Virus record (IMG/VR): IMGVR_UViG_3300019884_000009
Location: 1 to 33,971 of that record
Source of the DNA: a virus
Strand: one strand, 5' to 3'
Length of the DNA stretch: 33,971 nucleotides
Part shown: in pieces, positions 1-33,971 of the stretch
Layout of the letters: every line of letters begins with the position of its first letter
Numbering within the stretch: the first letter of the stretch is position 1
The notes under the pieces: generated by a model
What the model saw: the letters and a program-made list of their open reading frames with translations, nothing else
Told to the model about the DNA's origin: nothing
Databases searched by the model: none
Program-made: the position numbers and the translations under genes

Positions 1-137
1 CCGCGTTCAATGCCGATAGCCGCCAAGCTGTCATTCCGCGCTTTTTGAACCAAGAGGACAAAAGTCATTGGCTTTAGGCTTTGTCTAGGATGTGTCATGT
101 AACCCCCCCCCTTATCATTTTAAGAATGGAATTACAT
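1..137. repeat. Left copy of terminal direct repeat
   Basis: This stretch recurs at 33835-33971. Bases 9-134 are identical to the right copy, and only bases 8 (C here, G there) and 135 (C here, A there) differ. Each mismatch lies within 8 bases of a window end, as expected of error-prone contig tips, so the repeat most likely reflects a circular or circularly permuted genome. It contains a run of nine C at 103-111. No convincing gene lies wholly inside it. Confidence 0.9.
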
Positions 138-189
138 AACAGGCATATCATCACCCACGACAGGACACTAGTATAAATGCAACAACCAC

Positions 190-264
190 CTAATAAACGG
201 GGCCGTCTAATATACGACGACGCAACATTAACTAATAGACGATGCAATATCAACTAATATACGG
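190..264. repeat. Iteron-like direct repeats upstream of replication genes
   Basis: Four copies of an 11-base word CTAATANACGR start at 190, 207, 232 and 254. Two adjacent 22-base units (217-238 and 239-260) match at 18 of 22 positions. Direct repeats of about 22 bp next to a replication initiator gene are typical of iterons in plasmid and lambdoid origins. Whether the initiator binds them is inference; they could instead be operator sites for a repressor. Confidence 0.5.
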
Positions 265-276
265 GGAGATCATACC

Positions 277-381
277 ATGCAACAACATCCCATTACAAAC
301 GCTGTTACACAATATACAGTAAATATAGCGATACTTTTTGAAGAAAACAATCCTATCTTTTTAAAAGGAGGATTGAAATGA
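277..381 (+). CDS. 34-aa leader ORF coupled to the replication initiator
   Basis: The ORF starts with ATG behind a GGGGAG ribosome site and ends in an ATGA overlap with the next gene at 378. This tight coupling is the main reason to believe it is translated. The 34-aa product has no recognisable domain and ends in KGGLK, because the initiator's own ribosome site (AAAAGGAGG) is read as its last codons. It may serve only to couple translation to the downstream gene. Confidence 0.5.
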   Translation: MQQHPITNAVTQYTVNIAILFEENNPIFLKGGLK

Positions 382-1403
382 CAAGAAAGCTTCATAATCC
401 GAAAGCATATACCCCCTCTGTTTACATACCATGCTGGTTAATTCAAGTTGCATCAAGTGTGTTATCTCACCAAGCAAAGCTTCTTTATGGCCGTTTATCC
501 ATGTGGTCAAATGAAAATGGCAAAGTGTTTCGAAGCGTTTTTCAATTATCAATAGAGCTAGGTTGCAGCAAAAGCACTATCGACAGAACCATCAAGGAAC
601 TAAAAGACGCTAACTTAATAGGCACATTTCATCCATTTAAGGGTGGTATAAACCATTTTGAATTTTACGATCATCCTTGGATGCATGAACCAATAAAAGA
701 ACAATTATCATACAAATCAAATCATATTGAGGCGCCATCAGATGTGACGTTACCTACCGTCATAAATGACGTTACCCCCACGTCAGAAGTGACGCACATA
801 AATATAAATAAAATAAAAACAAATAATAACAATAATAATATAAGGGCACTTGATAAAAATTTGGATGAAGAAAGCCTTAATTTAGTAGCCAGAGAAAACG
901 AAAATAATGAAAATATTTTAAAGTATGGTCAAGACAATAATCAGACCTTACCTAATTCAAAGGCAAAGAAAGATCTTGATGGGATTGACTCCACCACTAA
1001 GTCTGATTATCACAATAATCAAACCAAAAAATGTACAATTAAATCAAAAATACATCAATATGATTTAAATAATATGCTAGAATTCAATCCTTTTCAAATT
1101 CCAACCGAAATGCTCCAGGATTACATAACCAACAGAAATAAAAAGAGGGTGCCAATTACCTTCACTTCATGGAACAAAATTAATAAAGAACTTTCAAAAT
1201 GCAAAGAACGCGACATTGATCCTCATGAGGCATTTGAAACCATGGTAGCTAGCGGCTGGCAATCCATGAAGGTTGAATGGCTTACTCCACACTCTCATAA
1301 AAAATCCAATTCGACTGACGCATTTAATGCGTTTATGCAAAATGATAAAAACAAAGGAGATACGTATGACCAGTACGGTAACGTATATGACCCATTCCGT
1401 TGA
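378..1403 (+). CDS. Winged-helix replication initiator (phage O / HTH_36 type)
   Basis: The 341-aa protein has an N-terminal winged-helix domain (about residues 26-98) of the kind used by phage and plasmid replication proteins to bind an origin. A low-complexity Asn-rich linker (about 140-230) follows. The C-terminal segment (241-302) ends in a GW..MKVEWL motif like the partner-binding tail of phage O proteins. An excellent AAAAGGAGG site precedes the ATG. It follows iteron-like repeats and overlaps a P-like gene, the classic O-P arrangement. The family assignment is from pattern recognition; the exact origin is not proven. Confidence 0.75.
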   Translation: MTRKLHNPKAYTPSVYIPCWLIQVASSVLSHQAKLLYGRLSMWSNENGKVFRSVFQLSIELGCSKSTIDRTIKELKDANLIGTFHPFKGGINHFEFYDHPWMHEPIKEQLSYKSNHIEAPSDVTLPTVINDVTPTSEVTHININKIKTNNNNNNIRALDKNLDEESLNLVARENENNENILKYGQDNNQTLPNSKAKKDLDGIDSTTKSDYHNNQTKKCTIKSKIHQYDLNNMLEFNPFQIPTEMLQDYITNRNKKRVPITFTSWNKINKELSKCKERDIDPHEAFETMVASGWQSMKVEWLTPHSHKKSNSTDAFNAFMQNDKNKGDTYDQYGNVYDPFR

Positions 1404-2247
1404 TCGGAATTTAATCAAACGACTTTTTTCTCAATTTGCAAATAAATACGGGAAACTTTGGACTATGCGATTAGGTGACAATGGGGATTGGGAAGGTTGC
1501 GCAGAAGACTGGCTTGAAGAACTAAGTTCATTTACATTCGAGCAAGTGAGAGAAGCCAAAAATAAAGCTCTTTCCATGTACCGTGATTATCCCCCAACAC
1601 AAGGTCAACTTGTTGATTTATGCCTGAAAGAATCTGGTATTCCTGATGCAACTAAAGTACTTAACATGTTAGTAGCAAAAGATTTCAGTCACCCGATAGT
1701 CAAGCTTGTATATGACAAAATCGGCTCTTGGAAGCTAACTAACGGCACAGAGAAAGAGATATCACAGAAGGTATCTCAATCGTATAGCCAGGCAATGGCA
1801 GTGTTCAAATCAAACCCTAAAGAGCAATGGGCACAACTTGGAGAATACAAAGAGTTACAGACAAAGGCATTACCTATACCTGACAAGATACCTACCAATG
1901 CAGAGTGTAAAAGCTTTAAAGAGCGTATGGATGAATATTATCAAATCATGGAAGAGGGTAAAGCAAAATTAAACGGGATGGAAATACCTGAATTTGATAA
2001 AAAGAAAATCAGTAAGGGTGGGGAGAAATATGATGAATATTGCAAATATCTCCTTTCAGTCCCTGACCACATGGTTTTAGGATTACCTCATGCTTACGCA
2101 TATGACCGTCAGAGATTGTTAAATGCAAAGGATACAGCGAGCCACCTAAGGCAAGCAGGATATGTGCCCTCTGAGCAACGAGATGCCCAAAATAGACCAG
2201 ATAAGGGAAGACCCACAAAAATTTATAAAGCATGGACCAATGACTAA
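1366..2247 (+). CDS. Replication protein P-like (probable helicase loader)
   Basis: The 293-aa product begins at ATG 1366 behind AAAGGAG. The frame is open further upstream, but no other start there has a ribosome site. It overlaps the initiator gene by 38 bp. Its N-terminal 110 residues (FANKYGKLW, then YPPTQGQLVDLC) resemble phage lambda P-type proteins, which deliver the host DnaB helicase to the origin. The C-terminal half is rich in charged helices and is not recognised. Position directly after an O-like gene supports the role; the helicase-loader function is inferred. Confidence 0.6.
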   Translation: MTSTVTYMTHSVDRNLIKRLFSQFANKYGKLWTMRLGDNGDWEGCAEDWLEELSSFTFEQVREAKNKALSMYRDYPPTQGQLVDLCLKESGIPDATKVLNMLVAKDFSHPIVKLVYDKIGSWKLTNGTEKEISQKVSQSYSQAMAVFKSNPKEQWAQLGEYKELQTKALPIPDKIPTNAECKSFKERMDEYYQIMEEGKAKLNGMEIPEFDKKKISKGGEKYDEYCKYLLSVPDHMVLGLPHAYAYDRQRLLNAKDTASHLRQAGYVPSEQRDAQNRPDKGRPTKIYKAWTND

Positions 2248-2554
2248 AGATGAATGCAAAAAAATACTCAGCAAGATAGGATTCAAGTTAGGAGTATCGC
2301 CAAACCTAATAAGATTTCGTCTATTAAGCGATAATGACAAGGTTGATATGTTGAATGGGTTAATACCTATCGTTGAACTGGAAGCAAATACGAAGGTTTG
2401 GCGTGATAATGGTATGCCAGATTATGCACACGGAAAACTTGAAACTTATGAGCATGAGAAAAATAGGACAAAGTTTGAGGAATCATTGCTGGATCCCATC
2501 AATGAATCCACTGGATACAGGAAGCCATTCGTGGATTACAGGATTGTTGATTGA
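2162..2554 (+). CDS. Hypothetical protein in the nin-like region
   Basis: This 130-aa ORF overlaps the preceding gene by 86 bp. Internal starts at 2183 or 2240 would shorten the overlap, so the true start is uncertain. The product is soluble and charged, with no motif I recognise. It lies between replication and nuclease genes, where lambdoid phages carry small accessory (nin) genes. Confidence 0.6.
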   Translation: MCPLSNEMPKIDQIREDPQKFIKHGPMTKDECKKILSKIGFKLGVSPNLIRFRLLSDNDKVDMLNGLIPIVELEANTKVWRDNGMPDYAHGKLETYEHEKNRTKFEESLLDPINESTGYRKPFVDYRIVD

Positions 2555-2561
2555 GGTAATG

Positions 2562-2717
2562 ATGAGCTCGTTTGAAGAAGAGTTAAGCATGGTGATTGAA
2601 GACATATTGACTCAACTGTATTTGAGGGAAGAATTATGTGAAGAGTTTGGTACCGAGCGAGAGCCAGGAACAGAAAGCGCTTGTGAAGTGGTTAAGTTAC
2701 CACCCAATTGTTCGTGA
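2562..2717 (+). CDS. Small acidic hypothetical protein
   Basis: A 51-aa ORF starts at the second ATG of ATGATG, behind GAGGT with 4-5 nt spacing. It is very acidic at its N-terminus (SFEEELSMVIED), predicted helical, and overlaps the start of the VRR-NUC gene by 80 bp. There is no family match by eye. The good ribosome site supports expression, but the long overlap lowers certainty. Confidence 0.45.
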   Translation: MSSFEEELSMVIEDILTQLYLREELCEEFGTEREPGTESACEVVKLPPNCS

Positions 2718-3021
2718 TTACTTTTGTAAAAATGACAATGAAGGCAAGAGAACGGCTATACAGGGATTTAATTTAAAGCTTGCAGGGCTTAGACCAGGAG
2801 TGAGTGACTTGTTTATTTATTACCCTACGAAAACTTCTCATGGTTTATGGCTCGAAATGAAAAGAAATAAAAAATATACGCTATCTGAGCGCTCACAGCC
2901 AAGTTGGATTGCGCAAGATATATTTCACGAGCAAGTTAAACGTGTTGGATATTGTGCTGAATTTTGTTTCGGGTGGGAGCACGGTAAAGAAATTGTTGAG
3001 AATTATCTGCTAGAAACTTAA
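2638..3021 (+). CDS. VRR-NUC domain nuclease
   Basis: The 127-aa protein fits the stand-alone VRR-NUC fold (PD-(D/E)XK superfamily) known from phage replication regions. D57 in GVSDLF and E73/K75 in LEMK form the expected metal-binding triad, Q87 follows, and the GY near residue 105 is also typical. Such nucleases cut branched or flapped DNA. The start is GTG 2638, because the ATG two bases earlier is out of frame and stops at once; GAGGG lies upstream. It sits just before the lysis gene. Confidence 0.85.
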   Translation: MKSLVPSESQEQKALVKWLSYHPIVRDYFCKNDNEGKRTAIQGFNLKLAGLRPGVSDLFIYYPTKTSHGLWLEMKRNKKYTLSERSQPSWIAQDIFHEQVKRVGYCAEFCFGWEHGKEIVENYLLET

Positions 3022-3031
3022 GGGAGTATGC

Positions 3032-3436
3032 ATGCCTAGATTTAGTCAGTCATCATTTACGAAGTTAACTACATGTCACCACGATTTACAGGTACTTTTC
3101 CACGAAGTTGTAAAAACTTTCGATTGCAAGGTGCTTGAAGGATATCGAAACAAGGATGACCAGGATATGGCGGTTGCATTGGGTAACTCAAAGATTCATT
3201 GGCCACAGGGAAAGCACAATCATCATCCGTCAATGGCTGTAGATGTTGCTCCATTTCCTATTAACTGGCGCAAACCCAATACCTTTTACTGGTTTGCAGG
3301 CTATGTCATGGGCATTGCACAGAAACTCAAAGAGGAGGGCAAGATGACTCACTCTGTACGCTTTGGTGGAGATTGGGATAATGACAATATTGAAGACAAT
3401 GGCTTCAAAGATTTATGCCACTTTGAGCTTGTCTGA
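3032..3436 (+). CDS. M15-type peptidoglycan peptidase, probable endolysin
   Basis: The 134-aa protein is a compact zinc peptidase of the VanY/M15 family, like the L-alanyl-D-glutamate endolysin of phage T5. The zinc ligands are H64 and D71 (spacing H-x6-D in HHPSMAVD) and H130, with D127 as the catalytic acid in DLCH. The usual Ser before the first His and the Gly of the motif are replaced (H62, S67). There is no signal peptide, so it would need a holin. It is the last gene before terminase and reads from ATG behind GGGAG. Confidence 0.85.
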   Translation: MPRFSQSSFTKLTTCHHDLQVLFHEVVKTFDCKVLEGYRNKDDQDMAVALGNSKIHWPQGKHNHHPSMAVDVAPFPINWRKPNTFYWFAGYVMGIAQKLKEEGKMTHSVRFGGDWDNDNIEDNGFKDLCHFELV

Positions 3437-3519
3437 AGTTAGGTATATTTTCGCCGATAATCGTCGATTTTAACTACAAAACGATGTAAGATGGATTTAT
3501 CTCACTAAAGGATTAGTGC

Positions 3520-3975
3520 ATGACTCAAAATTCTAAACTTGGACCTCCTGGCGAAATAAAAGACGTCGGAAGACCAGCCAAGTTCACCCCTGAAAGGCGT
3601 TCAGCAATTGTTGACGCAATATCACATCGTATACCCTATGAATATGCAGCTGAAGCCAATGGCATTTGTGAGGAAACCTTATATGACTGGTTACGTACTG
3701 CAAAAAAACACAGGACTGAGGGAATAACATCTGATTATACTCAATTTTCTGAGGACATAAAAAGAGCAGAAATGACAAGAATGCGCGAACATAGCGATAT
3801 GATTGCTGCAAAACCTGAGAGATGGCAAGCAGATGCGTGGCTCTTGGAGCGCAGATGGTATAAGCATTATGGTCCTAATGCACAGCTAAATGAGCTTAAT
3901 CATAAACTTTCAAGACTAGTCGATGGAGATCCCAATGAAGGCAAAAGAAATGAACAAGATGGCAAAGAAGGCTGA
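3520..3975 (+). CDS. Terminase small subunit
   Basis: The 151-aa protein has an N-terminal helix-turn-helix region (about 25-60: FTPERRSAIVDAI then ETLYDWL) and a helical C-terminal half, as in small terminase subunits that recognise the packaging site and recruit the large subunit. The length is close to the P22 gp3 protein (162 aa). AAAGGATTAGTGC precedes the ATG. The large subunit follows after seven small genes. Confidence 0.75.
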   Translation: MTQNSKLGPPGEIKDVGRPAKFTPERRSAIVDAISHRIPYEYAAEANGICEETLYDWLRTAKKHRTEGITSDYTQFSEDIKRAEMTRMREHSDMIAAKPERWQADAWLLERRWYKHYGPNAQLNELNHKLSRLVDGDPNEGKRNEQDGKEG

Positions 3976-4063
3976 AAAGGACATGCACAAAAAGCATGAG
4001 AAACATTTGCATGAAAAACCTAAGAAAATGAAGATGCCAAAGAGTAAAGATAATAAATACTAA
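3935..4063 (+). CDS. Very basic 42-aa protein
   Basis: The ORF starts inside the terminase small-subunit gene (41-bp overlap) behind TGGAG. It encodes 42 residues dominated by Lys and His (for example KKAEKDMHKKHEKHLHEK). Such small basic proteins could bind nucleic acid, but no function is recognisable. It ends 9 bp before the next start. Confidence 0.55.
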   Translation: MKAKEMNKMAKKAEKDMHKKHEKHLHEKPKKMKMPKSKDNKY

Positions 4064-4072
4064 GGAGCAATC

Positions 4073-4282
4073 ATGAGCGCTAAATATGTATCTGAAAAGC
4101 CTACACGCGGGCTAAATGACCCAGCACCTGAAGTCGTTCGTGGTAAACGAGTTACTCAAGAGGCTTTCGCCAAGAGTGGTGCGTGTCGTAATCTTGAGCC
4201 TCAAAGCATGGCAAACTACGGCAAACTAAATTATGTTGAATCTATCCCTGATTATCTGACTAAACAGAAAGACGGAGATTAA
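4073..4282 (+). CDS. Hypothetical 69-aa protein
   Basis: The ORF is well placed behind AAGGAG, with 5 nt to its ATG. The 69-aa product is basic at its N-terminus and shows no domain I recognise. It belongs to a run of very small late-region genes between the two terminase subunits and ends 2 bp before the next start. Confidence 0.7.
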   Translation: MSAKYVSEKPTRGLNDPAPEVVRGKRVTQEAFAKSGACRNLEPQSMANYGKLNYVESIPDYLTKQKDGD

Positions 4283-4284
4283 TC

Positions 4285-4431
4285 ATGCCGTTAATCAAGA
4301 ATGCTAAGCCTGGTAGCAAAGGCTTCAAGCAGAATATTGAAACTGAAATTAAGATTGGTAAAAAACCTCCTAAGCAGGCCGTGGCCATCGCGTACGCTGA
4401 ATCTAGACAAGGAAAGAAAAAGAAAAAATAG
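4285..4431 (+). CDS. Small Lys-rich protein
   Basis: A 48-aa ORF follows the previous stop after 2 bp, with CGGAG upstream. It has a PKQAVAIAYAESR segment, a short sequence I recall from small phage and bacterial proteins, and ends in a run of lysines (QGKKKKK). The function is unknown. Confidence 0.6.
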   Translation: MPLIKNAKPGSKGFKQNIETEIKIGKKPPKQAVAIAYAESRQGKKKKK

Positions 4432-4469
4432 GCTGATTATGGATATACTGCTTGCTTTTGGAGTGTTAA

Positions 4470-4982
4470 ATGCCAAAAGGTGTATATGAAAGAACTAAGC
4501 CTGCACATAACAAAGGTGTAAAGCTAGAAAGGATTAAGAAGAAGATTGAATTATTTAATTTAGGATTACCTATTGAATGCAAGAACCATGGGAAGCATAT
4601 AAATTGGAGGCTTCATTCTTATAATAATGTTCAATGCAGATTGTGCGGTGCTGATTGGCAAAGAACAATGAAGAAAAGAGATCCATTAAAGTTTGTATTA
4701 AAAGATGCTAGACAGCATGCAAAAGTACGTAGCAGAGAATTTAATTTAACAGTGGATGATTTAAAAGAAATTTTGAATTATCAGAATAACCAATGTGTAT
4801 TTACAGGTTTAGAGTTTAGTGATCAAAATATTATATCCCTAGACAGAATAGATTCTGACAAAGGTTATAACAAAGACAATGTTCAGCTTGTTACTGTAAG
4901 AGCAAATAAGATGAAGTCTGATATGACAGACGAAGAATTTATATATTATTGTGAGTTAATAGCTTCTCACAAAAAGAAATAG
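4470..4982 (+). CDS. HNH homing endonuclease (free-standing)
   Basis: The 170-aa protein has a probable zinc knuckle (C56-x2-C59) and a C-terminal HNH nuclease core. The core runs from C109 in NNQCVFTG, through LDRID at 124-128 followed by GYNKDNVQLV, to N146 in RANKMKSD. Free-standing HNH genes of this type are mobile and cut related phages lacking the insertion. It sits in the gap between two tiny conserved-looking genes, and its A/T-rich codon use differs slightly from its neighbours. It probably plays no part in packaging. Confidence 0.85.
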   Translation: MPKGVYERTKPAHNKGVKLERIKKKIELFNLGLPIECKNHGKHINWRLHSYNNVQCRLCGADWQRTMKKRDPLKFVLKDARQHAKVRSREFNLTVDDLKEILNYQNNQCVFTGLEFSDQNIISLDRIDSDKGYNKDNVQLVTVRANKMKSDMTDEEFIYYCELIASHKKK

Positions 4983-4990
4983 GGATATCC

Positions 4991-5176
4991 ATGGCTGTAA
5001 TACAGAACAAGTGGGTTGAGAAAGAAAAGAAGAAGAAGGTGCATGAAACAGCTGCTGCCTATGACTCTAATCCCATTGATAACTGGCTGCCTATTAACCC
5101 TGGAAAGGCTACCAAGCGCCATACACACGCATCACGTGCAACCATGGTTCGAACTCTTAGAGGGGTCCGTAAATAG
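4991..5176 (+). CDS. Small basic hypothetical protein
   Basis: A 61-aa ORF begins 8 bp after the HNH gene. It is Lys/Arg-rich, with NWLPINPGKATKRHTHASRA, and no recognised domain. Its stop TAG overlaps the GTG start of the following zinc-ribbon gene by one base, supporting coupled translation. Confidence 0.65.
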   Translation: MAVIQNKWVEKEKKKKVHETAAAYDSNPIDNWLPINPGKATKRHTHASRATMVRTLRGVRK

Positions 5177-5370
5177 TGCAATGCAAGTCTTGTGGATACC
5201 CTGACTCACGCGTTGTCGAAACCACCAGGGATGATAGGTCTAACCAAATATACAGACGCCGTGAATGCGTAAAGTGCGGTGCTAGATATACGACACAGGA
5301 ACACTTAAGAGATAATTACAAGAACGCGCCTTATAAAACTTCACCTCCTAAGCAGGTGCTTGAGAAATGA
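5176..5370 (+). CDS. Zinc-ribbon protein (NrdR-like N-terminal fold)
   Basis: The 64-aa protein begins with GTG in a TAGTG overlap. It carries C3-x2-C6 and C31-x2-C34 around SRVVETTRD and YRRREC..CGARYTT, a zinc ribbon much like the DNA-binding N-terminus of NrdR. It lacks the ATP-cone, so it is not NrdR itself. It could be a small nucleic-acid-binding factor used with terminase. It overlaps the large terminase start by an ATGA. Confidence 0.7.
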   Translation: MQCKSCGYPDSRVVETTRDDRSNQIYRRRECVKCGARYTTQEHLRDNYKNAPYKTSPPKQVLEK

Positions 5371-6923
5371 TGAGTGCATCTGCTATTGCAAGGCGCATTG
5401 AAGACATTGAAGAAATGCGTAAGAAGGGCTATGAGCGTCAAATAACAATTAATGGTACAGGGATGGTTATCCATGAAACCGCACAAGACAAAATCTATAA
5501 CCCCACTGCAACTGGTAATCTTTTTCATCTCGATAACAGCTTTGTTCGGGTCATTATGGGTCCTTATGGAAGCGGAAAATCTACACTGGCAATCTCAGAA
5601 ATTGTTCAGCGTGCTTGTGGCATACCAAGATGGCATAACGGTAGACGCCGAAGTAGATGGGGAATAGTAAGAAATACAAGTGGCGAGCTTTCATCAACAA
5701 CCCTTGCAACCTGGCTTGCATGGTTTGGTGAGCTTGGCGATATTCGTAAGCGTCAAAAGCCAATTATGACTTATGAGCATGCGTTTAATGATGGGCATGG
5801 GATAGTAGAGCTTGAACTCTTATTTATTGCTCTAGACCGACCTGAGGACGTTAGAAAGATTAAGTCATTAGAACTTACTGGGTGCTACATCAATGAGCTC
5901 TCAGAGGTTCCAAAGGCCGCTTTAGCTCATATGAAAGGACGGGTAAATCGATATCCTTCGAAGGCCTTTTGTCATGAGCCTTATTGGTCTGGGATTATTG
6001 CTGATACGAATCCTCCTGAAGATGACCACTGGATATACAAAGACTTTGAAGAGAACAAGTTTGAGCATCATAAGTTATTTAAGCAACCACCAGGGCTTAT
6101 AAAGAATGAAGATAATAAGTGGGTGCGAAACCCTAGTGCGGATAATGCTTCTCACCTGCCTGACAATTACTACGAGATGCTGGCAGAAGGACAGTCTCAA
6201 GAATTTATTAAGGTATTTTGTCTTGGCGAGTATGGTTCTGTTGGGTTTGGCAAGCGGGTGTATCCTGAGTTTAATCCTGATTTTCATGCAGTTGAAACAT
6301 TACCTGCTATCCAAGGTGAAAATCTCATCCTTGGCTGGGATTTTGGGCTTACTCCTGCTTGCGTTGTTATGCAATTATCAGTACGTGGTCAGCTTTTAAT
6401 ACTTAAAGAATATGTTGGAGATGGCATGGGAATCAGAACCTTTGCTGACTCAATTGTTATCCCATGCCTTTCCAAAGACTTTCCGTATTGCAAGGTTGGC
6501 ATGTCTATTGGAGACCCGGCAGGAAATGCCAGGAACGAAATCGTAGAAGAGATGTCTTGCATCGGGGAGCTTAACTCATTAAATATCCAGACGATAGGGG
6601 CTCGTACTAATGATATCGATCCAAGATTAGGATCGGTTCGCTACTTCTTGAATAAGATGGTTGATGGCAAGCCAGGTCTTGTGCTTGATAGACGTAATTG
6701 TCCAACATTGTTTAAGGGCTTTGTGAAAGATTATGTTTATGCAAGAGTAGCTGTATCAGGTGAGGAGCGTTACAAGGATAAGCCTAATAAGAATATGGCC
6801 TCACACCCCATGGATGCACTTGGTTATGGGTGCTTGGAGCTTGCAAGCGACAGAATTACGCAGGATAAGATGCAAGGTCAAGAAAGAGTCAATATGTTTA
6901 ATCCGGTTTTCAGGTGGCAATGA
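5367..6923 (+). CDS. Terminase large subunit (ATPase-nuclease)
   Basis: The 518-aa motor protein pumps DNA into the prohead and cuts it. The ATPase half shows Walker A GPYGSGKST (65-73), a Walker-B-like stretch ending in E177 (CYINELSE) and coupling motif ADTN (212-215). The nuclease half carries the acidic residues of the RuvC-like fold: D325 in GWDFG, D383 in GDPAG and D483 in HPMDALGYG. The length is near that of P22 gp2 (499 aa). It starts in an ATGA overlap with the zinc-ribbon gene; the second ATG (5370) is equally possible. Confidence 0.95.
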   Translation: MMSASAIARRIEDIEEMRKKGYERQITINGTGMVIHETAQDKIYNPTATGNLFHLDNSFVRVIMGPYGSGKSTLAISEIVQRACGIPRWHNGRRRSRWGIVRNTSGELSSTTLATWLAWFGELGDIRKRQKPIMTYEHAFNDGHGIVELELLFIALDRPEDVRKIKSLELTGCYINELSEVPKAALAHMKGRVNRYPSKAFCHEPYWSGIIADTNPPEDDHWIYKDFEENKFEHHKLFKQPPGLIKNEDNKWVRNPSADNASHLPDNYYEMLAEGQSQEFIKVFCLGEYGSVGFGKRVYPEFNPDFHAVETLPAIQGENLILGWDFGLTPACVVMQLSVRGQLLILKEYVGDGMGIRTFADSIVIPCLSKDFPYCKVGMSIGDPAGNARNEIVEEMSCIGELNSLNIQTIGARTNDIDPRLGSVRYFLNKMVDGKPGLVLDRRNCPTLFKGFVKDYVYARVAVSGEERYKDKPNKNMASHPMDALGYGCLELASDRITQDKMQGQERVNMFNPVFRWQ

Positions 6924-7120
6924 TGAAAGATACTGAATCCCTATTGACTCAACATAAGGTTATTCTTGAATCTAGATTAACGAGGGTTGAAACGCAGTAT
7001 CTTAATATATCAGATGACATTAAAGACATTAAAAAGACTTTACACTGGCTAACTGGAATAGTGTTTAGTATTAACACAGCGGTACTGGGTGTTGTTACAA
7101 AAGGGTTTGGAATATTTTAA
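6920..7120 (+). CDS. Coiled-coil, C-terminal membrane anchor protein (XhlA-like)
   Basis: This product of about 66 aa starts at ATG 6920 or 6923 behind AGGTGG, in an ATGA overlap with terminase. A heptad-like segment (ESRLTRVETQYLNISDDI) is followed by one hydrophobic helix (WLTGIVFSINTAVLGVV) at the C-terminus. This is the layout of XhlA-type phage proteins, which sit at the membrane and sometimes assist holins. Two other proteins in this genome (26539-26811, 32119-32394) share the plan. A lysis role is only a suggestion. Confidence 0.65.
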   Translation: MMKDTESLLTQHKVILESRLTRVETQYLNISDDIKDIKKTLHWLTGIVFSINTAVLGVVTKGFGIF

Positions 7121-7137
7121 GAATAAGGATAATTGCT

Positions 7138-7293
7138 TTGAGTAACGCAAGATGCACCTATTGTAATAAATTTTACAATAAGACTAAAGAACAAAAAAGA
7201 TGTAAAGAATGTGAATGGCAATTCCATGCAGTCTTTGAAGAAATGCACAGAAGAAATGTATTGCCAGGTAAAAGATTCAACAATGGAGTTTAA
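7138..7293 (+). CDS. Small CxxC-CxxC zinc-finger protein
   Basis: A 51-aa ORF begins with TTG 7138 behind AAGGAT. It has C6-x2-C9 and C22-x2-C25, a clear four-cysteine zinc site, in a basic context (NKTKEQKRCKEC). There is no close family I can name. The TTG start lowers certainty, but the regular cysteine spacing argues that it is real. Confidence 0.55.
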   Translation: MSNARCTYCNKFYNKTKEQKRCKECEWQFHAVFEEMHRRNVLPGKRFNNGV

Positions 7294-7310
7294 ATTAACA
7301 GGAGAAGTCA

Positions 7311-7571
7311 GTGTCTATACAATCAGCAATAAATCTAAACCTTAACTTTGCAGGTGAGGCTAATAACATCGTGCCTCGCATAGGACGTCTTTATTGTCCA
7401 TCAAATACCTTGGCTCAAGTTGCAGCCGCAGGCTTTCTTGATAACTATTTGCATACATCAAGTACCAGTCTTTTGGATACTGACTTTGTAATGGCTGTAG
7501 CATCGGATGGGCATCAGGTTTACAAGCCAGTGTTTACCGCAGGTTCTTGTCAATTAACTGTATTACCATAA
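7311..7571 (+). CDS. Hypothetical virion-region protein
   Basis: The 86-aa product starts at GTG 7311 behind GGAG. The sequence is mostly beta-like and uncharged, with SNTLAQVAAAGFLDNYL and TDFVMAVASDGHQVYKPVF, as in small phage structural proteins. No function can be named. It precedes a Tad2-like gene by 17 bp. Confidence 0.65.
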   Translation: MSIQSAINLNLNFAGEANNIVPRIGRLYCPSNTLAQVAAAGFLDNYLHTSSTSLLDTDFVMAVASDGHQVYKPVFTAGSCQLTVLP

Positions 7572-7588
7572 CTTAAGGAGCAGGCAAT

Positions 7589-7843
7589 ATGTTGTTTAGT
7601 GAAGCGCTAGAACAGTTACAGCATGGCGAAACAATGTGTCGTGAATCATGGACACTTGAAGATGGGTATTTAAAGCTCATGCCAGGTATGAAGTTTGTAT
7701 GGAAGATTGTATTGCTTCCTAATCCTAACGCAGGTAATTACATATTTTGTGTTGAGGACTTTTTAGGATGTGATTGGAAGAAGTTTGAGGCACCAAAAGA
7801 GCCTGTTGCAGTAGAAGTAGAAGAAGCCGCAGAAGCGGCCTAA
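7589..7843 (+). CDS. DUF2829 / Tad2-like protein (candidate anti-Thoeris)
   Basis: The 84-aa protein follows the DUF2829 pattern: an N-terminal FSEALEQLQHGE helix, R..W (CRESW), a central beta segment and a closing DFLGCDW. Known Tad2 proteins of this family bind the cyclic ADP-ribose signal of Thoeris defence and so block it. Here the domain ends near residue 67 and an acidic Ala/Glu tail follows. The gene sits oddly between terminase and portal. Assignment is by eye; DUF2829 members may have other roles. AAGGAG precedes the start. Confidence 0.6.
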   Translation: MLFSEALEQLQHGETMCRESWTLEDGYLKLMPGMKFVWKIVLLPNPNAGNYIFCVEDFLGCDWKKFEAPKEPVAVEVEEAAEAA

Positions 7844-7870
7844 TAAACCCTTGGATTAGGGTATTAAAAC

Positions 7871-7900
7871 TCGACTTTGACATAGAAATGTTGAAGTCGA
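7871..7900 (+). promoter_or_regulatory. Strong hairpin before the portal gene
   Basis: Bases 7871-7883 pair with 7888-7900 around an AGAA tetraloop. The 13-bp stem has only two G-U wobbles. No T-run follows, so it is not a standard terminator. It lies 22 bp upstream of the portal ATG and may act in mRNA processing, stability or translation. Confidence 0.55.
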
Positions 7901-7922
7901 ACCCAAAGGATGGGATGACAAT

Positions 7923-10130
7923 ATGGAAATCATTGCCGAGCAAATGTCAGTTGAAGACATTGATAGCATAAACGAGGAACTGCAAGGAAAGCTTGAGGAT
8001 GCCGGGATAGATGAGGCTGAGGTTCTTAAAAAAGCTCGAGAAGACATGGTTCTCTGGGATGGATATTTCGGAGAAAACATGGTTAGAGGCAAGGACGATA
8101 TGAACTTCGTATTGCGTGACCAATGGTCAGCCGTTGAGCGTTCAGAGTTTACCCGCCTGTTCAAGCCCGCAATGACTTTTAACAAACTTTATGACACTAC
8201 TAAGAAGGTAATTGGGGAACAGCGTAAGAACAAGCCCGATCTGATAGTACGCTCATTAACTGGAAAATCAAATCAAAAACAAATCGATTTGCGGGCAGAC
8301 CTAGTTAGAACAATTTCTTACCAGTCACAAAATGACCTTGTATATCAAACAGGATTTAGGCAGGCCCTTATGATGGGGTTTGGTGCCTTTGAGATATGCC
8401 TAGAATATGAGAATGCCAAATCATTTAACCAAGTTATTCGTTATGACTTAATACCGGATGTCACAAGAACCTCATTTGATCCCACATCCATGAAGCCACA
8501 TAAAGGAGATGGCAATTTTTGTGCCAGACAATTTGTTTATACCAAAGAAGAATTCTATGCAACCTATCCTTGGATAATGAGTCCAGTGTCGTATTCAGAT
8601 CCACGATCACTTCTAGATTTCCAGTGGGAAACACGAGATACAATAGTAGTTTGCAAATACAATAGAAAAGAATGGTATCCATTAAAGATTCTACTTCTAA
8701 CCGATGGCTCAACGGTAACAGAAGATGAGTGGAAAGAGATGCAAAAGAGCATCGATATGCGTAAAAAGTTAGCTGATAGCTCAGAAGTAGTTGGGGATAT
8801 GATAAGGCAATCCATACCTGTAATTCATGGTGAGCGCATGAGTAAAGATTATAAGATTCGTCAATACATGCTTACACAGAATCAAATAATAGAGTATACG
8901 GACTGGCCTTCAAAATATTTACCACTAATATTCATTGATGGAGATTCAAACTTCATTAATGGGCAGCAATATACGCGATCATTCATCCATGAAGCCAAAG
9001 ATGCTCAGAAGTTTGTAAACTATGTAGGCTCTGAAGTAGCAGCTGAGATTAAGAATCGTCGACGTGAGCAATGGATAGGTACACCTGATAACATACTTGG
9101 TAATGAGCAAATGTGGCGAAATCCTGAGCTACAAGCCGGGATATTAATAGCAAAACCGGATCCGAAAACAGGTTCTATGCCCGCGAAAATGCCTCCATGG
9201 GAACTATCACAATCTTTGTTACAGCAATATCAACGAGGCTGTCAGGACATGAGGGAGATACTTGGATTCTCAGAAAACGAAGCTCTCCAGGGCCGAGATA
9301 TGTCAGGTAAAGCCAGGCGTGAGCGCAAACTTGAAGGTTCTATGTCAGCTTACGTTTACTTTGATAATTTAAATCAAGCAATAGAGCAGGGCGGCCGCGT
9401 AGTTCTAGATTTATTGCCTGTTATTGTTGGAGAGCAAGAACGTCATATGGTTGTATCAAAAGCAGATGGGCGCACAGACTCTGTTACTATGAATAAGGTT
9501 ACTGGTCAAAGCGAAGATGGGCAGGATATTATGGAGAATGCTCTTGACTCTGGTGACTATGATGTTGAGATTGATACAGGACCTAGCTTCGCTGTACAAA
9601 AAGATGTGGCATTAGAGTTTTTTGCTCAGACTATCGCTCAAAATCCTCAGGTTTTCCCTTTGATTGCTGATTTATGGGCTAGTCAATTAGACCTACAACA
9701 GATGCCAATGATTAAGGAAAGGCTATCTAATCTAGTGCCACCTGAGATTCTAGCTAAAGAACAAGGTAAATCTATACCGCCAAAACCACCAAACCCACAA
9801 GAGCAAATGATGGCTGCAGAGATGCAACAAAAACAACAAATGATGGCAATGAATGAACAAAAAATGAAGATTGAAGAGCAAGCTATCATGGAAAGAGCGG
9901 AAGAACTTAAAATAAGGAAAGAAAAACATCTATTAGATCAGGCAGAAATGATATTAAAAGCGCAAGAAATGCAAGAGAAAATGGGACTAGAGAAACAAAA
10001 AATAAAAGTAGAGCATGGTAAGCTTCTGTTGGATGCTGATAGAGCAGAAAAAGATTTTGCATCTAAACTATCTTCGGTGCTTAGTGATCTACATCGCCAT
10101 AATAATCCTCATGTGAAGACAGATAATTAA
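7923..10130 (+). CDS. Portal protein (P22 gp1-like)
   Basis: The 735-aa protein matches the P22-type portal in size (725 aa) and place. Twelve copies would form the ring through which DNA enters and leaves the capsid. The N-terminal half contains the FGENMVRGKDDMNF..DQW and FNKLYDTTKKVIGEQRKNKPD segments typical of the family. The C-terminal 110 residues are Met/Gln/Lys-rich and strongly helical, consistent with the portal barrel. Its last 50 bp overlap an opposing endonuclease gene. Confidence 0.9.
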   Translation: MEIIAEQMSVEDIDSINEELQGKLEDAGIDEAEVLKKAREDMVLWDGYFGENMVRGKDDMNFVLRDQWSAVERSEFTRLFKPAMTFNKLYDTTKKVIGEQRKNKPDLIVRSLTGKSNQKQIDLRADLVRTISYQSQNDLVYQTGFRQALMMGFGAFEICLEYENAKSFNQVIRYDLIPDVTRTSFDPTSMKPHKGDGNFCARQFVYTKEEFYATYPWIMSPVSYSDPRSLLDFQWETRDTIVVCKYNRKEWYPLKILLLTDGSTVTEDEWKEMQKSIDMRKKLADSSEVVGDMIRQSIPVIHGERMSKDYKIRQYMLTQNQIIEYTDWPSKYLPLIFIDGDSNFINGQQYTRSFIHEAKDAQKFVNYVGSEVAAEIKNRRREQWIGTPDNILGNEQMWRNPELQAGILIAKPDPKTGSMPAKMPPWELSQSLLQQYQRGCQDMREILGFSENEALQGRDMSGKARRERKLEGSMSAYVYFDNLNQAIEQGGRVVLDLLPVIVGEQERHMVVSKADGRTDSVTMNKVTGQSEDGQDIMENALDSGDYDVEIDTGPSFAVQKDVALEFFAQTIAQNPQVFPLIADLWASQLDLQQMPMIKERLSNLVPPEILAKEQGKSIPPKPPNPQEQMMAAEMQQKQQMMAMNEQKMKIEEQAIMERAEELKIRKEKHLLDQAEMILKAQEMQEKMGLEKQKIKVEHGKLLLDADRAEKDFASKLSSVLSDLHRHNNPHVKTDN

Positions 10131-10602
10131 TTGCTTCCTTAAGATTTTCTTTGGAGTCCTTGAAAGATCCTAATGCTATATTACAGGCGTGACAAAGTAA
10201 TCCTCTTACTTTACCCGTAGTATGACAATGATCGACGGACAACATTTTGATCTTATTTGTCTTACGTTTAATTTGTGTTTCTGGTTTTTTACAAATTGCG
10301 CATAGATGATTCTGTTGGTCTAACATCGAATAATAGGTTTCAGCCTTTAATTTGAACCTATGTAAAATGGTATATGCATGACCTTTATTTTCATTTGAAA
10401 TAAATGAAGGCAACTTTACTTTCTCATGCTTCTTCGGTGTTTTTAAATACTTATCCTTTAGTCTTTTCCTCTCCTGATTGTTCCTGCAAAACCCACATCT
10501 TAAGTAAGGTTTACCTTTGGGTGATAATCTATTTAATCTAGTTTGCTCTTGGGTCAAACCACCATGAATTTTACAAATTTTTACTATTTCAGACACAAAC
10601 AC
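10081..10602 (-). CDS. Endonuclease VII-type HNH nuclease (antisense insertion)
   Basis: The 173-aa protein has the recombination endonuclease VII / His-Me-finger core. Zinc cysteines C101/C104 and C137/C140 flank the DHCH motif (124-127) with RGLLC..CN, and another CxxC lies at C36/C39. Phage T4 endonuclease VII resolves branched DNA, but solitary copies like this also behave as homing enzymes. It runs against all neighbouring late genes and overlaps the portal 3' end by 50 bp. The start is uncertain: GTG 10602 or the in-frame GTG at 10596. Confidence 0.85.
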   Translation of the reverse strand: MFVSEIVKICKIHGGLTQEQTRLNRLSPKGKPYLRCGFCRNNQERKRLKDKYLKTPKKHEKVKLPSFISNENKGHAYTILHRFKLKAETYYSMLDQQNHLCAICKKPETQIKRKTNKIKMLSVDHCHTTGKVRGLLCHACNIALGSFKDSKENLKEAINYLSSHEDYYGDVDH

Positions 10603-10686
10603 CTCATATATTGATGTTGAATTTTATCACAACCCGTACATATGGGGTAATAACCTAACAACAACTTCTTTATAATTCCATTCTAC

Positions 10687-10703
10687 AAGGGAAGGATTCC
10701 CTT
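10687..10703 (+). promoter_or_regulatory. Hairpin upstream of scaffold gene
   Basis: AAGGGAA (10687-10693) pairs perfectly with TTCCCTT (10697-10703) around a GGA loop, 38 bp before the scaffold ATG. There is no following T-run. It is one of several perfect inverted repeats in the gaps of the virion operon. Confidence 0.45.
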
Positions 10704-10741
10704 AGGGTTTCAGGCCTACCGTATGGCTTTGGGCATTAATA

Positions 10742-11584
10742 ATGTCGAATGGAGATTTGGAAATCATGGACGAAGATCAGAATGCGCTAGCTGAACAAGT
10801 AAGTGGCGATGATGAAGATGTTGCTAATGGTGGCGTTGGCCCAGGTGACGCGGAAGAACAAGGTAGTTCGACCGATGACCAAGGAACTGCAGACACGGAC
10901 GATCCTTACGGCGTAAAGAAGCGGTTAGGAATGCAGGCCAAGAAACATCAACGAGAAATGCGGCAAATGCAGGAGCAAATGGTACGCATGCAATCTCTCA
11001 TTGGTGGCGATAGTGCCGACCCAAGAGCATCTTTATACAACTCCAATCCTTATCCTTCACCAGGGCAGCCTAACCCGCCTGCAATGTCGGAAGAGGAAAA
11101 AATACAAAAGGCCGTACGCTTTGCCCTTGGTGCTAAAGAACACGAAGAGCGACAAGCAAAAGATGCACAAAGCCATGCTCATGTACACAAGCAGTATCAA
11201 CGCTTAAATGATGAGTTTGATAGAGCATCTGATAAGTACGAGGATTTTGATGATGTAGTAAGAGCTGAGGATATCCCGTTTACTCCACACGTGCGGGACG
11301 CACTTTTACTTGTTGAAAATCCAGCCGAAGTAGCTTACCGACTTGGCAAAAACAAATCTGAACTCGAACGAATTTCACGACTCCATCCCTTAGATCAGGC
11401 ACGCGAAGTGAACAAGCTGTCTTTTTCTTTGATGGGAGGCCAAAACGGAAAATCGCAAAGCCCCTCCAAAGCTAATCCTTTGGGAACTGTCAGAGCAAAC
11501 CCAGCACATTCCTCTACTGCCGTTACGGATAAGACTCCGCCATCTGTTATCAGAGCGCGGATGAAGGCAGGCACATGGAAGTGA
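10742..11584 (+). CDS. Scaffolding protein (P22 gp8-like)
   Basis: The 280-aa product has the composition of a scaffolding protein: a strongly acidic, Gly/Asp-rich N-terminus (1-55), a helical/coiled segment (60-87, KKHQREMRQMQEQMVRMQ), charged helices in the middle and a basic C-terminus (VIRARMKAGTWK) suited to coat binding. P22 gp8 is 303 aa and lies in the same place between portal and coat. Scaffolds guide coat assembly and leave before DNA enters. Confidence 0.8.
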   Translation: MSNGDLEIMDEDQNALAEQVSGDDEDVANGGVGPGDAEEQGSSTDDQGTADTDDPYGVKKRLGMQAKKHQREMRQMQEQMVRMQSLIGGDSADPRASLYNSNPYPSPGQPNPPAMSEEEKIQKAVRFALGAKEHEERQAKDAQSHAHVHKQYQRLNDEFDRASDKYEDFDDVVRAEDIPFTPHVRDALLLVENPAEVAYRLGKNKSELERISRLHPLDQAREVNKLSFSLMGGQNGKSQSPSKANPLGTVRANPAHSSTAVTDKTPPSVIRARMKAGTWK

Positions 11585-11618
11585 CAAAGGGATTTTAAGG
11601 ATAAAATCTCGTTATGCC

Positions 11619-11661
11619 CTAGGTCATTTGCATTGCCATTAAAGGATTAATGGAGACCTAG
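11619..11661 (+). promoter_or_regulatory. Nested hairpin covering the coat-gene ribosome site
   Basis: An outer stem CTAGGTC (11619-11625) / GACCTAG (11655-11661) encloses an inner perfect stem CCATTAA (11636-11642) / TTAATGG (11647-11653) with an AGGA loop. The likely ribosome site GGAG (11652-11655) is inside the structure, and the coat ATG follows at 11665. The fold could limit or time coat translation, or stabilise the mRNA. Confidence 0.55.
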
Positions 11662-11664
11662 CTC

Positions 11665-12876
11665 ATGGCTAACCAATTTATTACAACTGACCTCGTCAGT
11701 AATACCGCATTGGCAATGTTTGCCAATAATGCACCATTCGTTATGACCGCTTCTCGAATTTACCAAGATGATTTCGTATCCTCTGGCTATAAGATTGGCG
11801 ACACTTTACAAGTACGTAGACAAAATCATTTCATAGTAGGTGATGGTTCTGTAGCAACACCACAATCAATCATTGAAACGGTTGAAAGTATTGTTGTGGC
11901 CCACCAGTACCATGCATTGATTGCTTATACCATTCAAGATTTATCTTTAAGAATTGAAGACTTTTCTAGATTGTTTATTGCTCCTGCCATCCAGGAAGTA
12001 ATAACCCAGATGGAAAAAGACATTGCCTCAAGTGCCGAACAAGAACTTAACTTCTTTACAGGTACTGCAGGTGTTGCAATCAACTCGTTTACGACCGTTG
12101 ATACGGCTGGTGCGAAGCTTCTAGAGCAGGGCGTTAATATTGCCTCCGATGCTTACATGGCTATGACTGTTCGTGATGGTTCCTCATTAAAAGGCGCGCT
12201 CTTAAATAACTTCACGCCAGTATTTAATGAAGATATCGTACGCTCAAGTGCTATCGGTCACTTATCTTATTTTGACATTTTCCAATCTCAAAATATCAAG
12301 CGTCACATTGCAGGAGCTGGCCCTAGATTGCATTCTTCAGATGCTTTGCTAGTTAACGGTGCTGTTGCCTCTGGTAATACCATTGTTATGGATGGCGCAA
12401 CAATAAGTGTCACCGACTACTTTGTGGTTGGAGATGTGATTTCAATTGCTGGCGTTCAATCTGTTAACCCAGTAGGTCGTGCATCAACTGGCCAGGATAT
12501 GCAATGGGTAGTAACAGCCAATGCTACATCAGATGGTGCTGGTAATATCACGGTACTTGTTAGCCCTAGTATTATATCTGACACAACCAATCCTAACAGA
12601 AATGTCAGTAATGCCGTTCCTAACGATGCGGCCGTTACAATGGTTGGAAGTCATAACGTGAACGTTGCTTATCCTTCTCGTGGTCTGGATATCGTTTGTC
12701 CTCCTTTGTACAAGCTTCAAGTTCCTTATGCATCTGTTGCTGTAGATCCTGAAACTGGATTGTCACTTGCTGTTACACAAACTGGCGACATTTTAGGTTA
12801 TCAGAACTATATGCGTATCGACTTATTGTGCGGCTTTAAATGGCATCAACAATACGCAGTGCGTGTGCTTTCTTAA
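11665..12876 (+). CDS. Major capsid (coat) protein, P22 gp5-like
   Basis: The 403-aa protein lies just after scaffold and has the P22 coat pattern: an N-terminal NNAPFVMTASRIYQDDF region, GDTLQVRRQNHF, and a C-terminal YMRIDLLCGFKWHQQYAVRV end. A middle Thr/Val/Gly-rich segment (about 225-330) corresponds to the inserted domain of the P22 coat (430 aa). It would form the HK97-fold icosahedral shell. Confidence 0.85.
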   Translation: MANQFITTDLVSNTALAMFANNAPFVMTASRIYQDDFVSSGYKIGDTLQVRRQNHFIVGDGSVATPQSIIETVESIVVAHQYHALIAYTIQDLSLRIEDFSRLFIAPAIQEVITQMEKDIASSAEQELNFFTGTAGVAINSFTTVDTAGAKLLEQGVNIASDAYMAMTVRDGSSLKGALLNNFTPVFNEDIVRSSAIGHLSYFDIFQSQNIKRHIAGAGPRLHSSDALLVNGAVASGNTIVMDGATISVTDYFVVGDVISIAGVQSVNPVGRASTGQDMQWVVTANATSDGAGNITVLVSPSIISDTTNPNRNVSNAVPNDAAVTMVGSHNVNVAYPSRGLDIVCPPLYKLQVPYASVAVDPETGLSLAVTQTGDILGYQNYMRIDLLCGFKWHQQYAVRVLS

Positions 12877-12884
12877 GGAAAAAC

Positions 12885-13082
12885 ATGCTGACATGTGTAT
12901 ATCACCCAATCGACGACTTTAGGGTTGTTGAAGAAGATGAAGCCCAACGCTTGAGAGCATCAGGCGTTTGGTTTGATAGTCCTGCAAAGGCTAAAGCGTA
13001 TCGATTGAAAGTTGAAGATGAGATCAAAGAAGAATCTAAGGTTTCAGAGAATAAGGCAAAACATAAGGGGAAATCCAGATGA
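12885..13082 (+). CDS. Small charged protein after coat
   Basis: The 65-aa ORF starts at ATG 12885 behind TAAGGA; the frame is open further upstream but only inside the coat gene. It begins MLTCVYHPIDDFRVV, has an EDEAQRLRASGVWFDSPAKA segment and ends in a Lys-rich tail. Similar small genes with a W-F-D-S-P-A-like motif are often found beside phage coat genes; no activity is known. It overlaps the next gene by ATGA. Confidence 0.7.
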   Translation: MLTCVYHPIDDFRVVEEDEAQRLRASGVWFDSPAKAKAYRLKVEDEIKEESKVSENKAKHKGKSR

Positions 13083-13282
13083 AAGATAATAAGATGGTTC
13101 AATCAAACAATGCGTTTGTTAGAGCTGAACAAGCAAAAATGAAAAATCGCATGGGCAATCGTCCCGGCGCTCCTCCTGAAATGAAGCATTTTGATGCCTT
13201 CATGAGCAACGATGGTGCCAACGCAAAAATGTCTGCAAGAAAGTTGTGTGCAGATTTGGAAGATGCATATCCGTTGAAATAA
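13079..13282 (+). CDS. Hypothetical 67-aa protein
   Basis: The ORF starts in an ATGA overlap with the preceding gene. The product is basic and Met/Asn-rich with MGNRPGAPPEMKHFDAF. No domain is recognised. It is probably translated with its neighbour as part of the coat/gp4 gene block. Confidence 0.65.
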   Translation: MKDNKMVQSNNAFVRAEQAKMKNRMGNRPGAPPEMKHFDAFMSNDGANAKMSARKLCADLEDAYPLK

Positions 13283-13286
13283 GTAT

Positions 13287-13343
13287 GACCCCCACAAGCC
13301 TCTAGCGTGCGCCTATAGCATCTAAGCTCAAACCGTGGGGGTC
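13287..13343 (+). promoter_or_regulatory. Long inverted repeat before the gp4-like gene
   Basis: GACCCCCAC (13287-13295) and GTGGGGGTC (13335-13343) are perfect 9-bp inverted arms around a 39-base loop. The GC-rich stem has no T-run after it and ends 14 bp before the next ATG, with AAGGA between them. It may be a processing or translational control element, or a protein-binding site. Confidence 0.55.
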
Positions 13344-13357
13344 CTTAAGGAACATGC

Positions 13358-14092
13358 ATGTCTCAAGTTATTAAGACCACGAATCAATTAATTATTAACT
13401 CACTTTACCTGCTGGGTGAATTGGGCGTGGGCGAAACACCTGACGCATTCATGCTCTCCTCAGGACTTGAATTAATCAATGAGCTTTTAGATAAATTCGC
13501 AGCTGATAGTATTTATATACCGTATTTGACCGAACTAGATTTCAATATGGTAGCAGGTCAGGCTACTTATTCCATTTCAGATATGATTCCATCTGATGTG
13601 ACTGCAGACCGCATTGTTGATTTGTCTTTTGCAAATTACACAGTTCCAAGCGCAGGCCAAGGAATTATATATCCTCTGCAAATTATTAATAAAGCCCAGT
13701 ACTATGGCGTCACAAGATTAACTCCACTACAAACTCGTCCTGGATTTATATTTTTAGATAAGCAACCACAAGAAAGCTTAGTTACTTTATATCCCCAACC
13801 AGACCAACCTTATCCATGCCTTTTGGGCGTAAAGCTCATGCTTAATAAGCTTATAGCCAATGAGAGCCTAGAAGAGTTGCCGCCTTTTTACTATGGGTTT
13901 TTAAAGTATTGCCTGGCACGTAAGTTCTTATCCTATTATCCATCTGGAAACTGGCCAGACACATCCGAGCAAGAGTATCAAGATTATTTTAGCACCATAA
14001 AGAATGCCAATGAGACTGACCTAAGTGTCAGGCCATCGGCCATATTAAGCCGTCCAGAGCCTTTCTACTGGCAAAACATTTTGGCGTACTAA
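13358..14092 (+). CDS. Head-tail adaptor, P22 gp4-like
   Basis: The 244-aa protein resembles the gp4 family of tail accessory factors that bind the portal ring and extend it. The N-terminus (LGVGETPDAFMLSSGLELINELLDKFA) and a later LPPFYYGFLKYCLARKF helix fit that family, and the order coat-gp4-gp10 matches P22. It is longer than P22 gp4 (166 aa). AAGGAACATGC precedes the start. Confidence 0.75.
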   Translation: MSQVIKTTNQLIINSLYLLGELGVGETPDAFMLSSGLELINELLDKFAADSIYIPYLTELDFNMVAGQATYSISDMIPSDVTADRIVDLSFANYTVPSAGQGIIYPLQIINKAQYYGVTRLTPLQTRPGFIFLDKQPQESLVTLYPQPDQPYPCLLGVKLMLNKLIANESLEELPPFYYGFLKYCLARKFLSYYPSGNWPDTSEQEYQDYFSTIKNANETDLSVRPSAILSRPEPFYWQNILAY

Positions 14093-14093
14093 T

Positions 14094-15959
14094 ATGAGGA
14101 ATTCGCGGAAAGATTATGACTTGGTGGGAAGTTATGACAACCAACGTGTTAGTACCATTAATGCTGAACGCACCGTTAATCTATTTGAATATTTAGATCC
14201 AGATGGTAAGCGCCCTAAAGTATTACTCCCTACAGCTGGCCTTATTAATGCCAACCTAAATTTTGGTTCAGAAACAGGCGGGGCACGTGCAGCATTCGTT
14301 TTTAACAATGCAATTTACCAAGTATATGGAGAGTCAGTCTATAGAACTACAGGAACAACTGGCGCTCTAGTTACCTCTCTCATTGGAACTCTTACTACGA
14401 GCGCAGGATTTGTAGGTATTGACGCCAATACCTATCAAGTCATTTTTGTTGATGGCGAAGAGGGGCATATTTGGGATATTAATGCTAACACATTTGTTCG
14501 TATTACTGATACCGGATTTCCAGCCAAGCCTATAGATGTATGCTATTTAGACGGATTTTTCTTGGTTGCAAATGGTGATACCAATACTTTTCAGCTTTCA
14601 ATGATTAACCAAGGTATGGTTTGGAGTGGGGGCTCTGGAGGAGCAGCTACTTTTACGGCAAATGCCGGAACTGATATTCTGACCTTAAGCACTAATACTG
14701 CTAATTTTGCAACCGGAGTTCCCGTTGTTTTTACAAGCGCTGGTACGCCTCCGCCTCCACTTGTTGCAGGAACAACATATTACGCAATAAGAATAAGTGC
14801 GCCTACAGTCACACCAGGAACCATTAAGCTTGCAACAACCTATGCAAATGCTATTGCTAATATTCCCATTGATATAACTGGAGCTGGAGTTCCAGTAAAT
14901 ACACTTACAAGCCCAGGTCAATTGCAGTTAGGAAGTATTACATCCCATCCTGGGAACATTGTCGGATGTCGAACATTGCACAGAAGGATATTTCTTTTCT
15001 CAGCTAACTATACAGAAGTTTGGGAAAACGCAGGGCTTGGAACAAACCTTCCTTTCAGGCGCAACAATTCATTGCTGATGGAAGTTGGCACCCCTGCCGT
15101 AGGAAGCATTGTTGTAGGATTTGACAGCATGTTTTTCTTGGCTCAAGACAAGGACGGTCTTGCAGGTGTCATGGGCGTCAAAGGCACAGAGGCAGTGCTT
15201 GCAAGTAACAGAGCTCTTGATTTTCAATTGGCACAATATGCTGCTGACCCTTTAACAGGTGTTGCTGATGCGCGTGGCATTCTTCTTAAAGAAAATGGAC
15301 TTATCTTTTACCGGCTAAATTTCACAAGAGCAAATCATACATTTGTTTTTAACATGACAATGAGTACGGCTCAAGTACCAAAATGGCATGAAGAAGAAGT
15401 ACTCAATGGTGATAGGCATCCGGCTCAAACACATGCTTATTTTGACGGCGTTAATTATTACGGCGATTACCATCACGCATTATTTTATATCGTCAGTGAC
15501 CAAACCTCTACAAACAATGGGGAAACGATTCGTCGCATGAGGATTGGAAGACAAATGAGTCCAGAAGGATATGACAGGTTGCGCATTGATAGATTTCAGG
15601 TGGACTTGTTACAAGGCTCTTTGGATATTGCTCAATTAATTGACATAGAACTTGCCGCAGAAGATGAAGAAACCATTACTACCGAATCGGATATAGACAT
15701 ATTTTTAGACCAGCAAATCAATATTGGAGGCGGTCAGCCTACGGTGTTTTTAGCCATATCAAAAGATGGGGCTCAGACCTTTGGAAATTACTTGCATGCA
15801 ACTATGGGAAAAATTGGAGAGCGCACTCACAGGACTGTATGGAGAAAGTTAGGAACTACTCCACGAGGCCAAGGATTTACCCCAAAGATTGAATTTTTTA
15901 ATGAAATACCGTTTGTAGTTCTAGGTGCTGCCTGGGATTTTGAACAGTTACCGGAGTAA
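14094..15959 (+). CDS. Packaged-DNA stabilisation protein, P22 gp10-like, with inserted domain
   Basis: The 621-aa protein fits the gp10 tail hub that plugs the portal channel after packaging: an N-terminal SYDNQRVSTINAERTVNLFEY..GKRPKVLLPTAGL region and beta-propeller-like repeats. P22 gp10 is 472 aa; the extra length is largely explained by a Thr/Ala/Gly-rich segment at 184-277 ending near PGQLQLGSI. That segment looks like a surface Ig-like or decoration module. The gene starts 1 bp after the gp4-like stop. Confidence 0.85.
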   Translation: MRNSRKDYDLVGSYDNQRVSTINAERTVNLFEYLDPDGKRPKVLLPTAGLINANLNFGSETGGARAAFVFNNAIYQVYGESVYRTTGTTGALVTSLIGTLTTSAGFVGIDANTYQVIFVDGEEGHIWDINANTFVRITDTGFPAKPIDVCYLDGFFLVANGDTNTFQLSMINQGMVWSGGSGGAATFTANAGTDILTLSTNTANFATGVPVVFTSAGTPPPPLVAGTTYYAIRISAPTVTPGTIKLATTYANAIANIPIDITGAGVPVNTLTSPGQLQLGSITSHPGNIVGCRTLHRRIFLFSANYTEVWENAGLGTNLPFRRNNSLLMEVGTPAVGSIVVGFDSMFFLAQDKDGLAGVMGVKGTEAVLASNRALDFQLAQYAADPLTGVADARGILLKENGLIFYRLNFTRANHTFVFNMTMSTAQVPKWHEEEVLNGDRHPAQTHAYFDGVNYYGDYHHALFYIVSDQTSTNNGETIRRMRIGRQMSPEGYDRLRIDRFQVDLLQGSLDIAQLIDIELAAEDEETITTESDIDIFLDQQINIGGGQPTVFLAISKDGAQTFGNYLHATMGKIGERTHRTVWRKLGTTPRGQGFTPKIEFFNEIPFVVLGAAWDFEQLPE

Positions 15960-15962
15960 GTC

Positions 15963-16226
15963 ATGGCAAGAGATTTAGATAACTTCCCAACATATGACCC
16001 GGTTATTAAGGATTTTATTTATTTGAGCAACATATGGGCTGATTTTATGGCCACATTCGTTGAATCCTTGCGCGAATACTTATCTCAAAACGGGATATTT
16101 GTACCAAGACTTACAACTGCACAAAGGGATGAATTACATAATTTAGTTAATGGGCAGTTAATTTACAACACAACTTTAGAGAAGTTCCAGGGCTATGAGA
16201 ACAATGCCTGGGCGGACTTAATATAG
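15963..16226 (+). CDS. Small protein at the tail-needle position
   Basis: The 87-aa product begins behind GGAGTAAG. It ends in a segment common in phage tail parts (LTTAQRDELHNLVNGQLIYN then FQGYENNAWADL). In P22 this position, between gp10 and gp7, is held by the tail needle gp26 and gp14. It is far shorter than gp26 (233 aa) and lacks a long coiled coil. It may be a short plug or needle substitute, which is inference from place only. Confidence 0.6.
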   Translation: MARDLDNFPTYDPVIKDFIYLSNIWADFMATFVESLREYLSQNGIFVPRLTTAQRDELHNLVNGQLIYNTTLEKFQGYENNAWADLI

Positions 16227-16241
16227 ACAAGGAATGTAACT

Positions 16242-16847
16242 ATGCCATTTGATCCGCAACAAATGCTAGGTGGGCTTGGAGGCCTTTTTGGTGGGCTATT
16301 TGGTAATTCTGGATCGCCTTATGATAAAGCCATGGATCAATATAGGCAATGGGGAGATAAAGCTGCTGGTGGTCTTCAGCCATATCAAAATGCTGGAACA
16401 GGTGCCATCAGTGATTATCAAAAATGGCTTCAAGGCCAGCAAGACCCCAGCAAATTTATAAACAATCTCATGAGCGGGTATAAAGAAAGTCCTTATGCAC
16501 AAAACATGCAGCAAGAGGCCATGCGTGCCGGGCAAAATGCAGGCTCTGCAAGTGGGATGATGGGAAGTACGCCATTAATGCAGCAAATGCAACAAAATGC
16601 AGGAAATATTGCATCTGCTGACCAAAATCAATGGCTACAAAATGTATTAGGCATTAACAGCCAGTATGGGCAAGGCCAGCAAAATTTGATGACTGGAGGC
16701 CAGAATGCGGCTAATTCATTAAGCAATTTGTATAGTCATATGGGCGATCAGATGGGGCAAGGGGCTTTTGGTAAAGAGGCAGGGAAGAAAAATGATTTCT
16801 GGAACACCATAGGCGGCATTGGCGGCATACTTGGCAGCTTTTTTTAA
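16242..16847 (+). CDS. Ejection (internal virion) protein, gp7-like
   Basis: The 201-aa protein is Gly/Ala/Gln/Asn-rich with a glycine-zipper-like N-terminus (QQMLGGLGGLFGGLFG) and a C-terminal GGIGGILGSFF. Amphipathic, membrane-active ends are typical of podovirus ejection proteins, which leave the virion before DNA and form a trans-envelope channel. It is the first of three adjacent candidates; P22 gp7 is 229 aa. Confidence 0.65.
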   Translation: MPFDPQQMLGGLGGLFGGLFGNSGSPYDKAMDQYRQWGDKAAGGLQPYQNAGTGAISDYQKWLQGQQDPSKFINNLMSGYKESPYAQNMQQEAMRAGQNAGSASGMMGSTPLMQQMQQNAGNIASADQNQWLQNVLGINSQYGQGQQNLMTGGQNAANSLSNLYSHMGDQMGQGAFGKEAGKKNDFWNTIGGIGGILGSFF

Positions 16848-16857
16848 GGATTAAATT

Positions 16858-18204
16858 ATGGGACTACCATTACCTAGAGTTATTCCTGATGTTGGGCCTG
16901 GAGGAGGTCTTGTGACTGCTATGGGGGGAATAAACTCTCTGGCTAATAATATGCTTCTTCGTAAGATAAACCAGGTAAAAGCTCAATATGCTCCTTTGAC
17001 AACTCAGGCAGAAGCAGCATCTAAACTTGCCTATGCTAATTTAATGGGGCCTCAATTTTTAGCAAAAATTATGGGCAATGATTCTGCGTTAGCAAATATG
17101 AGTGAAGATCAAAAAAAAGCAGCGCTTCAAAAGATTTATCAGGCTGGCAGCGGACAGGGCGGTATGAATGCTTTTAATCAAATGTCCCAGCCTAATGGTA
17201 TATCCTCTGGAGTCGGGCAGCCTTCAACTAACTCACTTTCAGGATGGTTCGCTGATAAACTGAAGAATGCTTTTGGTCAGAATCAGCAAGGACAGCAACA
17301 AAATCCATTTGCACAAATCGCGCAAATGAGTGGTCAACAGTCAATTCCCCCACAGCAAATGGCGCCCCAAGCAATGCCTACACAGGCTATGCCTTCAAAA
17401 AGGCCTGCTGGTGGAGTAACGCTAGAGGGCGAGCAATGGTATGACAAAAATGGGGCTCCAGTTTACGAAGAAGAGGCAGGGGGGGCTGGTCAGTCTCCAA
17501 TGGATCTTACTCTTACTGGTGGACAAGATCCTGTAAGACAGCCAACTTATGCAGAAAATACTGGGCAATACAAGGGAACTGTTGAGGAAGGGAAAGAGCT
17601 TGGTAAAATTAGGGCGAAATCCATTGATGATCTTGATCAACAATATCAACAAGCTGTTCAGGCAGAGGTTCCAGTTGACCATCTTATAGATATGACTCAA
17701 AACCCCATATTTCAACAAATGCGCAGTAAAGTTCCTTTCTTTCAAGATAAGCAGTTAGATGTCCTTTCAAAAATTGGAACCCCAGAGGAACAAAAATTGG
17801 TGGGTGATTTTATAACAACCACCACCAATGCTGTGGCAAACACTGTTAATTCATTTAGAGGAAGAATTCTAGATAAAGAAATTGGTATGGCAAATCAGAT
17901 GAAGATTGCTCCAAAAGATACGTGGAATGCGATGTTAGGCAAATTATCTTCAATTAAAACATTTAATGAGATGACCAAGCAGCGTTCCATTATTGCCTCT
18001 CAATTGATGCAAAAACAGCATCTAAATAGAGGCGAGGCAATAGAAAAAGCTGATAAACAGATTGATGCAAAATCAATAAGAAATAACGTAGAGGCCCAAT
18101 TAAATCCAAAACCCACGGATGAAGACATTAGTTATATGGCTCAGAAATATAATATTTCTACTGCGGAAGTGAAAAAGCGCTTGAAAGCAAAGGGGTCATT
18201 ATAA
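16858..18204 (+). CDS. Ejection protein, gp20-like
   Basis: The 448-aa protein has a Gly-rich N-terminus, a helical Ala-rich region, a Gln/Pro/Met-rich linker (about 140-180, QQSIPPQQMAPQAMPTQAM) and a long helical C-terminal half. P22 gp20 is 471 aa and also sits second in the trio. No enzymatic motif is visible. Its stop overlaps the next start by one base (TAATGG). Confidence 0.65.
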   Translation: MGLPLPRVIPDVGPGGGLVTAMGGINSLANNMLLRKINQVKAQYAPLTTQAEAASKLAYANLMGPQFLAKIMGNDSALANMSEDQKKAALQKIYQAGSGQGGMNAFNQMSQPNGISSGVGQPSTNSLSGWFADKLKNAFGQNQQGQQQNPFAQIAQMSGQQSIPPQQMAPQAMPTQAMPSKRPAGGVTLEGEQWYDKNGAPVYEEEAGGAGQSPMDLTLTGGQDPVRQPTYAENTGQYKGTVEEGKELGKIRAKSIDDLDQQYQQAVQAEVPVDHLIDMTQNPIFQQMRSKVPFFQDKQLDVLSKIGTPEEQKLVGDFITTTTNAVANTVNSFRGRILDKEIGMANQMKIAPKDTWNAMLGKLSSIKTFNEMTKQRSIIASQLMQKQHLNRGEAIEKADKQIDAKSIRNNVEAQLNPKPTDEDISYMAQKYNISTAEVKKRLKAKGSL

Positions 18205-19403
18205 TGGCTCGAGACTTTCTTTCGGATGACTTTAAAACACAACAACTAACTCAATCTTCTAGCCGTGATTTTTTGCAGGAACCTGAATCAGAAAGTTTTA
18301 GTCAGGCTGCAAAGCTTGCCATCCCAAGAATAGAAGAAGATTTATACCGCAAAGCATATCAGGCCTTTCAAAAAACACCTGAATATTTAGAAACAGCTAA
18401 ATCTGAAGTTCCAGGCATGTTAAATCCATTAAGTTTTCACCCGCTTAACAGAGGAAAACAATTACTAGCTGGTCTTGCTGAAGGGGGACATCAATTATTA
18501 AATACCCCTCATGATATAGCTGATTATGCAGCCAATAGACTAAATCTCATTCCTAAATCATTTGCTGAACAAGTTCCATATCAAAAAGATATTTCTGGAG
18601 ACATTAATCAATTGCTTGGCAAGCCCAATGCTCCTGGTGAAGCCTTGGCAAGGGGTGTAGGAAGGAATGCTCTTAGTATTATCCCTGCAACAAAAGCAGC
18701 TGCTGCTTTAAACCCACTTAACTTGACAGCAAAGAATATTGCTAAAGATGTTCTGAAGGCTGAGAAAAATCAAGTTGAATCCCATGGAAAAAGATACGAT
18801 TCAATTTGGAATGAAGCTGAAAAAACTGGATTTAATCAGGTTCCAGTAAATCAAAATCTATTGTCTAACAATTTATCTACTATTGAAAAATATAAAACAC
18901 CACGTGAATACAAATCCCTAGAAAATTTCATTTTAGAACCCACTCTTCAAAATGCACAAAAAGCACAAAGTGATATGGGTGTTATGCATAGAAAATTAGA
19001 GGAAAAATCTCGATCAGGCTCTTTAACATCTGAAGAGCAAGCACTGCATAAGGCTGCGTTAGAATCTGAAAAACATATTGAGGACAATATGTTTAAAGAT
19101 AATCTAGGCAATACTCATGATGAACTGGCTGATAAATATAAGACTTTAACTAATAGTTACAGAGAAAATGTTGTCCCATATAAATACAATGAGGCAATTC
19201 AAAAGTACAAAGCAAAAGAAATGCTGCCTAATGAGCTTGTAAATTCTTTATCTAAAGGTGAATTTGCAGCAAAAAAAGGCTCACAACATCCTGAGATTTG
19301 GTTAAGAAATAATGTGGGCAAAATTGGAACAGGATTGGGTTTGTTGGGAGGTGGCTCATGGTTATGGGATCATATATTTGGCAATCAAACTACTAGAAAA
19401 TAA
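18204..19403 (+). CDS. Ejection protein, gp16-like
   Basis: The 399-aa, largely helical protein begins ARDFLSDDF and ends with a Gly-rich membrane-like segment (GKIGTGLGLLGGGSWLWDHIFG). It is third in the ejection cassette; P22 gp16 is longer (609 aa). Function is inferred from order and composition, not from a conserved catalytic site. Confidence 0.6.
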   Translation: MARDFLSDDFKTQQLTQSSSRDFLQEPESESFSQAAKLAIPRIEEDLYRKAYQAFQKTPEYLETAKSEVPGMLNPLSFHPLNRGKQLLAGLAEGGHQLLNTPHDIADYAANRLNLIPKSFAEQVPYQKDISGDINQLLGKPNAPGEALARGVGRNALSIIPATKAAAALNPLNLTAKNIAKDVLKAEKNQVESHGKRYDSIWNEAEKTGFNQVPVNQNLLSNNLSTIEKYKTPREYKSLENFILEPTLQNAQKAQSDMGVMHRKLEEKSRSGSLTSEEQALHKAALESEKHIEDNMFKDNLGNTHDELADKYKTLTNSYRENVVPYKYNEAIQKYKAKEMLPNELVNSLSKGEFAAKKGSQHPEIWLRNNVGKIGTGLGLLGGGSWLWDHIFGNQTTRK

Positions 19404-19410
19404 ATAATAT

Positions 19411-19427
19411 TTCACAAGGAATGTGAA
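19411..19427 (+). promoter_or_regulatory. Small hairpin with ribosome site in its loop
   Basis: TTCAC (19411-19415) and GTGAA (19423-19427) flank AAGGAAT, which is the ribosome site of the fibre gene starting at 19430. The 5-bp stem presents the site in its loop, like the AGGA loop before the coat gene. Confidence 0.4.
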
Positions 19428-19429
19428 TA

Positions 19430-21019
19430 ATGGCAATAACATATACATTAGCTCCGATACCCAAATGGGTGCTAATTAACAACGAAGGTACTGTTGCAGG
19501 TGGCGCTAAGCTTTACACCTATCGTTCGTTAAATAAAATTCAACAAAAAATTGTCTTTCAAGATCCGGGCGGCACAATTCCCTGGACTAACCCAATTATA
19601 TTTGATTTAAACGGCGTGCAAGGACCATTTTATTGGCAAGTTGATAGTGCGGACTTGTCTGACACTTACTATCTTGAAGCCTATGACTCAGATGACAATC
19701 TGCTATGGACATTAGACGATTATTTTCCTCCAGGAACGGGAGGAGGTGGAAACGTCACAACTTATATACCACTTACGAACTACATTGCCAATAATCAGTT
19801 TATTGACCATATTGATGATAGTGCAGCCCCTGCAAACTTAACCAATACTATAATAGCTCCATCAAATCATAAAGGATTTACTCCAGCTTTAATTAACCCT
19901 ATTGTTGGGACAAACGGGGTTGTTGGGCCTGACATTCGATTTGTAAAGAATAATACAGGCCTTTCTTCAGACGATATAACCTTCCCTTTGTTTGCACTGG
20001 CAAGCGCCCCATTAATTGGAGATGTAACCCCGGTTGATTATGTGCGTTATCAATGCACCACAAGTCCCGCAGGAGAAACATATAAGGCATTCCAATTTCC
20101 TATTTCTCAAAAAATCAAGAATCTGGCTAATCAAGCAATGACCTTTAAAGTCTGGGCAAGAGTTACTGCGACTCCTGTGACATTAACAGTCTACGTTCGT
20201 CAATATTTTGGTTCAGGAACAGCTGCAAGTGCTGAAGTCCGCACATCAGTAGGAACTTTGCCATTAACTACAACATGGACTCATTTTAATGTGTCTCTGG
20301 TTATTCCTGATGTTGCTGGTAAATCAATTGGGACTCCAGGATTACAAACAGATGATGATGCTCTTTATATGCAGCTTGAAATGCCACTAGGAACACCTTC
20401 TGATGTGTTATTCACTAAGCCAACCCTTTATTTAGGTACTATTGATCCAAATTTAGATTTTCAAAATTACGACCAAATCAACTCCATAAATTCAACACCT
20501 AGAACAGGTGATATCAAAACAAGTCTGTCTTCCTCTGCGCCAAGAGGCTGGGTAGCTATGAACGATGGCTCTATTGGCAATGTGGGTTCAGCTGCTACTA
20601 ATCGTGCCAATGCCGATACTTTCCAATTATATAAAACCATTTGGGATGGGGTTATTGATACCTGGGCTCCAGTTTCCACAGGACGCGGAGCAACAGCAGT
20701 TGCAGATTTCCTGGCAGGTAAAAGATTGACATTACCGAGATCTTTAGGGCGTGCAATGGCAGGAGCAGGTCATGGCTCTGGATTAACTGCGCGTGTACTT
20801 GGGGAATGGTTAGGTGCACAAACCCATACATTATTAGTAACAGAAGTGCCTAATCGAGTTCCGGTTGCGTCAAGTTCTGCCTTTTCAACCCAGGGGGTTC
20901 GAACTGATATACAAGATACTTTTGTTCCTGGCGGGGCTGTCACTTGGGCTGGAGGAGGCGGGTCTGCCTTTAATATCATGCAGCCTACTAGTTTCATGAA
21001 CGTATTTATCAAGCTTTAA
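19430..21019 (+). CDS. Tail fibre / spike with collar-type C-terminus
   Basis: The 529-aa protein starts with a domain I recognise from podovirus fibres (PIPKWVLINNEGTVAGGAKLY..QDPGGTIPWTNPI), probably the virion-binding part. A beta-rich module resembling a carbohydrate-binding fold follows (about 170-345). The C-terminal part resembles a phage tail-collar domain (APRGWVAMNDG, then GEWLGAQTHTLLVTEVP and NIMQPTSFMNVFIKL). It is the first gene of the receptor-binding region. Confidence 0.8.
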   Translation: MAITYTLAPIPKWVLINNEGTVAGGAKLYTYRSLNKIQQKIVFQDPGGTIPWTNPIIFDLNGVQGPFYWQVDSADLSDTYYLEAYDSDDNLLWTLDDYFPPGTGGGGNVTTYIPLTNYIANNQFIDHIDDSAAPANLTNTIIAPSNHKGFTPALINPIVGTNGVVGPDIRFVKNNTGLSSDDITFPLFALASAPLIGDVTPVDYVRYQCTTSPAGETYKAFQFPISQKIKNLANQAMTFKVWARVTATPVTLTVYVRQYFGSGTAASAEVRTSVGTLPLTTTWTHFNVSLVIPDVAGKSIGTPGLQTDDDALYMQLEMPLGTPSDVLFTKPTLYLGTIDPNLDFQNYDQINSINSTPRTGDIKTSLSSSAPRGWVAMNDGSIGNVGSAATNRANADTFQLYKTIWDGVIDTWAPVSTGRGATAVADFLAGKRLTLPRSLGRAMAGAGHGSGLTARVLGEWLGAQTHTLLVTEVPNRVPVASSSAFSTQGVRTDIQDTFVPGGAVTWAGGGGSAFNIMQPTSFMNVFIKL

Positions 21020-21033
21020 TTAAGGAGCAAAAC

Positions 21034-21336
21034 ATGGCAGTTCAATTAGTAAATGTTCCAGCTTTAGACCCAAATGCATATACAGGTCCAACACGTGTCA
21101 TGGCAGGTGTTGCGCGCACAGGTGATGTCACAGTCAACACAATGTATGGGGCAAATGGTTCAGTAGAATTCGCACGCTGGTTGTACGTTGGCGTGACAGG
21201 TAACGTCTCTTATAGGAAGTGGGACGGTACAGATCAGACTCTTATCGGGTTGGCAGCAGGTGTTTGGCATCCAGTATTTTCCATTATGGTTAATAGTGCA
21301 GGAACAACAGCAACCAGCGTGGTATGGGGAAGTTAG
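21034..21336 (+). CDS. Small beta-rich tail-region protein
   Basis: A 100-aa ORF lies behind AAGGAGCAAAAC. It is uncharged and Thr/Val/Gly-rich (TGDVTVNTMYGANGSVEFARW), like small head or tail decoration proteins. There is no family match by eye. Its stop lies inside a 16-bp perfect palindrome (21329-21344). Confidence 0.7.
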   Translation: MAVQLVNVPALDPNAYTGPTRVMAGVARTGDVTVNTMYGANGSVEFARWLYVGVTGNVSYRKWDGTDQTLIGLAAGVWHPVFSIMVNSAGTTATSVVWGS

Positions 21337-21360
21337 CTAACTTCAAAATGTAATATTACA
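21329..21360. promoter_or_regulatory. Two adjacent perfect palindromes
   Basis: A 16-bp palindrome (21329-21344, GAAGTTAG and its complement) is followed by a 12-bp palindrome TGTAATATTACA (21349-21360), just before the ribosome site of the next fibre gene. They could form hairpins in mRNA or bind a dimeric protein; no T-run supports termination. Confidence 0.4.
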
Positions 21361-21378
21361 ATTAAAAGGAATTAATAA

Positions 21379-22665
21379 ATGACAACTCAAATCTCGCAAA
21401 CTGTTTTTTCTCCATGGCTAACACCTGTTCGTGTGGTGTCAACCTCAAACATAGCAGGATCTTATTATAATGGTCCTGCAAATGATGGCAATCAAGCAAC
21501 ACTAACAATTGCAGCATCATCACTAACTATTGATAGCGTTGTATGCGTTGTAGGGGACCGTGTACTTCTTCAAACACAAACCAACACTTATGAGCAGGGT
21601 ATTTATATTGTTGATAGCATTGGATCTACTGTTGTATTGCAACGTGCAGCTGATCAACAAAGCCTTGAGCAAATAAAAGCAGGACAATATGTATCAGTAG
21701 GTGCAGGTTCTGTTAATGCAGGAAACGTGTACAGCATTGTAGAGCCATTGCCTGCAATTTTGGGTATCAATGCTCTTGTTGTTAATGCCGATCCATCTGC
21801 TGGAGGTGTCGCATTCTCTGGTGGCGCATCTACTGCAAATGCTTTAGCTGTTTTCTCTAATGCATCAGGCGATATAAAAGCCGCAACCACTACCACAACT
21901 TTAGGTCAATCACTAGCGGTAACTGGATCTGTTACGGCATCAACAAGCATCACTGCCACGGGTGGTCCAATCACTTCGGGCTCTTCAGGTGATGCGGGAA
22001 CTTTCATATCCTTCCCTGCAACAGCAACTAATGGAACATTAATCGTTGCTGCTGCTAATGCTGGTGGCGCCTTTAATACCACACTTAGCAACGGCACAAT
22101 GGGTCAGTCAAGCGTTCTAACCTTCCCAGATCCAGGCGCTGCTACTGCAAATGTATTGTTAGATACAGGTGCTGCAAACATCCTTGCCATGCAACAATTT
22201 GTTGGTATCAATAGTGTTCTTACCTTCGGTACTGGTACTTGGACAACCACTCGTATTGCGCAAGGTAACTACGTATCAAGACATACTGCAGGTGATGAGA
22301 CTTCAATCATTGGAGTGGATATTACGCCTCAGATCCGAGTCGCTGCTTCAAAGGGATGGAGATTAGACAGCTTTGATTACATCTACTCCATTGGGACTCT
22401 AGCAATGGATGCACATACTGCAACGTTAGATAGGATTGCCTATGCAAATAACGTGGCTGTCTCTGTGACTTCCATTACAATTACAGCAACTCTTGCAACA
22501 GCAACTCAATCAAATCCATATCTAACCAACTGTACTGTTACAACGCCTGCATTTGATGTAACAGCAGATAGTAAGTACGTGATAGAAATTACAGCAAACA
22601 ATGCTGCAACGACTGATTATGACTTCTATGGAATTATGCTTAGATTTTCTCAAACAATCGCGTAA
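21379..22665 (+). CDS. Tail fibre-like protein
   Basis: The 428-aa, Ala/Ser/Thr-rich protein has an N-terminal segment about 140 aa long with VGDRVLLQTQTNTYEQGIY, a short motif seen in phage tail proteins that begin with a surface-attachment module. A repetitive shaft-like middle and a C-terminal beta domain (from about 290) follow. It likely forms part of a trimeric fibre. The receptor is unknown. Confidence 0.65.
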   Translation: MTTQISQTVFSPWLTPVRVVSTSNIAGSYYNGPANDGNQATLTIAASSLTIDSVVCVVGDRVLLQTQTNTYEQGIYIVDSIGSTVVLQRAADQQSLEQIKAGQYVSVGAGSVNAGNVYSIVEPLPAILGINALVVNADPSAGGVAFSGGASTANALAVFSNASGDIKAATTTTTLGQSLAVTGSVTASTSITATGGPITSGSSGDAGTFISFPATATNGTLIVAAANAGGAFNTTLSNGTMGQSSVLTFPDPGAATANVLLDTGAANILAMQQFVGINSVLTFGTGTWTTTRIAQGNYVSRHTAGDETSIIGVDITPQIRVAASKGWRLDSFDYIYSIGTLAMDAHTATLDRIAYANNVAVSVTSITITATLATATQSNPYLTNCTVTTPAFDVTADSKYVIEITANNAATTDYDFYGIMLRFSQTIA

Positions 22666-22672
22666 GAGTGAA

Positions 22673-22697
22673 GAGGGGTTTAGGCCCCTCATTATTT
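22673..22697 (+). terminator. Possible intrinsic terminator after fibre gene
   Basis: GAGGGG (22673-22678) pairs with CCCCTC (22685-22690) around TTTAGG, followed by ATTATTT. The stem is good but the U-tract is short and broken, so termination may be partial. Confidence 0.5.
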
Positions 22698-22711
22698 AAA
22701 AGGAACTATTA

Positions 22712-22855
22712 ATGCAAGGTGCTTATGGTGGTTTGATTATTGTCATTTTATATGGAGGCGGCAGTGCCTTTCCTCCGTCGGAATTTTATCTAATAACTCA
22801 AGATAATTTAGACATAATGACCCAAACATCCGACAGAATTTTGGTACAGGAGTAA
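22712..22855 (+). CDS. Small 47-aa hypothetical protein
   Basis: The ORF begins with ATG behind AAAAGGAAC and ends so that its last codons CAGGAG supply the ribosome site of the next fibre gene. The N-terminus is hydrophobic (GGLIIVILYGGGS) and the rest polar. It could be a short tail or membrane peptide; no family is recognised. Confidence 0.5.
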   Translation: MQGAYGGLIIVILYGGGSAFPPSEFYLITQDNLDIMTQTSDRILVQE

Positions 22856-22861
22856 CATAAA

Positions 22862-24661
22862 ATGGCGGGCGTGAAAATTTCTGATTTACCAGCAGCCCCA
22901 TCGGCACTATTGACCGATGTGTTTCCTGTCGATCAACTTCCGGGACCTATAACCTACAAAGAATCAAATTCTCAGCTTTTAACCTTATTTAAAGCCAATG
23001 GCGAGGCGCTAACTAGAGTAAATGATACTAATGTCACAATGACATTAGGCGGTACGCCTACAACAGCCTTATTTAATGCTACAAGCATGACATTAGGTTG
23101 GACTGGTCAGCTTTCTGTGCCAAGAGGCGGCACAGGAAACAGTACATTTACAGCTTATTCCGTTATTTGTGCAGGTACTACAGCAACTGGAGCATTTCAA
23201 AATGTGTCTGGACTAGGAACAGCGGGTGAGCAGCTAACATCAAATGGACCCGGCATGCTGCCTACATGGCAGACTGGCACGGCTGTAACACCAGCAGCAT
23301 TAACTAGGGTTGATGATACTAACGTAACGCTAACTTTGGGTGGTACTCCAACCACCGCTCTCTTGCAAGCTACAAGTATAACGGCTGGATGGGCAGGTCA
23401 ACTAAGTTTGGCCCGAGGAGGCACAAACAAAAATATAACTCCTGATAATGGAGCTCTTGTTTATTGCGATGCTGATTCATTTGAATTATTAGCAGCTACC
23501 GCAACAGCAGGCCAAATACCACGATCCGGCTCAAATGCTGCTCCCACATGGTCCACAGCTACATATCCAGCAGCAGCTGGAACAAGTGGCAACGTTCTAA
23601 CCTCCGATGGAACAAACTGGAATTCAGCTGCAACAGCAGTTGTATCGCCACTAACGACAAAAGGCGATTTATATACTTTCACAACCGTTAATGCACGTCT
23701 TGCTGTAGGAACAATTAATGGACAGATGTTGCAAGTTAATTCCGGTGACGCGACAGGGCTTGCATGGTCAACAGCAACTTATCCGGCTACTGCAACCGAT
23801 GTAGCAAGAATATTGCGATCTGACGGAACAAACTGGGTTCAGACAACATCTACTTTTGCAGATACATATGCAGCAAGTGGATTTCTGTATGCAAATGGAG
23901 CAAATAACGTTGCAGGCCTTGCAACAGCAAATAATGGATTGCCTGTTACAAGCAATACTGGAGTACCCTCAATACTTGCAGGCCCAGGAACTACTGGAAA
24001 TATTTTACAATCCAATGCAGCTGCAGCACCAAGCTTTTCAACATCTACCTATCCTTCTACAAATGCTATTAATACTTTACTTTATGCATCATCTGCTAAT
24101 GTCATGGCTGCTCTTGCGACTGCCAATAGTGGTGTTTTAGTAACAAGTGCTGGTGGTGTGCCTAGCATAAGCTCAACACTACCTGCTTTTACAACTAGTT
24201 CAATCACATTTAGCCCAACGACGAGCGGAATTGTTGGGACAACAACTAATGATAATGCTGCTGCCGGAAGTGTGGGGGAAATAATAGAATCATCTATAGC
24301 AGATAGTTCGGCTGTAGCTCTTACATCAGGTATTACAGCAAATGTCACTAGCATCTCCTTAACTGCTGGTGACTGGGATGTATGGGGTAATGTGTGGTTT
24401 TTCCCTGCCGCAGGAACAATTCCAACAATTTGTTCTGGTGGAATTACGACAACTAGCGCAACATTTCCAACATCCCCTGCTGCTGGTGCTGTATTTCAAG
24501 TTGGTGCAACTTTTCCCGCTAGCCTAAAACAAGGATTTTCTGCCGGAAAGAGACGAATTTCTATTTCAGGGACCACTACTGTATATTTAGTTGGATTTTG
24601 TGTTTTTTCAGTGAGTACTCTTGGTGCCTATGGATATCTAGGAGCAAGACGAGTTAGATGA
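22862..24661 (+). CDS. Long tail fibre with internal repeats
   Basis: The 599-aa protein starts VKISDLPAAPSALLTDVFPV. It carries a roughly 45-aa duplication (48-93 and 146-190) ending in the RGGT motif found in many phage fibres. STATYP..SDGTNW repeats follow and then a C-terminal domain (447-599). Both the N-terminus and the last 153 residues recur in the short gene at 24888-25523. The N-terminus probably attaches to the virion and the C-terminus to the receptor, as in other fibres; this is inference. Confidence 0.75.
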   Translation: MAGVKISDLPAAPSALLTDVFPVDQLPGPITYKESNSQLLTLFKANGEALTRVNDTNVTMTLGGTPTTALFNATSMTLGWTGQLSVPRGGTGNSTFTAYSVICAGTTATGAFQNVSGLGTAGEQLTSNGPGMLPTWQTGTAVTPAALTRVDDTNVTLTLGGTPTTALLQATSITAGWAGQLSLARGGTNKNITPDNGALVYCDADSFELLAATATAGQIPRSGSNAAPTWSTATYPAAAGTSGNVLTSDGTNWNSAATAVVSPLTTKGDLYTFTTVNARLAVGTINGQMLQVNSGDATGLAWSTATYPATATDVARILRSDGTNWVQTTSTFADTYAASGFLYANGANNVAGLATANNGLPVTSNTGVPSILAGPGTTGNILQSNAAAAPSFSTSTYPSTNAINTLLYASSANVMAALATANSGVLVTSAGGVPSISSTLPAFTTSSITFSPTTSGIVGTTTNDNAAAGSVGEIIESSIADSSAVALTSGITANVTSISLTAGDWDVWGNVWFFPAAGTIPTICSGGITTTSATFPTSPAAGAVFQVGATFPASLKQGFSAGKRRISISGTTTVYLVGFCVFSVSTLGAYGYLGARRVR

Positions 24662-24687
24662 TTTTTAATTATTGAAATAGGTTTTTT

Positions 24688-24825
24688 ATGAATACATACA
24701 TTATTTTGTTTTTATCTTTAGGAGCTTTTGCTGGTGGATGTTTTATCTTACATAAGGCTTATAAGTTTTATAAATTGTATTCTGTAATTAAAGCGCACCA
24801 CGCTAGGTGCTATCCATACAAATAG
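24688..24825 (+). CDS. Small single-TM membrane protein
   Basis: The 45-aa ORF sits between two paralogous fibre genes. An N-terminal hydrophobic helix (TYIILFLSLGAFAGGCFIL) is followed by a basic tail (HKAYKFYKLY..KAHHAR). This is the size and topology of a minimal holin or a lysis helper, but no ribosome site is obvious and the role is only a suggestion. Confidence 0.5.
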   Translation: MNTYIILFLSLGAFAGGCFILHKAYKFYKLYSVIKAHHARCYPYK

Positions 24826-24887
24826 GGCCAAAATTACGCCATTGAACTTATTGAAATGACAGGCTATAAACTAAAAGGAATTAAATT

Positions 24888-25523
24888 ATGGGCGTTAAAA
24901 TAAGCAACTTACCAATTGTAGTCACACCGGCATTAACAGATGTCTTCCCTATTGTACAATCTGGAGTGACATATAAAGAAAGTGGCACTCAGTTAAGCAC
25001 TTTATTTGCTACCTCTGGTGCCAATTCTAATATCACATCAATGACCGGATTATCAAGCTTAACGTTTAGCCCAACAACAGGTGGAATCGTTGGAACAACA
25101 ACAAATGATAATGTTGATGCGGGTAAAGTTGGGGAGTTTATATCAAGTGTTATATTGGTTGCATCAGCCCTTGCAATGACAACAAATACCGCTCTTAATA
25201 TCACATCAATCTCACTCACAGCAGGTGACTGGGACGCATGGGGAACATTATGGCTTGTACCAGCTGCAGGAACAATCACAACAACAATATCAGTGGGTGT
25301 ATCTCAAACTTCGGCAACAATGCCAACAACTCCCGCCATAGGTACTTCGCACCAGCAAATAAGAGGATTGGCTACAGCAGCAACTGAAGTATGTATTTTG
25401 CAAGCGCCAACTACCAGAATCACTTTGGCAAGCACGACTACAATCTACCTTGTTGGGCTTTCAACCTTTACTACATCGACAATGGCGGGTTATGGCTCTT
25501 TATGCGCAAGAAGAGTTAGATAG
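24888..25523 (+). CDS. Short paralogue of the tail fibre
   Basis: The 211-aa protein keeps the N-terminal attachment-like segment (VKISNLPIVVTPALTDVFPI..TYKES) and the C-terminal domain (about 58-211, TFSPTTGGIVGTTTNDN through LCARRVR) of the 599-aa fibre. It lacks the roughly 390-residue repetitive shaft between them. DNA similarity is visible, for example 24209-24260 against 25068-25120. It could be a second, short-shaft receptor-binding protein or a cassette for recombination. AAAAGGAATTAAATT precedes its ATG. Confidence 0.75.
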   Translation: MGVKISNLPIVVTPALTDVFPIVQSGVTYKESGTQLSTLFATSGANSNITSMTGLSSLTFSPTTGGIVGTTTNDNVDAGKVGEFISSVILVASALAMTTNTALNITSISLTAGDWDAWGTLWLVPAAGTITTTISVGVSQTSATMPTTPAIGTSHQQIRGLATAATEVCILQAPTTRITLASTTTIYLVGLSTFTTSTMAGYGSLCARRVR

Positions 25524-25751
25524 AAAATCGGCAATGAATTCATATCCTCGGCTTTTTCTCCGCTTCATCATGGAGCTTATGCATTTTTGCAACTCTTCTT
25601 CTGTCTGAACTAACATGTTTTTTCTGCCGCCTCTATTTGAATTAAGGCCACCCCAGGAGTGACTCAAAACTATTTCATTTTGGGATTGTTTTTGTATTGT
25701 TATAGTATAATAACGTGATTTTTCTTTATTTAGCCATTGGTAAATAGACAT
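25500..25751 (-). CDS. WGR-domain protein
   Basis: The 83-aa protein consists almost wholly of a WGR-like domain: YYTITIQKQSQNEIV, then SHSWGGLNSNRGG (WGG at 33-35 in place of WGR), then a helix ending KRRKSRGYEF. WGR domains bind nucleic acid ends in PARPs and occur as single-domain proteins in bacteria and phages, with unknown roles there. GGAG lies 4-5 nt before its ATG. It ends 24 bp inside the 3' end of the opposing fibre gene. Confidence 0.7.
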   Translation of the reverse strand: MSIYQWLNKEKSRYYTITIQKQSQNEIVLSHSWGGLNSNRGGRKNMLVQTEEELQKCISSMMKRRKSRGYEFIADFLSNSSCA

Positions 25752-25884
25752 AATTCTCCATCATCTCTTCTATGGCTTCCTGCATTTCTATTATTTCGTC
25801 TTCATCCATGAAGAACTTAGGGTCTTGCACGTCTACTTCATCACCTTCGATATAAAATCTCAATATGTACGCCTTACAGCTCAA
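25726..25884 (-). CDS. Small acidic ORF upstream of the WGR gene
   Basis: A 52-aa frame (TTG 25884 start, weakly supported; no ribosome site seen) encodes an acidic product with RFYIEGDEVDVQDPKFFMDE followed by an acidic helix (IIEMQEAIEEMMENY). It overlaps the WGR start by 26 bp, suggesting coupling. The protein-like composition is the main evidence. The true start may be elsewhere in the frame. Confidence 0.45.
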   Translation of the reverse strand: MSCKAYILRFYIEGDEVDVQDPKFFMDEDEIIEMQEAIEEMMENYVYLPMAK

Positions 25885-25918
25885 AGGGTGAACATACTAC
25901 AAAATTTTAATTAATAAC

Positions 25919-26536
25919 TCAACTGTTATTCTTAAGGTAATCGGATGGCATATTAAAGTGGGTAGCCTTGGTTATCTGTTCTTGATCTAAGATTTTATAA
26001 ACACTAGCTCTAGATAAATTTAGAATCTGTGCTGCCTTTCTAATACTAATTCCCTCAGTAGTTATCATTTTAACTGCATCACTTCTCATTGCTTTTGTTA
26101 TTTTTGAAGGTCGACCCAAATGTCTACCGGCTAACCTTGCAGCTACAATACCGTCTTTTTGCCTTGATTTAATCATCGTGCGTTCAAATTCTGCAAATGC
26201 TCCCATCATGTGAAGCATAAGATTTGACAAAGGGTCTTTCTCAGCAGTAAAAGTTAAATTCTCTTTAACAAATTTAACTGAGACTCCTTTTTCGATAAGA
26301 GAATCTATTATCTCCTGGAGGTCTCGTAAATTTCTCGCCAACCTATCAATACTTTCAACAACCAAAGTGTCACCGTCTCGTATGTATTCCATACAAGCAA
26401 TCAGGTTTTCACGGTTCTTTACGCTCCCGCTCATGATATCGACAAACTCCTTGTCTAATTTCACCCCCGCTAACTGCCTTGCGGTATTTTGTCCTTGTGA
26501 TGATACTCGTATGTAACCTACAACTTGATGCTTCAT
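25919..26536 (-). CDS. Serine recombinase (resolvase/invertase family)
   Basis: The 205-aa protein (start at the ATG giving MKHQVVGYIRVSS; the frame is open upstream but carries unrelated residues) has the N-terminal catalytic domain of small serine recombinases: R10 and S12 in YIRVSS, DRLAR (64-68) and the long E-helix (104-135). A C-terminal helix-turn-helix covers about 160-184. Relatives resolve plasmid dimers or invert tail-fibre segments (Gin/Hin). It lies beside the fibre paralogues. It starts 2 bp after the coiled-coil/TM gene, in one operon. Confidence 0.9.
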   Translation of the reverse strand: MKHQVVGYIRVSSQGQNTARQLAGVKLDKEFVDIMSGSVKNRENLIACMEYIRDGDTLVVESIDRLARNLRDLQEIIDSLIEKGVSVKFVKENLTFTAEKDPLSNLMLHMMGAFAEFERTMIKSRQKDGIVAARLAGRHLGRPSKITKAMRSDAVKMITTEGISIRKAAQILNLSRASVYKILDQEQITKATHFNMPSDYLKNNS

Positions 26537-26538
26537 AT

Positions 26539-26811
26539 TTAAAACCAATGAAATCCGTGAGCCATGAACCCAAATAATCCGACAAACCCACCTATCGTAA
26601 AAGTTAATAGCCATCTAAATTCCGATCTCATTTCTTTTCGGCTTTCTTTAATGTCTGATTTAATTTCAACAATACTTGATTTGATGTCTGATTTAATTTC
26701 GATAAGCGTCCTATCTATATTCATCATTGATTGTTCAAGCAACGCCGTTCTAGTTTCTATACTATATGGATATTGACTAACTTTATCTTCTGGTTTTTTA
26801 TTCACTTTCAT
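26539..26811 (-). CDS. Coiled-coil protein with C-terminal TM (paralogue A)
   Basis: The 90-aa protein has an ETRTALLEQS segment, a repeated heptad-like EIKSDIK stretch (about 37-60) and one C-terminal hydrophobic helix (FTIGGFVGLFGFMA) ending HGFHWF. It closely resembles the 32119-32394 protein. Tail-anchored coiled coils of the XhlA type are common in phages. It is directly upstream of the serine recombinase and shares its promoter; why they are paired is unknown. Confidence 0.7.
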   Translation of the reverse strand: MKVNKKPEDKVSQYPYSIETRTALLEQSMMNIDRTLIEIKSDIKSSIVEIKSDIKESRKEMRSEFRWLLTFTIGGFVGLFGFMAHGFHWF

Positions 26812-26828
26812 CCCCTATTTATAAGATA

Positions 26829-26856
26829 ATTATAACACCTTTTGCATGTATGTATA
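26829..26856 (-). promoter_or_regulatory. Promoter for the recombinase operon
   Basis: On the minus strand TATACA (26851-26856) and TATAAT (26829-26834) are 16 bp apart, 17 bp before the coiled-coil gene start. The -10 is perfect and the -35 matches 4 of 6. Confidence 0.5.
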
Positions 26857-26930
26857 TAAACGCCAATATATTTATTTAATACAGGGGTGATTTTGTATAT
26901 TATAGGAGATGACTTTAAGGTGTACCTTTT

Positions 26931-27167
26931 CTACATGGATTCATCTTCAATAGGAGATAAGGGGCAAAAATGTGTGACTGAATATTTTTCAAAGCTTAAA
27001 TCGTGATGAGCGGAGTTCGCCATATCCCAATTAATAAGGATCTCTCTGCTATCATATAATTCTAAGGTTGCAATAAAATATCTTTCATATTCTTCTATGC
27101 AACTTGCTCTGATGAGCATTTCTGCGCCGGTTTGAGGGATATATTTTTTTATGCAATACCATTTCAT
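26931..27167 (-). CDS. DUF551-like small protein
   Basis: The 78-aa protein starts KWYCIKKYIPQTGAEMLIRA and ends YSVTHFCPLSP, matching the DUF551 pattern (W..., P..G, and closing VTHW.PLP) seen in many phage early proteins of unknown role. It begins in an ATGA overlap with the interrupted gene upstream, and it is the last gene of the leftward operon. Confidence 0.6.
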   Translation of the reverse strand: MKWYCIKKYIPQTGAEMLIRASCIEEYERYFIATLELYDSREILINWDMANSAHHDLSFEKYSVTHFCPLSPIEDESM

Positions 27168-27418
27168 AAATCCACCTTTTGTGAATCAGTAAATAGTTCA
27201 GGCTCTTCTTGAGCTAATTTTGTGATGCAGTCATAACAAGCCAGCAATATTTCTTTCTCCAAGCATGCAGAAAACATCAGGGCACCTTTATTCTTCTCAG
27301 ATAGCCACATCTTGCCTTTGCATTTAGGACAATCACGCAGATCACTATGCTATTGATCTTTTGGTGATTCCTTGTATTCTGGATAAGGAGGGCACATAAC
27401 GATTACTAAATCACTCAT
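27164..27418 (-). pseudogene. Zinc-binding small protein interrupted by an amber codon
   Basis: One frame runs from ATG 27418 to TGA 27164 with a single internal TAG at codon 23 (27350-27352). Before it lies MSDLVIVMCPPYPEY; after it follow HSDLRDCPKC, KMWLSEKNKGALMFSACL and a CYDC motif, a plausible CxxC/CxxC zinc protein of 84 residues. Both flanking junctions (TAATG upstream, ATGA downstream) still show normal coupling, so the gene seems otherwise intact. It is probably a recent nonsense mutation, less likely programmed suppression. Confidence 0.6.
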
Positions 27419-27615
27419 TATTGTCTTTCTTCTGAGCTTCTAATCTTTGCGTTCAATGCATCTTCTTTAGATTTGAATATATTATCTTTGCTAGTTTCAA
27501 AAATTTCTTCTCGCTTCAATGATATAGTAGTTAAATATTCTTTTAAAAATATTGCAGGCTGTAAACAATCATCTTTCCAGCACCAAACGTTATCACCAGG
27601 ATTTAAATCCATCAT
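27418..27615 (-). CDS. Hypothetical early protein
   Basis: The 65-aa ORF begins MMDLNPGDNVWCWKDD and has a polar helical C-terminus. No domain is recognised. Its stop overlaps the next (interrupted) gene start by one base, and its own start overlaps the preceding small ORF. Confidence 0.6.
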   Translation of the reverse strand: MMDLNPGDNVWCWKDDCLQPAIFLKEYLTTISLKREEIFETSKDNIFKSKEDALNAKIRSSEERQ

Positions 27616-27736
27616 TTTTTATTTCCAATTTATTTATTCGGTCATTTAGTTTGCAAATATAACGGAGTTGAAATAAATGAGAAATTGACAATAATATGAT
27701 GGAGCTCTCACACAGCATGTTTGCAATATTCGTCAT
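27593..27736 (-). CDS. 47-aa microprotein coupled to the Tad2-like gene
   Basis: The ORF starts in an ATGA overlap with the tandem Tad2-like gene and ends 23 bp inside the next gene. The product has a short hydrophobic part (SSIILLSISHLF) and a coiled-coil-like end (KLNDRINKLEIKN). The coupling supports translation; no function is known. Confidence 0.5.
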   Translation of the reverse strand: MTNIANMLCESSIILLSISHLFQLRYICKLNDRINKLEIKNDGFKSW

Positions 27737-28110
27737 TCTACCGTTATCCAGTCATCAGCCAAAAAAGAATCAAAATCAGGTATATATGGGAAGCAGTCCA
27801 TTGTGTGGATAACAAGACCTCTTATTGAGGCATCAAAATAAATAAATGACTCTTTCCAGTCCTTCATCTTCGCTTTAGATCCTTTGCAAATAAATGAGAT
27901 GATATCACAGAATTTCATTTCTTCGTTGCCATTATCAACTAACCACCCATCAGATATCATTATATCTTCATTATAATTATAAGTTGATAATTTTGGCTGA
28001 TAGGATTTTACATCCTTTCCTTGCATTAAAAAGTATACGCCATCTTCCCATGGCTTTCTGGTAACTTTTGAGCCACTTTTAAGCTTATCCATTGCTTCGC
28101 AGAATTTCAT
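27733..28110 (-). CDS. Tandem Tad2-like (double DUF2829) protein
   Basis: The 125-aa protein has two halves with the same opening (MKFCEAMDKLKSGSK at residue 1 and MKFCDIISFICKGSK at about 65). Each continues to a W (RKPW, MKDW) and a YF segment, and the second half closes with FLADDWITV, the DUF2829 ending. Tad2 proteins of this family soak up the cyclic nucleotide signal of Thoeris defence as multimers; a fused pair could assemble or bind differently. Assignment is by eye. AAAGGATGG precedes the ATG, inside the upstream gene. Confidence 0.6.
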   Translation of the reverse strand: MKFCEAMDKLKSGSKVTRKPWEDGVYFLMQGKDVKSYQPKLSTYNYNEDIMISDGWLVDNGNEEMKFCDIISFICKGSKAKMKDWKESFIYFDASIRGLVIHTMDCFPYIPDFDSFLADDWITVE

Positions 28111-28405
28111 TTTTTTGTTCCATCCTTTTTTTAAATTCTTCTTCCGTTATTTCTACATTAGAGCCAAAATCACGAATATAAATGCCGCTACCACATGATT
28201 CTTTTTTATAGAAACTATTATGAAACCAATATTCAATTGCCTTCATCCAATCTGCTCGGCAATCTTTACATACGCGAAGTTGATATAACCTTCTTGTTTC
28301 ATCTAATTTAAATGGAACATCAAGCTCTCCCATATCGTAAAAACATCCCATCTCTAGGGTACGTCTGTCTTCATCTATGTCTCTGCATCTTTGGCATTCT
28401 TCCAT
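28085..28405 (-). CDS. Zinc-binding CxxC/CxxC early protein
   Basis: The 106-aa protein carries C4-x2-C7 and C46-x2-C49 (EECQRC, RVCKDCRADW) around an RRTLEMGCFYDMGEL region. I recognise this layout from small phage proteins of unknown activity. TAAGGAG lies 5 nt before the ATG. It follows the GC-rich island and overlaps the Tad2-like gene by 26 bp. Confidence 0.7.
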   Translation of the reverse strand: MEECQRCRDIDEDRRTLEMGCFYDMGELDVPFKLDETRRLYQLRVCKDCRADWMKAIEYWFHNSFYKKESCGSGIYIRDFGSNVEITEEEFKKRMEQKNEILRSNG

Positions 28406-28470
28406 TTTTACTCCTTATTAATTGGTGGGATTGGCGTGAATTTCACACGCACCTACCTCGTTACCCGCCT

Positions 28471-28617
28471 TTAAGATGCATAAGCACCACGGTCTCGCAC
28501 AATTGCAAAATGAGGCGCTCTTCGATCACGTGCGTCTTTTCGAGCTCCAGTCCCATATTTGGTGACAATCGGCTGGAGTTTCACCAGCCAGAAAAAACGG
28601 TAGGGAATCGAACCCAT
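28471..28617 (-). CDS. Possible basic ORF inside the GC-rich island
   Basis: From ATG 28617 the minus strand encodes 48 aa, including YRFFWLVKLQPIVTKY and an Arg/Asp-rich end. The frame is open further upstream to the stop of the preceding gene, so a GTG start near 28660 is possible. Codon use (CGT, CGA, GCG) differs from neighbours. It vaguely recalls small ORFs in the immunity regions of P4-like elements. It competes with the view that the island is a structured RNA. Confidence 0.3.
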   Translation of the reverse strand: MGSIPYRFFWLVKLQPIVTKYGTGARKDARDRRAPHFAIVRDRGAYAS

Positions 28618-28690
28618 CGGACGTTGACCAGCTACACCAGTCGTTTTTTCTCCAGGCCAACGGGCACGTAATGTCTGTGCAGCGATTGTC
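28560..28690 (-). ncRNA. Candidate tRNA-like structured RNA
   Basis: Read on the minus strand, a 7-bp closing stem (28684-28690 with 28564-28570) is followed by ACCA (28563-28560), as in a tRNA acceptor. Directly before its 3' arm is a 6-bp hairpin GGCTGG/CCAGCC with a 7-base loop, in the T-arm place but without a TTCGA loop. A GCAC/GTGC hairpin lies in the D-arm place (28680-28664). The centre is a perfect 10-bp stem (28590-28599/28642-28651) whose 42-base loop holds GGGTTCGATTCCC. No anticodon arm is evident. The fold is inferred by hand. Confidence 0.4.
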
Positions 28691-28691
28691 G

Positions 28692-28877
28692 TTATTCTAT
28701 ATCTTTAAGTTCATCTGATTGTTGAATTCTTATTGCGCATAATAGATTATTAATATTAATTAATAATCCCTTAGCATCTCCAGTTGTCATATCTTCACCG
28801 ATCATATACTGAATTTTATTCATATAATCTTTAGCTATTTCTATCAATTGCATGATTTGTTTTTCAGATATTTTCAT
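28692..28877 (-). CDS. Hypothetical helical early protein
   Basis: A 61-aa ORF starts in an ATGA overlap with the preceding gene. The sequence KISEKQIMQLIEIAKDYM is amphipathic and helical, and it resembles other small phage early proteins with an IxxQQSxELK end. There is no known function. It ends just before the GC-rich island. Confidence 0.65.
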   Translation of the reverse strand: MKISEKQIMQLIEIAKDYMNKIQYMIGEDMTTGDAKGLLININNLLCAIRIQQSDELKDIE

Positions 28878-29089
28878 AGACTAATAACCACGCAAGAAAA
28901 ACATTTAGAACAAAGTTTTATCAGTGCTGAGGTTTCATATGTATCATGCTCACAATAGTTATCAATCAAATTTTTAAGTTTTATAAACAATGGTTCTTTG
29001 TCTTTGTCATTATTTCCAGCGACTGAGCTTAACCAGTAAAATACACATGACTCCAAATCTGTTAATTCTTCTTTCGTAAAGTCATTCAT
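28874..29089 (-). CDS. Hypothetical early protein with NYCEH motif
   Basis: I choose ATG 29089 (71 aa, MNDFTKEELTDLE) over the earlier ATG because it overlaps the upstream microprotein stop as ATGA. The product is helical with LKNLIDNYCEHD, a motif I recall in small phage proteins, and a Cys-rich C-terminus (LCSKCFSCVV). Activity is unknown. Confidence 0.65.
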   Translation of the reverse strand: MNDFTKEELTDLESCVFYWLSSVAGNNDKDKEPLFIKLKNLIDNYCEHDTYETSALIKLCSKCFSCVVISL

Positions 29090-29205
29090 GTGAACAAACA
29101 CCATAAAATAATATTAAAAATCGATGTAAAAGTACATCCGATACAGAAACCAAATGCTATTTCCGAATTCCCAATAAAACGCTTTAGTTTACCTAAGTTA
29201 ATCAT
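29086..29205 (-). CDS. 39-aa membrane microprotein next to the repeat array
   Basis: The ORF starts 3 bp from the last unit of the 11-bp array and ends in an ATGA overlap with the next gene. One hydrophobic stretch (EIAFGFCIGCTFTSIF then IILWCLF) suggests a membrane peptide. No ribosome site is visible, because the repeats occupy that place, so translation may be weak or controlled by the array. Confidence 0.5.
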   Translation of the reverse strand: MINLGKLKRFIGNSEIAFGFCIGCTFTSIFNIILWCLFT

Positions 29206-29207
29206 TT

Positions 29208-29383
29208 GTCGTTCAGTAGTCGTTCAGTAGTCGTTCAGTAGTCGTTCAGTAGTCGTTCAGTAGTCGTTCAGTAGTCGTTCAGTAGTCGTTCAGTAGTCGT
29301 TCAGTAGTCGTTCAGTAGTCGTTCAGTAGTCGTTCAGTAGTCGTTCAGTAGTCGTTCAGTAGTCGTTCAGTAGTCGTTCAGTA
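29208..29383. repeat. Array of sixteen perfect 11-bp tandem repeats
   Basis: GTCGTTCAGTA is repeated 16 times head to tail without one change (176 bp). The unit is not a multiple of three and contains stops in every frame on both strands, so it is not coding. Its 11-bp period puts each unit on nearly the same face of the helix, as in protein-binding arrays such as iterons or partition sites (the R1 parC site uses 11-bp repeats). No unit was noticed elsewhere in the window. Confidence 0.95.
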
Positions 29384-29425
29384 AAAGAAAACTCGCCCGT
29401 ACATTTTTTCATGAAGAGGAGCGAG
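29383..29425 (-). terminator. Intrinsic terminator after the DUF669 gene
   Basis: On the minus strand CTCGC (complement of 29421-29425) pairs with GCGAG (complement of 29392-29396), extended by two more G-C pairs past a bulge, and is followed by TTTTCTTTT. It lies 7 bp after the ssDNA-binding gene stop and just before the 11-bp array. Confidence 0.65.
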
Positions 29426-29432
29426 CCTATTA

Positions 29433-29897
29433 TTAAAAGTTTACATCATCATCAGCAAAAGGATCACTGGCATTATTTTTAACATAATCTTCTATTTTAT
29501 TCTTATTTGGATATTTAGATCCAGGAATTTTACCATTTAATTTATCATCAGGTATAACACCACCTTCTTCCATGGTTATTTTTACCCTAACTCTCTTTCC
29601 AATTACAGCATCCGAACAAAACTTTTGCGATTCATATTCAGGTAGTACTCCGGCTGAATCGGCGCAATGTACCACTTTCCACATCATAGTTTTGGTAAAT
29701 ACGAGAAAGTCTCTTACATCGTGCTCTTTGCCATTTTCATCATAGACAGTTACTGTCATATCCATCATGGGATTACCGCTACTTTGGGATATCTTATCTT
29801 GTGATGCGCTTATTACGGCGTCATAATCACCTTCTTTTAATAATTGGAAGCGCTCGCTCATTGCTTCTTGTTCGGAATAAACTTGGTATGAAAACAT
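29433..29897 (-). CDS. DUF669-type single-strand DNA-binding partner
   Basis: The 154-aa protein fits DUF669, a family encoded next to Sak4-like annealing ATPases. It has an N-terminal SERFQLLKEGDYDAVI strand region, a central TMMWKVVHCADSAGVL segment and a C-terminal acidic tail DPFADDDVNF like the protein-recruiting tip of SSB. It probably coats ssDNA during replication or recombination. It follows the ATPase gene by 3 bp. Confidence 0.75.
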   Translation of the reverse strand: MFSYQVYSEQEAMSERFQLLKEGDYDAVISASQDKISQSSGNPMMDMTVTVYDENGKEHDVRDFLVFTKTMMWKVVHCADSAGVLPEYESQKFCSDAVIGKRVRVKITMEEGGVIPDDKLNGKIPGSKYPNKNKIEDYVKNNASDPFADDDVNF

Positions 29898-29900
29898 CTA

Positions 29901-30746
29901 TTACTCTCCTTGTATTTTATTTTTTAGGTGGTCAATACATTTTTGTATCGCATCTTTTGGCATCTCTTCAAATTTCTCGGAACATGATTTGTCCAGCCAC
30001 TTTTGATATATTTCAACTGGAACCTTGATTAAATCAATTAAGTGCAACAATTCTTTAACTTGGTTATTGGAAGCTAATTCCTGTGCAACGGCATCGCGCT
30101 CAAGCACATCACGTCCATAACGTTTAGCTATTTCGTCATATGAAAAAGGAAATGTTTCCATGTCTTTAAACGATTCTATTCTTGATTTTTTTACAATACC
30201 AACTCTATCTTTCCCGCGCTTGGAAATCTCAAATACCAGATCCATTAAGTAATCGATCTTCTTATAACAATCAAATGTGGATCCTAAAACAGAAAGGTTT
30301 TGACCGTATTCCGTCTTTGCATGGCTAGTTATAAGAACATTCATGTCGAGACGCAATAACAAATTTAGCAAATGTTTAATCTGTTTGTTCGCTTCTGAAT
30401 AATGCCGCCCAAATTCTGTACCATTTTTTAATGCTGACTTATCTAATAAGTCATTATAAAGTGTCGTCAAGGGGTCTATTACAAGAGTTAAATATTCATG
30501 CTTTTCAGTCAACAGGGATTTTACCTCTGTCATTAACTCATCAAAATCTGTCGTTTGAAATATCACTCCGCCATTTTTGGATAATATATTTGTGTACTGA
30601 CTATTTTCTGCCCCTTTTTCAGTATCGATTAGATAGACCTTAGGAAAAGAAATGGCCGCTGTGGTTTTACCTACACCCGCATTACCATAAAACAAAGCCT
30701 TTAATCTTTTTTCTATCTTTTCTGGTTTAACGCCACGTAATGCCAT
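29901..30746 (-). CDS. Sak4-like recombination ATPase
   Basis: The 281-aa protein has Walker A GNAGVGKTT (21-29), LIDTEKG (39-45), Walker B LVIDPLTTL with D91, and a sensor-like ITSHAKTE (139-146): the RecA-core layout of phage Sak4 proteins (AAA_24 family). These ATP-dependent proteins load on ssDNA and promote annealing. The DUF669 gene beside it is the usual partner. TAGGAG precedes the start. Confidence 0.8.
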   Translation of the reverse strand: MALRGVKPEKIEKRLKALFYGNAGVGKTTAAISFPKVYLIDTEKGAENSQYTNILSKNGGVIFQTTDFDELMTEVKSLLTEKHEYLTLVIDPLTTLYNDLLDKSALKNGTEFGRHYSEANKQIKHLLNLLLRLDMNVLITSHAKTEYGQNLSVLGSTFDCYKKIDYLMDLVFEISKRGKDRVGIVKKSRIESFKDMETFPFSYDEIAKRYGRDVLERDAVAQELASNNQVKELLHLIDLIKVPVEIYQKWLDKSCSEKFEEMPKDAIQKCIDHLKNKIQGE

Positions 30747-30834
30747 TTTTACAACTCCTACTTTAGTTTAATTATGACCATTTAAGGTCTTCAGATATAT
30801 TCCCGATGCGCACATCTCTATACGCATGAGGAAT

Positions 30835-31053
30835 CTATCTGCTATCTCTATAGCAATCATGATGGCAATACCACAATCCACATTCAGTGGTCTTTGAATG
30901 CCACTCAAGCTCTACAAACGTACACGCATCATCCTTAACTATTTGATTGCTGTTTCTTCCGCATCCAACGCACTCTCTAGTATAAAATTCATCTTCATTT
31001 GCATGTACAAATGTGAGTCTATCTACTGGTGTAATAAAGTCTTGCATAATCAT
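30835..31053 (-). CDS. Small zinc-binding early protein
   Basis: The 72-aa protein begins MIMQDFITPVDRL; the ATG at codon 3 is also possible. It contains C28-x2-C31 and a WYCHHDCY end (C63, C67), giving a four-ligand zinc site. It overlaps the preceding gene by ATGA. I recall similar short proteins from phage early operons but no function. Confidence 0.65.
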   Translation of the reverse strand: MIMQDFITPVDRLTFVHANEDEFYTRECVGCGRNSNQIVKDDACTFVELEWHSKTTECGLWYCHHDCYRDSR

Positions 31054-31250
31054 TGTCCTTCTCCGTTTTGTAAGTTAGTAATGTGTCCAATTGCTGCGAA
31101 TCGTGCTTCTTGTTCGTATAGAAATCGTTCGTTTGATTCTTCTGTTTCATTATCTGTCCCATAAATTTCATAGTAATAAATAAATATTCCATCAACATTT
31201 CCACCAAATATTTCAAAATCACATGAGTCATATCTTTCAATCATCAGCAT
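31050..31250 (-). CDS. Hypothetical acidic early protein
   Basis: The 66-aa product is acidic and aromatic (FEIFGGNVDGIFIYYYEIYG). It starts at ATG 31250 or, in a TGATG overlap, at 31244. A second frame here is open too, but this one has the more protein-like composition and the coupled ends. Function is unknown. Confidence 0.55.
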   Translation of the reverse strand: MLMIERYDSCDFEIFGGNVDGIFIYYYEIYGTDNETEESNERFLYEQEARFAAIGHITNLQNGEGQ

Positions 31251-31726
31251 CTACCCCATACAACGTCGCCATGATCCATATCAACATGAGCATAAATACC
31301 ATTCTCATTGTTTATACTATGCTCATATGATTGGCAGGCTCGGTCAATAAGGTCTTGAAGTGATTGTTCGTAGTAAATGATGATGTTTTTTCTTGTGGTT
31401 TCAGCGAAGTTCTCTCGAGACTCAATTGAGTTATCTTGCAGCATTTGAAGGAGGGCGCAGATGTATTTGTTATCTAAAGAGAAGTCATTACCATGCACAC
31501 ACTCGCCTGTTTCACGGCCAGTTGCATCCAGGTAAAGTCTTGTCAATTCGTTTTGTTCATCATCTGGCAAGTCTGAAAATATTAAAACATAGCTGTCGCC
31601 GTCATAGTTCGCGTACTGCGATACTAATTCTTCTGCGCGATTCTCAACCATTCGTTGGTGTGACATTCTTGACAATCCTTTGCCAGCATGAGTCCTTAGT
31701 ATATCGTACTTTCTTGTTGAGTTCAT
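31244..31726 (-). CDS. First gene of the leftward early operon
   Basis: I place the start at ATG 31726 (160 aa) behind GAGGT, 32 bp from the promoter -10. The longer frame to 31810 would run through the promoter and operator. The product is acidic and helical (RMSHQRMVENRAEELVSQY, then DNKYICALLQML) with no HTH or enzyme motif. As the first gene from the strong promoter it is likely made very early. Confidence 0.7.
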   Translation of the reverse strand: MNSTRKYDILRTHAGKGLSRMSHQRMVENRAEELVSQYANYDGDSYVLIFSDLPDDEQNELTRLYLDATGRETGECVHGNDFSLDNKYICALLQMLQDNSIESRENFAETTRKNIIIYYEQSLQDLIDRACQSYEHSINNENGIYAHVDMDHGDVVWGRC

Positions 31727-31757
31727 TTTATTACCTCGTGTTTGTGTTGATGAGGTT

Positions 31758-31785
31758 ATTATATAACATGTGTTACATGTGTCAA
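31758..31785 (-). promoter_or_regulatory. Consensus early leftward promoter
   Basis: On the minus strand TTGACA (31780-31785) and TATAAT (31758-31763) match the sigma-70 consensus perfectly with a 16-bp spacer. It faces the leftward early operon. ATGTGTTA-type repeats lie in and beside it, so a repressor bound there would block it. Confidence 0.85.
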
Positions 31786-31860
31786 CTGTTATATGTGTTA
31801 TATAACACATATATGTGTTATTTATTACATGTATTTAATAAGTGTTATATGTTACTCTTG
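31764..31860. promoter_or_regulatory. Operator region with 24-bp perfect palindrome
   Basis: A perfect 24-bp palindrome covers 31790-31813 (half site TATATGTGTTAT). Further copies of ATGTGTYA occur at 31768, 31777 and 31812, with a looser one near 31840. The block lies between the leftward promoter and the Cro-like gene at 31886, the usual place for lambdoid operators. Which of the two Cro-like proteins or other regulators binds is unknown. Confidence 0.65.
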
Positions 31861-31885
31861 CTACATAAAAATGAATGGGCTGAAA

Positions 31886-32092
31886 ATGACAATCGAAGAA
31901 GCATTAAAGTATTTCAATAGTGGTTATGACTTATGTCTTCAACTTGGGATTGCGCATACCAATATGGTTCGCTGGAAAAAACAGAATTTTATTCCTGTAG
32001 CCCAACAGGTTAGAATTAATCAAATATTAGGCAAGGATTTGCCGATTGATGTAAATAAAAAAGCCATGGAAGAGCGTCTAAATAAACTATAA
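31886..32092 (+). CDS. Cro/YdaS-like HTH repressor
   Basis: The 68-aa protein (MTIEEALKYFNSG...; an ATG at 31871 is also possible) has a helix-turn-helix at about 13-34 (YDLCLQLGIAHTNMVRWKK), followed by FIPVAQQVRINQIL as in Cro-type repressors. It lies just right of the palindromic operator, opposite the early leftward promoter, so it likely represses that promoter and itself. The ribosome site is weak. Confidence 0.75.
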   Translation: MTIEEALKYFNSGYDLCLQLGIAHTNMVRWKKQNFIPVAQQVRINQILGKDLPIDVNKKAMEERLNKL

Positions 32093-32118
32093 TTATATTA
32101 AGAGCATGAAGAGGTGAT

Positions 32119-32394
32119 ATGAACATGGCCAATAAAAAACATATTAATGAAGGAATGAGCGAAGAAACTAGATTAGCACTTTTAGAGCAATCAATAGGGC
32201 ATATTAATGAATCTTTATTTGATATTAAAAATGAATTAAAAAACATTAATTCAAAAATATCATCGCAAGGGGAATCTTTGAATTCAAAAATTGATTCTCA
32301 TTTTAGATGGACTACTGGACTGATATTTGGTCTTTATGCCACTGGATTTGCTACTCTATTAGGCGCCGTAGGAAAAGCCTATCATTGGTTTTGA
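32119..32394 (+). CDS. Coiled-coil protein with C-terminal TM (paralogue B)
   Basis: The 91-aa protein repeats the plan of the 26539-26811 product: EETRLALLEQS, a coiled segment (FDIKNELKNINSKI) and a terminal hydrophobic helix ending KAYHWF. GAGGTGAT precedes the ATG; the ATG at 32125 is an alternative. It follows the Cro-like gene and may be co-transcribed. A membrane-sensing or XhlA-like lysis role is only speculation. Confidence 0.7.
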   Translation: MNMANKKHINEGMSEETRLALLEQSIGHINESLFDIKNELKNINSKISSQGESLNSKIDSHFRWTTGLIFGLYATGFATLLGAVGKAYHWF

Positions 32395-32521
32395 TATTAT
32401 TTTGTATAGAAGAACTATAGGGCACGAAGGATATATAATTAACTAATTCATATAAAGAATTCAGGAATTAACAAAAATAAAAAGGATTATAATATTAACC
32501 AATAACATAGAGAATTTAAAA

Positions 32522-32746
32522 ATGATGAAACAATTAATCCTTGTGGGACTCTTAATTGCAAGCAGCACAACGTTTGCAGATTTGTTTGATTCGCAAAGTT
32601 CATACCAGCGTGAAATGTTAAAGCAGCAACAAGAGCAAACTAGGATAATGCAGATACAACAAGAGATGCAAATAGAGGCTCTAAATCAGCAAAAATATTC
32701 ATTCAATGGCCAACAACGACGTCCATACAATGATAACTTCTATTGA
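32522..32746 (+). CDS. Small secreted Gln-rich protein
   Basis: The 74-aa product has a clear signal peptide (KQLILVGLLIASSTTFA, cleavage before DLFD) and a mature part rich in Gln (KQQQEQTRIMQIQQEM), helical and periplasmic. There is no lipobox. Small exported proteins near prophage immunity genes often alter the cell surface or exclude other phages, so this is a candidate cargo gene. Convergent with the next gene, 7 bp apart. Confidence 0.65.
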   Translation: MMKQLILVGLLIASSTTFADLFDSQSSYQREMLKQQQEQTRIMQIQQEMQIEALNQQKYSFNGQQRRPYNDNFY

Positions 32747-32753
32747 TTAAATG

Positions 32754-33194
32754 CTATTTCCTTCTTTTAAATATATTGCTCCAGCCCTTATTTTCATTTG
32801 GGTCTGGGGTATCTGAATAATGCTTGTGCTCCAAAAGACGCGCATGAGATTTAAGTGAGTCTAGCATTTTATCTTTTTCTCGATGATATATTTCTATTTG
32901 TGCGCGCAGGAACTCTATTTCTTTATCTTTATGAGAGCCAATGTCTTTCAGCATTCTATTTTCAAGTTCTAATTTAGAATTTTCTGCGTATAAATTTCGT
33001 TCGCTACCTTCTTGTTCTTTTTTAAGTGCCTCTGGGAAAATTCTAAAAAACTCTGATTTCTCTATGAAATATCTACCGTCGTCCCTTGTTGCTGAAAGCT
33101 TACCTCTCGTGATGAGATTAGTAATATGCCTTCCTGTATATCCAGCTAGATTCGCAGCTTGCTTTGGCGTAAGCCATGAAGTAGAGTCTTTCAT
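32754..33194 (-). CDS. HTH plus coiled-coil DNA-binding protein (plasmid type)
   Basis: The 146-aa protein has a MerR/excisionase-like helix-turn-helix (WLTPKQAANLAGYTGRHITN, 7-26) with a wing (DDGRYFIEKSEFFRIFPEA) and then a long coiled coil (about 60-115) and a basic end. This architecture occurs in plasmid-borne proteins near replication or exclusion genes. It diverges from the second Cro-like gene, so it may be its regulatory counterpart. AGGAAATAAC precedes the ATG. Confidence 0.65.
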   Translation of the reverse strand: MKDSTSWLTPKQAANLAGYTGRHITNLITRGKLSATRDDGRYFIEKSEFFRIFPEALKKEQEGSERNLYAENSKLELENRMLKDIGSHKDKEIEFLRAQIEIYHREKDKMLDSLKSHARLLEHKHYSDTPDPNENKGWSNIFKRRK

Positions 33195-33437
33195 GTTATT
33201 TCCTATTGTAATTTGTTCATTAATTAATCTTTATGTTGCATAAATAAAGATCCATGGAAATACTTTGGAATAAAAAATAAATTCAATTTTTAACAATACA
33301 ACTATCAAAAGAATTTTGTTCCTTCAATTATTGAAAAAAGTTTCATTATTATTTGCATTAATATATAATATTTATCAAAAATATAAATATACAGTAACAC
33401 TTAATATGTTAATTTACAAAAAATAAGGAAAAGCGCC
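33195..33437. promoter_or_regulatory. Divergent AT-rich control region
   Basis: There is no gene here. A 13-base palindrome TTCAATTATTGAA (33323-33335), an 8-bp inverted repeat (33368-33375/33383-33390) and a rightward TATAAT at 33364-33369, about 70 bp before the Cro-like ATG, suggest a promoter with operators. The -35 is poor. Confidence 0.45.
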
Positions 33438-33620
33438 ATGTTACTTCAAGAACTTTATGATCACTATGGTACATGGACTAAATTATCGCGGGATTTGGGC
33501 TTCGGTAGTAGTACATATCAGATATGGCGAAAAAAAGGTTGTATTCCTTATCCTAGCCAATTGGTTATAGAGAAAAAAACAAAAGGTATATTCAAGGCAG
33601 ATGAGGAACACGCCAAATAA
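33438..33620 (+). CDS. Second Cro-like HTH repressor
   Basis: The 60-aa protein matches the P22/lambda Cro plan: ELYDHYGTWTKLSRDLGFGS then YQIWRKKGCIP and an IEKKTKG stretch, with the helix-turn-helix at about 12-33. AAGGAAAAGCGCC precedes the ATG. In the joined genome it lies directly upstream of the replication genes, where cro normally sits, so it is the better candidate for the true cro. Confidence 0.75.
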   Translation: MLLQELYDHYGTWTKLSRDLGFGSSTYQIWRKKGCIPYPSQLVIEKKTKGIFKADEEHAK

Positions 33621-33651
33621 ATTTTTTTATTCTGATCATTCAAGTAACGAT

Positions 33652-33677
33652 TTGGAATAATTTCTAACTTATTCCAA
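33652..33677. promoter_or_regulatory. 9-bp inverted repeat downstream of the Cro-like gene
   Basis: TTGGAATAA (33652-33660) and TTATTCCAA (33669-33677) flank an 8-base loop. The same half site occurs again at about 33265 before the divergent HTH gene, so it may be a repressor site rather than a terminator; no T-run follows. Confidence 0.4.
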
Positions 33678-33776
33678 CCTGATATTATTCTGATTAATTC
33701 TGAAATTGAATTCTTGATCAAAGTAGGTATATAGGGATATAGTAGCGCTGTAAATTTATGTTTTTGTTTTATTGAT

Positions 33777-33911
33777 ATGAGGACACTTAAGAAGTTAGAG
33801 GCATCCTTGCCCCTCTATTTAACAAAACATTTTCCCGCGTTGAATGCCGATAGCCGCCAAGCTGTCATTCCGCGCTTTTTGAACCAAGAGGACAAAAGTC
33901 ATTGGCTTTAG
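33777..33911 (+). CDS. Doubtful 44-aa ORF entering the terminal repeat
   Basis: An ATG-initiated frame (MRTLKKLEASLPLYLTKHFP...) runs from unique sequence into the repeat and stops at 33911. It has no ribosome site and no recognised domain. It occupies the place of a cII-like gene between cro and the initiator but is far too short for one. The rest of the 490-bp gap from 33621 across the joined ends to 276 holds only repeats and the C9 tract. Confidence 0.2.
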   Translation: MRTLKKLEASLPLYLTKHFPALNADSRQAVIPRFLNQEDKSHWL

Positions 33912-33971
33912 GCTTTGTCTAGGATGTGTCATGTAACCCCCCCCCTTATCATTTTAAGAATGGAATTAAAT
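33835..33971. repeat. Right copy of terminal direct repeat
   Basis: This copy equals 1-137 except for two bases near the window tips. Together the copies imply a circular map of about 33,834 bp, in keeping with headful-packaging P22-like phages whose DNA is circularly permuted. Confidence 0.9.

Follow-up and report, generated by a model that had tools for sequence, protein, structure and literature searches.

The window, by which we mean the whole stretch of DNA analysed here, is a virus record 33,971 bases long. It encodes a P22-like portal (332 bits) and a P22-like coat protein, and the terminase most similar to its own is found in Pelagibacter phage Hodr (40.6%). The gene considered here belongs to P22-like podoviruses; it encodes a tandem Tad2-like protein and lies downstream of a Sak4-like ATPase gene and an SSB-like DUF669 gene in one leftward gene run (Table 1). 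The plus strand of positions 27733-28110 contains many stops. Elsewhere in the window, positions 25919-26614 (minus strand) encode a serine resolvase/invertase with an HTH_7 domain (Resolvase, 120.9 bits) near repeat-rich tail-like genes, possibly a tail-gene switch; relatives of it lie near the tandem in 8 of 22 records. An 83-aa protein at 25500-25751 (minus strand) consists essentially of a single WGR domain (23.4 bits against a cut-off of 22), and WGR-domain-like ORFs occur near the tandem in 6 of the 22 records. A tRNA-like GAATCGAACCC motif noticed by eye at 28590-28660 was rejected, as ARAGORN and Rfam were both negative.

Table 1. Features of the window that bear on the tandem gene, including the proposed pieces of the outer globule.
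Feature	Position	Strand	Description	Basis
Tandem Tad2-like protein	27733..28110	-	125 aa + stop	ORF and PF11195 match in two stretches
Half 1, residues 1-60	27931..28110	-	a1, b1, b2, long b3, short helix, last strand; canonical R18	
Half 2, residues 64-125	27736..27921	-	Element order as in half 1; canonical P111, A118 and D120-W121; canonical Arg replaced (mostly M/L)	
Outer (canonical) globule, first piece, residues ~1-43 (proposed)	27982..28110	-		Tad2 alignment range and Pfam splice score
Outer globule, second piece, residues ~109-125 (proposed)	27736..27786	-	Contains the closing DW	Same basis; D120, W121 in 49/49
DUF669 / single-strand DNA-binding-like protein	29433..29897	-		PF05037, 28.0 bits; phrog_378
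Sak4-like AAA_24 ATPase	29901..30746	-		PF13479, 79.5 bits; phrog_124 (Sak4-like)
Single-domain Tad2-like gene	7589..7843	+	84 aa, acidic tail, before portal gene	PF11195, 28.6 bits

Two Tad2-like units and their relatives

The Pfam family PF11195 (Tad2-like, formerly DUF2829) matches the whole 125-aa protein in two stretches with 42.6 bits, above the gathering cut-off of 25 bits. Taken alone, half 1 stays above that cut-off (28.0-28.1 bits) and half 2 falls below it (19.8-19.9 bits), while in the relative L008 both halves pass separately (25.8 and 28.2 bits). Since SPO1 Tad2 reaches 85.8 bits in a single stretch, both halves must be divergent members of the family. They are 26% identical to each other over 58 aa, with a Smith-Waterman score of 66 that none of 5000 shuffles attained (mean 22.1, maximum 46, z 10.6). 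The first-pass annotation, made from the sequence alone, had described two DUF2829-like units fused in 125 aa and had proposed a profile search as a check; the two-stretch Pfam match and the half-to-half score bear the description out. PF11195 was matched by all 23 scanned tandem members (E <= 1; best 7e-15). Among 37 members, phrog_1048 and phrog_872 were matched by all 37 and phrog_6670 by 36, all three being families of unknown function, and phrog_872 covers residues 1-124 of the tandem as one stretch. An NCBIfam search gave nothing relevant.

Four scans of IMG/VR gave 44 distinct contigs (43 in the last scan; L017 in earlier scans only), each with a full-length tandem in an open frame of 124-128 aa. 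Ten more were found by anchoring a scan on Sak4 and by querying with P0002 (L265), a divergent member whose identity to the 12 other tandems of a mixed alignment is 23-41%. Full-length tandems are thus known from 54 other IMG/VR contigs, at identities down to about 25%. Residue counts at canonical positions were taken from a set of 39 proteins, the column table was built from 13 of these, and a wider alignment holds 49 rows. L017, a full-length tandem with a GTG start whose half 1 closing segment reads DSW, forms part of alignments A2-A4 and is missing from both sets because the last scan had not returned it, and L258 and L291, cut by contig ends, were left out of the 49 rows. Twenty-two positions hold one residue in at least 38 of the 39 proteins, and R18, W56, D120 and W121 are kept in 49/49 aligned tandems; position 55 is G in 45 of these and D in the other four. 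Both halves open with MKFC, as the first-pass annotation had remarked. This is true of the protein in the window and does not extend to the family, in which residue 65 is M in only 6 of the 39 distinct proteins, so that an inner start codon is not conserved. Judging from these sequences, the repeated MKFC is partly luck, and a separate second product is not indicated.

A phage collection searched with P0001 and L016 held no tandem relative (best single-unit match, E 5e-3), and ten varied PF11195 proteins of known phages showed one stretch each. An apparent tandem match of 36% in Listeria phage LM 4-11-1 proved to be a 73-aa single Tad2-like gene next to an unrelated gene. Among 299 Bacillota genomes, all of one phylum, PF11195 was found in five and never twice in one frame. 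The family profile had no match in 398 genomes, in a search run without a positive control, and tandem patterns run against genome contigs in one search mode gave nothing that was confirmed. In a domain tree, the halves and the late single-domain genes fall into distinct groups with long branches. No account of a tandem or swapped Tad2 came up in the literature search; the main Tad2 structure papers, which might contain one, lay outside it.

Predicted fold and complementary conservation of the halves

An AlphaFold2 model built with 37 family sequences reached a pLDDT of 93.4 and a pTM of 0.72; an earlier one from eight sequences was poor (pLDDT 54.4) and was discarded. In the model, half 1 consists of H3-11, E15-18, E26-30, E33-43, H48-51 and E54-58, and half 2 of H67-75, E79-82, E89-93, E98-108, H113-117 and E121-124. 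A VIA-align search with the best model listed ten solved entries of Tad2, at Z 10.3-11.7 and with 61-62 residues aligned at an rmsd of 1.2-1.7 A; the next row stood at Z 5.8. Foldseek against the PDB gave no match at E 0.001 or better, with Tad2 ranking first at E 0.020. Matches of the model in BFVD were set aside for function. The structure prediction that the first-pass annotation had proposed therefore returns Tad2's own fold and not the different fold that it had named as grounds for giving up the idea, and we regard it as virtually certain that the chain holds two Tad2-like units with a Tad2 fold.

The row at Z 5.8 was PDB 8qkh_S, a neck chain of phage 812 that aligns with the tandem model over 66 residues at 23% identity. 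Perhaps the neck of this virion contains a Tad2-like fold, Z being below the trusted level; 8qkh_S was not among the matches listed for a profile of the late gene against PDB sequences.

The solved Tad2s span the range 1..125 of the model (once 1..124). Because only 61-62 aligned residues reach both chain ends, the N-terminal part of half 1 and the C-terminal part of half 2 share one globule in the model. The last helix and strand are thus probably swapped between the two halves, if the model is right, and the far C-terminus probably supplies the DW that half 1 had seemed to lack. The swap was read from alignment ranges and not from coordinates, and the exchange point is approximate. The reported identity to SPO1 Tad2, 26% over 62 residues, corresponds to 16 identities; joining the half 1 start to the half 2 end gives 10 + 6, and joining it to the half 1 end gives 10 + 1, a tally to which the middle strands might add a few. 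The predicted model supports the Tad2 fold, and the swap less surely.

Conservation in the two halves is complementary. The beta1 Arg is present in 16/16 known Tad2-like proteins and in 39/39 first halves, and in only 4/39 second halves, where the position reads M in 20, L in 13, R in 4 and W in 2. Conversely, the closing Asp is found in 16/16 known proteins and 39/39 second halves and in 0/39 first halves, all 39 of which have G; of the 49 first halves in the larger alignment, four close with D. The canonical P111 and A118 of half 2 are kept in 36/39 and 37/39, and their counterparts in half 1 are Y/F46 and S53. The full canonical residue set is therefore found only in the outer composite of half 1 start and half 2 end. 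Two remarks of the first-pass annotation have to be amended in this light. Half 1, which it saw as lacking a clear closing DW, indeed has no segment of the D120-W121 type, and yet carries D54-G55-W56 at the homologous place. Where it suggested that one half might be degenerate, the loss is rather a complementary one, with half 1 keeping R18 and half 2 keeping P111, A118 and D120-W121.

Splicing the sequences gave the same picture. Half 1 start joined to residues 109-125 scores 34.0 bits against PF11195, more than either half (28.1 and 19.8); the inner splice was not listed. For L008 the outer splice scores 32.8 bits, the halves 25.8 and 28.2, and the inner splice 17.7. With a profile from 19 late single-domain genes, the outer splice exceeded both halves in 39/39 proteins. 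The summed scores are nearly equal (mean 23.8 bits for the two halves and 24.4 for outer plus inner splice), and because profile scores are nearly additive over segments, this test speaks for complementary conservation and not for a swap as such.

Candidate function and rival explanations

Starting from the observed tandem, its conservation, its patchy distribution and the complementary conservation of its halves, we suggest that the outer globule (residues ~1-43 and 109-125) would be a complete canonical Tad2 fold and that the stretch ~44-108 would form another copy of it, permuted and diverged. The chain as a whole would then be a covalent pseudo-dimer with unequal sites. The gene would be expressed early, alongside the Sak4 and SSB genes, and its product, like the Tad2 sponges, would bind a small ligand of nucleotide type, thereby blunting a host immune signal, probably with the ligand held otherwise than in the standard gcADPR way. 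The fold, the patchiness and the early-type neighbours make an early counter-defence role, sequestering a nucleotide-type signal, the most likely one, and by analogy with Tad2 the protein could plausibly act as a sponge for an immune signal of some kind. The mechanism as a whole, a compact, swapped, early tandem that sponges a nucleotide ligand, we put forward tentatively, giving it slightly less than an even chance.

A substantial possibility, though one we would not call likely, is that the protein has no part in counter-defence and is a replication or recombination accessory, or binds some other small molecule or a protein and shares only the fold. The gene neighbourhood accords with this, as 21 of 22 records have Sak4-like genes close to the tandem and 21 of 22 have SSB-like genes there, and so does the absence of the loop motifs of the solved Tad2s (discussed below). 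It is also consistent with the presence of PF11195 genes in other settings, on the chromosomes of Enterococcus and other Bacillota and beside the portal gene in the window itself. All 23 records searched carry the tandem and 19 also have the single-domain gene, which was present in 17/17 records over 33 kb, the four records lacking it being 13-30 kb long. In all 18 other records examined it directly precedes a portal-size ORF (731-760 aa where complete), as it precedes the P22-like portal in the window. Since this single-domain relative lies in the virion gene block, the Tad2-like fold can evidently serve elsewhere.

Against a role tied to the replication genes stands the distribution of the tandem. 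A Sak4-anchored search of IMG/VR, in which the best 80 of 191 loci were examined over the fetched stretches only, used a query from tandem-bearing records, and its counts are not population frequencies. A match lay nearby at 34 of these 80 loci (31 full tandems, two cut by a contig end and one single-domain gene), 25 had no match despite at least 3 kb of downstream sequence, and 21 were too short. Because those 25 loci keep Sak4 without a copy, the tandem is dispensable for the Sak4 module, and it is patchy beside conserved neighbours, which is the pattern of an accessory gene. Moreover, the spread of identity to about 25% and the patchiness would resemble those of arms-race genes. The one single-domain match, at 8621-8815 (plus strand) of L244, is a stand-alone compact Tad2-like gene of 64 aa downstream of Sak4 at a locus where no tandem was found; it possibly resembles the ancestral single unit.

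Single Tad2-like domains are also encoded on bacterial chromosomes. A 73-aa protein (L129-L208) is chromosomal in many Enterococcus species and relatives, 80 of 308 confirmed places having been kept. The copy in L061, which is without WNGK, lies between regulator-like and short-chain dehydrogenase-like genes, families judged by eye. On one contig of a genome reached via L181 (Virgibacillus), two Tad2-like copies with identical scores lie about 4.4 kb apart (G023:C1:154162-154377 and 158561-158776).

Whether the halves are swapped at all is a separate matter. In a plain side-by-side tandem, each half would close on itself, the swap in the model would be an artefact, and a composite interface site, at which half 1 meets half 2 with its start turned to the other's end, would have been kept while the reciprocal site decayed. 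According to one review, the gcADPR pocket of Tad2 spans protomers, being built from b1-b2, b3-b4 and strand b4 of one and from b1-b2, b4-a3 and helix a3 of another (PMC12043709). With a pocket so shared, complementary loss is possible without any swap. Mutual information between segments, which did not separate swapped from unswapped pairings, does not favour the swap either; D55 and R82, a pair expected together in a swapped inner globule, coincide in 2 of 4 proteins against 5 of 45 (p = 0.09). Swapped pairing of repeats is also a known failure mode of AlphaFold2. On the other side, both chain ends fall into a single Tad2 globule in the model, and confidence is similar across the five AlphaFold2 models (92.0-93.4). 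We consider the side-by-side arrangement unlikely, if a serious contender. Rather improbable, too, is a more specific form of the swapped reading, namely an intramolecularly domain-swapped pseudo-dimer that acts as an immune-signal sponge. In it the chain ends would complete one intact Tad2 site and the middle an altered second one, so that a lone asymmetric pocket would take a signal not bound by ordinary Tad2, in viruses whose virion gene block encodes a third Tad2-like domain.

The protein could instead be a classical Tad2 sponge, merely fused, with gcADPR or His-ADPR as its ligand and inhibiting Thoeris by the established mechanism. The Tad2 sponge is a homotetramer with two gcADPR pockets. 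Tad2 homologues differ in ligand, and MoTad2 binds His-ADPR (PMC13299392). The PF11195 match and the fold shared with SPO1 Tad2, SptTad2, HgmTad2 and ModTad2 agree with a classical sponge, and the ligand features do not. WNGK is found in the b1-b2 loop of all four solved sequences (SPO1, ModTad2, SptTad2 and HgmTad2), and WNG in 12/16 known Tad2-like proteins, against 0/39 first and 0/39 second halves; a segment of the type S-x-[TSE]-D ahead of the closing DW is present in 13/16 known proteins and in 0/39 of either half. An insertion after b2 is given as the CDN site of Tad2 in the review cited above (PMC12043709). By alignment, both halves lack this beta2-beta3 insertion, and in the model b2 ends and b3 starts at 30/33 in half 1 and at 93/98 in half 2. 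Given the absence of WNG, of the S-x-[TSE]-D segment and of the insertion, a standard gcADPR or CDN site is unlikely. The conserved polar set R18, Q38, Y46, E48 and S53, specific to the tandem family and located in half 1, makes a site for some other ligand plausible. Binding of the Thoeris signal, which the first-pass annotation had carried over from Tad2, is thus not borne out, as neither half has the WNGK loop or the insertion. Nor does membership of PF11195 by itself amount to anti-Thoeris activity, because species across Enterococcus carry this domain in a chromosomal gene as well. Altogether a classical sponge appears quite improbable. A decaying or chance ORF, which might be suspected in a short, divergent gene of a gene-dense, AT-rich region whose half 2 alone misses the Pfam cut-off, is refuted by the frame open in 44/44 contigs and by the 22 near-invariant positions.

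Comparison with known Tad2-like proteins

The tandem shares with Tad2 (SPO1 gp34.65, SptTad2, HgmTad2/AcrIIA7, ModTad2) the predicted fold, in which 61-62 residues of the model superpose at 1.2-1.7 A, and the conserved frame F..A...L..G..V.R..W ... DW. Known Tad2 proteins are single domains of about 89-104 aa that carry a WNGK loop and a b2-b3 insertion, whereas the tandem has two compact 60-aa units per chain, lacks loop and insertion, and is probably interlocked in the way the model suggests. The compact single-domain proteins (a DUF2829 protein of Bacteroides phage C3_41T2LP, the late gene of the window, and L244) are short and without a long insertion, like the tandem units; the C3_41T2LP protein reads W-E-D-G-x-Y, as does half 1. 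Unlike the tandem, all three have one domain per chain. A two-part chain with a C-terminal Tad2-like domain is found in N4 gp49-type proteins, the other part of which, in contrast to the tandem, is not Tad2-like by Pfam (Phage_gp49_66 in Pmp13). In phage N4 gp49 itself, the Tad2-like domain follows about 80 unmatched residues, and in Pasteurella phage Pmp13, Phage_gp49_66 is fused to it (L219 1207-1764, L211 1255-1737).

The compact branch, which is without the loop motif of the solved proteins, cautions against calling every PF11195 protein anti-Thoeris, as does the occurrence of the domain beside portal genes and on host chromosomes. Going by the model, the tandem is probably a compact, swapped variant of the Tad2-like fold. 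The sponge proteins in the literature consulted are homo-oligomers of identical protomers. If the tandem is a covalent asymmetric sponge, each chain would offer two different sites, and the effect of fusion on stoichiometry or ligand choice would become testable. For the arrangement itself, Cyanovirin-N offers an analogy, with a likeness in architecture only: it is a lectin of unrelated fold and not a relative, and its arrangement is proven, whereas that of the tandem is known from a model.

What the first reader, a model, noticed from the sequence alone, without database searches (positions are those of the whole stretch)
28427..28691. GC-rich, self-complementary tRNA-like island inside the early operon
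The minus strand at 28560-28690 can fold into a closed multi-arm structure: a 7-8 bp outer stem followed by ACCA, a GGCTGG/CCAGCC hairpin abutting it, a GCAC/GTGC hairpin, and a perfect 10-bp central stem whose loop carries GGGTTCGATTCCC. It resembles a tRNA acceptor/T-arm with abnormal T-loop and no anticodon arm, so it could be a tRNA mimic, tmRNA-like decoy or regulatory RNA. Its composition (32 of 60 bases G/C at 28441-28500) contrasts with AT-rich neighbours, suggesting recent acquisition. An overlapping 48-aa frame complicates the reading.
Basis: partly seen in the sequence, partly recalled or inferred. Interest (0 to 1): 0.75.

Follow-up and report, generated by a model that had tools for sequence, protein, structure and literature searches.

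The report
Tandem tRNA-like RNAs in uncultivated phages
Between two small early genes this virus of bacteria carries two tRNA-shaped RNA genes back to back, whose decoding arm is replaced by a large variable domain; related viruses carry the same kinds of RNA in the same sort of place, and no known RNA family matches them.

Summary
The fold is real and larger than described. The gap 28406-28691 (minus strand) holds two adjacent tRNA-like units, not one. Each belongs to a family in related uncultivated P22-like phages: class A (unit 2), 17 members, 97.4% of structure cells paired, 19 of 30 pairs changed on both sides; class B (unit 1), 16 members, 96.5%. A covariance model built without any window sequence finds unit 1 as its only hit in the window (E=4e-7). 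ARAGORN finds no tRNA or tmRNA gene, and no Rfam family reaches threshold. GC-richness is a family trait, not a sign of recent arrival. Most likely these are non-coding RNAs on a tRNA scaffold, cut from the early operon by tRNA-processing enzymes, with the anticodon arm replaced by a variable domain. A decoy or anti-defence role is plausible from the Tad2 neighbourhood but untested.

The parts
28560..28690 (-). Unit 1 (class B tRNA-like RNA), G1 at 28690 to encoded CCA at 28562-28560
   Evidence: Blind covariance model R3, built without any window sequence, finds exactly 28560-28690 at E=4.4e-7, only hit in the window; 16-member family
28683..28690 (-). Unit 1 acceptor stem, 5' strand GACAATCG
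   Evidence: pairs with 28571-28564; both-sided changes in relatives; whole-stem replacement GTGCATTAG/CTAATGCAC in L158 and L170/L171
28664..28680 (-). Unit 1 D-arm (GCAC - 9-nt loop - GTGC)
   Evidence: fold; D-stem covaries in the family
28590..28651 (-). Unit 1 long arm at the anticodon position: 10-bp stem AGAAAAAACG/CGTTTTTTCT with a 42-nt loop
   Evidence: fold; interior sequence unlike other members apart from two related pairs elsewhere in the family
28603..28615 (-). GGGTTCGATTCCC, T-arm-like sequence nested inside the unit 1 interior domain
   Evidence: sequence; weak Rfam tRNA-Sec match 15.7 bits, E=2.8
28571..28589 (-). Unit 1 T-arm GGCTGG-TGAAACT-CCAGCC
   Evidence: T-stem pairs covary
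28560..28570 (-). Unit 1 acceptor 3' strand GATTGTC, A73, CCA
   Evidence: sequence
28423..28554 (-). Unit 2 (class A tRNA-like RNA), G1 at 28554 to encoded CCA at 28425-28423
   Evidence: 17-member family, 97.4% of cells paired, 19 of 30 pairs with two-sided changes
28548..28554 (-). Unit 2 acceptor stem, 5' strand GGGACTG, pairs with CAATCCC 28433-28427
28517..28545 (-). Unit 2 D-arm: GCTC/GAGC stem with enlarged 21-nt loop holding a small hairpin
   Evidence: GTTC/GAAC compensation in L106
28455..28516 (-). Unit 2 anticodon stem GCCTC/GAGGT closing a branched domain in place of the anticodon loop (includes hairpin TTTGCA/TGCGAG)
   Evidence: helices 5 and 6; GCATC/GATGT compensation in L106
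28434..28450 (-). Unit 2 T-arm GCGTG-TGAAATT-CACGC
   Evidence: helix 8; T-loop TGARANN in every member found
28692..28877 (-). Upstream gene (61 aa); one base separates its stop codon from unit 1
   Evidence: the same gene precedes class B in L131, L060 and L157
28085..28405 (-). Downstream gene (106 aa, cysteine-rich)
27733..28110 (-). Tad2-like (Thoeris anti-defence) gene in the same operon
   Evidence: Pfam PF11195, E=9e-11
31758..31785 (-). Perfect sigma-70 consensus (TTGACA-16-TATAAT), likely promoter of the leftward early operon

Best explanation
Two tandem non-coding RNA genes, each a tRNA scaffold (acceptor stem, D-arm, T-arm, CCA end) whose anticodon arm is replaced by a large variable domain so that it cannot decode. 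They are transcribed inside the leftward early operon and released by the host's tRNA maturation enzymes (RNase P at the 5' end; a 3' tRNase and/or CCA-adding enzyme at the 3' end). The mature RNAs present the variable domain on a stable tRNA body. The likeliest role is a phage accessory one: occupying or misleading a host factor that recognises the tRNA elbow or acceptor end, for instance a tRNA-targeting defence. Shown: the conserved fold, the two families, their position and lack of coding. Inferred: processing. Speculative: the target.
For: Covariation: class A 97.4% of cells paired, 19 of 30 pairs with two-sided changes, 39-51% paired when slid; class B 96.5%, 25-46% when slid. Blind model finds unit 1. 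Tandem units in several phages (window, L131, L060, L133, L087, L117). Most units start 1-15 nt after a stop codon and many end just before the next ribosome-binding site. RNase P-type features: 12-13 bp acceptor/T stack, G at +1 in nearly all, a pyrimidine at -1 in every unit examined except the two with their own promoter, ACC at the 3' end of most class A units. No own promoter for nearly all, yet a class B variant in two phages has a near-perfect or perfect sigma-70 promoter placed so that transcription would start exactly at G1: the same 5' end by another route. RNA similarity does not track SSB similarity (rho 0.13), so the RNAs look exchangeable. Tad2 anti-defence gene nearby.
Against: No expression or processing data. 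CCA is not encoded in all members. A decoy role rests on neighbourhood and analogy with phage tRNAs only. Class A interiors are partly conserved, which a pure decoy might not need. The host is unknown. Several class B pairs never vary (4 of 8 acceptor pairs) and so say nothing either way.
Confidence: 0.6

Rival explanations
1. Operon punctuation: the tRNA folds are only signals that let RNase P cut the early mRNA into separate gene messages; the excised RNA itself does nothing.
For: Units fit snugly between stop codon and next ribosome-binding site and nearly all lack promoters.
Against: Long interiors kept in part of class A (L091/L094/L143 87-97% identical over 77 nt) are not needed for cutting; many relatives in the clade lack a unit at the same junction; promoter-driven variants exist.
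Confidence: 0.15
2. Cis-acting leader or riboswitch controlling the next gene (for example Tad2).
For: Units lie just upstream of Tad2 in L004 and L060, and the class A T-arm often reads GGTGAAANYCC, reminiscent of a cobalamin riboswitch element (from memory).
Against: Downstream genes differ widely: metallophosphoesterase-like, cysteine-rich protein, unknowns; no Rfam riboswitch match.
Confidence: 0.08
3. Genuine translating tRNAs with oversized D-arms and an intron or insert in the anticodon arm.
For: L107 carries a near-complete tRNA with GUA anticodon, 5-bp anticodon stem, enlarged D-arm and the same TGAAA-type T-loop, showing that odd T-loop and D-arm can sit on a decoding tRNA.
Against: No 5-bp stem with 7-nt loop at the anticodon position in classes A or B; interiors differ in length and sequence; no intron family match in Rfam.
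Confidence: 0.08
4. Decayed tRNA genes without function.
For: Some copies look broken (L102 has lost its 5' acceptor strand, L141 is short); phage tRNA genes do decay.
Against: Compensatory changes in all the modelled stems in many phages show selection on the fold.
Confidence: 0.05
5. Protein-coding: the 48-aa frame (28471-28617) is the real gene.
For: Open frame present.
Against: The frame spans parts of both units; class A lengths of 121-189 nt and no frame open in all members.
Confidence: 0.02

Closest known systems
Phage-encoded tRNAs that counter tRNA-cleaving defences (PMC10264068; PMC11555353)
   Same: Phage genes, tRNA fold, acceptor and T-arm; proposed or shown to blunt host tRNA nucleases
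   Different: Those keep a working anticodon and decode; here the anticodon arm is replaced by a large variable domain and neither ARAGORN nor the Rfam tRNA model detects them
Bacterial Y RNAs / YrlA with tRNA-like module (cited in PMC12282133; structural details from memory)
   Same: Non-coding RNA, tRNA mimicry, reported from phages too
   Different: From memory YrlA is open at the anticodon side and carries a Ro-binding stem; here the ends are at the acceptor stem. No Ro/TROVE gene in seven of these phages, no Rfam match
tmRNA
   Same: tRNA-like end domain with the anticodon arm replaced by a long insert
   Different: Well under half the length, no tag reading frame, no ARAGORN or Rfam match
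Gammaherpesvirus tRNA-miRNA transcripts (TMERs; from memory)
   Same: Viral tRNA-like gene used as a scaffold to deliver another RNA
   Different: Eukaryotic Pol III genes with microRNA hairpins 3' of the tRNA; unrelated sequence and host

Membership tests
tRNA (decoding) | 7-bp acceptor, T-arm of 5 bp with 7-nt loop, CCA end | tested here: met
   both units, (unit 2 acceptor has one C-A mismatch); CCA encoded in the window but only in some relatives
tRNA (decoding) | 5-bp anticodon stem with 7-nt loop carrying an anticodon | tested here: not met
   extended or branched domain instead
tRNA (decoding) | recognised by tRNA gene finders or the Rfam tRNA model | tested here: not met
   ARAGORN 0 genes in the window; no tRNA model at gathering; at E<=10 only tRNA-Sec 15.7 bits, E=2.8, on the internal stem; none in L131
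tmRNA | match to tmRNA models, tag reading frame | tested here: not met
   ARAGORN and Rfam negative
Y RNA / YrlA | match to the known Y RNA families in Rfam | tested here: not met
   no such match at gathering, nor at E<=10 in the stretches tried
Y RNA / YrlA | partner Ro/Rsr protein (TROVE domain) in the phage | tested here: not met
   0 of 7 phage records; a host copy cannot be excluded
RNase P substrate | 12-13 bp acceptor/T stack, G+1, pyrimidine at -1, RCC at the 3' end | tested here: met
   sequence features; RCC not in every member
RNase P substrate | cleavage at G1 by the enzyme | not testable with these tools
   needs an in vitro assay
Phage anti-defence tRNA/decoy | protects phage against a tRNA-targeting defence | not testable with these tools
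   only neighbourhood (Tad2) and analogy

The most novel reading that the evidence does not exclude
A phage RNA system in which a constant tRNA body carries a hypervariable domain in place of the anticodon arm, exchanged between phages, acting in trans as decoys or inhibitors of host tRNA-sensing immunity: RNA counter-defence modules on a tRNA chassis.
Probability: 0.25. Interest if true: 0.85.

Novelty: new variant of a known kind. Interest (0 to 1): 0.62.

Why it matters
These appear to be undescribed RNA families in a group of uncultivated phages: ordinary tRNA and RNA-family searches miss them, so phage annotation overlooks them. A conserved tRNA body with a replaceable anticodon arm would be a natural counterpart of the laboratory 'tRNA scaffold', and its place next to an anti-defence gene makes a direct test of RNA-based counter-defence possible.

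Tried and rejected
Direct DNA search of the island in phage and plasmid records: only a 23-base chance match in Arthrobacter phages, no plasmid match. Genome-contig pattern scan: two chance hits in unrelated DNA, so no cellular or prophage copy was found for class A. Host assignment by protein similarity failed: the Sak4-like protein has almost no match in named phages, the coat protein is about 28-29% identical to P22-like coats of several hosts, and the plasmid searches were uninformative. Palindromic D-loop as a dimerisation site: the first class A members looked palindromic, but L071 and the L064 type are not, so dropped. attP (integration) reading rejected: the 5' acceptor strand and D-arm covary too. 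Ordinary intrinsic terminator: no terminator-like site in the island. Literature search in the open-access library found no description of such phage RNAs; subscription papers are not covered.

Full report
Observation. The minus strand of 28406-28691 is the gap between two small genes of the leftward early operon (28692-28877 and 28085-28405). Energy alone would not convince (z about -1.8 per unit). Reading the ends as tRNA ends shows that the island holds two units, each ending T-arm, 3' acceptor strand, A, CCA: unit 1 at 28690-28560 and unit 2 at 28554-28423. Two such units never arose in 2000 mononucleotide shuffles.

Homologues of unit 2 (class A). Relatives of the phage were found through its Sak4-like gene and its single-strand binding protein in IMG/VR. 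Between SSB and the Tad2-like gene, several carry sequence like unit 2. DNA patterns and a covariance model (R1) brought the family to 17 members, one per phage in the records searched. RNAalifold, without guidance, returned a tRNA-like cloverleaf. On 17 sequences 97.4% of cells pair, 19 of 30 pairs show two-sided changes, and sliding the partner drops pairing to 39-51%. Six members were not used to derive the structure; L106 changes a D-stem pair (GTTC/GAAC) and an anticodon-stem pair (GCATC/GATGT) together, and in L101 the acceptor region reads TGACAG/CTGTCA instead of the usual GGGAT type. The T-loop is TGARANN in all, not TTCRANY.

Homologues of unit 1 (class B). The acceptor GACAATCG/CGATTGTC recurs, sometimes with small changes, in L007, L060, L131, L087, L105, L130, L133 and L142, and further in L013, L152, L153, L157, L158 and L159. 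Most have D-arm GCGTG-GACAGTGA-CACGC or close to it and T-loop TGCAATT. Pairing is 96.5% over 16 members and 98.3% over 13 without the window and L060. A model from those 13 (R3) finds the window's unit 1, same ends, E=4.4e-7, as its only hit. A variant in two phages has exchanged the acceptor for GTGCATTAG/CTAATGCAC. The interior is hypervariable: apart from L131/L133 and L105/L102, no class B interior matched another at E<=0.01. In the window, L131, L060 and L157 the unit follows the same small gene by 1-4 nt.

Not coding, not recent. No forward frame is open across class A, whose lengths run from 121 to 189 nt. Element GC is 0.42-0.55 against 0.30-0.43 in flanks in the 29 loci checked; this is a property of the RNA. 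The RNAs do not follow SSB similarity (rho 0.13, p=0.14; identities ignore gaps, so this is indicative only), which suggests exchange between phages.

How it probably works. The one perfect sigma-70 promoter in the region lies far upstream at 31785-31758, and nearly all units lack a promoter at the right distance, so the RNAs should be cut out of the operon mRNA. They carry the features that, by established knowledge, bacterial RNase P reads: a 12-13 bp acceptor/T stack, G+1, a pyrimidine at -1, and often RCC at the 3' side. In two phages the class B variant has a near-perfect or perfect promoter whose start would fall exactly on G1: the same 5' end set another way. What the released RNAs do is not shown. 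They cannot decode as they stand. The operon carries a Tad2-like anti-defence gene, and phage tRNAs are known to blunt tRNA-targeting immunity (PMC10264068, PMC11555353); a recently described system attacks the CCA tail (PMC12851939). A decoy or inhibitor of such a factor is therefore my leading guess, at about one in four; operon punctuation is the main rival.

What it is not. ARAGORN finds no tRNA or tmRNA gene in the window or in the class A/B loci scanned. Rfam gives nothing at gathering in the window and four class A loci, and only chance-level matches, or none, at E up to 10 in the stretches tried. No Ro/TROVE gene occurs in seven of the phages. It resembles tmRNA and Y RNA in idea (a tRNA body with another domain) but meets neither definition.

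Wider picture. Related loci hold other tRNA-like oddities, listed under things noticed. L107's element is nearly a normal tRNA with a GUA anticodon but an enlarged D-arm and the same type of T-loop, hinting that the families grew out of real tRNA genes.

Noticed in passing
L060 8527-8641 (-), L064, L133, L157: A third conserved element (class C): 5' hairpin (loop with CCTAGG in two), conserved CTGCNNGGNCGGCAGTA, and a 3' T-arm-like hairpin, but no acceptor pairing seen; in three of the four just upstream of a class A or B unit or another tRNA-like element.
   Followed up: partly
L104 2990-3175; L064/L117 upstream of class A: A short tRNA-like element with a long anticodon arm sharing CTTTATAG-nGGAAGTnCGCAATGAnn-CTATAAAG; in L104 it is followed by a tRNA to which ARAGORN gives only a two-base anticodon.
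   Followed up: partly
L107 3000-3100: Cloverleaf with intact anticodon arm (CTGTAAA loop, GUA) but an expanded D-arm and T-loop TGAAATC; missed by ARAGORN.
   Followed up: partly
L001 2721-2919, L002 6033-6231: Two tRNA genes in tandem; the first has an enlarged anticodon loop (four-base anticodon gggt by ARAGORN), the second is tRNA-Tyr.
   Followed up: no
L170 330-560; L171 200-380: Class B variant with acceptor GTGCATTAG/CTAATGCAC and its own sigma-70 promoter (perfect in L170, TATGAT -10 in L171) whose start falls on G1.
   Followed up: yes
window 28403-28467 (-); L117 3293-3346: Weak, sub-threshold Rfam DUF2815 RNA matches (15-16 bits) at the same place in two class A elements, from the 3' part towards the next start codon; probably chance or shared ribosome-binding site.
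   Followed up: no
window 25919-26614 (-): Serine recombinase (DNA invertase family) at the far end of the leftward gene block.
   Followed up: no
L102 3014-3163: Class B copy that has lost the 5' acceptor strand but keeps D-arm, interior and 3' half.
   Followed up: no
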